Assembly (NCBI GenBank): GCA_905234855.1
Contig: CAJOIU010000005.1
Location: 1 to 64,000, forward strand
Direction of reading: 5' to 3'
Origin: an uncultured Oscillospiraceae bacterium
Lineage (GTDB): Bacteria; Bacillota; Clostridia; Oscillospirales; Oscillospiraceae
Length of the DNA: 64,000 bases
In this document: piece by piece, positions 1-64,000 of the stretch
How the letters are laid out: every line of letters starts with the position of its first letter
Numbering within the stretch: the stretch's first letter is position 1
The notes under the pieces: generated by a model
The model's database searches: none
What the model saw: the letters and a program-made list of their open reading frames with translations, nothing else
Told to the model about the DNA's origin: nothing
Position numbers and translations under genes: made by a program

Positions 1-92
1 CCGCCGTACTGACTGATGATGAATTTTGCCAGCGCGGGATTCGGATTTTTGATGCGGATCGGGTATTGCAGCTTCTTTTCATATACAAACAT
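1..92 (-). CDS. cotJC: Spore coat protein CotJC, N-terminal part (runs off window)
   Basis: Reverse-strand translation MFVYEKKLQYPIRIKNPNPALAKFIISQYGG resembles the CotJC (manganese catalase-like) N-terminus; start overlaps the upstream stop (TGATG). Confidence 0.85.
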   Translation of the reverse strand, partial: MFVYEKKLQYPIRIKNPNPALAKFIISQYG

Positions 93-538
93 CAGCCCTT
101 ACCTCCCTTGGTGCGGCGCTCCCACGGCCATGCGTCCTCCGGCCAGACCCACGAATCGAACATCGCTGTGTCGCGGCGCGTCACGGGGCCGCACATCTCC
201 ACATAGCGTCTGCGGCCTTCCTCGGCCAGCTCCACGAAGCATTTCCATGTTTTGAAGGCCTCCCCATCGTTTGGATGGGTGTTCAGATACAGCGCCAGCT
301 CATGCGCCACGAAATCCAGCGCCATCAGCTCGGTCAGCGGTGTTTTCTCCACGCGCCCGGAGGCGACATAGTCCATAAACGGTAGATCGAGGCCGGGAAA
401 CAGCGTGCCCTTTTCCAATGCCTCCGCCGGTTCATAGGCATGCTCCGCGCTCTCCTGCATGGGCACCATGGCCAGCGCCAGCGGCGCGCAGGATGGGAGG
501 CTGCCCTCTTTATAAGTGCATGATTCATTCTGTGCCAA
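92..538 (-). CDS. CotJA-CotJB fusion spore coat protein, probable TTG start at 538
   Basis: APLALAMVPMQ...YEPAEALEKGTLFPGLDLPF is CotJA-like; ELMALDFVAHELALYLNTHPNDGEA...WPWE is CotJB-like. One continuous frame. The ORF-track start at 640 lies inside pheT; TTG at 538-536 has GGGGG 8 nt upstream. Confidence 0.8.
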   Translation of the reverse strand: MAQNESCTYKEGSLPSCAPLALAMVPMQESAEHAYEPAEALEKGTLFPGLDLPFMDYVASGRVEKTPLTELMALDFVAHELALYLNTHPNDGEAFKTWKCFVELAEEGRRRYVEMCGPVTRRDTAMFDSWVWPEDAWPWERRTKGGKG

Positions 539-542
539 AAAG

Positions 543-582
543 ATATCCCCCTTTGCACGCCATACTATGCAAAGGGGGATAT
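543..582 (-). terminator. Terminator-like hairpin after pheT (15-bp perfect stem, then CTTTTT)
   Basis: 543-557 ATATCCCCCTTTGCA pairs with 568-582 TGCAAAGGGGGATAT; loop 10 nt. Confidence 0.85.
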
Positions 583-599
583 GGGTTGTTACAGGGCGA

Positions 600-2978
600 T
601 CAGCGGATCGTGGCGCCGTGCTTTTCGGATAGCGCGTCAAGGATCGCCGTCATCGTCTCGGCGGCGTGCTCCTCGGTCAGCGTCTGGTCGGCGGCGCGGA
701 GCGTCAGCGAGAAGGCGACGCTCTTGAAGCCTGCGGGGATCGGCGCGCCCATATACACGTCAAACAGCGCCACGGCCTCGAGGTATTGCCCGCCGGCGGC
801 GGTGATGGTGTCCTCCAAGTCAGCCACGGGGATATCGGCACGGCAGACGAGCGCGATATCGCGCATAACGGCGGGAAAGCGCGGAAGCGCCTTGAAGGTC
901 CGCTCCGGCGCTTGGAGCGCGCGCAGGGCAGTCATATCGAGCTGCGCGTAGAACGCCTCGCTCTCCAAGCCGTAGGCGTCGCATACGAGCGGGTGCACCT
1001 GGCCGATAACGCCGATCGGTTTTCCGTCTGCGGTGATATCGGCGCAGCGGCCGGGGTGGAAGGAGGGGTTTCCGCTCTCTGCGCTGTATCGGACGTTTTC
1101 AATGCGCAGATCCTTCAAAATGGCCTCCACGCAGCCCTTAAGCTGGAAGAAATCGGCGTTGCCTCCGTATTCGCCCAGCGTGAGCCATGCGGATTCGTCT
1201 GCCAGCGGGCTGTTTTCGAGCGGACGGTAAACGGTAGCCAGCTCATAGAAGCGGACGGAGGGGTTCCGGCGCGCCGCGTTCGTGGAGAGAACGTCCAGCA
1301 TGGAGGGCATCGCCGTCGTGCGCATGACGCTGCGATCCTCGCCGAGCGGGTTCTGGATGACAAGCGCGTTGCGCAGAGGGGAGTCCCCGGGCAGGCGGAT
1401 CTTGTCCCATGCGCTCCGGCTGCCGAAGGAATAGGTGAGGATCTCGTTGAAGCCCATGGCGCGGCAGAGGCTCGCGGCGCGGTTTTCAAACGCCTGCTTC
1501 GGGCTCCAGCCGCCCTGCGCAGTCTCGCCGCGGAACATGGTCGGCTCGATCACGTCATAGCCATAGAAGCGGGCGACCTCCTCCGCGAGGTCGGCGTAAT
1601 GTTCGATATCGCTGCGCCACGAGGGGACGATCACATCGTCGCCGCGCATGGTGAAGCCTAGCTTTGTGAGCACAGACACCATGTAGTCCCGGGTGAAATC
1701 GGTGCCGAGAAGAGCGTTGATACTTGCGGGTTCCAGCTTGACGCTCTTTTCCGCAGCGGGAGCGGCGACAACATCGATCATGCCGTCGATCACCTCGCCC
1801 GCGCCGAGCAGCTCCACCAGTTCGCAGGCACGCTGCACGGCGGGAATGGTGCCCTCGGGATCGAGACCCTTTTCAAACTTGCTCGAAGCATCCGTTCGCA
1901 TGCCCAGCGCGATGGCGGTCTTGCGGATCGAGGTGCCGTTGAAGTTTGCCGATTCGAATACGATCATGCGGGTGCCGTCTACGATCTCGGAGTTCTCGCC
2001 GCCCATGACGCCAGCGAGGCCGATGGGCTTTTCTGCGTCGGCGATGACGAGCATATTGGGGGTGAGGATGCGGGGGGTCCCGTCGAGGGTCATGAGCGTC
2101 TCGCCGGGCTCGGCGCGGCGAACAACAATCTTGTTGCCGCCGACGCAGCTATAGTCGAAGGCGTGCATCGGCTGCCCGTATTCCTGCATGACATAGTTCG
2201 TGATATCCACGATGTTGTTGATCGGACGGATACCCGAGGCGCGGAGCCGGCGGCGCAGCCAAGCGGGCGACGGCTCGATGCGGATGTTTTTGACCATGCG
2301 CGCGGTATAGCGCGGGCAGAGCTGCGGATCGCGGATCTCTACATCGAGATAGCTGCGGATATCGTCGCCGGAGCCCTTGACCACAGGCGTATGGACGGCA
2401 AAGGGCGTGTCGAAGGTGGCGGCCGCCTCCCGGGCGAGACCGATGACGCTCAGACAGTCGGGACGGTTGTTCGTGATCTCAAATTCCACAACGCTGTCGG
2501 TGAGGCCGAGCACCTCGCGGATATCCTGTCCCGGCTCACAGGGCTCTTCCAGAATGAAAATGCCGTTTTCGATGGCATAGGGATAATCGTGTGTGTCGAG
2601 ACCCAGCTCGCCGAGGGAGCAGAGCATACCCTCGGAAATGACGCCGCGGAGCTTTCCGGTATGGATTTCCTTGCCGCCGGGGAGCTTTGCGCCGTCGAGG
2701 GCGACGGGAACCATTTTTTCCACTGATACGTTCTGCGCGCCGGTCACAATGGTGAGCTCCCGGCTTTGTCCGGCGTCGATCTTGCAGACCCACAGGTGAT
2801 CGGAGTCCGGGTGGGGACTCATGAAGGTGACTTTGCCGGCCACGACGTTTTCGATGCCGTCGCCGGTGCGGGCGACGGTCTCGACCTTGGAGCCGGACAT
2901 GGTCATCCCATCGCAGAATTCCTTATCGGATACGTCGATCTTCGTATAATCGTTCAGCCATTCGCGTGAAAGGTTCAT
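600..2978 (-). CDS. pheT: Phenylalanine--tRNA ligase beta subunit
   Basis: 792 aa; tRNA-binding N-terminal domain, B3/4 and B5 domains and FDX-ACB C-terminus recognisable (MHAFDYSCVGG, LAGVMGGENSEI, FEKGLDP). Confidence 0.97.
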   Translation of the reverse strand: MNLSREWLNDYTKIDVSDKEFCDGMTMSGSKVETVARTGDGIENVVAGKVTFMSPHPDSDHLWVCKIDAGQSRELTIVTGAQNVSVEKMVPVALDGAKLPGGKEIHTGKLRGVISEGMLCSLGELGLDTHDYPYAIENGIFILEEPCEPGQDIREVLGLTDSVVEFEITNNRPDCLSVIGLAREAAATFDTPFAVHTPVVKGSGDDIRSYLDVEIRDPQLCPRYTARMVKNIRIEPSPAWLRRRLRASGIRPINNIVDITNYVMQEYGQPMHAFDYSCVGGNKIVVRRAEPGETLMTLDGTPRILTPNMLVIADAEKPIGLAGVMGGENSEIVDGTRMIVFESANFNGTSIRKTAIALGMRTDASSKFEKGLDPEGTIPAVQRACELVELLGAGEVIDGMIDVVAAPAAEKSVKLEPASINALLGTDFTRDYMVSVLTKLGFTMRGDDVIVPSWRSDIEHYADLAEEVARFYGYDVIEPTMFRGETAQGGWSPKQAFENRAASLCRAMGFNEILTYSFGSRSAWDKIRLPGDSPLRNALVIQNPLGEDRSVMRTTAMPSMLDVLSTNAARRNPSVRFYELATVYRPLENSPLADESAWLTLGEYGGNADFFQLKGCVEAILKDLRIENVRYSAESGNPSFHPGRCADITADGKPIGVIGQVHPLVCDAYGLESEAFYAQLDMTALRALQAPERTFKALPRFPAVMRDIALVCRADIPVADLEDTITAAGGQYLEAVALFDVYMGAPIPAGFKSVAFSLTLRAADQTLTEEHAAETMTAILDALSEKHGATIR

Positions 2979-2991
2979 CTCATCATCCCCC

Positions 2992-4017
2992 TCAGAACTG
3001 TTCTAGGAAGCGGGTGTCGTTTTCGAACATCAGCCGCAGGTCGCTGATGCCGAAGCGGAACATCGCCATACGCTCCGCGCCGACGCCGAAGGCAAAGCCG
3101 GAATATTTGTCCGTGTCGATGCCGCAGCCGGCCAGCACCTTCGGATGTACCATGCCGGCGCCCAGAAGCTCGATCCAGCCCTCGCCCTTGCAGACGCGGC
3201 AGCCCTTTCCGTGGCACTCGAAGCATTCCACGTCCACCTCGCAGCTCGGTTCGGTGAAGGGGAAGTGGTGGGGGCGGAAGCGGGTGCGGGTCTCGGGACC
3301 GTAGAGTCGGTGGACAAGCTCGTTGAGCGTGCCCTTCAGATCGGCAAAGGTGATGCCCTCGTCCACGACGAGACCTTCGATCTGATGGAACATGGGGCTG
3401 TGGGTGGCGTCCACCTCGTCCTTGCGGTAAACGCGGCCGGGAGAAATGATGCGGATGGGGAGCGGCTGCGTCTCCATGACATGCACCTGCACGGGGCTTG
3501 TCTGGGTGCGGAGCAGGACCTCGTCGTTGTCGTCGAAATAAAAGGTGTCCTGCCGATCCCGGGCGGGATGCCCCTCCTGCGTATTGAGGCGGGTGAAGTT
3601 ATAATCCGAGAGCTCGACCTCCGGCCCTTCGGCAATGGTAAAGCCCATGCCGATGAAAATCTCCTTCGCCTCGCTGATGACCTTCGTCAGCGGGTGCTGA
3701 CGTCCGATGCGGACGGGCTTGCCGGGCATGGTGACATCTGTCGCCTCGGCCGCGAGACGCGCTTCCAGCGCCTTCTCGCTGAGAGCCTTGCGGGCGTCCT
3801 CGATGGCCTGCGTCAGCTCCTCGCGGATCTGGTTGGCAAGCTGCCCCATGACGGGACGCTCCTCCGCCGAAAGAGAGCCCATCTGCTTCAAAATGGCGGT
3901 CAGCTCGCCTTTTTTGCCGAGGTATTTGACGCGGAGCGCCTCCAGCGCATCCAGCGCCCCGGCCTCCTTGATGGCGCTGAGGGACGCATCCCGAAGCGCG
4001 CGTAGCTTTTGTTCCAT
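2992..4017 (-). CDS. pheS: Phenylalanine--tRNA ligase alpha subunit
   Basis: 341 aa; GFTIAEGPEVE, TSPVQVHVM, GAGMVHP, FAFGVGAERMAM class II synthetase motifs. Confidence 0.97.
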   Translation of the reverse strand: MEQKLRALRDASLSAIKEAGALDALEALRVKYLGKKGELTAILKQMGSLSAEERPVMGQLANQIREELTQAIEDARKALSEKALEARLAAEATDVTMPGKPVRIGRQHPLTKVISEAKEIFIGMGFTIAEGPEVELSDYNFTRLNTQEGHPARDRQDTFYFDDNDEVLLRTQTSPVQVHVMETQPLPIRIISPGRVYRKDEVDATHSPMFHQIEGLVVDEGITFADLKGTLNELVHRLYGPETRTRFRPHHFPFTEPSCEVDVECFECHGKGCRVCKGEGWIELLGAGMVHPKVLAGCGIDTDKYSGFAFGVGAERMAMFRFGISDLRLMFENDTRFLEQF

Positions 4018-4115
4018 ATTGACCTGCTCCTTGCTGTATATGATACGATATACAAAATATTAATCCAAAACTAATTTATAGCACATTTTTCGGGTTTTAG
4101 CAACAATAATGTAAA

Positions 4116-4144
4116 TTGACGAATGATTTCCATGAGGATATAAT
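4116..4144 (+). promoter_or_regulatory. SigA-type promoter TTGACG-N17-TATAAT
   Basis: Direct match at 4116-4121 and 4139-4144 upstream of the nnrDE-type ORF. Confidence 0.75.
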
Positions 4145-4174
4145 ATTCTTCGGAAAAGAAGAAGGGAGGGTGAT

Positions 4175-5695
4175 GTGATGGAGCTATCGGACGCCAAACG
4201 GATGAAGTCGGCGGACGCTGCTGCGATCGGAGAGCGGGGGATCGACTCCCTTAAGCTGATGGAAACGGCGGCGACCCATGTGGCGGAGGCGGCAGCGGAT
4301 ATCATGACGGACAATCGCTTGGCGCTGGTGTTCTGCGGTCCGGGCAACAACGGAGGCGACGGCGTGGCCGCGGCGAGGCTCCTGCGCCGATGGGCAGGGG
4401 CAGAGGTGCGCGCCTTTTTGGTCGGGGAGCGAAGCAAAATGACGTCGGACTGCCGATCGATGGAGGAGCGTCTGCTGGAGGTCGGCGGAAAACTGGAGCC
4501 ATTTCAGGCCGACGACCCAGCGCTTTCGGCGCTGATCCAGCGGGCGGGCGTGATCGTGGACGCGCTGTTCGGCGTGGGTCTGAGCCGAGAGCTGACCGGC
4601 GACGCGCTCGCCGCGGTAAGGCTCATAAACAGCGCGAAATGCCCGGTCGTGGCGGCCGATATCGCAAGCGGCGTCTCTGCCGATACGGGTCGCATCCTCG
4701 GCGAGGCGGTGCATGCCGACTGCACCGTGACCTTTTCCAAAGCGAAACCCGGCCATTTTATAGAGCCCGGCTGTGTGTGCTGCGGCGAGCTGCGGGTGGC
4801 GGATATCGGCATCCCTGAAGATCTCGTCGATGCCAGCGGCTGCGGCGTATACGCGATCCATGGAGGCGATCTGCGCCTTCCGGCGCGGGAGCGGCTCACG
4901 CATAAGGGGGACTACGGAAAGCTGCTGATCCTTGGCGGCAGCGTCGGATATACCGGGGCGCCCAGCTTGTGCGCCAAGGCGGCCGTCCGTTCCGGCGCGG
5001 GGCTGGTCTATTTGGGCGTGCCGAAGGATATATATGAAATAACGGCGGTGAAGAATGACGAGGCGATGCCCTTTCCGCTGCCCTCCGAGGCGGGCGGTGT
5101 GTCCGCCGAGGCATGGAGCGCGGCGGCGGAGCGGCTGCATGACTGCGACGTATGCGTGCTCGGACCGGGCATGGGGCGAGGCGAGGGAACACTTGCGCTT
5201 ACGCAGCGTTTGATGACGGAGGCGAGGCTCCCGGTAGTCGCGGACGCGGACGCGCTGTGGGCGATCGCGCAGGATCTCTCCGTGCTGAAAGAGGCGGCGG
5301 CTTCCGTTGTGCTGACGCCGCACGAGGGGGAGTTTGCGCGGCTGCTTGGCCGCCCGGTGGAGGATCGGCTGAACGACGCCCTCGGCTTCGCGAAAGCATA
5401 CGGCTGTGCCGTCGTTTTGAAAGGGCATCGAACGATCTGCGCATTCCCGGATGGAAAGGCCTACGTCATTGACGCGGGCAATCCCGGCATGGCCAAGGGC
5501 GGCAGCGGCGACGTGCTGGCCGGCATCGTCGGCGCGCTGCTGGGTCAGCTTCCGCCCCGGCGGGCGGTGGTCACGGCATGCTGGCTCCATGCCCGGGCGG
5601 GGGACATCGCCGCCGGGCGCTTTGGGGAATATGCCGTGCAGGCGGGGGATATCATCGAGGCGCTGGCTCGGGCGGAGACGGAGATTCTGGCATAA
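4175..5695 (+). CDS. Bifunctional NAD(P)H-hydrate epimerase / ADP-dependent dehydratase
   Basis: 506 aa; N-terminal YjeF_N (VFCGPGNNGGDGVAAARLL) plus C-terminal carbohydrate kinase-like domain (NPGMAKGGSGDVLAGIVGALL). Confidence 0.95.
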   Translation: MMELSDAKRMKSADAAAIGERGIDSLKLMETAATHVAEAAADIMTDNRLALVFCGPGNNGGDGVAAARLLRRWAGAEVRAFLVGERSKMTSDCRSMEERLLEVGGKLEPFQADDPALSALIQRAGVIVDALFGVGLSRELTGDALAAVRLINSAKCPVVAADIASGVSADTGRILGEAVHADCTVTFSKAKPGHFIEPGCVCCGELRVADIGIPEDLVDASGCGVYAIHGGDLRLPARERLTHKGDYGKLLILGGSVGYTGAPSLCAKAAVRSGAGLVYLGVPKDIYEITAVKNDEAMPFPLPSEAGGVSAEAWSAAAERLHDCDVCVLGPGMGRGEGTLALTQRLMTEARLPVVADADALWAIAQDLSVLKEAAASVVLTPHEGEFARLLGRPVEDRLNDALGFAKAYGCAVVLKGHRTICAFPDGKAYVIDAGNPGMAKGGSGDVLAGIVGALLGQLPPRRAVVTACWLHARAGDIAAGRFGEYAVQAGDIIEALARAETEILA

Positions 5696-5712
5696 CACAA
5701 CAGGGAGGCTTC

Positions 5713-6291
5713 ATGCGGAAAGGTCTGATTTCCGTACTGATGATACCCCTTCTGTTCCTCGCGGCCTGCGGGGATCAGGAGGCAAAGGCCGAGCGTGATT
5801 TCGCAGCGTTTCGGGCATCTTTGGCGAATGCGGAGCGCATCACGCTTCGGGCGGCGCTGACAGCCGATTACGGCGGCACGGTTCAGGACTATGTGCTTTC
5901 GGCAGTGTATGACGGGGCGGAGACGCGTGTTACGGTGGAGGAGCCGGAGCTCATCGCGGGCGTGACCGCCGCGGTGAAGCGCGGCGAGACGTCGATATCC
6001 TATGACGGCGTGCTGCTGGGCGCCGGGCCGCTGGATGCGGAAGGCACGACGCCGGTATCCGCGATCCCCGTGATCCTGATGGCGATGACGGACGGGTATG
6101 TCGAGCTTTTATGGCGCGAGGGAAGCTATCTCACTGCCCGCTTGTATGCGGGCGAATCGTCGGCCTGCACGGTGTGGCTCGATGAGGAGACGCGCACGCC
6201 GGTCTCCGCCGAAATATCCAACGATGGGAAAACGGTCATCGCCTGCCGATTCACGGCTTGGGAGCTGGCGCCGGGCGAACCCTCGGACTGA
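5713..6291 (+). CDS. Putative lipoprotein, unknown function
   Basis: Starts MRKGLISVLMIPLLFLAACGD with a lipobox; good SD (GGGAGG). Confidence 0.75.
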   Translation: MRKGLISVLMIPLLFLAACGDQEAKAERDFAAFRASLANAERITLRAALTADYGGTVQDYVLSAVYDGAETRVTVEEPELIAGVTAAVKRGETSISYDGVLLGAGPLDAEGTTPVSAIPVILMAMTDGYVELLWREGSYLTARLYAGESSACTVWLDEETRTPVSAEISNDGKTVIACRFTAWELAPGEPSD

Positions 6292-6321
6292 TTCTGGATC
6301 GCAGCAAAAGAGGAGAAAGAG

Positions 6322-7452
6322 ATGGACGACAGAAAAAAACGGACTTGGGCGGAGATCGACCTTGGGGCGATCGCGCATAATTACCGGGTGATGCGCGCCG
6401 CGCTGCCGGATGGCTGCCGGTTCCTCGGCGTCGTGAAGGCCGACGCCTACGGACATGGGGCGGTGCCGGTGTCGAAGCTGCTGGAGCGGCTTGGCTGCGA
6501 ATATCTCGCGGTGGCCTGCCTCGATGAGGCGCGGCAGCTCCGTGAGGCCGGGATCGGCCTGCCGATCCTGATCCTCGGCTATACGCCGCCCGAATACGCG
6601 CCGGAGCTTTGCGCGCTTTCGGTCACACAGGCGGTCGGCAGCCTCGAGGCCGCCGCGGCGCTGAACGACGCGCTGGAGGGGTCAGATCATACGCTCAAGG
6701 TGCACCTGAAGCTGGAAACGGGTATGGGACGCACGGGCTTCCGCGCCTTCGGCGCATGGAAGGCGCTGCCTGCCGCGACGGCGGTTCGGATGCCCCATCT
6801 GGATGCCGAGGGTGTTTTTACCCATTTCTGCGTGTCCGATGCGGACGAGCAGACGCGGGGATTTACCCATGTCCAGCTGGAACGGTTCCAAGACGCTATC
6901 AAGGCCATAGAGCTGCGTTCCGGGCATACGTTTTCCATCCGACATTGCACCAATTCCGGCGCGATGCTTTCCTTCCCGGAAACCTATATGGATATGGTGC
7001 GTCCCGGCGTATCGCTGTACGGCATGTATCCGGGGCCGGATCGGGCGCGGTTCGATCTCATCCCGGCGATGACGCTCAAAACGCGGGTGGCGTATGTCGA
7101 ACGGCACGAGCCGGGGGATACCGTCAGCTATGGGCGGACGTTCACCGCGGAGCGGCCGAGCGAGATCGCCGTTCTACCCATCGGCTATGCCGACGGACTG
7201 CATCGGACGCTTTCCAATAAGCTCACTGTTTGCATAAACGGCCGTCATGTCCCGCAGGTGGGACGCATCTGCATGGATATGTGCATGGCGGACGTGACCG
7301 GGCTCGGCGTGAAGCCCGGGGACGAGGCGGAGATCTTCGGCCGTGAGATGCCCATCGACGACGTGGCGGAGAAGGCCGGAACGATCCATTACGAGCTGAC
7401 CTGCGCCGTAAGTCCCCGCGTTCCGAGGATCTATGTGGGAGAGACGGTATAA
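6322..7452 (+). CDS. alr: Alanine racemase
   Basis: 376 aa; RTWAEIDLGAIAHNYR..VVKADAYGHG PLP motif, GRICMDMCM. Confidence 0.97.
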   Translation: MDDRKKRTWAEIDLGAIAHNYRVMRAALPDGCRFLGVVKADAYGHGAVPVSKLLERLGCEYLAVACLDEARQLREAGIGLPILILGYTPPEYAPELCALSVTQAVGSLEAAAALNDALEGSDHTLKVHLKLETGMGRTGFRAFGAWKALPAATAVRMPHLDAEGVFTHFCVSDADEQTRGFTHVQLERFQDAIKAIELRSGHTFSIRHCTNSGAMLSFPETYMDMVRPGVSLYGMYPGPDRARFDLIPAMTLKTRVAYVERHEPGDTVSYGRTFTAERPSEIAVLPIGYADGLHRTLSNKLTVCINGRHVPQVGRICMDMCMADVTGLGVKPGDEAEIFGREMPIDDVAEKAGTIHYELTCAVSPRVPRIYVGETV

Positions 7453-7536
7453 TTTTTACGCTTTCGTGGGAAAATGATAGCGTGTCCGTACATAGAATGT
7501 ACCGGGCGACTATTTCACGGAAGTGGTGCTCACAAT

Positions 7537-7899
7537 ATGACAAATCCGGTTCGACGCGGTGACATTTATTATGCGGATCTCAGTCCTGTGGTAGGCTCAG
7601 AGCAGGGCGGGCTGCGGCCGGTGCTCATCGTGCAGAACGATACGGGCAACCGCCACAGCCCCACGGTGATCGCCGCGGCGATCACCTCGCAGCTTGGCAA
7701 AGCCCGTCTGCCGACGCATATCGAGATCCAAGCCCCGGACAGCGGCCTGAGCCGCGACAGCGTGATCCTGCTCGAGCAGATCCGAACGCTGGATAAATCC
7801 CGCCTGCGCGAGCGCATGGGAAAGCTGGACGGGACAACGATGAACCGCGTAGACAACGCCATTGCCGTCAGTTTCGGGCTGGGGCAGTCCATGTCCTAA
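7537..7899 (+). CDS. MazF/EndoA (PemK-family) endoribonuclease toxin
   Basis: [35 protein letters not shown]...RTLDKSRL; 120 aa from ATG 7537. Confidence 0.95.
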
Positions 7900-7905
7900 A
7901 GACCG

Positions 7906-7943
7906 ACCTCCATTCATAGACTTCTGTGAATGGAGGTTGTTTT
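7906..7943 (+). terminator. Terminator-like hairpin whose 3' arm contains the next gene's SD
   Basis: ACCTCCATTCA (7906-7916) pairs with TGAATGGAGGT (7927-7937), followed by TGTTTT, then ATG at 7944. Confidence 0.75.
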
Positions 7944-8282
7944 ATGCGGATTCCTGTGTATATCGACGGCAAGGAGGAAGGCTTTCTCATCATCGAACGA
8001 AAGGGCGCCTTTACGGTGGCGAGCGCGAAGCTCCGGGATGTGGGGCGCGTCGTGCGTCTGCGGGTCTACGGCGACGGGGAGGCGTATCTCGGCGTTCCCA
8101 CGCCCTGCGGCGACGGCTTGTGTCTGGTGCGCCGGTTCAGTCCCCGGGAAATGCTTCGGTTTCCCGCCCATCCGACCTATGCGGCGGAGCAGAAACGAGA
8201 GCCTGAAGCCGCCCCGGAGGCTTCGGAGGATCGGGAGGGCAGGCATGTCCTGTGGCTCGGAGGGCGGGCGCATTATTTCTGA
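7944..8282 (+). CDS. Small hypothetical protein (112 aa)
   Basis: MRIPVYIDGKEEGFLIIERKGAFTVASAKLRDVGRVVRLRVYG...; GGAGG 7 nt upstream of ATG. Confidence 0.7.
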   Translation: MRIPVYIDGKEEGFLIIERKGAFTVASAKLRDVGRVVRLRVYGDGEAYLGVPTPCGDGLCLVRRFSPREMLRFPAHPTYAAEQKREPEAAPEASEDREGRHVLWLGGRAHYF

Positions 8283-8283
8283 A

Positions 8284-8312
8284 TTGGCATTTATAGCCGA
8301 ATGTGGTATAAT
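8284..8312 (+). promoter_or_regulatory. SigA-type promoter TTGGCA-N17-TATAAT
   Basis: Hexamers at 8284-8289 and 8307-8312, upstream of the nucleoside phosphorylase ORF. Confidence 0.7.
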
Positions 8313-8345
8313 TAAAAAAACAACAGATGGGGAGGCGCGGAAACC

Positions 8346-9650
8346 ATGCGAATGACCGACCTCATAGAAAAAAAGCGGGACGGCGGCGAGCTGACAACCG
8401 CGGAGATCCGCTGGATGATCGAGGGGTATACGAAGGGCGATATCCCGGATTATCAGATGAGCGCCATGTGCATGGCGATCTATTTCCGAGACATGACGGA
8501 GCGGGAGACATATGATCTTACGATGGCGATGCTCGATTCCGGGGATCGCATCGACCTCTCCGGCGTGGAGGGCGTGAAGGCCGATAAGCATTCCACCGGC
8601 GGCGTGGGGGATAAAACGAGCCTCCTGCTCTGCCCGATGCTGGCGGCCTGCGGCGTAAAGATGGCAAAGCTCTCCGGCCGCGGGCTTGGTCATACCGGCG
8701 GCACCATCGACAAGCTGGAGAGCTTTGCCGGTTTTTCAACCTCCATGAGCATGGAGACCTTCCTGCGCAGCGTGAATGAAAACGGCTTTGCCATTGCCGG
8801 GCAGACGGGACAGCTCGTTCCGGCGGATAAAAAGCTCTATGCCCTGCGGGACGTGACGGGAACGGTGCCCTCTATGCCGCTCATCGTGGGCAGCATCCTG
8901 TCAAAAAAGTTCGCGGCGGGCGCCGATATCATCGTGCTGGACGTGAAGTGCGGCTCCGGCGCCTTTATGCAGACGGAGGAGGATGCTTTCGGGCTGGCGC
9001 GGCTTCTGGTGGAGGTTGGCCGCCATGCGGGGAAGAAGGTCGTTGCCGTGGTGACTGATATGGATGAGCCGCTGGGCAACGCAGTCGGAAACGCCTTGGA
9101 GGTCAAAGAGGCGCTGGCGGCGCTGAAGGGCGAATATGCCGGGGATCTTTTGGAGCTTTGCATGACGCTGGGCGGCGAGATCCTCCTCAGCGGCGGGATC
9201 GCCCCCGACGAGGCGTCCGCACGCGCCATGCTGCAGGAGGCGATCGACAGCGGCGCGGCGCTTTCGCGGTTTGAGCGATTTGTCGCCGCGCAGGGCGGCG
9301 ATCCCGCCGCGGTGCGGGATACCTCGCTGCTGCCGCGGGCGCCGGTGGTCATTGAGGCGTCGTCCCGTCGGGCGGGCTATGTCCGGCATATCGATGCCCA
9401 CGGCGTCGGGATCGTGAGTATGCATCTTGGCGGCGGACGCGCCACCAAGGAGGATGACATCGACCTTTCGGTGGGCGTCGTTCTGAAGAAAAAAGTGGGA
9501 GATCATGTTGCGCTGGGGGAGAGCCTCGGCACGATCCATGCCGCCTCGGAGGAGGCGGCGGGCGAGGCCGTGATGCTCCTGCGGGGCTGCTTCGAGCTGA
9601 CGGAGGAGCCGGTACACAGGGCGCCGTTTATTAAGGGCGTCGTTCGATGA
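8346..9650 (+). CDS. pdp: Pyrimidine-nucleoside (thymidine) phosphorylase
   Basis: 434 aa; DKHSTGGVGDKTSLLLCPMLAACGVKMAKLSGRGLGHTGGTIDKLES signature. Confidence 0.96.
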   Translation: MRMTDLIEKKRDGGELTTAEIRWMIEGYTKGDIPDYQMSAMCMAIYFRDMTERETYDLTMAMLDSGDRIDLSGVEGVKADKHSTGGVGDKTSLLLCPMLAACGVKMAKLSGRGLGHTGGTIDKLESFAGFSTSMSMETFLRSVNENGFAIAGQTGQLVPADKKLYALRDVTGTVPSMPLIVGSILSKKFAAGADIIVLDVKCGSGAFMQTEEDAFGLARLLVEVGRHAGKKVVAVVTDMDEPLGNAVGNALEVKEALAALKGEYAGDLLELCMTLGGEILLSGGIAPDEASARAMLQEAIDSGAALSRFERFVAAQGGDPAAVRDTSLLPRAPVVIEASSRRAGYVRHIDAHGVGIVSMHLGGGRATKEDDIDLSVGVVLKKKVGDHVALGESLGTIHAASEEAAGEAVMLLRGCFELTEEPVHRAPFIKGVVR

Positions 9651-9666
9651 GAGGAAGGAATCACAA

Positions 9667-10578
9667 ATGAAGCTATTGATCACGGATATATGCGAGCTTT
9701 CCCCGGAGGAACGAGCATGGCTGGAGGCGCGCGGACTGGAGGTCATCGAGTGCGAGGATGAAGCGCCGTATCCCGGCGATCCCTCGGAGATCGATATCGT
9801 CGCGTGCAAGATGCTTTTCAGCTATACGCCCATCGAGAGATTTACGTCGCTCAAATACATACAGCTCTTCATGGCGGGCTTCGAGCATATCCCCATGGAT
9901 TACATTGCGTCCCACGGCATCGAGTTCCATAACGCCCGGGACGTCTACAGCATCCCCATCGCGGAGTTCGGTATTGGCGGCGTGCTGACGCTGTATAAGG
10001 ATTTTCGCCGGTTCGACCGCCAGCAGCGTGGCCGTGTTTGGGAATACGAGCGGCATCTGCGGGAACTGACGCGGAAGACGGTGCTGATCGTCGGCGCGGG
10101 GAGCATCGGCACGGAGTTTGCCAAGCGGTTCCAAGCCTTCGGCTGCCGCGTGATCGGGCTTGCGCGCAGCGCGGGCGAGCGCCCGTATTATGATGAAGTC
10201 CGCTCAATGGACAAGCTGGACGACTCGTTGCCGGAATCGGATATCATCGTGATGTGCCTGCCGAATAACGCCGAGACGCGCCATATCATGGGGAAAGAGC
10301 AGTTTGCGGAGGTGAAGCCGGGGGCGGTTTTTGTGAATATCGCCCGGGGCGCGCTGGTGGATGAACCGGCGCTGACGGAGGCGCTTGCGGACGGACGGCT
10401 CTCCGGCGCGGTGCTGGATGTTTTCGAGACGGAGCCGCTGCCGCAGGACAGCCCGCTGTGGGCCATGGATAACGTCATCGCCGCGCCGCATACGAGTTTT
10501 GGCGCGGAATATAATCAAGACCGTCTGTTTGAGGTCATGAACCGGAATCTGGAGGCCTCCGCGCTTCTGGCGGAATAA
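9667..10578 (+). CDS. D-2-hydroxyacid dehydrogenase family protein
   Basis: VLIVGAGSIGTEFAKRFQAFGCRVIG NAD-binding; ALTEALADGRLSGAVLDVFETEPLPQDSPLW. Confidence 0.93.
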   Translation: MKLLITDICELSPEERAWLEARGLEVIECEDEAPYPGDPSEIDIVACKMLFSYTPIERFTSLKYIQLFMAGFEHIPMDYIASHGIEFHNARDVYSIPIAEFGIGGVLTLYKDFRRFDRQQRGRVWEYERHLRELTRKTVLIVGAGSIGTEFAKRFQAFGCRVIGLARSAGERPYYDEVRSMDKLDDSLPESDIIVMCLPNNAETRHIMGKEQFAEVKPGAVFVNIARGALVDEPALTEALADGRLSGAVLDVFETEPLPQDSPLWAMDNVIAAPHTSFGAEYNQDRLFEVMNRNLEASALLAE

Positions 10579-10607
10579 AACGGCGTCGGGAGAAAGGGAG
10601 AGATCGG

Positions 10608-11636
10608 ATGCTGAAACGGAATCGCGCCATGGAGCTGTATCGCTTTGCGGCGGCGGTCATGATCCTGTGTTATCATTGCTATTGGTTCGCCTTCCGGGAC
10701 GAGGGGACGCAGTTCGTGGGCTTTTACCTGTTTGTGGAGCTGTTTTATATCCTCAGTGGTTTTCTGATGATGGCGTCCCTCCGCCGGAATGTGACGCCGG
10801 AGCAGCGGCTTGATCCGGCGGGAACGACCATATCCTATATCCGCGGGCGGCTTCGCAGGCTCTATCCGCATCATTTGCTGTCATGGGTGCTGGTGGCGGC
10901 GATCCAGTATTTCCTTCTCCGCGACCTCTTTCCCATCGAGATCTTCCAGATCGGCTGGCCGGAGCTTCTGCTGGTGAATATTTTCGGGTTCGTACGCGGG
11001 CAGTATATCAATATCGTATGCTGGTATCTGAGTGCGCTGCTGTTTGCGTCGCTCGTGGTGTATTATCTTCTCCTGCGCGATGAGGACGGTTTTATCAAGA
11101 TCATTGCGCCGATCGTGATCGTGGTCTGTTACGGCACGCTGTTCGACCGAAAGGAATGTCTGGCCGTTACCATTATTTTCGCCCAATACTCGGCGCATAT
11201 GGGTTTTATGCGGGCGCTGGCGGATATCACGGTGGGCTGCGTGGCTTTCCGGGCCTATGAATGGCTCCGGGATACGGAGGTGCCGGGGGAGGGCGTGCTT
11301 GCGACGGTTTTGGAGGGTGCGGTGTTTCTGGCCTCGGCGCTGTGGATGTACGGCAACAGCGGGAAATACGACTTTCTGTTTGTGCCGCTGTTTTTCGCCT
11401 TCGTCATCAGCGTTTTCCGAGGCAGAAGCCTGTTTACGAGGCTGTTCGACAATCCCGTGTCCGATTGGCTCGGTAAGCACAGCTACGCCTTCTTTCTCAA
11501 TAATGTCGTGGTGATCTATCCGTATATGCATTTTTTCCCGGACAGCGGCATCCTGCGGATGTGCGCGGTCTGCATCCCTGCCTGCCTTCTTGTTTCCGTT
11601 TTCACCGACGGTCTGCTGCGCAGGCTTGCCCGATAG
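10608..11636 (+). CDS. Acyltransferase family 3 (multi-TM)
   Basis: RNRAMELYRFAAAVMILCYH...FFILSGFLM-like...RLRRLYPHHLLSW, multiple TM segments. Confidence 0.88.
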   Translation: MLKRNRAMELYRFAAAVMILCYHCYWFAFRDEGTQFVGFYLFVELFYILSGFLMMASLRRNVTPEQRLDPAGTTISYIRGRLRRLYPHHLLSWVLVAAIQYFLLRDLFPIEIFQIGWPELLLVNIFGFVRGQYINIVCWYLSALLFASLVVYYLLLRDEDGFIKIIAPIVIVVCYGTLFDRKECLAVTIIFAQYSAHMGFMRALADITVGCVAFRAYEWLRDTEVPGEGVLATVLEGAVFLASALWMYGNSGKYDFLFVPLFFAFVISVFRGRSLFTRLFDNPVSDWLGKHSYAFFLNNVVVIYPYMHFFPDSGILRMCAVCIPACLLVSVFTDGLLRRLAR

Positions 11637-11639
11637 AAA

Positions 11640-11668
11640 AAGCCGCCGGAAAATCCGGCGGCGGATTG
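11640..11668. terminator. Bidirectional terminator between convergent genes
   Basis: GCCGCCGG-AAAAT-CCGGCGGC with T-rich flanks on both strands. Confidence 0.8.
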
Positions 11669-11670
11669 TT

Positions 11671-11700
11671 TTGACACGGGATATCGGCCTATGCTATAAT
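11671..11700 (+). promoter_or_regulatory. Exact-consensus SigA promoter TTGACA-N18-TATAAT pointing antisense into the SDR gene
   Basis: TTGACA 11671-11676, TATAAT 11695-11700; next annotated feature downstream is the reverse-strand SDR gene. Confidence 0.65.
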
Positions 11701-11707
11701 ACAGCAT

Positions 11708-12430
11708 TCAGAGGCCGAAGCCTCCGTCGCAGCCGACGATCTGACCGGTGATGAACGATGCGCTGTCCGAGGCAAGATAGGCAATGAGCCCGGCCACGTC
11801 TTCGGGCGTGCCGAGGCGGCCGAGGGGCGTATCCTCTGCCAGAGCGTACTTGTCCTCCGGGCTGAACTGCGCGAGCATGTCAGTCTCGATGACCCCGGGC
11901 GCTACGCAGTTGACCCGGATACCGGAAGGACCGAGCTCCTTGGCCAGCGCCTTCGTGAGACCGATCAGCGCGGCTTTTGAGGCGGAATACGCGGCCTCAC
12001 AGGATGCGCCGTAAACACCCCAGACAGAGGAAATCAGCACGATGCAGCCTGCCTTGCGTCGCACCATATCCGGGATCGCCTCCCGGCAGCAGCGATATGC
12101 GCCGTCGGTGTTGGCGGCGAACACGCGCCGCCAGGCGGCCTCGTCCGTGTCGGTGAGAAGGCCGTATTCGGAAACGCCCGCGCAGCAGACAAGAAGGCCG
12201 ACGGAGCCGATCTCGCGGAACATGGCTTCCACCTGCGCGGGATCGGAGACGTCCGCGCGGACGGCGCGGGCATGCAGCTCCTTCGCCAGAGCCAAGGCGG
12301 CGGCTTCGGAGGAATTATAATGGATGACCACGTCCCAGCCGTCGGCGGCGAGCCGCCGGGCGGCAGCGGCGCCGATGCCGCGGGATGAACCTGTGATCAA
12401 AGCGGTTTTATTGATGGACATGAATATCAC
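11708..12430 (-). CDS. SDR family oxidoreductase (FabG/YmfI-like)
   Basis: [60 protein letters not shown]. Confidence 0.92.
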
Positions 12431-12477
12431 TCCCGCGCCTATGTTATCACATTTGCGCAGGGAAAGGTAGGCATAAA

Positions 12478-13599
12478 ATGGATTTTGAAAAAGAAAACGG
12501 TGAGCTGGACTGGCTCAAGGAACCGACGCCGCAGAAAAAGGACTTCGACTTTGCGGCTTTTCTCGGCCCGGATGATCTCGACGACCTCATCACGGACGTG
12601 ACGGACGGCGCGGACTTAAAACGGGAGGATGCTTTTGCGGAGTATCAGCCCGCGTATACGGTTCGCAGACGAACCGGGGACGGCGAGCGTGGACGGCATG
12701 AAGCGCCGGAGCCGATGGACTTTCGGCAGGAGAACGCGGAAGAGGAGGAGCCCCCGAAGACCTCGGAGGAGACTGCCTTCGATCCGACTGATCCGCGTTA
12801 CGCAGCGCCGGAACGGCCGCATATCGTCGTGGCGGAGCCGCGGCAGCGGGTGTATGTCACGCCCCCCGGCCGGGAGGAAGAGGAGTTTTCGCCTCCGCCC
12901 CCGGAGACGACCGGCGGTATGGGCGAGGGACTCAAATGGGTGATCGCGGCGCTCATAGCGCTGGCGGTGATCGGCGCGGTGCTGCTGGCGATCCTCGGCA
13001 GTCATCGCGGAGGAACGCCCGAGGCGACACCGTCACCCACGGAGGATCGGATCATCCGCATGACGGAATCTCCTGCGCCGACGCCCACATCCGTGCCGAC
13101 AGAAGCGGCGGCGAACACCCCGGAGCCCACCTCTACCCCGGAACCGACGGAGCCTCCCACTACGGTCTATACCGTAACGGTGACGGCCGGCGCGGGCGGA
13201 AGCATCAGCCCCAGCGGCACCGTATCGGTGGAAGAGGGCGGCAGCGTCACCTTCACGGTGAAAGCAGAGGAGGGCTTTGATATCGCGCAGGTGCTGGTGG
13301 ACGGGGAAGAGCAGCAGATCGGCGATACCTATACCTTCACCAGCGTTTCGAGAGATCATACGATCTATGCCGTTTTCCGCAATGCGGTGACGCCCACGCC
13401 CGAACCCACGGAGGAGCCCACGCCCACCCCGGAGCCTACGGCTGAGCCGACGCCCACGCCGACTGTGCTGCCGGAGCCGGAAGTCGAACCCGAGCCGGAA
13501 CCAGAGCCGGAGCTTGAACCCGATCCCGAGCCGGTGCAGGAGCCGGAAGCCGAGCCGGAGCAATCGGACGCCACCTATGATAACGACGTCGGCGGCTGA
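12478..13599 (+). CDS. Single-TM protein with Pro/Thr/Glu-rich extracellular repeats and an InlB-type B-repeat-like module
   Basis: Cytoplasmic charged N-terminus, [30 protein letters not shown] linkers, [49 protein letters not shown]. Confidence 0.75.
13390..13566 (+). repeat. Low-complexity tandem repeat coding (TPEPT)n and (EPEPE)n
   Basis: Iterated ccggagccg/acgcccacg units in the C-terminus of the preceding ORF. Confidence 0.8.
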
Positions 13600-13656
13600 G
13601 CCGACAAAAATGTCCCGCAGTCCGTTTCGGGCTGCGGGACGAGTTTATGCTGTCGT

Positions 13657-14571
13657 TTATTTCTTGGGAACGGGCGCCGGTTTTTCGGGATCGATCACGA
13701 CTTCCTTGAAGGCTGTGGCAAGTCCTGCAAGCCCTTGGATCTCGGAGGGGATGATGATCTTGGTGGCCTTGCCGTTCGCGGCGGCGGAGAAGGCCTCCAG
13801 CGCCTTGAGCTGCACAACGGGATCGGAGGGAGCCGCGTCGTTGAGGAGCTTGATACCCTCGGCCGTGGCTTGGTTGATGGCGAGGATGGCCTGCGCCTTG
13901 CCTTCGGCTTCGAGGATCTCCGCCTGCTTCTTCGCGTCGGCGCGGAGGATGGCAGATTCCTTTTCGCCCTCGGCCTCCAAGATCGCGGAGCGCTTCTCGC
14001 CCTCGGCGCGGAGGATGGCCTCGCGGCGTTCGCGCTCGGCCTTCATCTGCTTCTCCATGGCGTTCTGGATCTCCTTGGGCGGCATGATGTTTTTGAGTTC
14101 CACGCGGTTGACCTTGATGCCCCATGGGTCGGTGGCTTCGTCGAGGATCTGCTGCATTTTGGCGTTGATAGTGTCGCGGCTCGTGAGCGATTCGTCGAGC
14201 TCCAGCTCGCCGATGATATTACGAAGCGTGGTGGCGGTGAGGTTTTCGATGGCGATCATCGGGTTTTCCACGCCGTAGGTGTAAAGCTTCGGATCGGTGA
14301 TCTGGTAATAGATGACCGTGTCGATCTGCATGGTGACGTTATCCTTCGTGATAACGGGCTGGGGCGGGAAATCCGCCACCTGCTCCTTGAGGGAGACGAC
14401 CTTTGCGATCCGTTCGATGAAGGGGATCTTGAGGTGCAGACCCACATTCCATGTCGCGCTGTAGGCGCCGAGGCGTTCCACCACGAAAGCTCGCGCCTGC
14501 TGAACGATGCGGATGCTGCGGATCAGAATAACGAGAATCAGAACAAGAACGATGATAAGAGCGTACGGCAT
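13657..14571 (-). CDS. SPFH/Band 7 (stomatin/QmcA-like) protein
   Basis: RAFVVERLGAYSATWNVGLHLKIPFIERIAKVVSLKEQVADFPPQPVITKDNVTMQIDTVIYYQI. Confidence 0.95.
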   Translation of the reverse strand: MPYALIIVLVLILVILIRSIRIVQQARAFVVERLGAYSATWNVGLHLKIPFIERIAKVVSLKEQVADFPPQPVITKDNVTMQIDTVIYYQITDPKLYTYGVENPMIAIENLTATTLRNIIGELELDESLTSRDTINAKMQQILDEATDPWGIKVNRVELKNIMPPKEIQNAMEKQMKAERERREAILRAEGEKRSAILEAEGEKESAILRADAKKQAEILEAEGKAQAILAINQATAEGIKLLNDAAPSDPVVQLKALEAFSAAANGKATKIIIPSEIQGLAGLATAFKEVVIDPEKPAPVPKK

Positions 14572-14589
14572 GATGATTCCTCCCTTGTA

Positions 14590-15042
14590 TTATACAGAAA
14601 GCGTTTGCTTTGCGGGTGCGACGATGAGCTTTACGCCTTGGATGCTCCGCGCGGTGACAAGAGCGCCTTCCTCGATCGGCTCCCCGCTTTCCGATCGCGC
14701 CGACCATGTCTTTCCGCCGACGGAAACGGCGCCCGTAGAGGCGATGTTATCGATCCGCTGAGTGACGCGGCAGGTTTTCCCGATGACCATATCCGCGTTT
14801 GTCGCCTGGCGGCCGCGTGTCACAAGATGCTTCAGCCGCGGATACAGCAGCCAGAAGCACAGGGCGGATACGACCAAAAACACAACGATCTGCAGCCAAA
14901 GCGCTGCCCCCAGCAGGGCGGCTGCCAAGGCCGCAAGCGCGCCGGCCAGAAACCAAACGGATACCATGGCGACGGTGATGAGCTCAACAACGAGAAATCC
15001 GGCGGCGAGGATCAGCCAGATCACGATCGCGCTTATACTCAT
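14590..15042 (-). CDS. NfeD family membrane protein
   Basis: TM N-terminus plus C-terminal OB-fold-like GKTCRVTQRIDNIASTGAVSVGGKTWSARSESGEPIEEGALVTA; paired with SPFH gene. Confidence 0.92.
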   Translation of the reverse strand: MSISAIVIWLILAAGFLVVELITVAMVSVWFLAGALAALAAALLGAALWLQIVVFLVVSALCFWLLYPRLKHLVTRGRQATNADMVIGKTCRVTQRIDNIASTGAVSVGGKTWSARSESGEPIEEGALVTARSIQGVKLIVAPAKQTLSV

Positions 15043-15174
15043 GGAACCACTTCCTTTCTGATAGAATTATAACACAGAAAGGGTCGGTTGCAAAGTGTAA
15101 TTTCTGACTTTGGTCTTTACTTTTCAGCTTTAGTGATGTAAAATGCTCGTGGAACAAATACGGAGGATAAACAT

Positions 15175-15477
15175 ATGAACAAGAGCAACCGCAAGCCCCG
15201 CTTTGAATTGATGTACAAGGCGATCCTGTCCCTGCAGAACGAAGAGGAATGCATGAAATTCTTCGACGATCTCTGCACGGTTTCCGAGCTGCAGGCCATG
15301 GAACAGCGCTTCCATGTGGCGTGGCTTCTGAATCAAGGGATGATCTATAACGACATTCTAGCGACAACCGGCGCTTCCAGCGCAACGATCAGCCGCGTGA
15401 AGCGCAGCTTGGAATACGGCTCGGACGGTTACGAGATCGTTTTCGGCAATCTCATGGAGGAATCGCAGGAGAAGTAA
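15175..15477 (+). CDS. YerC/YecD-type TrpR-superfamily DNA-binding protein
   Basis: LYKAILSLQNEEECMKFFDDLCTVSELQAMEQRFHVAWLL...TGASSATISRVKRSL. Confidence 0.92.
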   Translation: MNKSNRKPRFELMYKAILSLQNEEECMKFFDDLCTVSELQAMEQRFHVAWLLNQGMIYNDILATTGASSATISRVKRSLEYGSDGYEIVFGNLMEESQEK

Positions 15478-15528
15478 AGGCCTCCTGTCCGCCGCTCGAA
15501 AAATCTTTCGATTCATGGATTTTTTTTG

Positions 15529-15557
15529 TTGACAAACGGCTTTGCCTGTTTTATAAT
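15529..15557 (+). promoter_or_regulatory. SigA-type promoter TTGACA-N17-TATAAT for the tRNA cluster
   Basis: TTGACA 15529-15534, TATAAT 15552-15557. Confidence 0.85.
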
Positions 15558-15587
15558 GGCAAAGCCGATTTGAAGAGCGGGTCTCTT

Positions 15588-15650
15588 GGGAGCATAGCTC
15601 AGCTGGTTAGAGCACCTGCCTTACAAGCAGGGGGCCACAGGTTCGCACCA
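15588..15650 (+). pseudogene. tRNA-Val(TAC) with internal deletion of T-loop/T-stem 3' strand and acceptor 3' strand
   Basis: GGGAGCATAGCTCAGCTGGTTAGAGCACCTGCCTTACAAGCAGGGGGCCACAGGTTCG then directly CACCA; no CCTGT or TGCTCCC partner strands. Confidence 0.8.
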
Positions 15651-15655
15651 TTTCT

Positions 15656-15732
15656 GGCCGAGTAGTTCAGTCGGTTAGAACGCCGGCCTGTCACGCCGGA
15701 GGTCGAGGGTTCAAGTCCCTTCTCGGTCGCCA
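15656..15732 (+). tRNA. tRNA-Asp(GTC), CCA encoded
   Basis: Cloverleaf GGCCGAG...CTGTCAC...CTCGGTCGCCA. Confidence 0.95.
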
Positions 15733-15735
15733 TTT

Positions 15736-15811
15736 GCGGGCATAGCTCATCCGGTAGAGCGCCACCTTGCCAAGGTGGAGGTAGCGAGTTCGAGTCTCGT
15801 TGCCCGCTCCA
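15736..15811 (+). tRNA. tRNA-Gly(GCC), CCA encoded
   Basis: GCGGGCA...TTGCCAA...TGCCCGCTCCA cloverleaf. Confidence 0.95.
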
Positions 15812-15825
15812 TTTTCCCCAAGCGT

Positions 15826-15892
<67 letters not shown>

Positions 15893-15899
<7 letters not shown>

Positions 15900-15967
15900 T
15901 AGCCAAGTGGTAAGGCAGGGGACTGCAAATCCCCGATTCCCCGGTCCGAATCCGGGTGGCGCCTCCA
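15893..15967 (+). tRNA. tRNA-Cys(GCA), 5' acceptor end disrupted/overlapping tRNA-Phe
   Basis: CACGCCATAGCCAAGTGGTAAGGCAGGGGACTGCAAATCCCC...TGGCGCCTCCA; positions 1-2 (CA) cannot pair with 71-72 (CC). Confidence 0.7.
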
Positions 15968-15970
15968 TTT

Positions 15971-16046
15971 GCGGGCATAGCTCATCCGGTAGAGCGCCAC
16001 CTTGCCAAGGTGGAGGTAGCGAGTTCGAGTCTCGTTGCCCGCTCCA
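15971..16046 (+). tRNA. tRNA-Gly(GCC), identical copy of 15736-15811
   Basis: Identical 76-nt sequence, CCA encoded. Confidence 0.95.
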
Positions 16047-16050
16047 CATT

Positions 16051-16094
16051 GGTACACAAGCTGTGATACAATAGCTTGTGTACCTTTTTTTTCG
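16051..16094 (+). terminator. Rho-independent terminator of the tRNA cluster
   Basis: GGTACACAAGCT-GTGATACAAT-AGCTTGTGTACC followed by TTTTTTTT. Confidence 0.95.
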
Positions 16095-16206
16095 TAGTCT
16101 GTAAGTCTTTGATCCAAGCCAGACACAGAAGCTGTATAAAGCTTTCGCCTTTCCTCCCTGTGGAAGGGCGTCATGAGAATAATCAGATTCTGAGAGGAAC
16201 GCAGGC

Positions 16207-17469
16207 ATGAACAAGTACAGAGATTTCGATAACTACTTGAAGGAACATCCCACGACCGACGGCTATTTCGGGAAATACGGCGGCAACTATCTGGATGATC
16301 CGGAGCTGATCAAGGCATTCAATGAGTATGCCGAAGCGTACAACACCATTGCGCAGTCTGCGCAATTTATTGCGGAGCTTCGCCGTATCCGCAAGGATTT
16401 TCAGGGGCGTCCTACGCCTGTCTATCATTGCCAGAATCTTTCGAACAAGCTGGGACGTACGCAGATCTATCTGAAGCGTGAGGATCTGAACCACACCGGC
16501 GCGCATAAGCTGAACCACTGCATGGGCGAGGGGCTGCTTGCCAAGTTCATGGGGAAGAAAAAGCTCATTGCGGAAACGGGCGCCGGCCAGCATGGTGTGG
16601 CGCTGGCAACCGCCGCCGCCTACTTCGGCATGGAGTGCGATATCTACATGGGCGAGGTCGATATCGCCAAGCAGGCGCCGAACGTAACGCGCATGAAAAT
16701 GCTTGGCGCAAACGTCATTCCGGTCAGCTTCGGGCTGAGGACGCTGAAGGAGGCGGTGGACGCCGCGTTTATGGCTTATGCCAAGGAGTACAAGGACGCG
16801 ATCTACTGCATCGGTACGGCGGCGGGGCCGCATCCGTTTCCTCTGATGGTGAGGGACTTTCAGTTCTGCATCGGCGAGGAAGCTCGGCAGCAGTTTTTGG
16901 AACAGACGGGTCATCTTCCGGATCAGGTGACGGCCGCTGTGGGCGGAGGCTCGAATTCCATTGGGATGTTTACGCCGTTTCTGGCAGACCCGGTGGAGCT
17001 CGTAGGCGTGGAACCCTTGGGCCGCGGCCCCAAGCTGGGCGACCACGCGGCGTCCATCACATACGGAACCGAAGGCGTAATGCATGGCTTCAACAGCATC
17101 ATGCTTGCCGACGAAAACGGCGATCCTGCCCCGGTCTACTCCAATGCCAGCGGTCTCGACTATCCCGCGGCGGGACCGGAGCACGCCATGCTGCACGACA
17201 TGAACCGGGTTCGTTACACGACCATTGACGACGAAGAGGCCATCGAGGCGCTCTTTCTGCTGTCCCGGCACGAGGGCATCATCCCGGCGATCGAGAGCTC
17301 TCACGCGCTGGCTTACGCAATCAAAGTAGCGCGCAGCGGCATGACGGGATCCATACTCGTCAACCTGTCCGGCCGGGGTGACAAGGATCTGGATTTCGTT
17401 GTAGAGCATTACGGTTATGGCGACAGTTTTCTGAAGAAGATGGAAGAGCGCCGCTTGCAGCAGGGCTGA
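16207..17469 (+). CDS. trpB: Tryptophan synthase beta subunit
   Basis: 420 aa; [46 protein letters not shown]. Confidence 0.97.
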
Positions 17470-17497
17470 TGGAAGGCCTAGGGAGAAACGCGCCGCA

Positions 17498-17692
17498 GTG
17501 AAAAACAAGTATATAGCGTTTGGTCTGCTTGTGGTTTTGGTTCTGGTATTCTGGAATTTGCTCGGTTTGCTGTATTCATCGGTGATCACCCGCAGCGGAT
17601 ATCGGTTTGGAGCGGGAGCCGATCTGTTCATTCCCCTTGTGGTCGCTGTCGTTATGGGATACTTGCTGTTTTTGAGAAAACGGGAAAAATGA
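17498..17692 (+). CDS. Small membrane protein (GTG start)
   Basis: 64 aa with two hydrophobic segments and basic C-terminus. Confidence 0.6.
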   Translation: MKNKYIAFGLLVVLVLVFWNLLGLLYSSVITRSGYRFGAGADLFIPLVVAVVMGYLLFLRKREK

Positions 17693-17718
17693 CTATGCGG
17701 AAGAGGGGCGTGGCAAAA

Positions 17719-18138
17719 ATGAAAAAGATGCATGTTTTGGCGGTCATCGCTGTTCTGGCGGTGCTGTCGCTGATGCTCACAGCCTGCGGGAGGGCTGAAT
17801 TTGGAGTGATCGCAAACTCCGAGAAGCGGATAACGATCACGGCAGAGAAAGCCGACAAGGATGCTTTCTTCAGCACCGGCTCGCTTGAGGTCGCTGACGG
17901 AGAGCAGATCGTGATCGCGTCCGACCTGACAAAAGGCTCGATCCGGGTGGAGATCATCAAAGCGCCCGAAGAGGAAAGCATTGACGAGCTTCCTGCCATG
18001 GATGGCGAGGCGATCATCACCGCAAACCTCAAAAGCACGGATGGGGCGTCGGGTACGGTGCCTGCGGGACGTTATCAGGTGAGAGCGACCTGCCTTGAGT
18101 CGGCAACCGGTACCGTTCAGATCGAAGTGAAGCCCTGA
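17719..18138 (+). CDS. Putative lipoprotein
   Basis: MKKMHVLAVIAVLAVLSLMLTACGR lipobox; start chosen at internal ATG. Confidence 0.7.
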   Translation: MKKMHVLAVIAVLAVLSLMLTACGRAEFGVIANSEKRITITAEKADKDAFFSTGSLEVADGEQIVIASDLTKGSIRVEIIKAPEEESIDELPAMDGEAIITANLKSTDGASGTVPAGRYQVRATCLESATGTVQIEVKP

Positions 18139-18193
18139 CAGCGTAAAACGAACCCCGCAGCGAGTCCGCTGCGGGGTTCGGTATTGGATGGGA

Positions 18194-19432
18194 TCACGCC
18201 CGGATCTTTTTGAGCTTGGCGTAGCGGGGCAGGGAACGGACGGTGGGACGCTCCGGCTCGCCTTGGATCAGCGGCAGAACATAGTGAAGGAAATCCTCGG
18301 TGACGAAATTGCCCTCGGGGGCGATCCATTCCAGCGGCACCTTCTTTTCGGCGTTTGCCACGGAGGTGAGGGGGATCAGCTTCGTGCGGCAGAGATAATC
18401 GCCGCCCACATTCGTGCGCTCAAAAGCGACCATTTTGCCGGTCTCGCCCGCGATGGCACTCTCCACGGCCACGCGGCCGGCCAGAACGGCCTCCTCCACA
18501 TCGGTGCGGGAGGCAAGATGCGCGCCGCAGCGCTGCAGCAGGCTCAGCTCAATGGGACGGGTCTTTACATCCAGACGCTGCTTCACCGCCTCGCACAGAC
18601 GGGAGGCGAGACCGCCGAGCTGGGCGTGGCCGAAACCGTCCGTGGCGCTGGCCTTTGCTTCGGATACGAAGGTGCCGTCGGCAAAATGGACGCCCTCCGA
18701 AACGGCCACGAGGCAGTTGCCCTTAGCATTATATACGCGCTCCACGTCGGCGAGGAATTTGTCCATATCGAAATCGAGCTCGGGCAGATAAATGAGATCG
18801 GGACCCGCGCCGAAATAGGTGCCGATAGCGGCGGAGGCGGCGAGCCAACCCGCGTGGCGGCCCATGATCTCCATGACCGTTACCTGCCCGGTGGGGTAAA
18901 CGCGGCTGTCGCAGGAGACCTCCATGCAGCTTGTGGCGATATACTTTGCCGCGGAGGCGAAGCCGGGGCAGTGATCGGTGCCGACGAGGTCGTTGTCGAT
19001 GGTCTTGGGAATGCCCATGACGCGGCACTCCCAGCCGGAACGCGCCATGAAACGGCTGATCTTATCGCAGGTGTCCATGGAGTCGTTGCCGCCGTTATAA
19101 AAGAAATAGCGGACGTTATGCTTTTTGAACGTTTCGAGAATGGTCTGATAGTCGGTATCATCCACGTCGGGATCGGCGAGCTTATAGCGGCAGGAGCCGA
19201 GCTCGGACGAGGGGGTGCTCTGCAGAAGCGCAAGCTCCGCCGGGTCTTCCAGACCCATATCATAAAGCTTATCGGCCAGAACGCCGGTGATGCCGTGGTC
19301 AGCGCCCAACACCTGCGTGATCTCCTCCGAGGCGAGAGCCGCGGAGATCGCGCCGTAGGCGCTGGCATTGATAACGGACGTGGGGCCGCCCGACTGGCCG
19401 ATGATGCATGCGCCAATGAGCTTTTCAGCCAT
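18194..19432 (-). CDS. 6-phosphofructokinase, PPi-type
   Basis: 412 aa; CIIGQSGGPTSVINAS, FYNGGNDSMDTCDKIS, GIPKTIDNDLVGTDHCPGF, EIMGRHAGWLAAS. Confidence 0.94.
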   Translation of the reverse strand: MAEKLIGACIIGQSGGPTSVINASAYGAISAALASEEITQVLGADHGITGVLADKLYDMGLEDPAELALLQSTPSSELGSCRYKLADPDVDDTDYQTILETFKKHNVRYFFYNGGNDSMDTCDKISRFMARSGWECRVMGIPKTIDNDLVGTDHCPGFASAAKYIATSCMEVSCDSRVYPTGQVTVMEIMGRHAGWLAASAAIGTYFGAGPDLIYLPELDFDMDKFLADVERVYNAKGNCLVAVSEGVHFADGTFVSEAKASATDGFGHAQLGGLASRLCEAVKQRLDVKTRPIELSLLQRCGAHLASRTDVEEAVLAGRVAVESAIAGETGKMVAFERTNVGGDYLCRTKLIPLTSVANAEKKVPLEWIAPEGNFVTEDFLHYVLPLIQGEPERPTVRSLPRYAKLKKIRA

Positions 19433-19541
19433 GTTTTTACCTCCAAATTTTAATGTTTGTGTTGATTATATCACAAAGTTGAGGTAAAATAAAGACTAAG
19501 AAGCATAAAATACCAACAAAATCAAAAGGAGCAGAAATAGT

Positions 19542-20477
19542 ATGCCAATCGTATCAACCACCGAAATGTTCAAAAAGGCCTATGACGGCGGTTACGCCAT
19601 CGGCGCCTTCAACGTCAACAACATGGAGATCGTGCAGGGTATCACCGAGGCAGCCGCGGAAGTGAACTCCCCGCTGATCCTGCAGGTATCCGCCGGCGCA
19701 CGCAAGTATGCTAAGCATGTCTACCTCATGAAGCTCGTCGAGGCGGCGGAGGCCGATACAGGCCTGCCCATCGCGCTGCACCTCGACCACGGCGCGGATT
19801 TTGAGATCTGCAAGAGCTGCATCGACGGCGGCTTTACCTCCGTCATGATCGACGCGTCCTCCAAGAGCTTTGAGGATAATATCGCTCTCACGAAGCAGGT
19901 TGTCGAGTATGCCCATGACCACGGCGTCGTCGTGGAGGCGGAGCTCGGCACGCTGGCCGGTGTGGAGGACGAGGTCAAGGTATCCGCGGAGGATTCCTCC
20001 TATACCCGCCCGGAGGATGTGGAGGAGTTCGTCAGCCGCACGGGCTGCGACTCTCTCGCTATTGCCATCGGCACGAGCCACGGCGCGTATAAGTTCAAGC
20101 CCGGCACGAAGCCCCAGCTTCGTTTCGATATCCTCGAAGAAGTCTCCAAGCGGCTGCCCGGATTCCCCATCGTGCTGCACGGCGCATCGAGCGTCATCCC
20201 CAAGTATGTCGATATCATCAATCGGAACGGCGGCGCGCTGGTGGACGCCATCGGCGTCCCCGAGGAAATGCTCCGGCAGGCGGCGCGCATGGCGGTCTGC
20301 AAGATCAACATCGACTCCGATCTGCGTCTGGCCATGACCGCGGGCATCCGGGAGCATTTCATGGCGCATCCCGATCATTTCGATCCGCGCCAGTACCTCA
20401 CGGTCGGCCGCGCCTATATCAAGGAGCTTGTGAAGGACAAGATCGTGAATGTCCTTGGCAGCGACGGAAAAGCCTGA
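19542..20477 (+). CDS. fba: Class II fructose-1,6-bisphosphate aldolase
   Basis: 311 aa; AFNVNNMEIVQGI, LHLDHGADFE, IGTSHGAYKFKPG, LHGASSVIPKYV. Confidence 0.97.
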   Translation: MPIVSTTEMFKKAYDGGYAIGAFNVNNMEIVQGITEAAAEVNSPLILQVSAGARKYAKHVYLMKLVEAAEADTGLPIALHLDHGADFEICKSCIDGGFTSVMIDASSKSFEDNIALTKQVVEYAHDHGVVVEAELGTLAGVEDEVKVSAEDSSYTRPEDVEEFVSRTGCDSLAIAIGTSHGAYKFKPGTKPQLRFDILEEVSKRLPGFPIVLHGASSVIPKYVDIINRNGGALVDAIGVPEEMLRQAARMAVCKINIDSDLRLAMTAGIREHFMAHPDHFDPRQYLTVGRAYIKELVKDKIVNVLGSDGKA

Positions 20478-20480
20478 TCC

Positions 20481-22196
20481 ATGGGTCTTCTACACGAGAT
20501 CAAAGCAGCCGTGTCCGGTCACGGACACGGCTGCACCTGTGATGAATGCATGGAGGAGCACCATTCCCACGGGCATAACGGCTTCGATACGGTCATGATC
20601 GGGCGGCTGATCGCCGCGGCGCTCCTTTTTGTCGCGGGTCTAATCACCGAGCATTCACAGCCGGTCGTTTCGACGATCCTGCAGGTGCTGGCGATCCTGT
20701 TCGCCGGGTACGACGTTTTCATCGGCGCGGTGGCGAATGTCGTCCGCAAACGCCTGTTTGACGAGAGCCTTCTTATGAGCATCGTCGCCGTGGCCTCCGT
20801 CATCATCGGCGAGGCGGGGGAGGGCGCGTCCGTCATGATCCTCTACCAGCTCGGCGAGCTGTTTCAGGGCTTTGCCGTTGCGCGTGTGCGCCGGAACATC
20901 GAGGGACTCATGGAGGATCGGTCGCCGGAGGCCACCGCTGTTTTGGCGGAGGTTCGATCCGATAAAGGCACCAAGGGTCGCACGGAGGAGTTTATTACCC
21001 ATTTTGCTCGGGTCTATACCCCGGTAGTCCTCTGCATCGCGGTGGTGATCGCCGTGATCTCGCCGCTGGTTCTGCATACCACGGTGGCGGAGGGCGTGTA
21101 TCGCGCGCTGGTTCTGATGGTCATCGCCTGCCCCTGCGCGCTCGTGATCTCCGTGCCTCTGAGCTATTTTGCCGGGATCGGCGGTGCGACGCGGCAGGGT
21201 ATCCTCTTCAAAAGCACCGCCGCCATGGACGCGGTGTCCGGCACTAGCGCCGTCGTGTTCGATAAAGCCGGCGCGCTGGCAGACGAGGGGCTGCGGGTCG
21301 TATCGGTCAAAAGCGAGCGGATGGAGGCGGATGTGCTGCTTCGCATCGCGGCGCATGCCTGCGCCTATTCTGACGGCGTATATGCCGAGAGCATCAAGGC
21401 CGCCTATCAGGGTGTCATTTATATCGAGCTTATCCAGAGCTTCCGGCAAGAGCTTTCCCGCGGCATCACCGTGGAGGTGGAGGGCATCCGCATCATCCTC
21501 GGCACCGAGGAGTTTATGGCGGAGCATGAGATCGATCCCGGCCGGGATCGAACGAATGAGATCGCTGCCTATCTTGCCATTAACGGGCAGTATGCCGGGA
21601 GGATCGTATTCGGCAGCGTAGCCAAAACGGACGCCGCCGGAGCCGTGACGGTGCTGTCGTGGGATAAGGATCGGCAGGTTGCCATGATCACCGAGGATTC
21701 CCCCGCCGCAACGGAGAAATTTGCCCGGTCGGTGGGGATCGGCCAGTATTACGCCGACTGCAGCCGGGATGATAAGGTGGCGGTTGTGCGGGATATCCGA
21801 AATCAGCAGATCAAAAAGGGCAAGCTGCTGTTTGTCGGCGACGCGGAAACGGACGAGGCATGCCTCAGGGAAGCGGACGTTGGCGTCTCCCTCAACGGCG
21901 CCAGCTCCGACGCTGCGATCCGCGCGGCGGATGTGGTCATCATGGACGGTTCGCCGTCCCGGGTGGTCACGGCGCTGGAGGCGGCAAAGCATACACGCGC
22001 CATCGTCTGGCAGAATATCGCGTTTGCGCTCGCCTTCAAGCTCATCATCCTCGTGCTGGATATGTTCGGAAGCTGTCCGCTGTGGCTGGCGGTCTTCGCG
22101 GATGTGGGCGTGGCGCTGCTGGCTGTTCTGAACTCCCTGCGGGCATTCCTCCTAAAGGACACGATCCTGCCGGAGGAAAACACCGAAAACCTATAA
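20481..22196 (+). CDS. Degenerate P1B-type (heavy-metal) ATPase-like membrane protein lacking the actuator domain
   Basis: 571 aa; His/Cys-rich N-terminus, intact CPC (VIACPCALVISVP), DKTGT->DKAGA, TGD->TED, GDGxNDA->GDAETDEA, no TGES segment. Confidence 0.85.
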   Translation: MGLLHEIKAAVSGHGHGCTCDECMEEHHSHGHNGFDTVMIGRLIAAALLFVAGLITEHSQPVVSTILQVLAILFAGYDVFIGAVANVVRKRLFDESLLMSIVAVASVIIGEAGEGASVMILYQLGELFQGFAVARVRRNIEGLMEDRSPEATAVLAEVRSDKGTKGRTEEFITHFARVYTPVVLCIAVVIAVISPLVLHTTVAEGVYRALVLMVIACPCALVISVPLSYFAGIGGATRQGILFKSTAAMDAVSGTSAVVFDKAGALADEGLRVVSVKSERMEADVLLRIAAHACAYSDGVYAESIKAAYQGVIYIELIQSFRQELSRGITVEVEGIRIILGTEEFMAEHEIDPGRDRTNEIAAYLAINGQYAGRIVFGSVAKTDAAGAVTVLSWDKDRQVAMITEDSPAATEKFARSVGIGQYYADCSRDDKVAVVRDIRNQQIKKGKLLFVGDAETDEACLREADVGVSLNGASSDAAIRAADVVIMDGSPSRVVTALEAAKHTRAIVWQNIAFALAFKLIILVLDMFGSCPLWLAVFADVGVALLAVLNSLRAFLLKDTILPEENTENL

Positions 22197-22199
22197 TAT

Positions 22200-22232
22200 G
22201 ACAGACGCTCCGAGATTATTCGGAGCGTCTGT
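22200..22232. terminator. Bidirectional terminator
   Basis: ACAGACGCTCCGA-GATTAT-TCGGAGCGTCTGT perfect hairpin between convergent genes. Confidence 0.9.
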
Positions 22233-22236
22233 TGTT

Positions 22237-23166
22237 TCAGATTTTCGATTCGATCCATGCCAGCACGTCGTCCCAGACCTGCTGCTTGCCGATCTCGTTG
22301 AGTACCTCATGGCGCATGCCGGAGTAATACTTGGACGATACGTCCCGCATCCCCGCCTCGCGGAAGCGCTGCTCGACGACGCGGACGCTCTTGCCCCAGC
22401 CTCCGACAGGGTCGGCCTCACCCGCGATAAAGAGGACGGGTACGGTCTTCTTCATCTTCGCCATATGGCTCTTTTTGCCGATGCGCTCAAGGCCGGACAT
22501 CATGTCGCGCATAAGTCCTGCGGTTCCCATGAAGCCGCAGTTGGGATCCTTGTCATAGGCGCGGATCACGGTCTCGTCGGAGCAGATCCAATCGTTCGGG
22601 CCGATGGGGTTTTCGATGCCCTTCAGATAGCTGCCGAAGGCAATGCTCTGCAGCTTGGCGCTGCGGTATTTGGAGCCGTGCTTTTTGATCTCGCCGTTTG
22701 CCATAAGCTTGCCGGCCTTGCAGACGATATCCGGAGTGTGACCCGTACCGGACAGAATGCAGGCGTCGAAATCGTCCGGGTAGTCGCCGAGATAGGTGCG
22801 GGCCATGAAGCTGCCCATGCTGTGACCGAGCAGGATCATCGGAATGCCGGGGAAGCGATCCTTCAGGATATCCCGCAGCCGCTTTTCGTCCGCGACGATT
22901 TTTGCCCAGCCGTCCGTTTCCGCGAACCAGCCCTTTTCCTCCTCGGACTGGACGGTCTGCCCATGCCCGAGGTGGTCGTCCCCCGCGGCGGCAAAGCCAT
23001 GCTGGGTGAGAAATACGGCGAAATCGTTATACCGGCCGATATGCTCCGCAACGCCGTGGACAAGCTGCACCACGCCCCGAACCTCGCCCTCGGGCTGCCA
23101 GAGACGGCAATGGATGTTGCTGCGCCCATCGGAGGAGAGAAAAGTGAAGTCTTCTGTATTAGGCAT
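22237..23166 (-). CDS. Alpha/beta hydrolase (monoacylglycerol lipase-like)
   Basis: GVVQLVHGVAEHIGRYNDFAVFLTQHGFAAAGDDHLGHG; LLGHSMGSFMAR. Confidence 0.92.
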   Translation of the reverse strand: MPNTEDFTFLSSDGRSNIHCRLWQPEGEVRGVVQLVHGVAEHIGRYNDFAVFLTQHGFAAAGDDHLGHGQTVQSEEEKGWFAETDGWAKIVADEKRLRDILKDRFPGIPMILLGHSMGSFMARTYLGDYPDDFDACILSGTGHTPDIVCKAGKLMANGEIKKHGSKYRSAKLQSIAFGSYLKGIENPIGPNDWICSDETVIRAYDKDPNCGFMGTAGLMRDMMSGLERIGKKSHMAKMKKTVPVLFIAGEADPVGGWGKSVRVVEQRFREAGMRDVSSKYYSGMRHEVLNEIGKQQVWDDVLAWIESKI

Positions 23167-23299
23167 AGAAATATCCTCCCATCTGTGTTATAATCAAAAC
23201 GTGTTAATCTGTTGATTGACATTTTACCCCAAGAAACAGGATTCGTCAATCGGGATAAGTCGGCGGCCGCGCCGCTGTCCCAAGGAAGGAGAACGTGTG

Positions 23300-24802
23300 A
23301 TGAACGGATATCTGATCGCGCTGGATCAGGGAACGACATCCTCCCGCGCCATCGTATTCGACGCGGCGGGAGGGATCGTCTCGCTGGCGCAGTATCCCTT
23401 TGAGCAGATCTATCCCCAGCCGGGCTGGGTCGAGCATGATCCGGGCGCCATCCTTGACAGTCAGCTCCATGCGCTGGAGGCTGCGTTTGAGAAATCCGGC
23501 CTTTCGCCCACGGATATCGCGGGCATCGGCATCACGAACCAGCGGGAGACCACAATCGTTTGGGAGAAGGCTACAGGGAAGCCGATCTATAACGCCATCG
23601 TATGGCAATGCCGCCGGACGGCAGCTATGGCCGAGCGCCTCGTGGCCGACGGTATGACAGGTTACATCCGCGAGACGACCGGCCTTCTGCCGGATCCCTA
23701 TTTCTCCGCCACGAAAATCAAGTGGATCCTCGATACCGTACCCGGCGCCCGCGCCCGGGCGGAACGCGGAGAGCTGCTGTTCGGCACGGTGGATTGCTGG
23801 CTCATCTGGAACCTTACCGGTCAGCATGTGACGGACTACTCCAATGCCTGCCGCACGATGCTGTTCGATATAAACCGCATGGCATGGGACGAGACCCTGT
23901 GCCGCCGGCTTGGGATCCCCATGCAGATGCTGCCCCGGGCGGCCTCGAACTCTGAGATATTCGGGCATGTGAAGGCGGGGATTCCCGGGCTTACGCTGCT
24001 GGAGGGGATCCCCGTATGCGGCGCGGCCGGCGATCAGCAGGCAGCGCTTCTGGGGCAGGGCTGCATCCTGCCCGGTCAGGCGAAAAATACCTATGGCACC
24101 GGCTGCTTCACGCTGATGAACGCGGGCACCGAGGTGCCGCGCAGTAAAAACGGCCTCGTCACCAGCGTTGCGTGGAACGTACGCGGTCAGACGACCTATG
24201 CCTTGGAAGGCAGCGTTTTCAACGCCGGCTCCTCCATCCAATGGCTCCGGGACGAGGTGGGACTCATCACCGCAGCTCATGAATGCGATATTCTGGCCGA
24301 GAGCGTCCCGGACACGGGCGGCGTGTATCTCGTGAGCGCCTTTACCGGCCTTGGCGCGCCGTGGTGGGACCCCTACGCCCGCGGCGCGATGGTGGGCATC
24401 ACCCGCGGCACAGGCCGGGCGCACATCTGCCGCGCGGTATTGGAGGGGATCGCCTATCAGGTGGCAGATCTTCTGAATGCCATGGAGCAGGATGTAGCCG
24501 GAAAGCTAGATGTTCTGCGGGTGGATGGCGGCGCGTCGGTCTCGGACTTCCTCATGCAGTTCGAGGCGGATATCCTGCAGCGTCCCATCGACCGTCCCTG
24601 CACCGTGGAAACCACGGCCTTCGGCGCTGCTTTCTTGGCGGGTCTTTCCGCGGGTGTATGGTCGAGTATCGAGGATATCCAGTCGCTCCGGCAGACGGAG
24701 AGGCTGTTCCAGCCGCAGATGCCGCCGGAGAAGGCGGCGGAGCTTTTGAAAAACTGGCACAGAGCCGTCGAACGGGCGGCGAAATGGGAAACGGAGGTTT
24801 AA
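23300..24802 (+). CDS. glpK: Glycerol kinase
   Basis: MNGYLIALDQGTTSSRAIVFD...; GLGAPWWDPYARGAMVGITRGTGRAHICRAVLEGIAYQ. Confidence 0.97.
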   Translation: MNGYLIALDQGTTSSRAIVFDAAGGIVSLAQYPFEQIYPQPGWVEHDPGAILDSQLHALEAAFEKSGLSPTDIAGIGITNQRETTIVWEKATGKPIYNAIVWQCRRTAAMAERLVADGMTGYIRETTGLLPDPYFSATKIKWILDTVPGARARAERGELLFGTVDCWLIWNLTGQHVTDYSNACRTMLFDINRMAWDETLCRRLGIPMQMLPRAASNSEIFGHVKAGIPGLTLLEGIPVCGAAGDQQAALLGQGCILPGQAKNTYGTGCFTLMNAGTEVPRSKNGLVTSVAWNVRGQTTYALEGSVFNAGSSIQWLRDEVGLITAAHECDILAESVPDTGGVYLVSAFTGLGAPWWDPYARGAMVGITRGTGRAHICRAVLEGIAYQVADLLNAMEQDVAGKLDVLRVDGGASVSDFLMQFEADILQRPIDRPCTVETTAFGAAFLAGLSAGVWSSIEDIQSLRQTERLFQPQMPPEKAAELLKNWHRAVERAAKWETEV

Positions 24803-24806
24803 TTCC

Positions 24807-25943
24807 ATGAAAACCAGTCGAAGAATCGTCAGTCTGATTGCAGCAATGCTGCTTCTGATCTCTCTTGCTGCCTGCGGGAGCAGCGAGGAAACAGCCGAAG
24901 AAACGCCCAAGGTGAGCGCTACCATGCCCGCGGAGCCGACGCCCGAGCCGACGGAGGCGCCTGCGGAGGCAACGCCGGAGCCTGCGCAGGAAGCGGCGGA
25001 GCTAGACGCGGAGCCGATCAACCCGCTTACCGGCGAGGCGGCTGCGGAGGATATGAGCTCCGTGCGTCCCTATGCGGTCATGATCAATAACCACCGCTAT
25101 GCCCAGCCGCAGGCGGGCATTTCGCAGGCGGACATGATCTGGGAGTTGATGGAGGAGGGCGGCATCACGCGCATGATGGGCATCTTTACTGACCTCAGCG
25201 ACGTGGAGCGTGTCGGTACGATCCGCTCCGCCAGAAAGTACAACGTGTCCGTCGCGCAGGCGCTGGACGCGATCTTCGTCCATGCCGGCGGCTCCGATGA
25301 AGCCCTCAACTACATCGACGAGATCGGCTTGGCGGATATCTGCTTCGTCCGCGGGCGCTACAGCCCCAGCAGCACGTTTTACCGTGATCCCACCCGTCAG
25401 TCCCACGGCATCGAGCACAGCCTGTTCGCCATTGGCGAAAAACTCATTGAATCCGCGGAGAACTATGGCTACCGCGAGAACCATTACGATGGGTTTGACG
25501 GCACCTATGGCCTGTCCTTCAGCGATACGGCTGAGGAGCAATGCACCGAACCGGCCACCTATATCCAAGTGAACTATGCAGGCGGCAAAACCTCCAGCTT
25601 CTTCTATGACGAGGATACCGGCCTGTATTCCATGGAGCAGTTTGGCGATACCTATACGGACGACGGCTATGACAATGTCCGCTTCAAGAACGTGATCGTG
25701 ATGTATGCCGATACGCATCTGCAGTCCGACGGCCTGCATCTGACCATCGACCTGACCGGCTCGAACCGGGGTTATTTCTGCTGCGGCGGCAAGTATGTAC
25801 CCATCCGCTGGAATCGCTCCGGCGAAAGCGATAACTTCCACTTCACGCTGGAGGACGGCACACCTCTCGCGCTGGGCGTCGGGACGACCTTTGTCGCGGT
25901 CAATCAGTCCGGCAGCTATTCCGGCTCCACGGACTTCGGCTGA
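24807..25943 (+). CDS. DUF3048 (YerB-like) lipoprotein
   Basis: LSLAACGSS-type lipobox; INPLTGE...RPYAVMINNHRYAQPQAGISQADMIWELMEEGGITRMMGIF; YNVSVAQALDAIFVHAGGS. Confidence 0.9.
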   Translation: MKTSRRIVSLIAAMLLLISLAACGSSEETAEETPKVSATMPAEPTPEPTEAPAEATPEPAQEAAELDAEPINPLTGEAAAEDMSSVRPYAVMINNHRYAQPQAGISQADMIWELMEEGGITRMMGIFTDLSDVERVGTIRSARKYNVSVAQALDAIFVHAGGSDEALNYIDEIGLADICFVRGRYSPSSTFYRDPTRQSHGIEHSLFAIGEKLIESAENYGYRENHYDGFDGTYGLSFSDTAEEQCTEPATYIQVNYAGGKTSSFFYDEDTGLYSMEQFGDTYTDDGYDNVRFKNVIVMYADTHLQSDGLHLTIDLTGSNRGYFCCGGKYVPIRWNRSGESDNFHFTLEDGTPLALGVGTTFVAVNQSGSYSGSTDFG

Positions 25944-26000
25944 TAAAAACAGGGATCGCTGCGGCATTGCGCCGCGGCGATCCCCATTGTTTCATTTTCA

Positions 26001-26768
26001 TTATCCGCCGGTCGCCATCTCATAGACGATGCGGATAAAAAAGATGGCTAGAACGACACAGATGAGGGGTTTTACGATCTTCGCGCCCTTTTCCGTAAAA
26101 AAACGCGTCCCCAGCCAGTTTCCCGCGATCCCGAAAATACCGGCAACGAGGCCGAGGGACAGAAGCACCTTCCCGTTGATGAGATAGGTGACAAGCGCGG
26201 CGATATTGGTGGAGAGGTTTATGACCTTCGTCGTGCCTGCGGCGGAGTTCAGATCCATATGGGCAAGTCCCGTAAGCAGAAGCAGGAGAAACGTCCCCGT
26301 GCCGGGGCCGTAGAATCCATCATATACACCGATGACCAGCGCCAGCGCCGCCGCGATGACATAGGTCTTCCGGGGGGACAGAGGTTCTTTTCCCTCCGCG
26401 CTGAGACTCTTGGAGCGGAAGACGTAAAGCGCCGTCAGCGGCAGGATGAACAGCAGCAGGAGCTTGAAGATCCTGTCGGCGACCAGCAAGGCGAGATTCG
26501 CGCCACAGGCGGAGCCGACAAGGGCGAATACGGCGCATAAAAGACTGAGCTTCAGCCGTATATACCCCTGCTTCCAAAACTTCCATGTGGTCAGCGTCGT
26601 CCCCATGGCGGAGCTGATCTTGTTGGTGCCGATGGCGGCGTGGGCCGGTAATCCGGCAATGAGGTAGGCCGGCAGGGAGATGAGGCCGCCGCCGCCCGCG
26701 ATGGCGTCTACGAAGCCGCCGAGAAAAATCAGCGGGCAGACAATGAGATAGCGTGTCAATTCACTCAT
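26001..26768 (-). CDS. TauE/SafE (TSUP) family sulfite/anion exporter
   Basis: FLGGFVDAIAGGGGLISLPAYL...GTNKISSAMGT; GVYDGFYGPGTGTFL. Confidence 0.95.
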   Translation of the reverse strand: MSELTRYLIVCPLIFLGGFVDAIAGGGGLISLPAYLIAGLPAHAAIGTNKISSAMGTTLTTWKFWKQGYIRLKLSLLCAVFALVGSACGANLALLVADRIFKLLLLFILPLTALYVFRSKSLSAEGKEPLSPRKTYVIAAALALVIGVYDGFYGPGTGTFLLLLLTGLAHMDLNSAAGTTKVINLSTNIAALVTYLINGKVLLSLGLVAGIFGIAGNWLGTRFFTEKGAKIVKPLICVVLAIFFIRIVYEMATGG

Positions 26769-26896
26769 AAGCAGTAACAGGCGATCAGCAGATCGCGCCT
26801 TCTCTATTGTATTTGCTTATCATTTTACTGCAAGACGCCGCGGATCGCTATAGGGCAATTTGATCGAAACGGTGAAGGAAACAGGAGCGGATTTCC

Positions 26897-27397
26897 ATGA
26901 TTATGAACTATAGCAGCAAAAAGCCCGTTCTGGGGGAACGCTGTTTTGTGGCGGAGACCGCTGCCGTGATCGGGGATGTGACGCTGGGGGACGACTGCTC
27001 CGTATGGTTCGGGGCGGTCATCCGGGGCGACTATGAGCCGATCACCGTCGGCCGCCGCACAAATATCCAAGATAACGTCACGATCCATAACGACCGGGGC
27101 AGCCCCGTCGTGATCGGGGACGACGTCAGTATCGGGCATAACGCCGTTGTGCATGGAGCGAAGCTCGAAAACGGCGTTCTGATCGGCATGGGCGCCGTTG
27201 TGCTGGATCGTGCCGTGGTTGGCGCGGGCTCCATCGTCGGCGCCGGCGCGGTAGTGACGAAGGGGACGGTGATCCCTCCGAACAGCCTGGCGATGGGTAT
27301 TCCCGCCAAGGTCGTGCGGACGCTGCCGCCGGACAGCAACCGGGAAAACGCGGATATCTATGTGGATCGCAAGAACAACTATTTGCAGGCGCTATGA
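26897..27397 (+). CDS. Gamma carbonic anhydrase family protein
   Basis: Left-handed beta-helix hexapeptide repeats; GDVTLGDDCSVWFGAVIRGD, NIQDNVTIH, IGHNAVVHG, IGMGAVVLD. Confidence 0.95.
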   Translation: MIMNYSSKKPVLGERCFVAETAAVIGDVTLGDDCSVWFGAVIRGDYEPITVGRRTNIQDNVTIHNDRGSPVVIGDDVSIGHNAVVHGAKLENGVLIGMGAVVLDRAVVGAGSIVGAGAVVTKGTVIPPNSLAMGIPAKVVRTLPPDSNRENADIYVDRKNNYLQAL

Positions 27398-27427
27398 CCC
27401 GCCGCTAAAGAAAGAGAGGATCGAGGG

Positions 27428-28300
27428 ATGAAAGGTATCATTTTGGCCGGAGGAAAGGGAACCCGCCTGTATCCTATGACGAAGGTCATGTCCAAGCAGC
27501 TTTTGCCCATCTATGACAAGCCGATGGTCTATTATCCCCTCAGCGTGCTGATGCTGGCCGGCATCCGGGAGGTGCTGATCATCTCCACGCCGGAGGATAT
27601 CGGGCATTATGAGGAGCTGCTGGGGGACGGCAGCCGCTTCGGAATGGAGCTTTCCTATGTGGTGCAGGAGCAGCCCCGTGGCTTGGCGGAGGCGTTTCTT
27701 CTGGGCGAAAGCTTTATCGGAAAGGATACTGTCTGCCTCATCCTAGGCGATAACGTGTTTTATGGGCAGGCGCTGTCGTATTACCTCAAGCGCGGCGCGG
27801 CTCTGACGGAGGGCGCCATGGTGTTCGGCTATCCCGTCAAGAACCCGACTGCCTTCGGGGTCGTGGAGTTCGATGCGAACATGCGGGCGATCTCTATCGA
27901 AGAAAAGCCGGAGAAGCCCAAAAGCAAATATGCCGTGCCGGGATTGTATTTCTACGATAACACCGTGGTGGAGATCGCAAAGAACGTAAAACCCTCGGCG
28001 CGGGGAGAGCTGGAGATCACGGCGGTGAACAACGCCTATCTGGAGGCGGGGAAGCTGCAGGTGAAGCCGCTTGGACGCGGTATGGCATGGCTGGATACCG
28101 GCTCGCCGGAGGGGCTTCTCAACGCTGCCCAGTTCGTGCAGACCGTGCAGGATCGGCAGGGCTTTTATATCGCCTGCCTCGAGGAGATCGCTTGGCGCAA
28201 CGGCTGGATCGATACGAATAAGCTCCGAGCGCTGGGCGAGGAGCTGAAAATGACGGAATACGGGCGGTATCTGATCGCGCTGGCGGAGGAGGAGATATGA
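27428..28300 (+). CDS. rfbA: Glucose-1-phosphate thymidylyltransferase
   Basis: [46 protein letters not shown]. Confidence 0.97.
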
Positions 28301-29595
28301 ACCGATATCAAGAGGAATACAAACGCAAGCTCGTTACGATCGAGGAGGCGCTGAGTCATATCAAAACAGGCGACGTGATCGGCACGTCCCAATGCGCCAA
28401 TGAGCCGACGGCGATCTTTGACGCCATGCATACGCTGCACGGGAAGATCGGGCCGGTGAAGATCTACGGCCCCATGTGCTTTCTCCCGCATCCGTTCATG
28501 CTCGATCCCCAATACCGCGAGACCTTCAACATGGATGTGGCATTTCTCATGGGGGATACCCGCAAGAGCCATCGTGTCGGGGCGCTGAACTATTATCCTA
28601 CTGACCTGCACAACGGACCGAGCCGCTGGATGAGCGTGAACGACGTGAATGTTTTTATCACGGCGGCCACGCCCATGGATAAGCACGGCTATATGAAGAT
28701 CCCTCTGTGCCTCATCCATGAGAAGGCGTTTTTTGAGGCGGCGGACAGGATCATCGTGCAGGTGAATGAGAATCTGCCGGACGTTTGGGGCGATACGGAG
28801 ATCCATGTTTCGGATGTGGATTACATCGTAGAGGCCGCCTCGCCGCTGCCGTATCTGCCGGAGAGCGTCCCGGACGAGACGGAAATGGTCATCGGCCGGT
28901 ATATTTCCGAGCTCATCAACGACGGCGACACCATCCAGCTCGGCATCGGCGGCATCCCCGACGCCGCGGCGCTGTCGCTGACGGATAAGCACGATCTCGG
29001 TGTGCATTCCGAGATGATCACAAACTCCATGGTGACGCTGGTGGAGCAAGGAGTCATTACGGGCAAGAAAAAATCCCTTCACAAGGGAAAGATCGTCGGG
29101 GCATTTGCCTTCGGCACACAGCGGCTGTATGACATGCTCGACTGCAATCCCGGCGTTATGCTCCGCCGGGGCGACTATGTGAACGACCCGTGGGTCGTGG
29201 CGCAGAACGATAATTTCGTCTCCGTGAATTCCTGCCTCTCCGTGGATCTGACGGGACAGGTATGCTCGGAATCCATCGGCTCGCGGCAGTACTCCGGCAC
29301 CGGAGGGCAGTCCGATATGGCGGTTGGCGCGGCGCATGCCAAGGGCGGGCGCAACTTCATTGCGGCGCCCTCCACCCGGAAGGGAGGGACGGTCTCCACC
29401 ATCACGGCGCAGCTTGCGCCGGGGTCCGTTGTGAGCCTCAGCCGCAATCAGGTGGACTGCATCGTGACGGAATACGGCGTCGCATGGCTGAAGGGACGCA
29501 ATATCCGCCAGCGAGTGAACAATCTGATCGCCGTGGCGCATCCCGATTTTCGCGCGGAGCTGCGGAAGCAGGCCGACGCGCTCATGCTGTGGTGA
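28297..29595 (+). CDS. Acetyl-CoA hydrolase/transferase family CoA-transferase (candidate butyryl-CoA:acetate or 4-hydroxybutyrate CoA-transferase)
   Basis: 432 aa; [37 protein letters not shown]; overlaps rfbA by 4 nt (ATGA). Confidence 0.88.
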
Positions 29596-29637
29596 TCCGC
29601 AAATAAGCAAAAACGCAGGAGGGCGTGCTCTCCTGCG

Positions 29638-30228
29638 TTATTTTTGAAAGGTGCGGTCACGGAATCGGTATATGCTGTCCGCCAAAAGCTCGGCCTCGGC
29701 AGGGTCATGGGTGGCGAGAACGAGGGTGCGGCCGCGGCAATGATCCCGAAGGATAGCCAGAATCCGCTGCTTCATGGCCGTGTCCAGCCCCTTCATCGGC
29801 TCGTCCAGCAGAAGAAGGTCACAATCATAGGCAAGGGCGCGGGCGAGATTCACCCGCTGCTGCATGCCGCCGGACAGCTCGGCGGGGAGCTTTTCCGATG
29901 CGTCGTCCAGCTCGAATACCCGCAGCCATTTTTCCGCCTCTTGGGAGGCGGCTTTTTTGTTTCGGCATACAACGGCCACGTTTTCCGCGGCGGTCAGCCA
30001 AGGTAACAGGCGCGGCTCCTGAAAAACATAGGAGAGGCGTTCGGCGGATACGGTCATCGTTCCGGCGGTGGGCTTGCACAATCCCGCGATCATGTGCAGC
30101 AGGCTGGATTTTCCGCAGCCGGAGGGTCCCATAAGGGCGATATGCGCGCCCCGGGGAACGGAGAGGGTGACATCCTCCAGCACCGGCGCTCCGTCGTAGG
30201 AAAGAGAGACCTTGTCAGCGTGGATCAT
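29638..30228 (-). CDS. ABC transporter ATP-binding protein (nitrate/sulfonate/taurine-type)
   Basis: [17 protein letters not shown] Walker [17 protein letters not shown] signature, LLLDEP. Confidence 0.93.
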
Positions 30229-30985
30229 GCTCCGCTCCTTTCCGCTGGCATCCGGCGCGGTCGATGGCGGCAGACAGCAGCTTTTCGATCACAAGGCTGC
30301 ATAGGATCACCACGACTGTCCACGCGAACAGATCGACGGTTTCCAAATATAGCTTTGATTCATAAAGCATCCGGCCGATGGCGAGCTTCGGAACGGTGAG
30401 TACCTCGGCCGCGACTCCCGCCTTCCATGCAAGGCCGAGGGAGGTTCGGCAGGCGGAGAGAAAAAACGGCATGACGGAGGGCAGATAGACCCTTCCGAAG
30501 GTTTTTGCCGAGCCGAAGCGATATACGCGGGAGAGCTCCAGCAGCAGGGGATCGGTGCTGTCGATCCCGGCTGCGACGTTTGCCCATACCACCGGGAGAA
30601 CCATCAGAACCACGATGACGCTGGGGAGGATGTCCCGCCCGACCCAAATGAGGACGAGCAGAATGAAAGAGGCCACCGGCGTGGCGCGCACGATGGTGAG
30701 CAGGGGACTTAGGAGCGCGCGCAGGAGCCGGAAGCGGGCGGTAAGGATGGCCAGTGCCGCGCCGGCTATGACGCCGCACACCGTGCCGAGCAGGATGCGG
30801 AGCAGGCTGACGGCGGCGGTCTTCCAGAAATCCGCGGTCAGGATAAGCTCTCCCAGCCGCTTGAGCACGACCAATGGGCCGGGAAGCAAAAGCTCCCGAC
30901 CCACCAGCCGCGCAAGACCGGCCCAAAGGAATAACCAAAAGGCCGTTACCAGCAGTATTTTGAGTATTCGAACGAATCGTTTCAT
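30215..30985 (-). CDS. ABC transporter permease
   Basis: Multi-TM BPD-type permease, overlapping the ATPase gene. Confidence 0.9.
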   Translation of the reverse strand: MKRFVRILKILLVTAFWLFLWAGLARLVGRELLLPGPLVVLKRLGELILTADFWKTAAVSLLRILLGTVCGVIAGAALAILTARFRLLRALLSPLLTIVRATPVASFILLVLIWVGRDILPSVIVVLMVLPVVWANVAAGIDSTDPLLLELSRVYRFGSAKTFGRVYLPSVMPFFLSACRTSLGLAWKAGVAAEVLTVPKLAIGRMLYESKLYLETVDLFAWTVVVILCSLVIEKLLSAAIDRAGCQRKGAEHDPR

Positions 30986-31009
30986 GGGCGAAGGGCCCTT
31001 CTTATAGGA

Positions 31010-32107
31010 TTACCCCACAAAATAGAAGCTGTCCCCGGGGATCGCGCCGCCCACGGAGGCAGGCTCCAGCGAGAACATGATCTCCGCGTAGCGGTTCATG
31101 GCGGCCTTCATCTCCTCGCCTGTGAGGAAGCAGACGTTGCAGTTGGGGATCGCCTTTTTGGCGACGGCGGCCTGCGGGAACACGCCGGTCTGCTCGATGA
31201 GCTGTGCCGCGTCGTCAGTATTCTCCGTCAGATAAGCGATGGAAGCCTCATACTCTTCGAGGAACGCGGCAACGGCGTCAGGGTGTTCCTCGGCAAAGGC
31301 CGTGCGGACAACGACGCAGCCCTGCACGAGGCTGCCGGGCTCCTGTACCTCATCCCAAGCGGCGGTCAGGTCGAGAGCGACGGACAGGCTTTCGTTTGCC
31401 GCGCAGGCAATGGTCACCATAGGCTCGGGCAAAACGGCGATATCCACCTCGCCGGAGGCGAGTGCGGTGCGCAGATCGGCAGGCTGGGCATAGGTGTTGT
31501 CGATCTCGACGGAAACACCGGCGGCCTCCGTGATGGCACGGAAAATGAAGGTGGGGTTCTGGGCGGGAACATAGACCGTCATCCCCTCCAGATCCTCCAG
31601 CGAGGACACGGCAGCATTGTCGCTGTTCACAACAAGATAAAGAACGCCGAGGGTGTTGATGGCAGCGATCTGAACGCCGCCCTCGGTCTTGTTGTAGACC
31701 GTGGCGGCCGCGTTGGTGGGCAGGGCGGCGATGTCGGTACTGCCGCTGATGAGCGCGGCGGTGACATTGGAGGCGTCGGTCTCCACGGAGAAGCTGTAGT
31801 TCAGCGCGGCTTCGCCCGCCTCGGCGTCGGCCATGAGCTTTGCCATGCCGAAGCCGGTGGTGCCGTTGAGCACCATGACACTGACGTCGAGATTGCGGAG
31901 CGCCTCTGCCGCGGCTTCCGCTTCGGCGGCCTCCAGTGCGGCGGCTTCCTGAGCGGCCTTGGCGGCCGTATAGTCGTCAATGGACGCTTTCAAGCTATTG
32001 GTAGCGGCAAGGATCTCGTCCAGCTTTTCGGCCGTGCCGGTATCCGCGCAGGCGCATAGGCCGAGCAGCATTACGGCTGCCAGCAGCAAGGCAATGAGCT
32101 TTTTCAT
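31010..32107 (-). CDS. ABC transporter substrate-binding lipoprotein (NMT1/SsuA-like)
   Basis: MKKLIALLLAAVMLLGLCACADTG lipobox; periplasmic-binding fold motifs (PTNAAATVYNKT, LGVLYLVVNS). Confidence 0.88.
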   Translation of the reverse strand: MKKLIALLLAAVMLLGLCACADTGTAEKLDEILAATNSLKASIDDYTAAKAAQEAAALEAAEAEAAAEALRNLDVSVMVLNGTTGFGMAKLMADAEAGEAALNYSFSVETDASNVTAALISGSTDIAALPTNAAATVYNKTEGGVQIAAINTLGVLYLVVNSDNAAVSSLEDLEGMTVYVPAQNPTFIFRAITEAAGVSVEIDNTYAQPADLRTALASGEVDIAVLPEPMVTIACAANESLSVALDLTAAWDEVQEPGSLVQGCVVVRTAFAEEHPDAVAAFLEEYEASIAYLTENTDDAAQLIEQTGVFPQAAVAKKAIPNCNVCFLTGEEMKAAMNRYAEIMFSLEPASVGGAIPGDSFYFVG

Positions 32108-32151
32108 AAGTGATTCCTCCGATTTGCATATCAAGATTTGGTGTAAAAAGA

Positions 32152-32171
32152 CTGCATCCCGAAAGATGCAG
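32152..32171 (-). terminator. Attenuator-type terminator inside the ABC operon leader
   Basis: Reverse strand CTGCATC-TTTCGG-GATGCAG followed by TCTTTTT, 45 nt upstream of the SBP start. Confidence 0.8.
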
Positions 32172-32266
32172 CCGCAAAGCGGTGAAGAATCATCGCCCAA
32201 GACCGTATCTTTCGCCTCAAGGAAGTTTCGGCGTCAGAGGGTGTAGTCCGTATACAGTTCATGCTT

Positions 32267-32295
32267 ATTATAAAACATCTCTTATCCGAAAGCAA
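32267..32295 (-). promoter_or_regulatory. SigA-type promoter TTGCTT-N17-TATAAT for the ABC operon
   Basis: Reverse-strand hexamers at 32290-32295 and 32267-32272. Confidence 0.7.
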
Positions 32296-32467
32296 GATAT
32301 TTATACGCCTTGGGGCGATCCATCAGAAACTCTTCCGGGGCGGCAAAAATTGTGTTGCATTTGGTTATGTGATATGTTACAATACGTTACAATAATTACA
32401 AGAGTATGGATTATTTTGTAATTTAACGTAATTATTTGACATAATATGGGTAGGAGAAGAAACTGTC

Positions 32468-33358
32468 ATGCATTATTGGAACGGCCGTGTGCCGGGGTGG
32501 ATCCTAGCGTTTTCGATCGCGCTGTCTCTGCTGTCGGTCAATGCTTTGGCCGAGGCGGAAGACGGCGAATTTGATGTGTCGGAAGAAATTGCGGTGAGCG
32601 AAGCTGCCGCTTCGGAGGAGGCCTCAGAGCCCGCGGCGGAAGGAGAAACGGAAGAAATCCCGGAGGCGGAAGAGGAAGCGTCCTCCGATGAGGCCGCGTT
32701 GGCGGCGGATTCGTATACTTGGGCGGACAGTACGGAAAGCTACGCTTACGCGGACGCTGAGATCACTACATCCTCCCGGGATGCCGTCATGGACGGGGAC
32801 GGGACGTGGCTCTGGCCGGTGGAGGGCGTATATCACATGTCCCGGGGCTATGCTGGGTCGCACAACGGCCTCGATATCACCTGCTTGGGCATCGAGGACA
32901 TGTATGCCTTGGCCACGAAGGCCGGGGTGGTGATCGAGAGCAGCAATTCCTGCCCCCATGTCCACGCCTATGACCGATGCAACGGCGGCTGCGGCAACTA
33001 TGTTCTCATCCGGCATAACGACGGCACCTATTCCCGCTATATGCATCTGCGGCAGTACACCGCGGTGGAGGTGGGCACCATCGTCCGACAGGGAGATCCT
33101 GTGGGGGTCGTCGGTTCGAGCGGCCATTCCACCGGGTATCATCTGCATTTCGAGATATTCAACACCGACGGCGAGTGTGTAAATCCGAATCCCACGAGCA
33201 GCCGCCATAACGAGGTCGGCGATTGCAATATCACTTATATCTACGAGCAATATCCGCATGATTATACGGAGCGGGACGATCGAATGCCGGAGGAAGAAGC
33301 GGAGGCGGAACCGGCCGCTGTCAAGATCCGTACGGTCAGCAGCAGCATAACGGAATGA
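32468..33358 (+). CDS. M23 (LytM-type) family metallopeptidase with signal peptide and acidic linker
   Basis: Signal peptide; GYAGSHNGLDI, VLIRHNDGTYSRYMHL, VGSSGHSTGYHLHFEI. Confidence 0.93.
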   Translation: MHYWNGRVPGWILAFSIALSLLSVNALAEAEDGEFDVSEEIAVSEAAASEEASEPAAEGETEEIPEAEEEASSDEAALAADSYTWADSTESYAYADAEITTSSRDAVMDGDGTWLWPVEGVYHMSRGYAGSHNGLDITCLGIEDMYALATKAGVVIESSNSCPHVHAYDRCNGGCGNYVLIRHNDGTYSRYMHLRQYTAVEVGTIVRQGDPVGVVGSSGHSTGYHLHFEIFNTDGECVNPNPTSSRHNEVGDCNITYIYEQYPHDYTERDDRMPEEEAEAEPAAVKIRTVSSSITE

Positions 33359-33397
33359 TCGGCAGCGGAAGATAGTCGGACAGGGGGTGTCAAAGGA

Positions 33398-34477
33398 TTG
33401 GAAAAGGTCATGATCGGCATGTCGGGCGGCGTGGACAGCAGCGCCGCGGCGCTGCTGCTTGCGGAGGCGGGGTATGCCTGCGTGGGCGTCACCATGCGGA
33501 TGTTTTCAAATGACGGGATCGGCTTGTCCGACCGACAGACCTGCTGCAGCCTTGACGATACGGAGGACGCCCGTTCGGCGGCCTTCCGGCTGGGGATACC
33601 CCATTATGTATTCAATGCGTCCGAAGCGTTTGAGGAAAAGGTCATCCGTCCGTTTGTGGAGACCTATGAGCAGGGCGGGACGCCCAATCCGTGCATCGAC
33701 TGCAACCGGCATCTGAAGTTTTCCTATATGTATCGCCGAGCGAGAGAACTGGGCTGCGACTATATCGCCACGGGGCATTACGCCCGCATCGAGCAGCGAG
33801 CCGACGGACGTTGGCTTCTGAAAAAGGGCGCGGATCGGAATAAGGATCAGAGCTATGTGCTGTATGTCCTCTCGCAGGAGCTTCTGGCGCACACGAAATT
33901 CCCCTTGGGCGAGCTGACGAAGCAGCAGGTGCGCCTTCTTGCGGAGGAGCACGGACTGCGCAACGCCCGGAAGCATGACAGTCAGGATATCTGCTTTGTG
34001 CCGGACGGGGATTACGAGGCGTTCATCCGACGCTATACGGGCAGGGAGTATCCGCCCGGCGATTTTGTGGACGAGGATGGGCGCGTGCTGGGAAGACATA
34101 CGGGGATGATCGGCTACACGGTCGGCCAGCGCCGCGGACTCGGCGTTTCTGCGGAAAAGCCGCTTTACGTATGCCGGAAGCGGACGTGGGACAACACCAT
34201 CGTGCTGACAGGCAATGAACGGCTGTTCTCTGATACTCTCGTTGCGGAGGATCTGAATCTCATTGACCGGGATCGGGTCGAGGAACCGCTGCGCTGCCGG
34301 GCGAAGATCCGCTATTCTCACCGGGAGGAACTGTGTGTTGCGGAGCAGATCGGGGAGGACACACTGAGGGTCGTGTTTGACGAGCCCCAGCGGGCGATCA
34401 CCCCGGGACAGGCGGTGGTGCTGTATGACGGGGACACCGTTATCGGCGGCGGCACGATCCGGGATACGGAAAAATGA
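33398..34477 (+). CDS. mnmA: tRNA-specific 2-thiouridylase MnmA (TTG start)
   Basis: VMIGMSGGVDSSAAALLL, GGTPNPCIDCNRHLKF, KDQSYVLY, GQRRGLGV. Confidence 0.97.
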   Translation: MEKVMIGMSGGVDSSAAALLLAEAGYACVGVTMRMFSNDGIGLSDRQTCCSLDDTEDARSAAFRLGIPHYVFNASEAFEEKVIRPFVETYEQGGTPNPCIDCNRHLKFSYMYRRARELGCDYIATGHYARIEQRADGRWLLKKGADRNKDQSYVLYVLSQELLAHTKFPLGELTKQQVRLLAEEHGLRNARKHDSQDICFVPDGDYEAFIRRYTGREYPPGDFVDEDGRVLGRHTGMIGYTVGQRRGLGVSAEKPLYVCRKRTWDNTIVLTGNERLFSDTLVAEDLNLIDRDRVEEPLRCRAKIRYSHREELCVAEQIGEDTLRVVFDEPQRAITPGQAVVLYDGDTVIGGGTIRDTEK

Positions 34478-34535
34478 AAACGCGCCCGCGGCAAGGACGT
34501 TTGTGAGCCTTCCGCGGGCGCGCTATTTTTTTGCG

Positions 34536-35915
34536 TTATTTTTGTTCCGAGCTGACGAGAGCCTCGCCGATTCGGTATACGTCGCCGGCGCCGACGGTGA
34601 GCACGATATCGCCGGGGGCGACGGTGAAGCGGAGGGCCTTTTCCAATTCCTCGAACGTGGGGAGAAACAATCCGTTCGGGATGTGATCCGCCAGATCCTC
34701 CGAGGAGATGCCCAGCGTGTTCCGCTCCCGCGCCGCATAGATCTCTGCCAGATAGGTCAGATCCGGGCGGCGAAGCTGCTCGGCGAAGTCGTCGAACAGC
34801 GCCTTGGTGCGGGAATAGGTGTGGGGCTGGAAAACGAGGATCGTGCGCTTGTAGCCCATGGGCTCCACCGCGTCCAGCAGAGCCTTCAGCTCGCCGGGAT
34901 GATGGGCGTAATCGTCATAGATATCCGCGCCGTTGAACTTTCCCTTGAACTCGAACCGGCGGTTCGCCCCCCGGAACCCGGCCAGACCGTAGGTCACGGA
35001 GGTGGGAGAGATGCCTAGGACGATGGCGGCGGCCGTGGCTGCCAGCGCGTTTTTTACGTTATGGATGCCGGGAACTCGGATGTTGAGATGCGTGAAGAAT
35101 TTGCCCTGATACAGCACGTCAAATTCCGACTGAGCGCCGCTGGGGATAACATTCACGGCGCGGACGTCGGAGCCTTCCGCAAGCCCAAAGGTGAGGATGG
35201 TGCGATCCAAGCCTGCGATGGAATCCAGCGAATTGGGATCGTCGGCGCTGACGATCACGGTGCCGTTCTGCGGCACAAGGGAGGCGAATTTCCGAAAAGA
35301 ATGCTTGACGGCGTCAAGGTCGGCAAAGTAATCCAGATGATCCGCGTCCACGTCCAGAATGACGGCGATGGTGGGATAGAAGGACAGGAAGCTGTCGTAG
35401 TATTCACAGGATTCCAAAACGATGGTATCGCCGTGCCCCACGCGATGCCCGGCGTGAAGCAGGGGGAGTGTTCCGCCGATCATCACGGTGGGATCCTGCT
35501 CGGCGGCCATGAGGATATGCGTGCACATAGAGGTGGTGGTGGTTTTCCCGTGCGTACCTGCGATGCAAAGAGCGTTGCGGTAACGGCGCATGATGGTGCC
35601 CCATGCCTGCGCCCGCTCGAATACGGGGATATCCAGCGCATGCGCCGCTTGGATCTCTGCGTTGTCGTCCCGCACAGCGGCGGTGCGTACGACAAAATCG
35701 TATTCCGGAAGGATGTTTTCTCCGTGATGTCCGATATTCACATGGATGCCGCGGGATTCCAGCTCCACGACCTTGTCGCTGCGCTGGATATCGCTGCCGG
35801 AGATATAAAGCCCCTGATCGTGCAGTACCTCGGCCAGCGGCGCCATGGACACGCCTCCGATGCCGATCAGGTATCCGCGTTTTCCGGGGATGAAGCATTC
35901 GTCAAATGAAAGCAT
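34536..35915 (-). CDS. murC: UDP-N-acetylmuramate--L-alanine ligase
   Basis: YLIGIGGVSMAPLAEVL, CIAGTHGKTTTTSM, DDYAHHPGELKALL. Confidence 0.97.
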   Translation of the reverse strand: MLSFDECFIPGKRGYLIGIGGVSMAPLAEVLHDQGLYISGSDIQRSDKVVELESRGIHVNIGHHGENILPEYDFVVRTAAVRDDNAEIQAAHALDIPVFERAQAWGTIMRRYRNALCIAGTHGKTTTTSMCTHILMAAEQDPTVMIGGTLPLLHAGHRVGHGDTIVLESCEYYDSFLSFYPTIAVILDVDADHLDYFADLDAVKHSFRKFASLVPQNGTVIVSADDPNSLDSIAGLDRTILTFGLAEGSDVRAVNVIPSGAQSEFDVLYQGKFFTHLNIRVPGIHNVKNALAATAAAIVLGISPTSVTYGLAGFRGANRRFEFKGKFNGADIYDDYAHHPGELKALLDAVEPMGYKRTILVFQPHTYSRTKALFDDFAEQLRRPDLTYLAEIYAARERNTLGISSEDLADHIPNGLFLPTFEELEKALRFTVAPGDIVLTVGAGDVYRIGEALVSSEQK

Positions 35916-36070
35916 GAGCAGCTCCTTATATGAGAATCGGTTCCGAACAGAACCTCACAGCAAGATATTATATTCCTTCCGGGCGCATTTTACAAGCGGA
36001 ATCGTCTCGAAGGAAGCCCATGTGCGGAAAAACGCATCAAAAGCCCCTGCCGATCCGGCAGGGGCTTCGA

Positions 36071-36250
36071 TCATCGGATGTTTTCCTCTGCGCAGTTGTC
36101 CAAAACCCGCATCCCCATTTTCTTGCGGGGTGCGACGGGAAACTGCGCGATGCTCATATTATCGAACTTGGCGTTCAGACGCTGCTCCGGGTTCAATCGG
36201 AGGTCTTCTGTGCTGTCCGGCTTGGGTTCGCGCTTTTTCTTCTTTCCCAT
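36071..36250 (-). CDS. Small basic protein, 59 aa (absent from supplied ORF track)
   Basis: Reverse-strand frame MGKKKKREPKPDSTEDLRLNPEQRLNAKFDNMSIAQFPVAPRKKMGMRVLDNCAEENIR*; followed by hairpin 36049-36068. Confidence 0.55.
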   Translation of the reverse strand: MGKKKKREPKPDSTEDLRLNPEQRLNAKFDNMSIAQFPVAPRKKMGMRVLDNCAEENIR

Positions 36251-36302
36251 AAAGTATCACCTCATGGAAAAGTATGCCGCAAAAACGGGGGCGATATTCG
36301 CG

Positions 36303-39300
36303 TTATTCCTCGAACTGCATATCCTCGTCCCGGACGACGCTGATCTCCTTTCGGCTCATGATATCGTAGATACAGGGGACGATCACCAGCGTCATCAGCG
36401 TCGCATACAGAAGACCGCCGATGCATACGACCGCTACCGGCTGCATCATAGCGGTGCCGACATCGTTGCCGAAGGCCATGACGATGAGACCGAGAACGGT
36501 GGTGAGGGAAGTCATGAAGATCGGGCGCATGCGCGTCACCCCGGCTTCGGTCAGCGCTTCGCGCCGCGGCATGCCCTCCGCCCGGAGCTGATTGACGTAG
36601 TCAACGAGCACGATGCCGTTATTGACGATGATGCCGGTCAGCATGACAAAGCCCACGAGCGAAACGATGCTTACGTCCAGTCCGCAGATCAGCAGGGCAA
36701 GGAACCCGCCGGTAAAGGCCAGCGGTATGGTGAACATGACGATGAAAGGCCCTTTGAGGCTCTGAAACTGCGCAACCATGATGAAGTAAACGAGTACGAT
36801 GCCCAAAAGCAGCATCAGAAGAAGCTGTCCGACCGATTCCATGACGGTCTCGTTTTCGCCGTTGAATTCGTAGACGATCTCCGAGGGCAGGTCGAGGGCC
36901 GCAACGGCGCGCTGCGCCTGAGCTGCAGCCTGCGTGAGGTTCGCGTCGGCGCTGACGGCGGCATTGACGCTGAGATAGCGGCGCTGATTATCGCGCTGGA
37001 TGGAGGAGAGACTGACGGTATCCTCCAGTTCCGCGATCTCGGACAGGGGGAAGCTGACGGTGTCTCCGTTGCCGTCCGTAAAGGAAAGCTCCATCGACAT
37101 GAGATCTTCGCTGGTAACGCCGGCATCAGATTCCACCAGAACATCGGCGGTGATGTTTTCCATATCGAGCCGCAGCGCGGTGGTGGATTCGGTGAGATAC
37201 GAGGCGATCTGCCCATAGACCTGCGCAACGGTATAGCCCTTTTCCATCGCGGCGTTGCGGTCAATGGCGATGTGCAGGGCAGGCTCCGCGTCCTCCAAGC
37301 CGGGATCCACCTCAGTGACGCCCTCGATGACCTCCAAGGCGCCGGCGATCTTCAGGACAGATTCCTGCAGCGCCTCCATACGGCTGCCGTATACGTTCAC
37401 GGTGATCCCGCTGCCGGTGAGATAGCTCATGTCCATGAGCTGGGAATCAAATTCGATCTCGCAGGGAAGATCGCCGCACAGGTCGGCGATCTCCGCTCCG
37501 GCCTTCGCGCCGGAGGCGCCCTCCGGCAGACCGACATAGATCGTGACGTCGTAGGATTCGCCGCTGCTCAAGAGGCCGGAACCCCCCATCATCGCGCCGA
37601 CATATTCCAGATCGTCGAGATTCTGGATGCGCTGCAGCACCCGATCTGCCGTGTCCACCGCCTCCTCCCGGGTGGCGTCCTCCGGCATGGTCACGGTTAT
37701 GCTCACCGTGTTCATGTCGATCTCCGGCATGAAGCTGAAGCCCCGGGAGATCGCCGCCCAAGTGCTGCCGACGAGGAGGATCAGCGCCAGCGGCAGCACG
37801 ACCCATTTGCGCCGCAGCGACCAATCCAGCATTTTGCGGTAGGCGCGGTAAAAGACGCTCTCTTTGCCGCCGGACGAACCGAAGGACTTGCCGTTCCGAT
37901 CGTTCAGCATGCCCCGCGCCATGGCGGGAACCAGCGTAAGGGCGATCAGAAGGCTTGCCATCAGCGAATATCCCATGGTGAGGGCGAGATCGGTAAAAAG
38001 CTGCCGCGTGATCCCCTCGACGAAAACGATGGGAAGAAAAACACAGACGGTGGTGAGGGTGGAGGCCGTGATAGCGCCGGCGACCTGCTTTGTTCCGGCC
38101 ACGGCAGCCTGTATGGCGTTGGCTCCCTTGGAGCGGAGACGGTAGATGTTTTCGATGACGACAATGGAATTGTCCACCAGCATGCCGACCGATACCGCCA
38201 GTCCCGATAGGGAGATCATGTTGAGCGTCACGCCGGTAAAATACATCAGCACCACGGCAAAAACGAGGCTGATGGGGATCGAGACGAGGGTGATCAGCGT
38301 CGGGCGGATGTCCCGCAGGAACAAAAACAGGACAAGGATCGCGAATACCGCGCCGAACAGAAGGCTTTCCAGAATGGATTTTACGATGAGTCGGATATAA
38401 TCGCCCTGATCCATGAGGGGAACGAACTGCAGGCCGGGATAGGCGGCCTCCAGCTGGCGGAAGCGCTGGCCAAGACCTTCCGTCACCTCGGCGGTGGCGG
38501 CGTTCGACTGCTTTTGGAAGGTGAGGATAAGGCCATTGTCGCCGTTCAGCTTGGCATAGCTTTCGTCGGAATCGTCGGTGATGAAGATATCCGCCACATC
38601 CCGCATATAGACGGGGCCGATGGATTCTTTCCCCGAATCGAAGACAAGAAGCGAAGCAATCTCGGCCTCGTCCGACAGCTCGTCGCCCACGGACACCATA
38701 TAGCTCACGCCGTCCTGCTGCACATACCCGGCAGGCATGGAAAAGTTCTGGGCGGTCAGGATGCTGGAAACCGTGGAAAGAGTGATCCTTTCGGTAATGT
38801 CGGCGGAGGCCAGCGCCCCCTCGCGGGAATCCTCGATGGAGGTAAGGCCGGAATCCACCTGCGCCAAGGCGGAATCGACGGTGCCGGCATTCACGGCAAG
38901 CTGCGTCGCGGCGTTCGCAAGCTGCAGCAGACCCTCCGATTTCGTCTGGCTGAGGGTGGACATGGCGTCCGAAAGCTGAACGGTGCCGTCGTCCAGCTGA
39001 TCCAGCGTCTGTTCCAGAATCCCGATCCCGGCGTCCGCCTGCGCAAGGCCGCTCTCCATCTCCGTCACCGCGTCGGCAAGACCGTCCCGGCTCATATCGA
39101 GGGCCTCCAGCGTGCTGTCGATGAGCGCAAGCTCCGCGCGGGCGGCGGCCAATTCAGTCTCCGCCGCCAAAAGATCGCCCGCGACGGTAAACCGGGAGCT
39201 TCCCAGCTCCTGCAGCGCGGCCTCGGCATCGTTTACAGACTGCAGGGCTTCGATATATTCTTCCGTTTCCGTGATGTCGGTTATATAATCTTCGATCTGA

Positions 39301-40703
39301 TCGAGCGCCTCCTCCGGGGAGGGAAGCTCCGGGACCTGCGCCGCCGGGGTTTCTGTCGGTGCGGGCGTCTCCTCGCCGGGGTCCTCCTCCACGGGAGCCT
39401 CAGCATCGGGCTCCTCCGGGGCGGGGGATTCCTCCTCCGGCGGGGGAGCGTCCGCCGATTCGGCCTCGTTTTCCGGATCGGAGGGGGCGTCAACGTCGTT
39501 TGCGGCAGGCTCCTCCGCCGGTTCGCTCTCCGGCGCTTCTGCGGGTGCATCCTCAGCGGCCTCGGCATCTTCGGCTTGACTGTCAGGCTCAACTGATTCG
39601 AGGTCGTCGTCCTCGTCCATCGGTTCTGCGTCCGGGGTTTCCTCCGGCGCGTCCGGCTCCTGCGGCTCCGACTGCTCCTGCTGCGCCTCGCTGATATCCT
39701 CTGCGACCTCAGAACCTACCACGGCGGCCAGCGCCGCGTCCGCCTGCAGCAGCGCTTCGGAGGCACCCTCCAGCGCCTCAGCGCGCTCCGTGGCGTCTGC
39801 CTCCCGGACTTCCACATCGTCCAGCCGCTCCAAAATGGGCTGGAGGACGGAAAGAGTCGTTTGGAGCTGGGAGCGTGTCTCGTTGAGCGAAACGAGCTGC
39901 TGCTGGATCTCGATCCGGCCTTCCAGAAGGGCGACCTGCTGCTGATTGATGGCGGCCTCCGCGCTGGCCGTTTGGGAGATGAGGGTATCCTTGCCGCTGG
40001 ATAGCTGGCTTTCGGCGTTGCTTAGCTGTTCCTTGGCGTTTTCCAGCTCTGCCTTCGTATCCTCCAGCTCCGCGATGGCGTCGTTGAGGCGGTCGTCCAC
40101 CACCTCGGCAAGTCGGCGGTTGATATCGGCGATCTTGTCTTCGCTGATGACAACATGGATCCGGCGGGTGACGGTGCCGACGGCGTTGATGCCGGCAACG
40201 CCGGTGACGCCCTCCAGCTTGGGCAGAAGTTCATCCTCCACAAAGTCGGACAGCTCGATCACATCCATATCGCTCATGGATACGGCGGCGACCTCCACCG
40301 GCAGCACGGAGGGGTTGATCTTCAGGACATACGGCGTCGCGATGCTGTCGCTCCAGCTTCCCGAAACGGCGGAAAGGTTCTGCTGGATATCGACGCCGAC
40401 GGTGTCCATATTGACGCTGTCCTCAAATTCGAGCATGACGAGGGAGTAGTTCTCGTTGGAGGTCGAGGTGATATTTTTGAGATGCTCCAGCGTTGCCATG
40501 GATTGCTCCAGAGGCTTGGTGACCTCTTCCTCGACGGATTCCGGGCTGGCGCCGGGATAGGCGGTCATGACGATGACATAGGGGAAGTCCATATTGGGAA
40601 AGAGATCGGGTGTCAGCTTGATAAAAGCCACCACGCCGAGGATAAGGATCGCCAAGGCCGCGACAAAGACCGTCAAAGGCTTGCGGACGCTGAATTTGAT
40701 CAT
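36303..40703 (-). CDS. RND-superfamily efflux transporter (AcrB/HAE1-like) with large coiled-coil/acidic insertion
   Basis: 1466 aa; N-terminal LTPDLFPNMDFPYVIVMTAYPGASPESVEEEVTKPLE; 12-TM architecture; about 440-aa insert in the first extracellular loop. Confidence 0.93.
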   Translation of the reverse strand: MIKFSVRKPLTVFVAALAILILGVVAFIKLTPDLFPNMDFPYVIVMTAYPGASPESVEEEVTKPLEQSMATLEHLKNITSTSNENYSLVMLEFEDSVNMDTVGVDIQQNLSAVSGSWSDSIATPYVLKINPSVLPVEVAAVSMSDMDVIELSDFVEDELLPKLEGVTGVAGINAVGTVTRRIHVVISEDKIADINRRLAEVVDDRLNDAIAELEDTKAELENAKEQLSNAESQLSSGKDTLISQTASAEAAINQQQVALLEGRIEIQQQLVSLNETRSQLQTTLSVLQPILERLDDVEVREADATERAEALEGASEALLQADAALAAVVGSEVAEDISEAQQEQSEPQEPDAPEETPDAEPMDEDDDLESVEPDSQAEDAEAAEDAPAEAPESEPAEEPAANDVDAPSDPENEAESADAPPPEEESPAPEEPDAEAPVEEDPGEETPAPTETPAAQVPELPSPEEALDQIEDYITDITETEEYIEALQSVNDAEAALQELGSSRFTVAGDLLAAETELAAARAELALIDSTLEALDMSRDGLADAVTEMESGLAQADAGIGILEQTLDQLDDGTVQLSDAMSTLSQTKSEGLLQLANAATQLAVNAGTVDSALAQVDSGLTSIEDSREGALASADITERITLSTVSSILTAQNFSMPAGYVQQDGVSYMVSVGDELSDEAEIASLLVFDSGKESIGPVYMRDVADIFITDDSDESYAKLNGDNGLILTFQKQSNAATAEVTEGLGQRFRQLEAAYPGLQFVPLMDQGDYIRLIVKSILESLLFGAVFAILVLFLFLRDIRPTLITLVSIPISLVFAVVLMYFTGVTLNMISLSGLAVSVGMLVDNSIVVIENIYRLRSKGANAIQAAVAGTKQVAGAITASTLTTVCVFLPIVFVEGITRQLFTDLALTMGYSLMASLLIALTLVPAMARGMLNDRNGKSFGSSGGKESVFYRAYRKMLDWSLRRKWVVLPLALILLVGSTWAAISRGFSFMPEIDMNTVSITVTMPEDATREEAVDTADRVLQRIQNLDDLEYVGAMMGGSGLLSSGESYDVTIYVGLPEGASGAKAGAEIADLCGDLPCEIEFDSQLMDMSYLTGSGITVNVYGSRMEALQESVLKIAGALEVIEGVTEVDPGLEDAEPALHIAIDRNAAMEKGYTVAQVYGQIASYLTESTTALRLDMENITADVLVESDAGVTSEDLMSMELSFTDGNGDTVSFPLSEIAELEDTVSLSSIQRDNQRRYLSVNAAVSADANLTQAAAQAQRAVAALDLPSEIVYEFNGENETVMESVGQLLLMLLLGIVLVYFIMVAQFQSLKGPFIVMFTIPLAFTGGFLALLICGLDVSIVSLVGFVMLTGIIVNNGIVLVDYVNQLRAEGMPRREALTEAGVTRMRPIFMTSLTTVLGLIVMAFGNDVGTAMMQPVAVVCIGGLLYATLMTLVIVPCIYDIMSRKEISVVRDEDMQFEE

Positions 40704-40829
40704 AATAGGGAAACCCTCGCTGTTGGGGATGATTACGATTGTTTTATAATATCGGTTTATATTATCACATCGGCGGCGGATTCACAAGAAACCGGCCGCC
40801 GACTTTACAGAATGTTCAAAAGTATGCGC

Positions 40830-40862
40830 CGCCGCGGAGTCCTCTCCGCGGCGGCGCAGCGT
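40830..40862 (-). terminator. Terminator of the pot operon
   Basis: GCGCCGCCGCGGA...TCCGCGGCGGCGC inverted repeat just after the stop. Confidence 0.7.
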
Positions 40863-40863
40863 G

Positions 40864-42879
40864 TCAGTTGATTTTAAGGGTCTCCCAAAGGGTGTTGAGG
40901 TAGTCGAGATGCTCCGTGTCGAGATTGCGATAGGCATACTCGTTGAAGAGCTCGGCGAAGCTGCCGAGGTCGGGATAGAGGATGGCGAGCGCTTCCTCGC
41001 CCATATCCTCAAGGTACTCCTCGTTTTCCGTGACGAGGGAGTTGGGGCAGGCGTAGCAGATGTATTCGGCGTTCGCGATGGCAGGCTCCTCGGAGAGCAT
41101 GTAGTTTATGAAGATCTCCGCCAGCTCCTTATCCTCGCAGCAGGCGGGGATGCACATGGCGTCCACGAAATAGTTGGTCGGCTCCGGGCAATAGAACTGC
41201 AGATCCACATTGTCCGCCTGCGCGTCCGCCATGGTAAAGTAGTCGCCGGCATAGTAGGCGGCGATGGCGGCCTCGCCGGATTCCATCATGTTGTAGATCT
41301 CGTCCATGACATAGCTTTTCACAAGGGGGCGCTGCTCCAAAAGGGATTCGAGCGCCGCATCCCAAACGGCGTAATCGGGATCGTTCACGCTGATGCCAGC
41401 TCGGTACATGGCGGTGCCGAAGGCGTCGCGGGAGTTGTTGAACTGCAGGATCTGGCGGGCGTATTTCGGGTTCCACATAAGATCCCATGTGCCCGTGTCC
41501 GCCTCGTCCACCACGTTGGCGTCGTAGATGATCCCTACGAAGTTATAGGTATACGGCACGGTATAGAGGTTATCGGGGTCATAGAACAGTCCGCGGAAAT
41601 CCTCGCCGATATACTGATAGTTCGGGATGTTGTCATAGTTGAGGGGAAGGAGCATACCCTCGTCCACGAGCCGGGCGATCATATAGTCAGAGGGAACGAT
41701 CACGTCATAGCTCACGGCGCCGGAGGCGAGCTTGGCATACATATCCTCGTTGCTGGCGAAGGTGGAGTAGTTCACCTTGATCTTCTCGCCGTATTCGGCG
41801 CGGTACCATTTTTCGAACTCCTTGATGACGTCCATGGAACCCTCGGAGCCGTCGGAGATGTATTCGCCCCAGTTATATACGTTCAGCACCCGGGGCTGAT
41901 TGTCGCTGGAGGCGATGATCATGACGATGGCGGCGATCACGGCGACCGCTCCGGCGGAGACGGCGATGACCGTCTTTTTCCGGGCGGAAAGCGCGGGTGG
42001 CGCCTTCTGCAGCCGGGCGGCACGTTCGGCGGCGCGTTCTGCCCGGCGGGCGGCGCGCTTGGCCTTGCGCATGGCGCGGAGCTGACGGCTGTCGTCGTTA
42101 TCCGCGAGGTTTGACAGCAGCATGAGCGCGAGGATCACGAAGAAGATGATGGTCGCGAGGGCGTACATCTTCGGCGTGACGGTCTTCTTCGTCATGTTGT
42201 AGATGCGGATCGGCAGCGTCTGAAAGCCGGTGCCGGTGGTGAAATAGCTGATGACGAAATCGTCGAGGGAGAGGGTGAAGGACATGATGAAGCCCGTGAT
42301 GATACCGGGCATGATCTCCGGCACCTCCACCTTCAGAAACGCCCGCATCGGCGTGCAGCCGAGATCCATGGCGGCCTCGGGCAGCGCCTTGTCCATCTGC
42401 TGGAGCTTGGGCAGCACCTGCAGGATGACATAGGGCAGACAGAAGGTGATATGGGCAATAAGGATCGTGGCGAAGTTGAGACTCGTCGCCGCGCCGAACA
42501 GCCGCCCGACGAAAACGAACATCAGCATCATGGAAATGCCGGTGATGATATCGGGGTTTATCATGGGGATGTTCGTCACGGTATCGAGCGCCGTGCGGAT
42601 ATAGCGGCTGCGGAGCTTATCGATGCCGACGGCAGCAGCCGTGCCCATGGCGGTGGCGATCACCGAGGCGCAGACGGCGACGATCAGCGTGTTCTGGACG
42701 GATTTGAGCGTATCGCTGTCCCGGAACAGCTCGCCATACCATTTAAGGCTGAAGCCGGAGAAAACGGAGAGGCTGCGCGCCTCGTTGAAGGAAAAGACGA
42801 GCAGGATGGCAATGGGTGCGAACAGGAAGATAAAGATGAGCGCCGTATAGATTTTTCCCGATAGCTTCATATCAGACAC
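40864..42879 (-). CDS. Spermidine/putrescine ABC transporter permease PotC fused to substrate-binding protein PotD
   Basis: 671 aa; N-terminal PotC permease, basic linker and a further TM, then RVLNVYNWGEYISDGSEGSMDVIKEFEKWY PotD domain. Confidence 0.92.
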   Translation of the reverse strand: MSDMKLSGKIYTALIFIFLFAPIAILLVFSFNEARSLSVFSGFSLKWYGELFRDSDTLKSVQNTLIVAVCASVIATAMGTAAAVGIDKLRSRYIRTALDTVTNIPMINPDIITGISMMLMFVFVGRLFGAATSLNFATILIAHITFCLPYVILQVLPKLQQMDKALPEAAMDLGCTPMRAFLKVEVPEIMPGIITGFIMSFTLSLDDFVISYFTTGTGFQTLPIRIYNMTKKTVTPKMYALATIIFFVILALMLLSNLADNDDSRQLRAMRKAKRAARRAERAAERAARLQKAPPALSARKKTVIAVSAGAVAVIAAIVMIIASSDNQPRVLNVYNWGEYISDGSEGSMDVIKEFEKWYRAEYGEKIKVNYSTFASNEDMYAKLASGAVSYDVIVPSDYMIARLVDEGMLLPLNYDNIPNYQYIGEDFRGLFYDPDNLYTVPYTYNFVGIIYDANVVDEADTGTWDLMWNPKYARQILQFNNSRDAFGTAMYRAGISVNDPDYAVWDAALESLLEQRPLVKSYVMDEIYNMMESGEAAIAAYYAGDYFTMADAQADNVDLQFYCPEPTNYFVDAMCIPACCEDKELAEIFINYMLSEEPAIANAEYICYACPNSLVTENEEYLEDMGEEALAILYPDLGSFAELFNEYAYRNLDTEHLDYLNTLWETLKIN

Positions 42880-43741
42880 CTCCCGTCGGACGCTTGTCCA
42901 CCGCGCGGCGCATGACCGCCATGCAGATGAGCAGGATCACCATGAGGATGAAGGCGATGGCCGCGGCAAAATGGAGATTGTTTGCCGTGTACTGTCCTTC
43001 GATGGCGTCGCCGATGAGGAAGAACTTGCCGTCGCCCAGCTTCTGGGAGATGTAGAATGTGCTGATGGAGGGGATGAGCACCATCGTGATGCCGTTCAGT
43101 ACGCCGGGCAGGCTCAGCGGGAATATCACCCGGCGGAGCACACCTGCGCCGGAGCAGCCCAGATCCCGCGCTGCCTCGAAGAGCTTCGTATCCATCTTTG
43201 CCATGATGGAATACAGCGGAAGGATCATATATGGGAAATAGTCGTATACCATGCCGACGACGACGGCGGTTTCTGTGCCGATGATCTTGATGCGGGAAAG
43301 ACCGAGGGCGGTCAGCGCGTTATTGAGGATGCCGGTGTCCTGCAGAATGGTCATCCATGCGTAGGTGCGGATGAGGAAATTCATCCACATGGGGATCATG
43401 ATGAAGGTAATGATGATCTTCTGGGCGCGATCGGAGGCGCGGGAAATGATATAGGCCAGCGGATAGCCCAGCAGCAGGCAGATGACGGTGGAGATGACGG
43501 CGAGCTTCAGCGAGCGGCCGAAGATGAGCAGGTAGGTGTGTACCTCCCGCGCCGCGCCGGTCTCATCCGTTACATTGGCGGTGGTGGTGAAAAAGCGGGT
43601 GATGTTCGCCGTCGTGAAGCGAAAGCTGTCGTCCGTGAAAGCGTAATATGCCACGAACACGAGCGGCACAACGATGAACAGCACCGCCCACGCGCCGTAG
43701 GGCGCGATGGTCAGGCGTTTCGTCAAAAGATCTTTCTTCAT
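42872..43741 (-). CDS. potB: Spermidine/putrescine ABC transporter permease
   Basis: 289 aa permease with EAA loop; operon context. Confidence 0.92.
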
Positions 43742-44856
43742 TCTTCGATCTCGCTTTCCGCGTCGGAGAGGGCGTCCAGTTCATTGGAGAAGGAGGAATA
43801 GTCGCCGAACATGCCGGAATACTCGCTCTTTTTCATAACGTGGATCGCGTCCGGCTCGATATACAGGCCGATGCGCTCGTCCACGTCAACGAAATCGGTC
43901 GTCTGGATCATCCACTTGAAGCCGCGGATATCCACGATCACCTCATAATGCACGCCCATGAAGGTGACGGAGGTGACGACGCCCTGCAGCATGCCCTTTT
44001 CCGGCGGTACGATGTCCACGTCCTCCGGGCGCACGACTACGTCCACCGCCTCGTTCGGGTCAAAGCCCGTATCAAGGCATTGGAAGGTCTGGCCGGAGAA
44101 GGTGACGGAATAGTCCTTGAGCATCACGCCGTCGAGGATGTTCGATTCCCCGATGAAATCCGCCACAAATGCGTTCTGCGGCTCGTTGTAGATATCGACG
44201 CTCGTGCCGATCTGCTGGATCCGACCCTCGGACATGACGACGATGGTATCGGACATCGACAGCGCCTCCTCCTGATCGTGGGTGACGAAGATGAAGGTGA
44301 TGCCGGTGGCTTTTTGGATGTTCTTGAGCTCCTGCTGCATATCCTTGCGGAGCTTGAGGTCGAGTGCTGCGAGAGGCTCGTCCAGCAGCAGGACGCGGGG
44401 ATGGCTGATGAGCGCCCGCGCGATGGCGACGCGCTGCTGCTGACCGCCGGACAGACGGGTGACGCTGCGGTTTTCGAAGCCCTTCAATGCCACCATGGTG
44501 AGCATCTCGTCCACTCTTGCTTCGATCTCGTCCTTCGGCACCTTTTTCTCCCGCAGGGGGAAGGCGACGTTTTCAAAGACGTTCAGATGGGGAAACAGGG
44601 CGTATTTCTGGAAAACGGTGTTGACGTTGCGCTTATGAGGCGGTACGTCGTTGATGCGCTCGCCCATGAACAGTACATCGCCGGAATCGGGGGTCTCAAA
44701 GCCGCCGATGAGGCGCAGGGTGGTGGTTTTGCCGCAGCCGGAGGGGCCGAGCAGCGTAATGAATTCGTTGTCGTAGATGTCTAGGCTGATGTTGTCGAGG
44801 ACGGTGTCTCCGTCAAAGGACTTAGTGATGTTTTTCAGTTCGATGATCTTGTCCAT
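43738..44856 (-). CDS. potA: Spermidine/putrescine ABC transporter ATPase
   Basis: [55 protein letters not shown]-terminus. Confidence 0.95.
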
Positions 44857-44896
44857 GTGCGTTCCTCCTGTAACGAAATGAGGCTGGCTCCGCATG

Positions 44897-44926
44897 AAAA
44901 AACGGAGCATGCCTGCGCATACTCCG
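44897..44926 (-). terminator. Attenuator-like terminator in the potA 5' leader
   Basis: Reverse strand CGGAGTATGC-GCAG-GCATGCTCCG followed by TTTTTT, about 40 nt upstream of potA ATG. Confidence 0.75.
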
Positions 44927-45067
44927 CTTGTTGGATATCATGTCATATCTGCCCGCCCACCGACGCTTGCCGCGGCGGCGCATGATCCCAATGGGTTTTA
45001 GAGTCTATATAGCAAAGATTGCTTTTACTACTCTTATTGACCATTTTACAAGTTTGTATGCCCGATG

Positions 45068-45260
45068 GCAAACGAGGTTATAAAGTAACCAACTTATAAA
45101 ACTGAGCTTTTAACTCAATCAATAAGGCAACAGAAGCTGCCTCCGCACACTGGCGGGTATTCGGCATTCGACCCGGCTGTCCGTCTGGCCTTGGCCGCTC
45201 CGAGAAGCGGCGGTCGTATCTTGCTTTGGAAAGACTCTTTCGATATTTCCAATTGAGACG
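45068..45260 (-). ncRNA. Candidate structured noncoding RNA (unassigned)
   Basis: Own promoter TTGACA-N17-TAGAAT on the reverse strand; run of local hairpins TTGGAAA/TTTCCAA, GCCGCT/AGCGGC, CGGGT/ACCCG, AGGCA/TGCCT. Confidence 0.45.
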
Positions 45261-45266
45261 GCGATA

Positions 45267-45295
45267 TTCTATCAATACAATTAACTTTTGTCAAC
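45267..45295 (-). promoter_or_regulatory. SigA-type promoter TTGACA-N17-TAGAAT of the candidate ncRNA
   Basis: Reverse-strand sequence TTGACAAAAGTTAATTGTATTGATAGAAT. Confidence 0.7.
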
Positions 45296-45320
45296 CATCG
45301 AATCGAATTATGACAGATAG

Positions 45321-46301
45321 TTACGAAAAATAGGGCTTCGAGGGGAAATACTTCGCCGCAAAGGGAACATCCGTCACGGAAAAGCTCCGGTTGTTCAGAT
45401 ATTCGAGTGCACCGGCGTCCGAGACGAAATCAAAGGTGAGCTTATAGCTCCACAGGAGCTGACGATGCTCGCTCCGGCGGCGGTTTTCCTTCTCAACGCC
45501 GTATTTGCTGTCGCCCAGCAGGGGATGTCCCGCATGAGCCATCTGGACACGGATCTGGTGGGTTCGTCCCGTATGGAGGCGGCATTCCACGAGCGAAAGT
45601 CCGTCACGGCTCTGCAATACCTTATAATCCGTGACGGCAAGGCTTGCGCCCGGCTCCTGCCGGGGCTTAACGAATACCTGATTCTTCACCGCGTCCTTGA
45701 AGAGCCAGTTTTCCAGCCGTCCCTGCCCGGGCTTCGGAGTGCCGATGCAGACGCACAGGTATTCCTTCACGACTTCCCGGCTGCGGATCTTGTCATCCAG
45801 CACCCGCAGCGCCTCGGCAGTCTTGGCCGCGATGACGATGCCGCCTGTACCCCGGTCAATGCGGTTGCACAGCGCCGGTGCGAAGCTGTTTTCCTGCGCA
45901 GGATCCCAGCCGCCGGACTGATAGACGTAGGCTTGGATATGGGCGATGAGGGTGTCCGTGGACCAGCCCTGCGCCGTATGACACAAAACGCCGGGGCGCT
46001 TGTTCACGAGCAGGAGATGTTCGTCCTCGTATACAATGTCCAGCTTGGGGCGCAGCGTTTTGAGCCATGCGCCGTCGTCCCGCCGTTCCGCCTCGCCGAA
46101 AAAATCCTCGGGGATATACAAGCGCACGGTATCGCCTTCCCGAAGGCGTTCGTCGGGCTTTACCCAATGACCGTTGCGTTTGATATCCTTCGTACGAAAA
46201 TATCGCTGCAGGAGGGAGGCGGGCAGTTTCGGCGCGGCTTTGGCGGCAAAGCGGTCGATCCGCTGGCCGGCATCGTTTTTGGTAATCAAAAATTCTCTCA
46301 T
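45321..46301 (-). CDS. RluA-family pseudouridine synthase
   Basis: NRIDRGTGGIVIAAKT catalytic motif; GRTHQIRVQMAHAGHPLLGD; S4 domain N-terminus. Confidence 0.95.
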   Translation of the reverse strand: MREFLITKNDAGQRIDRFAAKAAPKLPASLLQRYFRTKDIKRNGHWVKPDERLREGDTVRLYIPEDFFGEAERRDDGAWLKTLRPKLDIVYEDEHLLLVNKRPGVLCHTAQGWSTDTLIAHIQAYVYQSGGWDPAQENSFAPALCNRIDRGTGGIVIAAKTAEALRVLDDKIRSREVVKEYLCVCIGTPKPGQGRLENWLFKDAVKNQVFVKPRQEPGASLAVTDYKVLQSRDGLSLVECRLHTGRTHQIRVQMAHAGHPLLGDSKYGVEKENRRRSEHRQLLWSYKLTFDFVSDAGALEYLNNRSFSVTDVPFAAKYFPSKPYFS

Positions 46302-46329
46302 GAGGGCATCATAACATGAAAAAATGTGG

Positions 46330-46358
46330 TTGACAATAAGCGGTTTCTAATTTATAAT
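46330..46358 (+). promoter_or_regulatory. SigA-type promoter TTGACA-N17-TATAAT
   Basis: Exact hexamers 46330-46335 and 46353-46358 upstream of DUF177-rpmF. Confidence 0.85.
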
Positions 46359-46386
46359 GCTTTGGCGACTGTATGAGGTTATTCAT

Positions 46387-46893
46387 ATGTTTCTTGACCT
46401 GCATGAAATCATCGAGGTGCCGGGCGGACGCGTTCCGTTTCGGTGCGAGCTTGACCGCGAGCGTTTGGATTTCCCGTCTCTTGTCCGCTTCAACGGGCCG
46501 GTGACGGCGGACGGCGCGGTGCGAAATACCGCCGGTATTCTGGAGCTGAACGCCATTGTGGAAGCGGATATGACCGTCCGCTGCGATCGCTGTACCGCGG
46601 AATTTCAAAAGAAGCTTTCCCTGCCTGCCCAAGCTGTTCTGAAGGCGGATGCGGACGAGGAGGATTATGCGGAGCTGTTCCCGCTGGACGGGGACGGGGT
46701 GGACGTCAGCGACGTGCTGGAGACCTGCTTCATTCTGGCGATGGATCAGAAATGCCTTTGCCGGGAGGATTGCAGGGGTCTGTGTCCCATCTGCGGCAAG
46801 AACCTGAATGACGGCTCATGCGGCTGCGCCAAACAAACCGATCCAAGAATGGCTGTATTAGGGCAGCTTTTGGATGATATACAGGAGGTGTGA
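46387..46893 (+). CDS. DUF177 (YceD) domain protein
   Basis: Paired CxxC motifs (VRCDRCTAEF, CREDCRGLCPICGKNLN) and location immediately before rpmF. Confidence 0.93.
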   Translation: MFLDLHEIIEVPGGRVPFRCELDRERLDFPSLVRFNGPVTADGAVRNTAGILELNAIVEADMTVRCDRCTAEFQKKLSLPAQAVLKADADEEDYAELFPLDGDGVDVSDVLETCFILAMDQKCLCREDCRGLCPICGKNLNDGSCGCAKQTDPRMAVLGQLLDDIQEV

Positions 46894-46896
46894 GCA

Positions 46897-47085
46897 ATGG
46901 CAGTTCCGAAAAGAAAAGTATCCCACGCCCGTAAGAGCAAAAGACGTTCCAGCGTCTGGAAGCTGACGGCTCCCAAGCTGGTGGCCTGCCCCAACTGCGG
47001 CGAGTATCATATGCCGCATCGTGCGTGCCCTGCCTGCGGTCAGTATGACGGCCGCGAGGTCATCGCGGTTGGAGACGCTGACTGA
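46897..47085 (+). CDS. rpmF: 50S ribosomal protein L32
   Basis: MAVPKRKVSHARKSKRRS...CPNCGEYHMPHRACPACGQYDGREV. Confidence 0.98.
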   Translation: MAVPKRKVSHARKSKRRSSVWKLTAPKLVACPNCGEYHMPHRACPACGQYDGREVIAVGDAD

Positions 47086-47199
47086 GCAAAAACAGGGGAG
47101 GAGCGTTCCTCCCTTTTTTGCTGAAAGTTCAAATTCTTTTGGGACGGCGGCAGTCGTCCCTTGTTGTAGTTTATCACCGAATAGAAAGGGGGCGGAAGC

Positions 47200-48525
47200 A
47201 TGAATAAACCCCTAGTTGCCATCGTCGGTCGGCCGAACGTGGGAAAATCCTACCTGTTCAACCGTCTGGCGGGACGCCGCCTGTCCATCGTGGAGGACAC
47301 GCCCGGCGTGACGCGCGATCGCCTATACGCCGAATGCGAATGGCTCGGTCGGAAGTTCGATATCGTCGATACCGGCGGCATCGAGCCTAACACCGATAAC
47401 GAGATCCTGCTTTTTATGCGTGAGCAGGCGATGCTGGCCATCGACGCCGCGACGGTGATCGTGCTCGTGACGGAGATCGGCACCGGCATCACCGCCGCGG
47501 ATATGGACGTGGCGTCGATGCTGCAGCGCTGCGGCAAGCCTGTGGTGCTGGCGGTGAACAAGATGGATTCCATCGGTCCGAACGATCCGGGCATTTACGA
47601 GTTTTATAACCTCGGCCTCGGCGATCCCATTGCCGTTTCCGCCGTTCACGGCCATGGCACGGGCGATCTGCTGGACGCCTGCGTCGCGCATTTTCCGCCG
47701 CAGGAGGAGCTGGAGGCGGAGGACGAACGCATCAAGGTCGCCGTTATCGGCAAACCGAATGTGGGTAAATCCTCGCTCATCAATTATATCTTGGGTGAAA
47801 AGCGTGTCATTGTGGCGGATATGCCCGGTACGACGCGCGATGCCGTGGATACGCCCGTGGACAACCAATACGGCAGCTATCTCTTCATCGACACTGCCGG
47901 GATCCGGCGCAAATCCAAGGTGAACGACCGTGTGGAGCGCTTTTCTGTCATGCGGGCGCAGCTCGCCATCGAGCGCTGCGATGTGTGCCTTATCATGATC
48001 GACGCCCGGGAGGGCGTCACCGAGCAGGATACGAAGATCGCCGGCCTTGCCCACGAGGCGGGCAAGGCCAGCGTCATCATCGTGAACAAATGGGATCTCA
48101 TCGAAAAGGACACCCACACGATGGATCAGATGCGCAAGGACGTACAGCGGGATCTTTCCTTCATGCCGTATGCGCCGATCCTGTTCATCTCATGCTTGAC
48201 GGGACAGCGCACGGGGCGTATATTTGAATTAGTGAACTTCGTAAACGACCAGTCGAGCATGCGCATCACCACCGGTATGCTCAATAACGTCCTTGCGGAC
48301 GCGCAGGCGCGCCAGCAGCCTCCTACGGACAAGGGCCGCCGCCTAAAGGTCTATTATATGACCCAGACCGGCGTGAAGCCGCCGCATTTCGTCATTTTCT
48401 GCAACAGCAAGGAGCTGTTCCATTTTTCCTATCAGCGATATATTGAAAACCGCGTCCGCGCTGCCTTCGGGCTGGAGGGAACGCCGATCCGAATCACGAT
48501 CCGGCAGAAAGGAGAACAGGAATGA
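47200..48525 (+). CDS. der: Ribosome biogenesis GTPase Der (EngA)
   Basis: Two G domains (GRPNVGKSYLFNRL, GKPNVGKSSLINYIL) and KH-like C-terminus. Confidence 0.98.
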   Translation: MNKPLVAIVGRPNVGKSYLFNRLAGRRLSIVEDTPGVTRDRLYAECEWLGRKFDIVDTGGIEPNTDNEILLFMREQAMLAIDAATVIVLVTEIGTGITAADMDVASMLQRCGKPVVLAVNKMDSIGPNDPGIYEFYNLGLGDPIAVSAVHGHGTGDLLDACVAHFPPQEELEAEDERIKVAVIGKPNVGKSSLINYILGEKRVIVADMPGTTRDAVDTPVDNQYGSYLFIDTAGIRRKSKVNDRVERFSVMRAQLAIERCDVCLIMIDAREGVTEQDTKIAGLAHEAGKASVIIVNKWDLIEKDTHTMDQMRKDVQRDLSFMPYAPILFISCLTGQRTGRIFELVNFVNDQSSMRITTGMLNNVLADAQARQQPPTDKGRRLKVYYMTQTGVKPPHFVIFCNSKELFHFSYQRYIENRVRAAFGLEGTPIRITIRQKGEQE

Positions 48526-49184
48526 TACCGCTGCTTTTGATCATTATTGCCGCTGTCTCTTATTTTCTGGGAACGCTCAGCAGCGGACGGCTGCTGGCGA
48601 CCTATGTGCTGCATAAGCCGCTGCACACCCGCGGCAGCGGGTATGTGGGCTATGCCGCTATGGCTCATGCCTTCGGGCAGAAGTGGGGGTATGCTCTGCT
48701 GGGCGCCGATATCCTTAAAAGCCTCGTGGCCGTCATGATCGGGTCTCTTCTCATGATGATCCCCGGAGACGGCTTCCCGGTTGTGGGGCGGCTGTTTGCG
48801 GGCTTTTGCCTCGTGCTGGGGGATGCATATCCCTTCCAGTTCAAGTTCCGGGGCGGCAAGGGTGTTCTGCCGCTGATGGTGGCGCTTTGGCTGGCAGATT
48901 GGCGCGTCGGTCTTCTGGCTACGGGCGTGCTGATCGTGCTGATCGCGCTTACCCAGTATATGTCCCTTGCTTCGCTGTGCGCCTGCCTCACGGGAGTCAT
49001 CGCCGTGTGGATCTTTGTGTCCGCCGAGCAGATGAAGGGAATGTGCGGGTTCCTTGTGCTGTTTTCCTTCCTTGCCATCCTGTGGCGTCACCGGGGCAAT
49101 ATACTGAAGCTGTTGGATAAGAAGGAGCCGAAGATCAACTGGGGTCGCCGCCCGGAAAACCGCATCCGTGAGGACGACTTCTAA
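48522..49184 (+). CDS. plsY: Glycerol-3-phosphate acyltransferase
   Basis: YFLGTLSSGRLLATYVL, RGSGYVGYA, FKFRGGKGVLPL. Confidence 0.93.
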   Translation: MIPLLLIIIAAVSYFLGTLSSGRLLATYVLHKPLHTRGSGYVGYAAMAHAFGQKWGYALLGADILKSLVAVMIGSLLMMIPGDGFPVVGRLFAGFCLVLGDAYPFQFKFRGGKGVLPLMVALWLADWRVGLLATGVLIVLIALTQYMSLASLCACLTGVIAVWIFVSAEQMKGMCGFLVLFSFLAILWRHRGNILKLLDKKEPKINWGRRPENRIREDDF

Positions 49185-49189
49185 GCCCG

Positions 49190-49660
49190 ATGCGAGAGCG
49201 GAAAAGGCTGATATTTGAAGACGCGCCCGTGCTGCGCGTGACGCCGTATACCCGATTTGCCCAGTATTATGAGACAGATCAAATGAAGATCATCCACCAC
49301 GCCAATTACGTCCGCTGGATGGAAGAGGCGCGGGTGGACGTGATGGACCAGATCGGCTTCGGCTATGAAAAGATGGAGGGCATGGGGGTTTATTGCCCCG
49401 TGCTGGGCGTTTCCATCAACTATCATGCCATGGTGCGCTTCAACGAGCGGGTGAAGATCGAGTGCCGTATTGCGGAGTATAACGGACTGAAGCTCACCAT
49501 GCTTTACCGCATGACGAATCTCGCCACCGGCGAGGTCTGCACCACCGGTGAGACCCGCCATGGCTTCCTCGACGGGGAAGGGCATATTCTCTCCCTCAAG
49601 CGCAGCTATCCCGAGATCCATGCGCTGATCCTTGGCAGCATGGTGACCCCGGAAGCATAA
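49190..49660 (+). CDS. Acyl-CoA thioesterase (4HBT hotdog fold)
   Basis: YYETDQMKIIHHANYVRWMEEARVDVMDQIG. Confidence 0.93.
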   Translation: MRERKRLIFEDAPVLRVTPYTRFAQYYETDQMKIIHHANYVRWMEEARVDVMDQIGFGYEKMEGMGVYCPVLGVSINYHAMVRFNERVKIECRIAEYNGLKLTMLYRMTNLATGEVCTTGETRHGFLDGEGHILSLKRSYPEIHALILGSMVTPEA

Positions 49661-49840
49661 TATAATCAATAAATCGAAAATGACCAGTATCCCTCGGATG
49701 CCCTGCGCATTCGGGGGATTATTAATGTTCTGTTATAATATGTTTCAGAACTGTAATATTTTTTAACGCATTGCAGCAGAAAACTATGGTATGATTCAAG
49801 AGTAAGTATGTGAAACATTTCATGGATGAGGAGGAAGCAC

Positions 49841-52798
49841 ATGAAGAAACTACTTAGTCTCGCGATGGCGCTGGCCTTGCTGCTGGCGCTGCCTGCTCCC
49901 GCTTTAGCGTCCGGCGAGGCGTCTGGCTCGGCGTCCGGCGAAGCGGCGGCTCCCGTCGTGGAAATCAGCGGCCCCGTGACGGCGGAGCAGAGCGGCTGGA
50001 TGTACACCGTCGAGGACGGGCTCGTCACCGTCATCCAAGCGCCGCAAACCGTGAAGGGCGAGATGGTCGTGCTGCTGCCCGGTTATATGGCGGGGCTGCC
50101 GGTCGATGCTCTCGGAAACGGCGGCGCGGTCATGTCGAACAACAAGCTAGATGGCTCGTGGGTGCTGTTCCCGGAGGAACTGGGCTATGTGGCGGATTCG
50201 TCGATCCATGACTTCAATAACACCGTGGCGTGGGTCATCCCGGCCTCTGTCGAGGTATCCGATGCGCCGTGGCTGAGCTGCTCGGGCTATGTTATTACCG
50301 AGCTCGGCTCGTCCGCCGCCGCCTCTGCCGTGCTCAACGGCAAAGAGGTTCAGGATATCGCAGGATGTTCGGTGTTTACGGTCGCGAGCACCGAAAACGG
50401 CTCCATCACGCCTGCCGGCACCTATTCCGTCCCCGCCGGGGTCTACGGCTTATCCACCGTGATCGCCCTGAGCGCGGCGGAGGGCTTCAAAATCGCCTCG
50501 GTCACCGTGGACGGCAAGACGACAGCCTTTACCGAGTTTGCTCAGGAATACAGCTTCCCGTATACCTTCAGCGCGGAATCCAGCGGCATCGACGCTGCCT
50601 TTGTCCCGCTTGCCGAGGGAGAGAAGGAGATGCGCAGCTTCTCCGTGGGTGAGGAGTATGCCTATACCGACCTCCTTCCCGGCGCAGTGGCGGCGGGCGC
50701 GGAGCTGCCCGACGATCTCTATAAGGTAGAGAACCCGAACGCGTCGGTGACGGACTATGTCCATGCGCTTGGCGTGTCTACGGGCGTTTACTACAAAAAC
50801 GGCGACAGCCTCTATGAGGAGATCTATTCTTCTCAGGCCACCGAGGTGGAGTATCTCACCAAGGCAGAGGTCATCAACGGCGTGTATAGATCCATGGGAC
50901 TCGTATACGGCGCCGATTACGACATCATCCGCCTGCATAACTACTACGCGAACATCACCGGCGGCCCCTCCCGCGGCGTCGTCATCATGTACTGCACCTA
51001 TCTATATAAAATGGTGGACGAGACCTCGGCAGACGGCTCGATCCTTGACGGACAGCTTGTCTATTCCGCTAACAATGTGGATCACGCCTCCGTGTTCGCG
51101 CAGGGCGAAGGCGAGTATACCATCAATGATCTGATCGTTTACTGCTACACCGGCGGCCGCGGTCCCTCGGAGTCCGGCAACTTCTACGGCGTCGGCTCGC
51201 AGGTGCATGTGGACGGCGGCACGGAGGGCAAGATCCCCGTCAGCGACATCCACTACGACACCTCCGTCCTGCGGCTGAATCAGCCGAAGATCCTTGGCAC
51301 CAATAACTCCATCTATTCCACCGGCAGAGGCCTTGCCGTGATCCAAGGCGGCGATATCTTCGCGGCCTCCTCCGGCGGCCATGGTCCCTATGTATCGCAG
51401 GGCGGCCAGATCATTCTGAACACCGAGGGTACGAACCTTATCAATGCCGACGGTTCCGTGAACATCACCGACCCGCAGGCGGCGGAGATCCCCGATTACT
51501 CCTACGCGGCCATGGGGCAGGATGCGGACGGCAATAACGTCCTTGTTCTGAACGATCACCCCGACGACGTGACCGTGATCGTCTCCGGCCTTGACGCGGG
51601 GACCGCCCTCGCCACCGATAAGGGCGGCGGCACCATCGTGGCCAATCAGGTCGTCACGAAATGCTACGGACTTCGCTCCGCGGGCGTCTATACCATCGGC
51701 TATTCCGAGAGCTGGGTATACGTCTTCAACTCCGATTGTACCTCGAATCTCGATGCGGCGCTCTGCTCCGCCTCCGCGGGCTATGGCTATGCGTTCAACT
51801 GCCGCCTGCAGGGGTGCATGGGCCTGAAGGTGCGTGCCTCCGGCAACACCAATACTGAGGATGCCGGACTGTGGGTCGAAAACTGCCGCATTGCCGCAAG
51901 CTACGACGCGCAGGCAGAGGAGGACGCCTATGTGGTCGGCTCGCCGGATGAGTTCATCGCTCTGCTGGGCGACGCCGCCGGGATCGCGCCGCAGGCCGCG
52001 GACGAGAGCTATGCCGATTTTCTGACCCGTGCCGACGCCGCGCTGTACGACTATATCGTAGAGCAGGGCAACGACTATGGCTCCCGCATGAACATCTTCA
52101 TCGACCCAGCCAACAATCCGCATTATAACGCGGGCGGCATCACATGGTGGTATCTTGACCGCTCCAAGACCCCGGGGTATTCCGGCGGCAACAAGTTTGC
52201 GGTCATTTATTCCGACGGTTCTCCGGCTGTGGTGAATGTCGATTCCTGCCTGCTGACGAACGACAACTATACGAATTATGGCACCGAGTCCGCATGGTGG
52301 AACGGTCTGACCGACGCGGAAAAGACGATCTATACCCCCGCCGATAACCTCATTGCCTCCGCGGAGAACGGCGGCAAGCTGAACGTTACCTTTGTGAACG
52401 AGAACAGCGCCACCAAGTGGGACGTCACCGGGGCGTCCGACGAGACCTGCGAGCTGGTGGGCGACTTCTATGTCGGCCCGAAGAGCACGAACGCCGTGAA
52501 CGCGACGCTCGTCAATTCCGAATGGACAGGCACGGTCATCTATGCCGATCCCAGCCTTGCCACCTCCGGCGAGATGGGCGCGGACGCGGTCGGCTTTGCC
52601 TATATCACGCTGACCGACGGCTCCGTTTGGACGGTCACGGAGGAATGCACCGTGGCGGAGCTGACGGTGGATGAGACCTCCGCCGTGATCGGCGCCGTCG
52701 TCGAGAATGCGGACGGAAGCTTCACCGTGAGCCCCGCAGGCGCATCTGCGCCCGCTTCCGGCGAGCCCTCCGCCGTGCCCTCTGCGGAGCTGCCGTAA
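49841..52798 (+). CDS. Large secreted protein of unknown function (predicted beta-rich)
   Basis: Signal peptide MKKLLSLAMALALLLALPAPALA; ASGE-rich N- and C-termini; no recognised catalytic domain; SD AGGAGG. Confidence 0.75.
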   Translation: MKKLLSLAMALALLLALPAPALASGEASGSASGEAAAPVVEISGPVTAEQSGWMYTVEDGLVTVIQAPQTVKGEMVVLLPGYMAGLPVDALGNGGAVMSNNKLDGSWVLFPEELGYVADSSIHDFNNTVAWVIPASVEVSDAPWLSCSGYVITELGSSAAASAVLNGKEVQDIAGCSVFTVASTENGSITPAGTYSVPAGVYGLSTVIALSAAEGFKIASVTVDGKTTAFTEFAQEYSFPYTFSAESSGIDAAFVPLAEGEKEMRSFSVGEEYAYTDLLPGAVAAGAELPDDLYKVENPNASVTDYVHALGVSTGVYYKNGDSLYEEIYSSQATEVEYLTKAEVINGVYRSMGLVYGADYDIIRLHNYYANITGGPSRGVVIMYCTYLYKMVDETSADGSILDGQLVYSANNVDHASVFAQGEGEYTINDLIVYCYTGGRGPSESGNFYGVGSQVHVDGGTEGKIPVSDIHYDTSVLRLNQPKILGTNNSIYSTGRGLAVIQGGDIFAASSGGHGPYVSQGGQIILNTEGTNLINADGSVNITDPQAAEIPDYSYAAMGQDADGNNVLVLNDHPDDVTVIVSGLDAGTALATDKGGGTIVANQVVTKCYGLRSAGVYTIGYSESWVYVFNSDCTSNLDAALCSASAGYGYAFNCRLQGCMGLKVRASGNTNTEDAGLWVENCRIAASYDAQAEEDAYVVGSPDEFIALLGDAAGIAPQAADESYADFLTRADAALYDYIVEQGNDYGSRMNIFIDPANNPHYNAGGITWWYLDRSKTPGYSGGNKFAVIYSDGSPAVVNVDSCLLTNDNYTNYGTESAWWNGLTDAEKTIYTPADNLIASAENGGKLNVTFVNENSATKWDVTGASDETCELVGDFYVGPKSTNAVNATLVNSEWTGTVIYADPSLATSGEMGADAVGFAYITLTDGSVWTVTEECTVAELTVDETSAVIGAVVENADGSFTVSPAGASAPASGEPSAVPSAELP

Positions 52799-52819
52799 CG
52801 GATAGCATAAAGCGATAAA

Positions 52820-52859
52820 GAATCACGGTATCCGGTTTGATCGCCGGATACCGTGATTT
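52820..52859. terminator. Bidirectional terminator
   Basis: CACGGTATCCGG-TTTGATCG-CCGGATACCGTG then ATTTTT. Confidence 0.9.
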
Positions 52860-52867
52860 TTATGTTG

Positions 52868-54358
52868 TCAGCAGCGGCCATAGCGCTTGGTGACGGTCTT
52901 GATCCTGTCGGACAGCTCTTTGGTCAGCGCGTCCGGGGCTATGCGCCAGACCCAGTTACCCTCGGAGGTGCCGGGGACGTTGATGCGGGCGTCGGCGCCA
53001 AGCTCCAGCCAATCCTGTATCTGGGCGACAAAAAGCGCTGCAACGGAGCTGATCCCGCCGCGAAGGATGCCTGCGCAGAAGCCTTCTTCCTCGTTGAGAC
53101 CGAGATATTCTTTCGCAAAGGCCAGCTCCTCGGGCGTCACTTCCTCCCGCCAGCCCATCAGCGTTGCGTTGTCGTGGGTGCCGGTGTAGCAGATGCAGTT
53201 GGCGGAATAGGTGTGGGGAAGATAGTCGGACGGCTCCCGGGCGTCGAACGCAAATTCCAGCACCTTCATGCCGGGCAGGCCGGAATCGGCCAGCAGCTTT
53301 TTCACCTCCGGGGTCATGTAGCCAAGATCCTCCGCGATGAAATCCATCTCGGGATACCAGCCGGTCAAAACGCCCACGAGCGCCATGCCGGGGCCTTTGC
53401 GCCAGCGTCCGTTTTTGGCGGTGGTTTCGCCGTAGGGGACAGCCCAATAGCTCTCCAAGCCGCGGAAATGGTCGATGCGCAGCATGTCGAAAAGCTCTGC
53501 CGCGCCGCCGATGCGCCGGATCCACCAGCCGAAGCCGTCCGCCTGCATGGCGTCCCAGTCATAAAGCGGGTTGCCCCAAAGCTGCCCGTCCGCGTTGAAA
53601 TAATCGGGCGGGACGCCGGATACCTCAGTGGGGATGTTCTCGTCGTTCAGTTGGAACCAATGGGGTTCCGACCATACATCCGCGGAGTCCATGGCGACAT
53701 AGATGGGTACGTCGCCGATGATGCGGATACCGGCCTCGGCGGCGTATTGCCTCAGCGCCGTCCATTGCTGGAAAAATAGAAACTGGATATAGGAAAACAG
53801 CTCCACATCCTCCCGCAGCGCCTCCCGCCATTTTGCGCAGGCTTCGGGGCGATGGAGGCGTATATCCTCCTCCGGCCATTCGCTCCACGGCCGCATCCCG
53901 AAATAGCGCTTGAGCGCCATGAACAGCGCGTAATCCGGGAGCCATGCGCGCTTTTCCCATGCGAAGGCGTCAAAAGCTGCGCGATCCCGGGCAAGACCGC
54001 GGTCGGCAGCCTTTTTCAAAAGATCGAAGCGATGCTCGTACAGCCGCCCGTAATCGATCCGGCCGGGATCGTCGCCGAAGCTTACGGCGTCGATCTCTTC
54101 GGGAAGCAGCAGACCCTCCTCTGCCAGCATATCGAGATCCACATAATAGGGGTTGCCCGCATAGGTGGAAAAGCTCTGATAGGGCGAATCGCCGTAGCTG
54201 ATGGGGCCGACCGGCAGCATCTGCCAATACTTCTGCCCGGCGGCAGCCAGAAAATCCACGAAACCATAGGCCGCTTTGCCGAGGGTGCCGATCCCATGGG
54301 GGGAGGGCAGGGAAAAAACGGGCATCAGTATGCCCGAGGAACGGGAAAGCTTTTTCAT
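52868..54358 (-). CDS. malQ: 4-alpha-glucanotransferase
   Basis: RSSGILMPVFSLPSPHGIGTLGKAAYGFVDFLAAAGQKYWQMLPVGP; LRIDHFRGLESYW. Confidence 0.97.
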   Translation of the reverse strand: MKKLSRSSGILMPVFSLPSPHGIGTLGKAAYGFVDFLAAAGQKYWQMLPVGPISYGDSPYQSFSTYAGNPYYVDLDMLAEEGLLLPEEIDAVSFGDDPGRIDYGRLYEHRFDLLKKAADRGLARDRAAFDAFAWEKRAWLPDYALFMALKRYFGMRPWSEWPEEDIRLHRPEACAKWREALREDVELFSYIQFLFFQQWTALRQYAAEAGIRIIGDVPIYVAMDSADVWSEPHWFQLNDENIPTEVSGVPPDYFNADGQLWGNPLYDWDAMQADGFGWWIRRIGGAAELFDMLRIDHFRGLESYWAVPYGETTAKNGRWRKGPGMALVGVLTGWYPEMDFIAEDLGYMTPEVKKLLADSGLPGMKVLEFAFDAREPSDYLPHTYSANCICYTGTHDNATLMGWREEVTPEELAFAKEYLGLNEEEGFCAGILRGGISSVAALFVAQIQDWLELGADARINVPGTSEGNWVWRIAPDALTKELSDRIKTVTKRYGRC

Positions 54359-54599
54359 AGTACCTCATTCCAACGTTCGGCGTCTCTGTTCCTTAAAACA
54401 GGGGACGCCATGTTTTTGTTTATGACTGTTAAAACATTTTATCGTTTCTCGGCGTAAAGTCAACCGATCGGAACCGATTTAGCATATTTAACTAAATTTC
54501 ATATGCTCCCTTCGCGCGTATTGCCAAATCGCCGATTTCCCGGAGCTTCGGAGCATAGGACGGAAATTGAGCCTTGCGAGCCGGGGGACGGTATGCTAA

Positions 54600-55784
<1,185 letters not shown>

Positions 55785-55826
55785 GACAATTTATAATATC
55801 TGCGATACTTTTTGGAGGTACTAGGC

Positions 55827-56228
55827 ATGAAACTCAATCGAATCGTCAGGGCAATGTCCCTTGTTCTCGCGGCGCTGGTGATGGTGTTCGTATTTGCCGG
55901 CTGCGCTGCGACGGATGCGACCGCGTCTGCGGACGGCACCGCTGCCGGCGGCGGCTGGAGCATGATAATCATGATCGTCGTTATGATAGCCGTCTTCTAT
56001 TTCTTCCTGATCCGCCCGGAAAACAAGAAGAAAAAGCAGGCGGAGGAGATGCGCAGCTCTCTGTCCGTCGGCGATCAGATCACCACCATCGGCGGCATCG
56101 TCGGACGGATCGTCGCCGTGAAGAGCGAGACCATCGTTTTTGAGACCAGCGAGGATCGTGTCCGTATGGAAGTGACCAAGTGGGCGATCTCCTCGAAGGG
56201 CAAGCAGACCGAAGAGGAAAAGAAATAA
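55827..56228 (+). CDS. yajC: Preprotein translocase subunit YajC
   Basis: FYFFLIRPENKKKKQAEEMRSSLSVGDQITTIGGIVGRIV. Confidence 0.95.
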   Translation: MKLNRIVRAMSLVLAALVMVFVFAGCAATDATASADGTAAGGGWSMIIMIVVMIAVFYFFLIRPENKKKKQAEEMRSSLSVGDQITTIGGIVGRIVAVKSETIVFETSEDRVRMEVTKWAISSKGKQTEEEKK

Positions 56229-56258
56229 TCCGTGCTTGTTCCGTGACCGCATATCGGC

Positions 56259-56308
56259 TCCCCTCCGGGAATAGACTGTAGCAGTCGATTCTCTGGAGGG
56301 GATTCTTT
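56259..56308 (+). terminator. Two-tier hairpin with the next gene's SD on its 3' arm
   Basis: TCCCCTCC (56259-56266) pairs with GGAGGGGA (56295-56302); inner stem GAATAGACTG/CAGTCGATTC; then TTCTTT and ATG at 56309. Confidence 0.75.
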
Positions 56309-56716
56309 ATGCCGAATATGAGTAAATGGAGCCTGCCGTTCTCCGGCGCGGTGGGTATTGGCGCGTCTGTATTGACGACGCTGACGTTTTGTCTGCCGCT
56401 GTCGGCGGTGCTGTCACAAGGATGGCTTCCGATGACGCTGCTGGAGGGTATGTCTGAAGCTGCTGCCGCCGCGGCAATCCTGCTGACGGTATGGGTGATC
56501 GGACGGCGGCGCGGCCGGCAGGCGCTGCCGCTGGCCGGGATCGTTGCGGGGGGCTTTATTCTGCTGGCTGCGCTGCTGTGCGCTCTGAGCGGCACGTCCG
56601 CGGCGTTTGGCGGGTGGCTGATCCGGCTCGCGGCAGCCGCGGTTTTGGGCGGATCGGCGGGCGCGATTATGTCGATTCGGCAAAAAACCCATGGGAAACG
56701 CCGAAATCGCCGCTGA
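56309..56716 (+). CDS. TIGR04086-like four-TM membrane protein
   Basis: 135 aa, four hydrophobic segments, position after yajC. Confidence 0.65.
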   Translation: MPNMSKWSLPFSGAVGIGASVLTTLTFCLPLSAVLSQGWLPMTLLEGMSEAAAAAAILLTVWVIGRRRGRQALPLAGIVAGGFILLAALLCALSGTSAAFGGWLIRLAAAAVLGGSAGAIMSIRQKTHGKRRNRR

Positions 56717-57001
56717 AGTATTACTGATGGTAATATTGCGGAGAGTTACATAAATAGTTACAAATAATACAAAATATAGCTTGGCTATTCTTTGAATGTC
56801 CCATGATTTGGTGTTACAGCCCCAAAAAGGTGCGGCCGAAGATAACAAAATGTAACTTTTGGTTTCAAATGTTAACATAAAAGCTTCGTCAAAAGTAACA
56901 AAAATGACAAATTGATTAAATTTCCTCTTGATTACAAATAGAATTTGCTGTATATTGAAGCCACGGCAATTATGTCAATTAGAAGAGAGAGGAACTGGAA
57001 C

Positions 57002-57892
57002 GTGACGAATCAGGAATGCTTGGAGAAGTATGAGCTGTATCTGACGGATGTGAAGAAAACGGCGCAGAATACCCTCAGCTCGTATATGCGGGATATCCGT
57101 CAGTTCGGCGCGTATCTCGATCAGAACAGCCTTGGCGGCTATACCGAGGCGGACGAGGATTCGCTGTATGAGTATATCGAGCACCTCCGCGGCATCGGGA
57201 AATCCGTCGCCACGGTGTCCCGCAATATCGCGTCTTTGAAGAACTTTTACGCATGGCTCAAGCAGAACGGCGAGATCGACGAGGTGCCGACCGGGCGCCT
57301 TGTGCCGGAAAAGGCGAGCCACAAGCTTCCGGAGATCTTGACGGCTCGGGAGGTGGAGCTGCTGCTGGAGCAGCCGGAATGCACCGATCGCAAGGGCTAC
57401 CGTGACCGTGCGATGCTGGAGCTTCTGTATGCCACCGGCATCCGCGTGACGGAGCTCATCAGCCTCGACGTGACGGACGTGAACCTCTCCGCGGGGATCA
57501 TCACCTGCCGCGGCCGTGACAAGGTTCGCAGCATCCCGCTGTACCCGGCGGCACTGAAAGCGCTGAAGGATTATATCGAGTTTATCCGACCGGATATGAT
57601 CGCCGCTCCCAGCGAACGCTCTCTCTTTGTGAATATCAGCGGCGAGCGGATGAGCCGGCAGGGCTTTTGGAAGATCGTAAAGTCTTATCAGCAGAAGGCG
57701 GGGATCGAGAAGGATATCACGCCCCACACGCTGCGCCACAGCTTCGCCACGCATCTGCTGGAAAACGGCGCCGATCTGCGTTCGATCCAAGAGATGCTTG
57801 GACATGCGGATATCAGCTCCACGCAGATCTATTCGCAGCTTGTTAAGAAGCAGCTCAAGGACGTATACAACAAAGCGCATCCCCGTGCGTGA
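57002..57892 (+). CDS. xerD: Tyrosine recombinase XerC/XerD (GTG start)
   Basis: ATGIRVTEL, HTLRHSFATHLLENGADLRSIQEMLGHADISSTQIYSQL catalytic box. Confidence 0.93.
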   Translation: MTNQECLEKYELYLTDVKKTAQNTLSSYMRDIRQFGAYLDQNSLGGYTEADEDSLYEYIEHLRGIGKSVATVSRNIASLKNFYAWLKQNGEIDEVPTGRLVPEKASHKLPEILTAREVELLLEQPECTDRKGYRDRAMLELLYATGIRVTELISLDVTDVNLSAGIITCRGRDKVRSIPLYPAALKALKDYIEFIRPDMIAAPSERSLFVNISGERMSRQGFWKIVKSYQQKAGIEKDITPHTLRHSFATHLLENGADLRSIQEMLGHADISSTQIYSQLVKKQLKDVYNKAHPRA

Positions 57893-57976
57893 GACGATAT
57901 AATGACAGAAAACTCCTTTTCCTGTGGGAAGGGGAGTTTTTTCTGACTTGCTTTCATAGGAAAAGGCAAAGTTTTC

Positions 57977-58005
57977 TTGCATCTTGTGCGTGGGTGTGAT
58001 AAAAT
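57977..58005 (+). promoter_or_regulatory. SigA-type promoter TTGCAT-N17-TAAAAT
   Basis: Hexamers upstream of the cupin ORF. Confidence 0.65.
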
Positions 58006-58071
58006 ACGAACGATAAAACTCTGCGCGGTTCGCGTGCGGAAAACTTCATTTTTGAAAGGAAGTAATCCATC

Positions 58072-58437
58072 ATGGCTCAGTACAAGATCCAGAGAAAAAA
58101 GGGAACCGAGGGCAGCACGGTCTATGCGTATACCGCTCCCGGCCACAATGAGTGCGTCCCGACCCGCCTGCACGATCCCGCCGATGTCGACGGCGGCAAG
58201 ATGGTCTGCGGCATCACCTACTTCGTTCCCGGCGGCGGCACCGATTTCGGCGGCAACCCTCTGGAATCCATCTATTACATCCTCGAGGGTGAGATGACCC
58301 TCAAGACCGAGACGGAGGAGACCGTTCTCAAGGCCGGCGACTCCTATCATTGCTGCGGCGGCGCCAAGAAGTCCGTAACGAATACCGGCGACACCGTTTG
58401 CCAGATGCTTGTCTGCCTGCTCCCCCCGCAGGGCTGA
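58072..58437 (+). CDS. Cupin domain protein
   Basis: GGGTDFGGNPLESIYYILEGEMTLKTETEETVLKAGDSYHCCGG. Confidence 0.9.
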   Translation: MAQYKIQRKKGTEGSTVYAYTAPGHNECVPTRLHDPADVDGGKMVCGITYFVPGGGTDFGGNPLESIYYILEGEMTLKTETEETVLKAGDSYHCCGGAKKSVTNTGDTVCQMLVCLLPPQG

Positions 58438-59914
58438 TGACACCGGCTGCATAGACCGCCAGTCCGCTTACACAAGAAAAGATAAGCGCCGGGACGCCGT
58501 TCCCGGCGCTTATTGTATGCAGAAGGAGCCATGCCGCGCCGCCGGAAAAGCCTGCCCACAAGAGGATGCCGCCGGCGCGGCGCAGGGATACGCGAATCCC
58601 CGCTACCCTTCGCAGCCGTAGTATGCTCAGGACAAAGTTGAAGATCTCGGTAAAGCAGATGACGGATATGTACGCGGGCAGCCCCCAATGTGGAAGAAGC
58701 AGCCATACCAGAAGTGCGGACAAGCCCGCGTCCGCGATGTTCACATACATGCAGAACATCATCTCTCCGAGGCCTTTGAGGCATCCGTCTGCCAGCATGT
58801 CGAGATACATGACGGGTACGATCAGTGCGAAAAGGCGTATGTAGACGCCGGCGTCCGGGGTGTGGTACAGCGCCATCCCGAGGCTGTCGCCGAGGGCGAT
58901 GAACAAGGCGGCGCAGATAGCGGCGTATTTGAGGCCGTTTTCCAAAATGCTTTCCGATATGCCGCGTATGCCCTCGGTATCCTGCCGGACCTGCTGCTCT
59001 GTGAGCTTAGGAACGATCAGCTCCGCCACGGCCACCATGACGCAGGAGGGAAACAATACGACGGGAAGCGCCATGCCCTGAATGATCCCGTATCCAGCCA
59101 TGGCGGCGGCTGCGGCAAGGCCGGAAGCCCGTAAGCCCCGCGGAACGAGCAGATGCTGAACGGTGGACAGTCCGCTGCGGGCGTAAGACGCTGCGGCCAG
59201 CGGCAGCGCCGCGGACAGCGCCCGATCCGTCATTCCGGAAAGTTCGGCGGCGTCCCGTCGGCGGCGGATCCCGTAGCGGAGACGGTCGGTCATGTAAACG
59301 ACGGCCATGGCAAGGGTTTCCAATAACGCACCGATCAGACGCCCTGCGGTGATGGCAAGACAGGCAAGCTCGAGGTTGTTTTCAGGTACGGCAGTAAAGA
59401 GCAAAACGGTGATGCCGATGGTGACAAGCTGCTGTGCGATAGCGATGCATACGCTTTTCCAAACGCGTCCGACGGCGGTGAAATATCCGTGCATCACGGA
59501 GTCGAGACCCGTCAGCGGCATTTCGAGGGCAAGCAGCATCAACGGGCGCACAGTGCGCGCGTCGCCCAGCCACAGGAACCCCAGCGGCTCCGCCAGAAAC
59601 AGAAGGATCGTTCCGGCGGCCAGTCCGAAGAACAGACCGTACAGCATACAGACCGTCAGCGCCTGCGCCGCTCCGTGGGGACGCTCAAGCCCGGTCTCCT
59701 CGGAAACGAGACGCGTCGTGGTATACCGGCTGCCGGAGACGGCGACGGTCGCCGCCAGCGCCGCAACGCTCATGATAAGCTGGAACAGTCCGATGCCCGC
59801 TTCTCCGATGCGGCTCACGAGCCAGATCTGCCATACCATGCCTACAAAGCGCAGCGCGAGGCCGGAGGCGGTCAGAAGCATGGTGTTGACCGCCAGTTTT
59901 CTGTCCTTCAGCAA
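58328..59914 (-). CDS. SpoVB/MurJ-like polysaccharide flippase (MOP superfamily), probable TTG start
   Basis: MLKDRKLAVNTMLLTASGLALRFVGMVWQIWLVSRIGEAGIGLFQLIMSV; TTG at 59914 with GGGAGG upstream. Confidence 0.88.
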   Translation of the reverse strand: MLKDRKLAVNTMLLTASGLALRFVGMVWQIWLVSRIGEAGIGLFQLIMSVAALAATVAVSGSRYTTTRLVSEETGLERPHGAAQALTVCMLYGLFFGLAAGTILLFLAEPLGFLWLGDARTVRPLMLLALEMPLTGLDSVMHGYFTAVGRVWKSVCIAIAQQLVTIGITVLLFTAVPENNLELACLAITAGRLIGALLETLAMAVVYMTDRLRYGIRRRRDAAELSGMTDRALSAALPLAAASYARSGLSTVQHLLVPRGLRASGLAAAAAMAGYGIIQGMALPVVLFPSCVMVAVAELIVPKLTEQQVRQDTEGIRGISESILENGLKYAAICAALFIALGDSLGMALYHTPDAGVYIRLFALIVPVMYLDMLADGCLKGLGEMMFCMYVNIADAGLSALLVWLLLPHWGLPAYISVICFTEIFNFVLSILRLRRVAGIRVSLRRAGGILLWAGFSGGAAWLLLHTISAGNGVPALIFSCVSGLAVYAAGVISPAGGAGRQASGKRCRRYSLRTSWRRRSNDRSRRP

Positions 59915-60008
59915 GAGAACGACCTCCCGGTACTGGATTGGCGCGCAGGCAAAGCTTGCGGAAATCGCCGCGACCGGGTATACTATATGAAACAAGCATT
60001 GGGGATAT

Positions 60009-60743
60009 GTGGAGGGTAAGACTATGGGCGTTTTTTCCACAAAATTCAAAGCAGCCCGCTGCCCCGTCGTAACAGCGGTGGTCGTGGCGGGCGGCGCGGG
60101 CACCCGCTTCCGCGGGGACAAGCTCTTTGCGCCGCTGGTGGGGATGCCGGTTCTGGCGCATACGCTGCTGGCTTTTGAGCGATCGCCTATGGTGACGGAG
60201 ATCGTCGTCGCCGCCCGGTCGGATATGTTGGCAGAGGCGGGGAATCTCTGCCGCGAATACGGGATCGAAAAGGCGAGGCTGATCGTTCCCGGCGGCGAGA
60301 CGCGGCTCCTCTCCAGCTATGCAGGGGTCATGGCGGCCTCGTCGGACAGCGGCGTGATCGCCATTCATGACGGCGCGCGGCCTCTCGTGACGGATAAGAT
60401 CATCGAGGACACGATATGGGCGGCCTATCGGCATTCCGCTGCCGTTCCGGCGATCCCCGTGCGGGATACGATCAAGAAGGCTGCAGAGCATATTGTTTTG
60501 GAAACACCGGATCGGAGCAGTCTCTATGCCGTGCAGACGCCCCAATGCTTTCAGGCGGATCTGATCCGCGCGGCGCTGGCGGATGCCCAGAAGCATGCGC
60601 CGGAGGTTACGGACGACTGCATGGCGGTGGAGAGGGTCGGAGGGCAGATCTGGCTTACGGAAGGCAGCGAGGAGAATATCAAGATCACGACGCCGCTGGA
60701 TCTGGCGCTGGCGGAGCTGATTCTGCAAAGGAGAGAGGCATGA
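60009..60743 (+). CDS. ispD: 2-C-methyl-D-erythritol 4-phosphate cytidylyltransferase
   Basis: [44 protein letters not shown]. Confidence 0.96.
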
Positions 60744-61207
60744 GGATCGGACACGGATATGACGCGCATCGGCTGACGGAGGGGCGAAAGCTCATACTCG
60801 GCGGGGTGGAGATCCCCTATGAAAAAGGTCTTGAGGGACACTCAGACGCCGATGTTCTGCTGCACGCGCTGGCAGACGCCCTGCTTGGCGCGGCGGCGCT
60901 GGGGGATATCGGGCAGCTCTTCCCGGATAACGACCCGGCAACGGAGGGGATCGACAGCCGCGTGATCCTGCGACGGGCGGCGATGCTCGTGAGTGAGGCG
61001 GGGTATGCCGTGGAAAACTGCGATGTGACGATGATCGCCCAGCGGCCGAAGCTTGCGCCGCATATCCCTCAAATGCGGCGGAACATCGCAGAGGATCTGG
61101 GGATCGCATTGGACGCCGTCAGCGTAAAGGCTACAACAGAGGAGCATATGGGCTTCACCGGCTCGGGAGAAGGCATGCGATGCCATGCCGTCGTCCTGCT
61201 TCGGTAA
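60740..61207 (+). CDS. ispF: 2-C-methyl-D-erythritol 2,4-cyclodiphosphate synthase
   Basis: [63 protein letters not shown]. Confidence 0.98.
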
Positions 61208-61216
61208 CAGAATCGG

Positions 61217-61262
61217 ATTCCTCCCGCATAAAATGGTGCGTAACCATTCGGGGAGGAATTTT
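61217..61262 (+). terminator. Two-tier hairpin with the next gene's SD on its 3' arm
   Basis: ATTCCTCCC (61217-61225) pairs with GGGAGGAAT (61251-61259); inner ATGGT/ACCAT; TTTTC then ATG at 61264. Confidence 0.75.
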
Positions 61263-61263
61263 C

Positions 61264-61515
61264 ATGCAGTTTCTTTTTATATGCCGGAGTCTGACCTATG
61301 CGCAGCGCGCCGCGAGGCTTTTGGAACGGGCGGGCATCACGGGAACGGTCGCCCGCGTGCCGAAGAATGTTGAGACCCGCGGCTGCGCCTATTGCGTTAT
61401 CGTCATGCCCAGAAACAAGGAACGGGCGCTGGAGGTGCTTCGGTCGGCGGGTCGGATGCCGGAGCGGATCTTTCTGCGGGAGACGGGCGGACAGGTGCGG
61501 GAGGTGGCGATGTGA
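61264..61515 (+). CDS. DUF3343 (putative Se/S carrier-like) protein
   Basis: MQFLFICRSLTYAQRAARLLERAGITGTVARVPKNVETRGCAYCVIV. Confidence 0.88.
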   Translation: MQFLFICRSLTYAQRAARLLERAGITGTVARVPKNVETRGCAYCVIVMPRNKERALEVLRSAGRMPERIFLRETGGQVREVAM

Positions 61516-62630
61516 TCTATCTCGACAGCGCTGCCACCAGCTTTCAGAAGCCTGCCTGCGTCCGTTATGCCGTGGACGACGCGCTGTGCCGCCTGTCCAG
61601 TCCCGGGAGAGGCGGTTACGACAGCGCCATGGCCGCGGCGGATACGGTGTTCGCCTGCCGGACGGCGCTGGCGGATATGTTCCGTGTTCCGGCGGAGGAG
61701 CAGGTCGTTTTCACCGCCAGCGCGACCCATGCTTTGAATATCGCCATAAAGAGCCTTGTGGCTCCCGGGGATCGGGTCGCTGTATCCGGCTATGAGCATA
61801 ACGCCGTCATGCGTCCTCTGCATGCGATCGGTGCGGATATCCAAGCGGCTGCGTCACCGCTGTACGCGCCGGAAGAGGCCGTGGAGGCCTTTCGCCGGGC
61901 GCTTCCGGGAGCGAAGGCGGCGGTGTGCTGTCATGTGTCGAACGTGTTTGGCTATATCCTGCCGCTGGAAGAGATCGCGGCTCTTTGCCGCAGCTACGGC
62001 GTGCCGCTCATCGTGGACGCTTCACAGTCCGCTGGATGTGTTCCCATCGACTTCAAGGCGCTCGGCTGCGCGTATATGGCAATGCCGGGTCATAAGGGGC
62101 TGCTCGGGCCACAGGGGATCGGCGTGCTGCTTTGCGGTGAGGATCGACCCCGGACGCTGATCGAGGGAGGCACCGGCAGTATGAGCGAGCTGGCGGAGAT
62201 GCCGGAGTTCCTGCCGGATCGACTGGAGGCGGGAACGCATAATGTCCCCGGGATCGCAGGCCTCTTGGCGGGTGTGCGATGGGTGAACCGCAGGATGCCG
62301 GAGGCGATTTTGATGCATGAGACGCGGCTGCGCCGTCTGTTTTCGGAGGCGATCGCCGGAGAAGGGCGGATTCTGCAGATTTGCGCCGCAGAAGATCGGA
62401 CGCAGAGCGGCGTGCTGTCCGTCCAAGTCGAGGGACTCGACTGTGAGGAGGCTGCGCAGCGGCTGGCGGAGCAGGGGATCGCCGTCCGGGCGGGATTGCA
62501 TTGCGCGCCGCTGGCGCACCGAACAGCCGGTACATTCGGCACAGGGACGGTGCGGCTGAGCTTTTCGCCCTTCAATACAGAGCGGGAAATCGAAAGAGCC
62601 GCGGCGGCGCTTTGCCGTCTGTGCAGGTAA
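61512..62630 (+). CDS. Aminotransferase class V / cysteine desulfurase-like protein (GTG start)
   Basis: VIYLDSAATSFQKP; ASATHALNIAIKSL; MPGHKGLLGPQGIGVL (PLP Lys); AGLHCAPLAHRTAGT. Confidence 0.93.
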   Translation: MIYLDSAATSFQKPACVRYAVDDALCRLSSPGRGGYDSAMAAADTVFACRTALADMFRVPAEEQVVFTASATHALNIAIKSLVAPGDRVAVSGYEHNAVMRPLHAIGADIQAAASPLYAPEEAVEAFRRALPGAKAAVCCHVSNVFGYILPLEEIAALCRSYGVPLIVDASQSAGCVPIDFKALGCAYMAMPGHKGLLGPQGIGVLLCGEDRPRTLIEGGTGSMSELAEMPEFLPDRLEAGTHNVPGIAGLLAGVRWVNRRMPEAILMHETRLRRLFSEAIAGEGRILQICAAEDRTQSGVLSVQVEGLDCEEAAQRLAEQGIAVRAGLHCAPLAHRTAGTFGTGTVRLSFSPFNTEREIERAAAALCRLCR

Positions 62631-62693
62631 GAGGTTTTTCCGGCATATGACCGAAAAAGATCAGCGCAATGGGCGGGCTGGGTTGATTTTTTG

Positions 62694-62722
62694 TTGCTAT
62701 ATCGGGCTGGCTGATGTATAAT
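62694..62722 (+). promoter_or_regulatory. SigA-type promoter TTGCTA-N17-TATAAT for cdaA
   Basis: Hexamers 62694-62699 and 62717-62722. Confidence 0.7.
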
Positions 62723-62758
62723 ACTATATTGACCTAGAATATCTAATGGGGACATTGT

Positions 62759-63643
62759 ATGAACAGTATCGTTAACTTTTTCTCCGATGCCTTCAAGATC
62801 ATCCGCTCGATGGGCTTCTCCGATGTGTTGGACGTTCTTATCGTTGCGGTCGTGATATATGCGCTGATCGGGTTTATTCGCCGCACGAATGCCAATAAGG
62901 TCGCAAACGGCCTTCTGCTGCTGGCTCTTGCTATGTGGATCGCGAGCTCCATGAATCTCATGGTGACGACCTTCCTTCTGCGGCAGGTGTTCAGCATCGG
63001 TATCCTTGCCGTGATCATCCTTTTCCAGCCGGAGATCCGCCGCGCGCTGGAGAAGGTCGGCTCCAGCCAGCTCTTTTCTCTGCTGGGCAAGGAGTGGGGC
63101 GGACAGGCTATCGATCACGTCATCATGCAGACGGTATACGCCTGCGAGGATATGGCTCGGGCTCGAACCGGCGCGCTGATCGTCTTTGAACGGGACAACC
63201 GGCTCAATGAGCCGCTGGCCTCCGGCACGCCGGTGGACGCCTATGTTTCCACGGAGCTGCTGAAAAACATCTTTTACGATAAATCGCCGCTCCACGACGG
63301 CGCGGTCATCATTAAGGAAGGACGTCTTGCGGCGGCGGGGTGCATGCTTCCGCTTTCCACGAACGCCAGCCTCAGCCGTGATCTCGGCATGCGCCATCGC
63401 GCCGGGATCGGCATGAGCGAGCAGTCCGACGCCGTCGTTATCATCGTTTCGGAGGAGACGGGCGGGATCAGCGTCGCCGTCGACGGACTGCTCAAGCGCC
63501 ATCTCTCTCCAGATACATTCGAAGCGCTGCTGCGCCGCGAGCTGCTGCCGCTGGAGGAACCGGCGGAGGGCGGCTGGTTCACCCGCATGAAACGCAGAAG
63601 AGGGAACAAGAATGCAGAAGAAATCCGAGACAACCAAGAATAA
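62759..63643 (+). CDS. cdaA: Diadenylate cyclase CdaA
   Basis: Three TM segments then DAC domain: KSPLHDGAVIIKEGRLAAAGCMLPLS, GMRHRAGIGMSEQSDAVVIIVSEETGGISVA. Confidence 0.97.
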   Translation: MNSIVNFFSDAFKIIRSMGFSDVLDVLIVAVVIYALIGFIRRTNANKVANGLLLLALAMWIASSMNLMVTTFLLRQVFSIGILAVIILFQPEIRRALEKVGSSQLFSLLGKEWGGQAIDHVIMQTVYACEDMARARTGALIVFERDNRLNEPLASGTPVDAYVSTELLKNIFYDKSPLHDGAVIIKEGRLAAAGCMLPLSTNASLSRDLGMRHRAGIGMSEQSDAVVIIVSEETGGISVAVDGLLKRHLSPDTFEALLRRELLPLEEPAEGGWFTRMKRRRGNKNAEEIRDNQE

Positions 63644-64000
63644 GGGCAGACAGTCCACCGGCAGCCGCTTCTTCTGGGCGATAGCGTCGGTGCTGATCTC
63701 GCTGCTTATTTGGGTATATTACGGTTCGAATTTCGGTACGGAAATGACCAAGACCCTTTATGGCGTCGAGCTGACCTATTCTGGGCAGGATGCCATGCGG
63801 GATTCCCTGAATCTTGTGATCGCCGATGTCGAAACGACGAGCGTGAATGTGACGCTCACCGGCAGCCGCCGGGATATTTCCAAGCTGACGAGTTCCGATC
63901 TGAAGGCTGTGGTGAACCTATCCTCCGTTACCTCGGCTGGCTACCGCACCATGGGCTATACCATCAGCTATCCCAGCTCGGTGAACAGCTCCGGCATCAC
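63612..64000 (+). CDS. cdaR: YbbR-domain protein (CdaR), partial, runs off window
   Basis: TM anchor FFWAIASVLISLLIWVYY followed by YbbR-like repeats; overlaps cdaA. Confidence 0.9.
   Translation, partial: MQKKSETTKNKGRQSTGSRFFWAIASVLISLLIWVYYGSNFGTEMTKTLYGVELTYSGQDAMRDSLNLVIADVETTSVNVTLTGSRRDISKLTSSDLKAVVNLSSVTSAGYRTMGYTISYPSSVNSSGI

Follow-up and report, generated by a model that had tools for sequence, protein, structure and literature searches.

How a gene needed only during sporulation is kept silent when it lies directly behind a housekeeping gene transcribed in the same direction is a question raised by the junction of yajC with a TIGR04086-type gene. This junction is one of four of the same kind in the 64-kb stretch of DNA analyzed here (the window). 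A first-pass annotation of the window had described a common layout for them, in which a terminator-like hairpin carries the Shine-Dalgarno sequence (SD) of the next gene in its 3' arm, and had proposed that readthrough RNA would both terminate and hide the ribosome-binding site, whereas RNA started inside the hairpin would have a free SD.

Hairpins at four junctions of the window

The four junctions were read directly from the sequence and folded, and all four hairpins proved real, at the sites and with the layout first described (Table 1). The SD of the next gene lies inside the 3' arm in every case (4/4), followed by a T-rich spacer and then the start codon. As in intrinsic terminators, a GC-rich stem of at least 8 bp leads directly into a U-rich tract, both in the sequence and in the folds; unlike in ordinary intrinsic terminators, one and the same sequence serves both as 3' arm and U-tract and as the SD and spacer of the next gene, and a putative promoter lies inside. 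The TIGR04086 hairpin has the lowest local energy and is thus the strongest of the four, as had been claimed, and it and the ispF hairpin are both two-tier. The gene names given earlier also hold: pheT (TIGR00472) is followed by CotJA/CotJB, MazF/PemK by a 112-aa protein, YajC by TIGR04086, and IspF by PF11823 (Se_S_carrier), which we take to be the former DUF3343. An ortholog of the TIGR04086-type gene from the family scores 24.6 bits, higher than the window gene, and the 112-aa protein had no Pfam or NCBIfam match. A scan of the window with Rfam returned no riboswitch or leader family at any junction; its matches were four tRNAs and one SpF59_sRNA (ldcC RNA; 66 bits, 45161-45216, minus strand).

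Table 1. Features of the four hairpin junctions of the window (energies are local hairpin energies from folding).
Feature	Coordinates	Strand	Details
-35 box GCATATC of TIGR04086 junction promoter	56249..56255	+	14-bp spacer to -10; position and spacing shared by orthologous junctions
Two-tier hairpin, yajC/TIGR04086	56259..56302	+	5' arm 56259-56272; 3' arm 56288-56302; inner stem GACTG/CAGTC; -30.0 kcal/mol
-10 box AATAGACT in 5' arm/loop, TIGR04086 junction	56270..56277	+	genus-wide form [A/C]ATA(G/A)(G/A)CT
SD GGAGG of TIGR04086 gene, within 3' arm	56295..56299	+	predicted P(unpaired) 0.00 on readthrough RNA vs 0.38 on RNA begun 7 nt past -10
U-rich tail/spacer TTCTTT ahead of TIGR04086 ATG	56303..56308	+	read from sequence
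TIGR04086-type membrane protein gene, 135 aa	56309..56716	+	downstream of yajC; TIGR04086 at 16.4 bits, below curated cut-off
cotJ junction, 15-16 bp hairpin ATATCCCCCTTTGCA/TGCAAAGGGGGATAT	543..582	-	-35 TAACAAC 591-585; -10 CATAGTAT 569-562; -26.9 kcal/mol
cotJ junction SD GGGGG	551-547	-	TTG start at 538; sequence and fold
Fused CotJA-CotJB spore-coat protein gene	92..538	-	PF11007 + PF12652
mazF junction, 16-bp hairpin	7904..7939	+	-35 TCCTAAA 7894-7900; -10 CATAGACT 7915-7922; SD GGAGG 7932-7936; -26.0 kcal/mol
112-aa protein gene behind mazF	7944..8282	+	predicted sporulation gene, on the basis of its promoter
ispF junction, two-tier hairpin	61216..61260	+	-35 TAACAGA 61205-61211; -10 CATAAAAT 61227-61234; SD GGAGG 61252-61256; -21.3 kcal/mol
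DUF3343/Se_S_carrier-like gene	61264..61515	+	PF11823, 50.2 bits

Enrichment of SD-trapping stems

The source genome comprises 1.79 Mb on 44 contigs, of which 40 stretches amounting to 0.86 Mb, including the window, were taken as a sample; genes were called, and 596 starts were tested for SD-containing stems of 11 bp or more, starts with at least four T in the spacer being classed as T-rich and 100 shuffles serving as the control. Such stems were found at 10 of the 68 T-rich starts, compared with a shuffle mean of 0.66 (maximum 3), an enrichment of ~15-fold, and at five of the 528 starts with fewer than four T, compared with 2.55 in the shuffles, which is no clear excess. Because the enrichment is confined to T-rich spacers, the excess belongs to hairpins that also resemble terminators. 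A CCTCC...GGAGG...ATG pattern searched across the whole genome gave 70 matches, as opposed to 26 for the reversed control. The sample holds 11 hairpin sites, which extrapolates to ~23 in the genome. A looser scan for a stem with the SD and a T-run at any position was dropped after returning many ordinary intergenic terminators.

Genes flanking the hairpins

For the most part, the hairpins precede sporulation genes, a point absent from the first-pass annotation. Those in the sample include the CotJA-CotJB fusion, SleB, YpeB, YabP, a D-Ala-D-Ala carboxypeptidase presumably of the DacF/DacB type, the TIGR04086-type protein (a weak match) and the DUF3343/Se_S_carrier protein. Four small proteins encoded behind hairpins (7944-8282 in the window, L044:952, L055:13561 and L068:14899) have no clear family, so that a sporulation role is only predicted for them; lying behind the same element, they are candidate new sporulation proteins. 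The upstream neighbor is co-directional for all 10 hairpin genes that have a called neighbor, and the neighbors that could be identified are housekeeping genes, namely pheT, ispF, yajC, thrS, gltX, rsgA, an S4 protein gene and mazF.

Putative sporulation-type promoters embedded in the hairpins

Every hairpin holds a box of the type CATAnnnT (or AATAGACT, CGTAGACT or GATATGCT) in its 5' arm or loop, and a -35 box of the ATA or AC type precedes the 5' arm, mostly 14 bp upstream of the -10. For Clostridioides difficile, sigma E and sigma K promoters are described with very similar -10 boxes and with -35 elements of ATA (sigma E) or AC (sigma K) (PMC3789822). CATAnnnT boxes were seen in the cotJ, DUF3343 and yabP junctions, whereas those of sleB and TIGR04086 look to be of the sigma F/G type. 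To judge from these motifs, the hairpin contains a sporulation-type promoter, which had gone unremarked in the earlier annotation, and motif and gene identity together suggest which sigma factors would recognize it. When orthologs from five junction families were used to build a promoter matrix, the six other hairpin genes of the genome ranked 5, 6, 11, 12, 46 and 84 of 729 (Mann-Whitney p = 3.6e-5); rank 11, from a matrix independent of it, belongs to the promoter of the mazF junction, ahead of the gene at 7944. A regular expression for sigma E boxes, applied to all gene starts, showed weak enrichment and was dropped.

These putatively stage-specific boxes lie inside or just before the hairpin and are conserved in the genus, and the RNA predicted to start from them lacks the 5' arm. 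When promoter-started RNA was modeled from a predicted start 7 nt past the -10 box, the predicted probability that the SD is unpaired was 0.07-0.71, compared with 0.00-0.02 for the 11 sites on readthrough RNA; accessibility on promoter-started RNA was modest in several cases, among them ypeB (0.13), sleB (0.23) and dacF (0.23). At L044:952 and L068:14899, the -10 ends 5 nt ahead of the SD and the predicted start falls within it, suggesting either that the true start is nearer or that these leaders are odd.

Conservation and coevolution of the arms

Up to 35 congeneric genomes supplied orthologous junctions for cotJ, TIGR04086, sleB, yabP and DUF3343. These junctions are best conserved in their promoter boxes, which hardly vary; the flanking DNA has diverged. 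A stem of at least 8 bp is present in 113 of 113 congeneric junctions in which a co-directional gene ends no more than 100 nt away. Across 27 congeneric TIGR04086 junctions, pairing is kept with double changes at five of 10 alignment pairs, and in every species the native arms pair better with each other than exchanged arms do (27/27; -23.6 vs. -17.8 kcal/mol, p = 2.8e-6). The other four families follow the same trend (p from 0.002 to 0.046), the coevolution being weak for cotJ (p = 0.046), whose arms hardly vary. The cotJ junction is conserved in most of 30 congeneric junctions, and the ispF/DUF3343 junction is kept in 28-29 of 30, with a -10 that is mostly CATACAAT. One congeneric DUF3343 junction (L240) has ~65 nt of extra sequence in the loop between the -10 and the 3' arm and retains both arms.

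Dependence on the upstream neighbor

The 5' arm has been lost in eight junctions of the genus, each of which has other protection, the upstream terminators and the classification having been read by eye from the sequence. At cotJ, the loss occurs with a divergent gene upstream (L137), with a divergent ORF of at least 457 aa upstream (L121), and with an ordinary terminator upstream of the promoter (L119 and L122); at yabP, it occurs with an ordinary terminator upstream of the promoter (L209, L212 and L213) and with a strong upstream hairpin lacking a U-run (L207). The U-run has decayed in the same junctions, to 2-3 T at cotJ vs. mostly 5-6 elsewhere, and to 1-3 T at yabP vs. 4-7. Loss of the 5' arm and U-run was confined to junctions with a divergent neighbor or with another hairpin, usually a terminator, upstream. 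Loss and context are associated with Fisher p = 4e-7 when kinship is ignored, but the losses are clustered in related species and amount to ~4-6 separate events.

Outside the genus, the sleB genes of other Clostridia carry a hairpin in 11 of 18 co-directional contexts as opposed to 2 of 30 divergent ones (p = 7.5e-5), counting stems of 9 bp or more and co-directional genes no farther than 130 nt away, with neighbors called by codon models for each GC class; a first version of this test, with neighbors taken as the longest ORFs, was discarded as excessively noisy in GC-rich DNA. In the source genome, a promoter scan run blind to the hairpins identified spoIIIAA, an Amidase_6 gene and an SSB-like gene, which have the same promoter type, divergent neighbors and no hairpin; two further genes are likewise without a strong hairpin, one with a SipL domain that directly follows a hairpin-guarded gene, and one for a lipoprotein-like protein that follows an ordinary terminator. 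Judged by these genomic contexts, the hairpin depends on a co-directional neighbor, a dependence that goes beyond the reading first proposed.

Occurrence in the family and at sigG

Across 151 genomes of the family, the core pattern is many times more common than its reversed control. The matches include sigG (twice), spoVAC and TIGR04086, and some precede non-sporulation genes such as folC. The presence of sigG was not retained as a means of dividing the genomes into sporulating and non-sporulating for the pattern counts, as the gene is split in several of them and then scores below the cut-off.

In Bacillus subtilis, a hairpin of 20 or more base pairs ahead of sigG (spoIIIG) has been proposed to block translation of readthrough RNA from spoIIGA-sigE, and it cannot form in RNA from the sigG promoter itself (PMC5942855). 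Among 30 sigG junctions from the family, the SD is covered by a stem of 8 bp or more in 18, and in most the SD lies under a hairpin and the spacer is not a U run. As read from sequence, these hairpins extend the B. subtilis case to the family. In many family genomes (junctions L336-L365), the 5' arm of the SD-covering hairpin contains the sigG promoter (GTATGAA ... GCAATACTG), and the hairpin mostly lacks a U-run.

The sigG gene is broken near codon 93 in the source genome and in about nine other family genomes (loci L366, 4713-5201, G000:C9, minus strand, and L367-L371). A large serine recombinase gene lies immediately ahead of the 3' half of sigG in L366, L368 and L369, and in L368 the two halves (464-754 and 7157-7645) are separated by ~6.4 kb on one contig, and the direct repeat GTGCCGATGAT occurs at both ends. 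The interruption is alike in kind to the skin element of sigK but is located in sigG, and a limited literature search found no published description of an interrupted sigG.

The leaders of IS10/IS50-type transposase genes hide the ribosome-binding site in RNA that enters from outside. Three Clostridia genomes (G244, G199 and G291) contain repeated identical copies of the hairpin layout, their loops carrying a TAGAAT or TATAAT box; these copies are probably transposase leaders shielded from readthrough in this manner.

A probable insulator against readthrough, and its alternatives

Insulation of sporulation genes from readthrough, by a terminator joined to an SD trap, is very probably the best explanation of these junctions. 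The enrichment over shuffled controls, the retention and coevolution of the arms in relatives, and the predicted full pairing of the SD on readthrough RNA, all of which the first-pass annotation had suggested as checks, lend support to its insulator reading. The composite element would span ~50 bp. A sporulation-type promoter (sigma E/K or sigma F/G-like) would drive the downstream gene, with its -10 in the 5' arm or loop of the RNA hairpin and its -35 just ahead of the hairpin. The SD (GGAGG) and U-rich spacer would form a ready right half of an intrinsic terminator, on the side of the 3' arm, and the terminator would be completed, with the boxes untouched, by a C-rich stretch that forms the 5' arm within the -35/-10 spacer, which is otherwise free of constraint. 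Readthrough RNA from the constitutive gene (pheT, thrS, gltX, rsgA, yajC, ispF or mazF) would fold the whole hairpin, most polymerases would halt at the U-run, and any RNA extending beyond it would have a paired SD, so that the sporulation gene would be silent during growth. Transcripts of the sporulation promoter would start past the 5' arm, form no hairpin and leave the SD free. The cell might benefit, as SleB, coat or germination proteins made early could be wasteful or harmful.

The hairpins might instead serve the upstream genes as ordinary terminators and overlap the next SD just to save space, the hiding of the SD being an unselected by-product. This is unlikely, if far from negligible: stems are enriched only with a U-rich spacer, the 5' arm is absent where another terminator sits upstream, and an SD with a U-rich spacer is a ready-made half terminator. 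However, the terminator sits on the SD, and not ahead of the promoter, in 113 of 113 tight junctions, although placement ahead of the promoter would also work and does so in L119, L122, L209, L212 and L213. Most sigG hairpins of the family, moreover, cover the SD without a U run, which favors SD hiding at that gene.

Attenuation that tunes how much downstream protein is made relative to the upstream one within an operon, or translational coupling, in either case with no internal promoter, would fit adjacent co-directional genes and an upstream stop codon that is sometimes near the hairpin. Such a role is improbable, as the distance from stop codon to hairpin varies (~5 to 30 nt even within the window), conservation is highest in the promoter boxes, housekeeping genes precede largely sporulation-specific ones, and spoIIIAA, with the same promoter type and a divergent neighbor, has no hairpin. 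More doubtful still is the idea that the inverted repeats, which do overlap a promoter, act at the DNA level as operators bound by a repressor, and not as RNA structures; it was rejected because arm sequences differ from gene to gene (CCCCCTTTG, CCTCCC, CCCTCG and others) with pairing retained, and it is further opposed by the constant position of the SD in the 3' arm with the T-run next and by the link with neighbor orientation. Chance hairpins from GC-rich DNA around G-rich SDs would agree with general SD pairing over the 596 starts, which is about as frequent as in dinucleotide shuffles, but are already refuted by the ~15-fold enrichment of the T-rich class and the coevolution of arms in orthologs.

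Relation to known systems and significance

The logic of an insulator that hides the SD from readthrough is already known from phage T4 gene e and B. subtilis sigG. Long early transcripts of gene e (lysozyme) hide the SD, the 5' strand of the structure contains late promoters, and synthesis is cut ~100-fold; soc, 49 and I-TevI are further T4 cases (PMC3014915). The likeness is that readthrough RNA traps the SD and that transcripts from a later-stage promoter lack the structure and are translated; the T4 genes differ in being phage genes, and their description includes neither an intrinsic terminator fused to the SD nor a dependence on neighbor orientation (PMC3014915). The same kind of structure as in B. 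subtilis precedes sigG in many genomes of this family, but the B. subtilis case concerns one gene behind another sporulation operon, whereas here many sporulation genes lie behind housekeeping genes and a U-run is added. The IS10/IS50 leaders differ in belonging to mobile elements rather than developmental genes, similar repeated leaders occurring in Clostridia. No published description of repeated use for sporulation genes behind housekeeping genes, or of the fusion with a terminator, was found in a search that did not extend to most subscription journals; as far as could be found, systematic use and fusion with an intrinsic terminator are what is new here.

It is rather probable that spore-forming Clostridia share this insulator design (promoter, terminator and SD trap within ~50 bp), used at some 20 junctions or more in each genome of this genus, with its presence set by the orientation and closeness of the neighbor. 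The single case of sigG would then be generalized, and the losses of the arm where it is not needed would be natural experiments. In these compact genomes, genes for spore-lytic, coat and germination proteins lie right behind genes for tRNA synthetases and other constantly transcribed genes. If the reading is correct, the element, being recognizable from sequence, would serve as a signature for finding sporulation genes not yet known, such as the 112-aa gene at 7944-8282, and would point to the housekeeping operons that would otherwise leak into them. Silencing such genes during growth is a general problem of bacterial development, to which the insulator would be a simple and testable answer.
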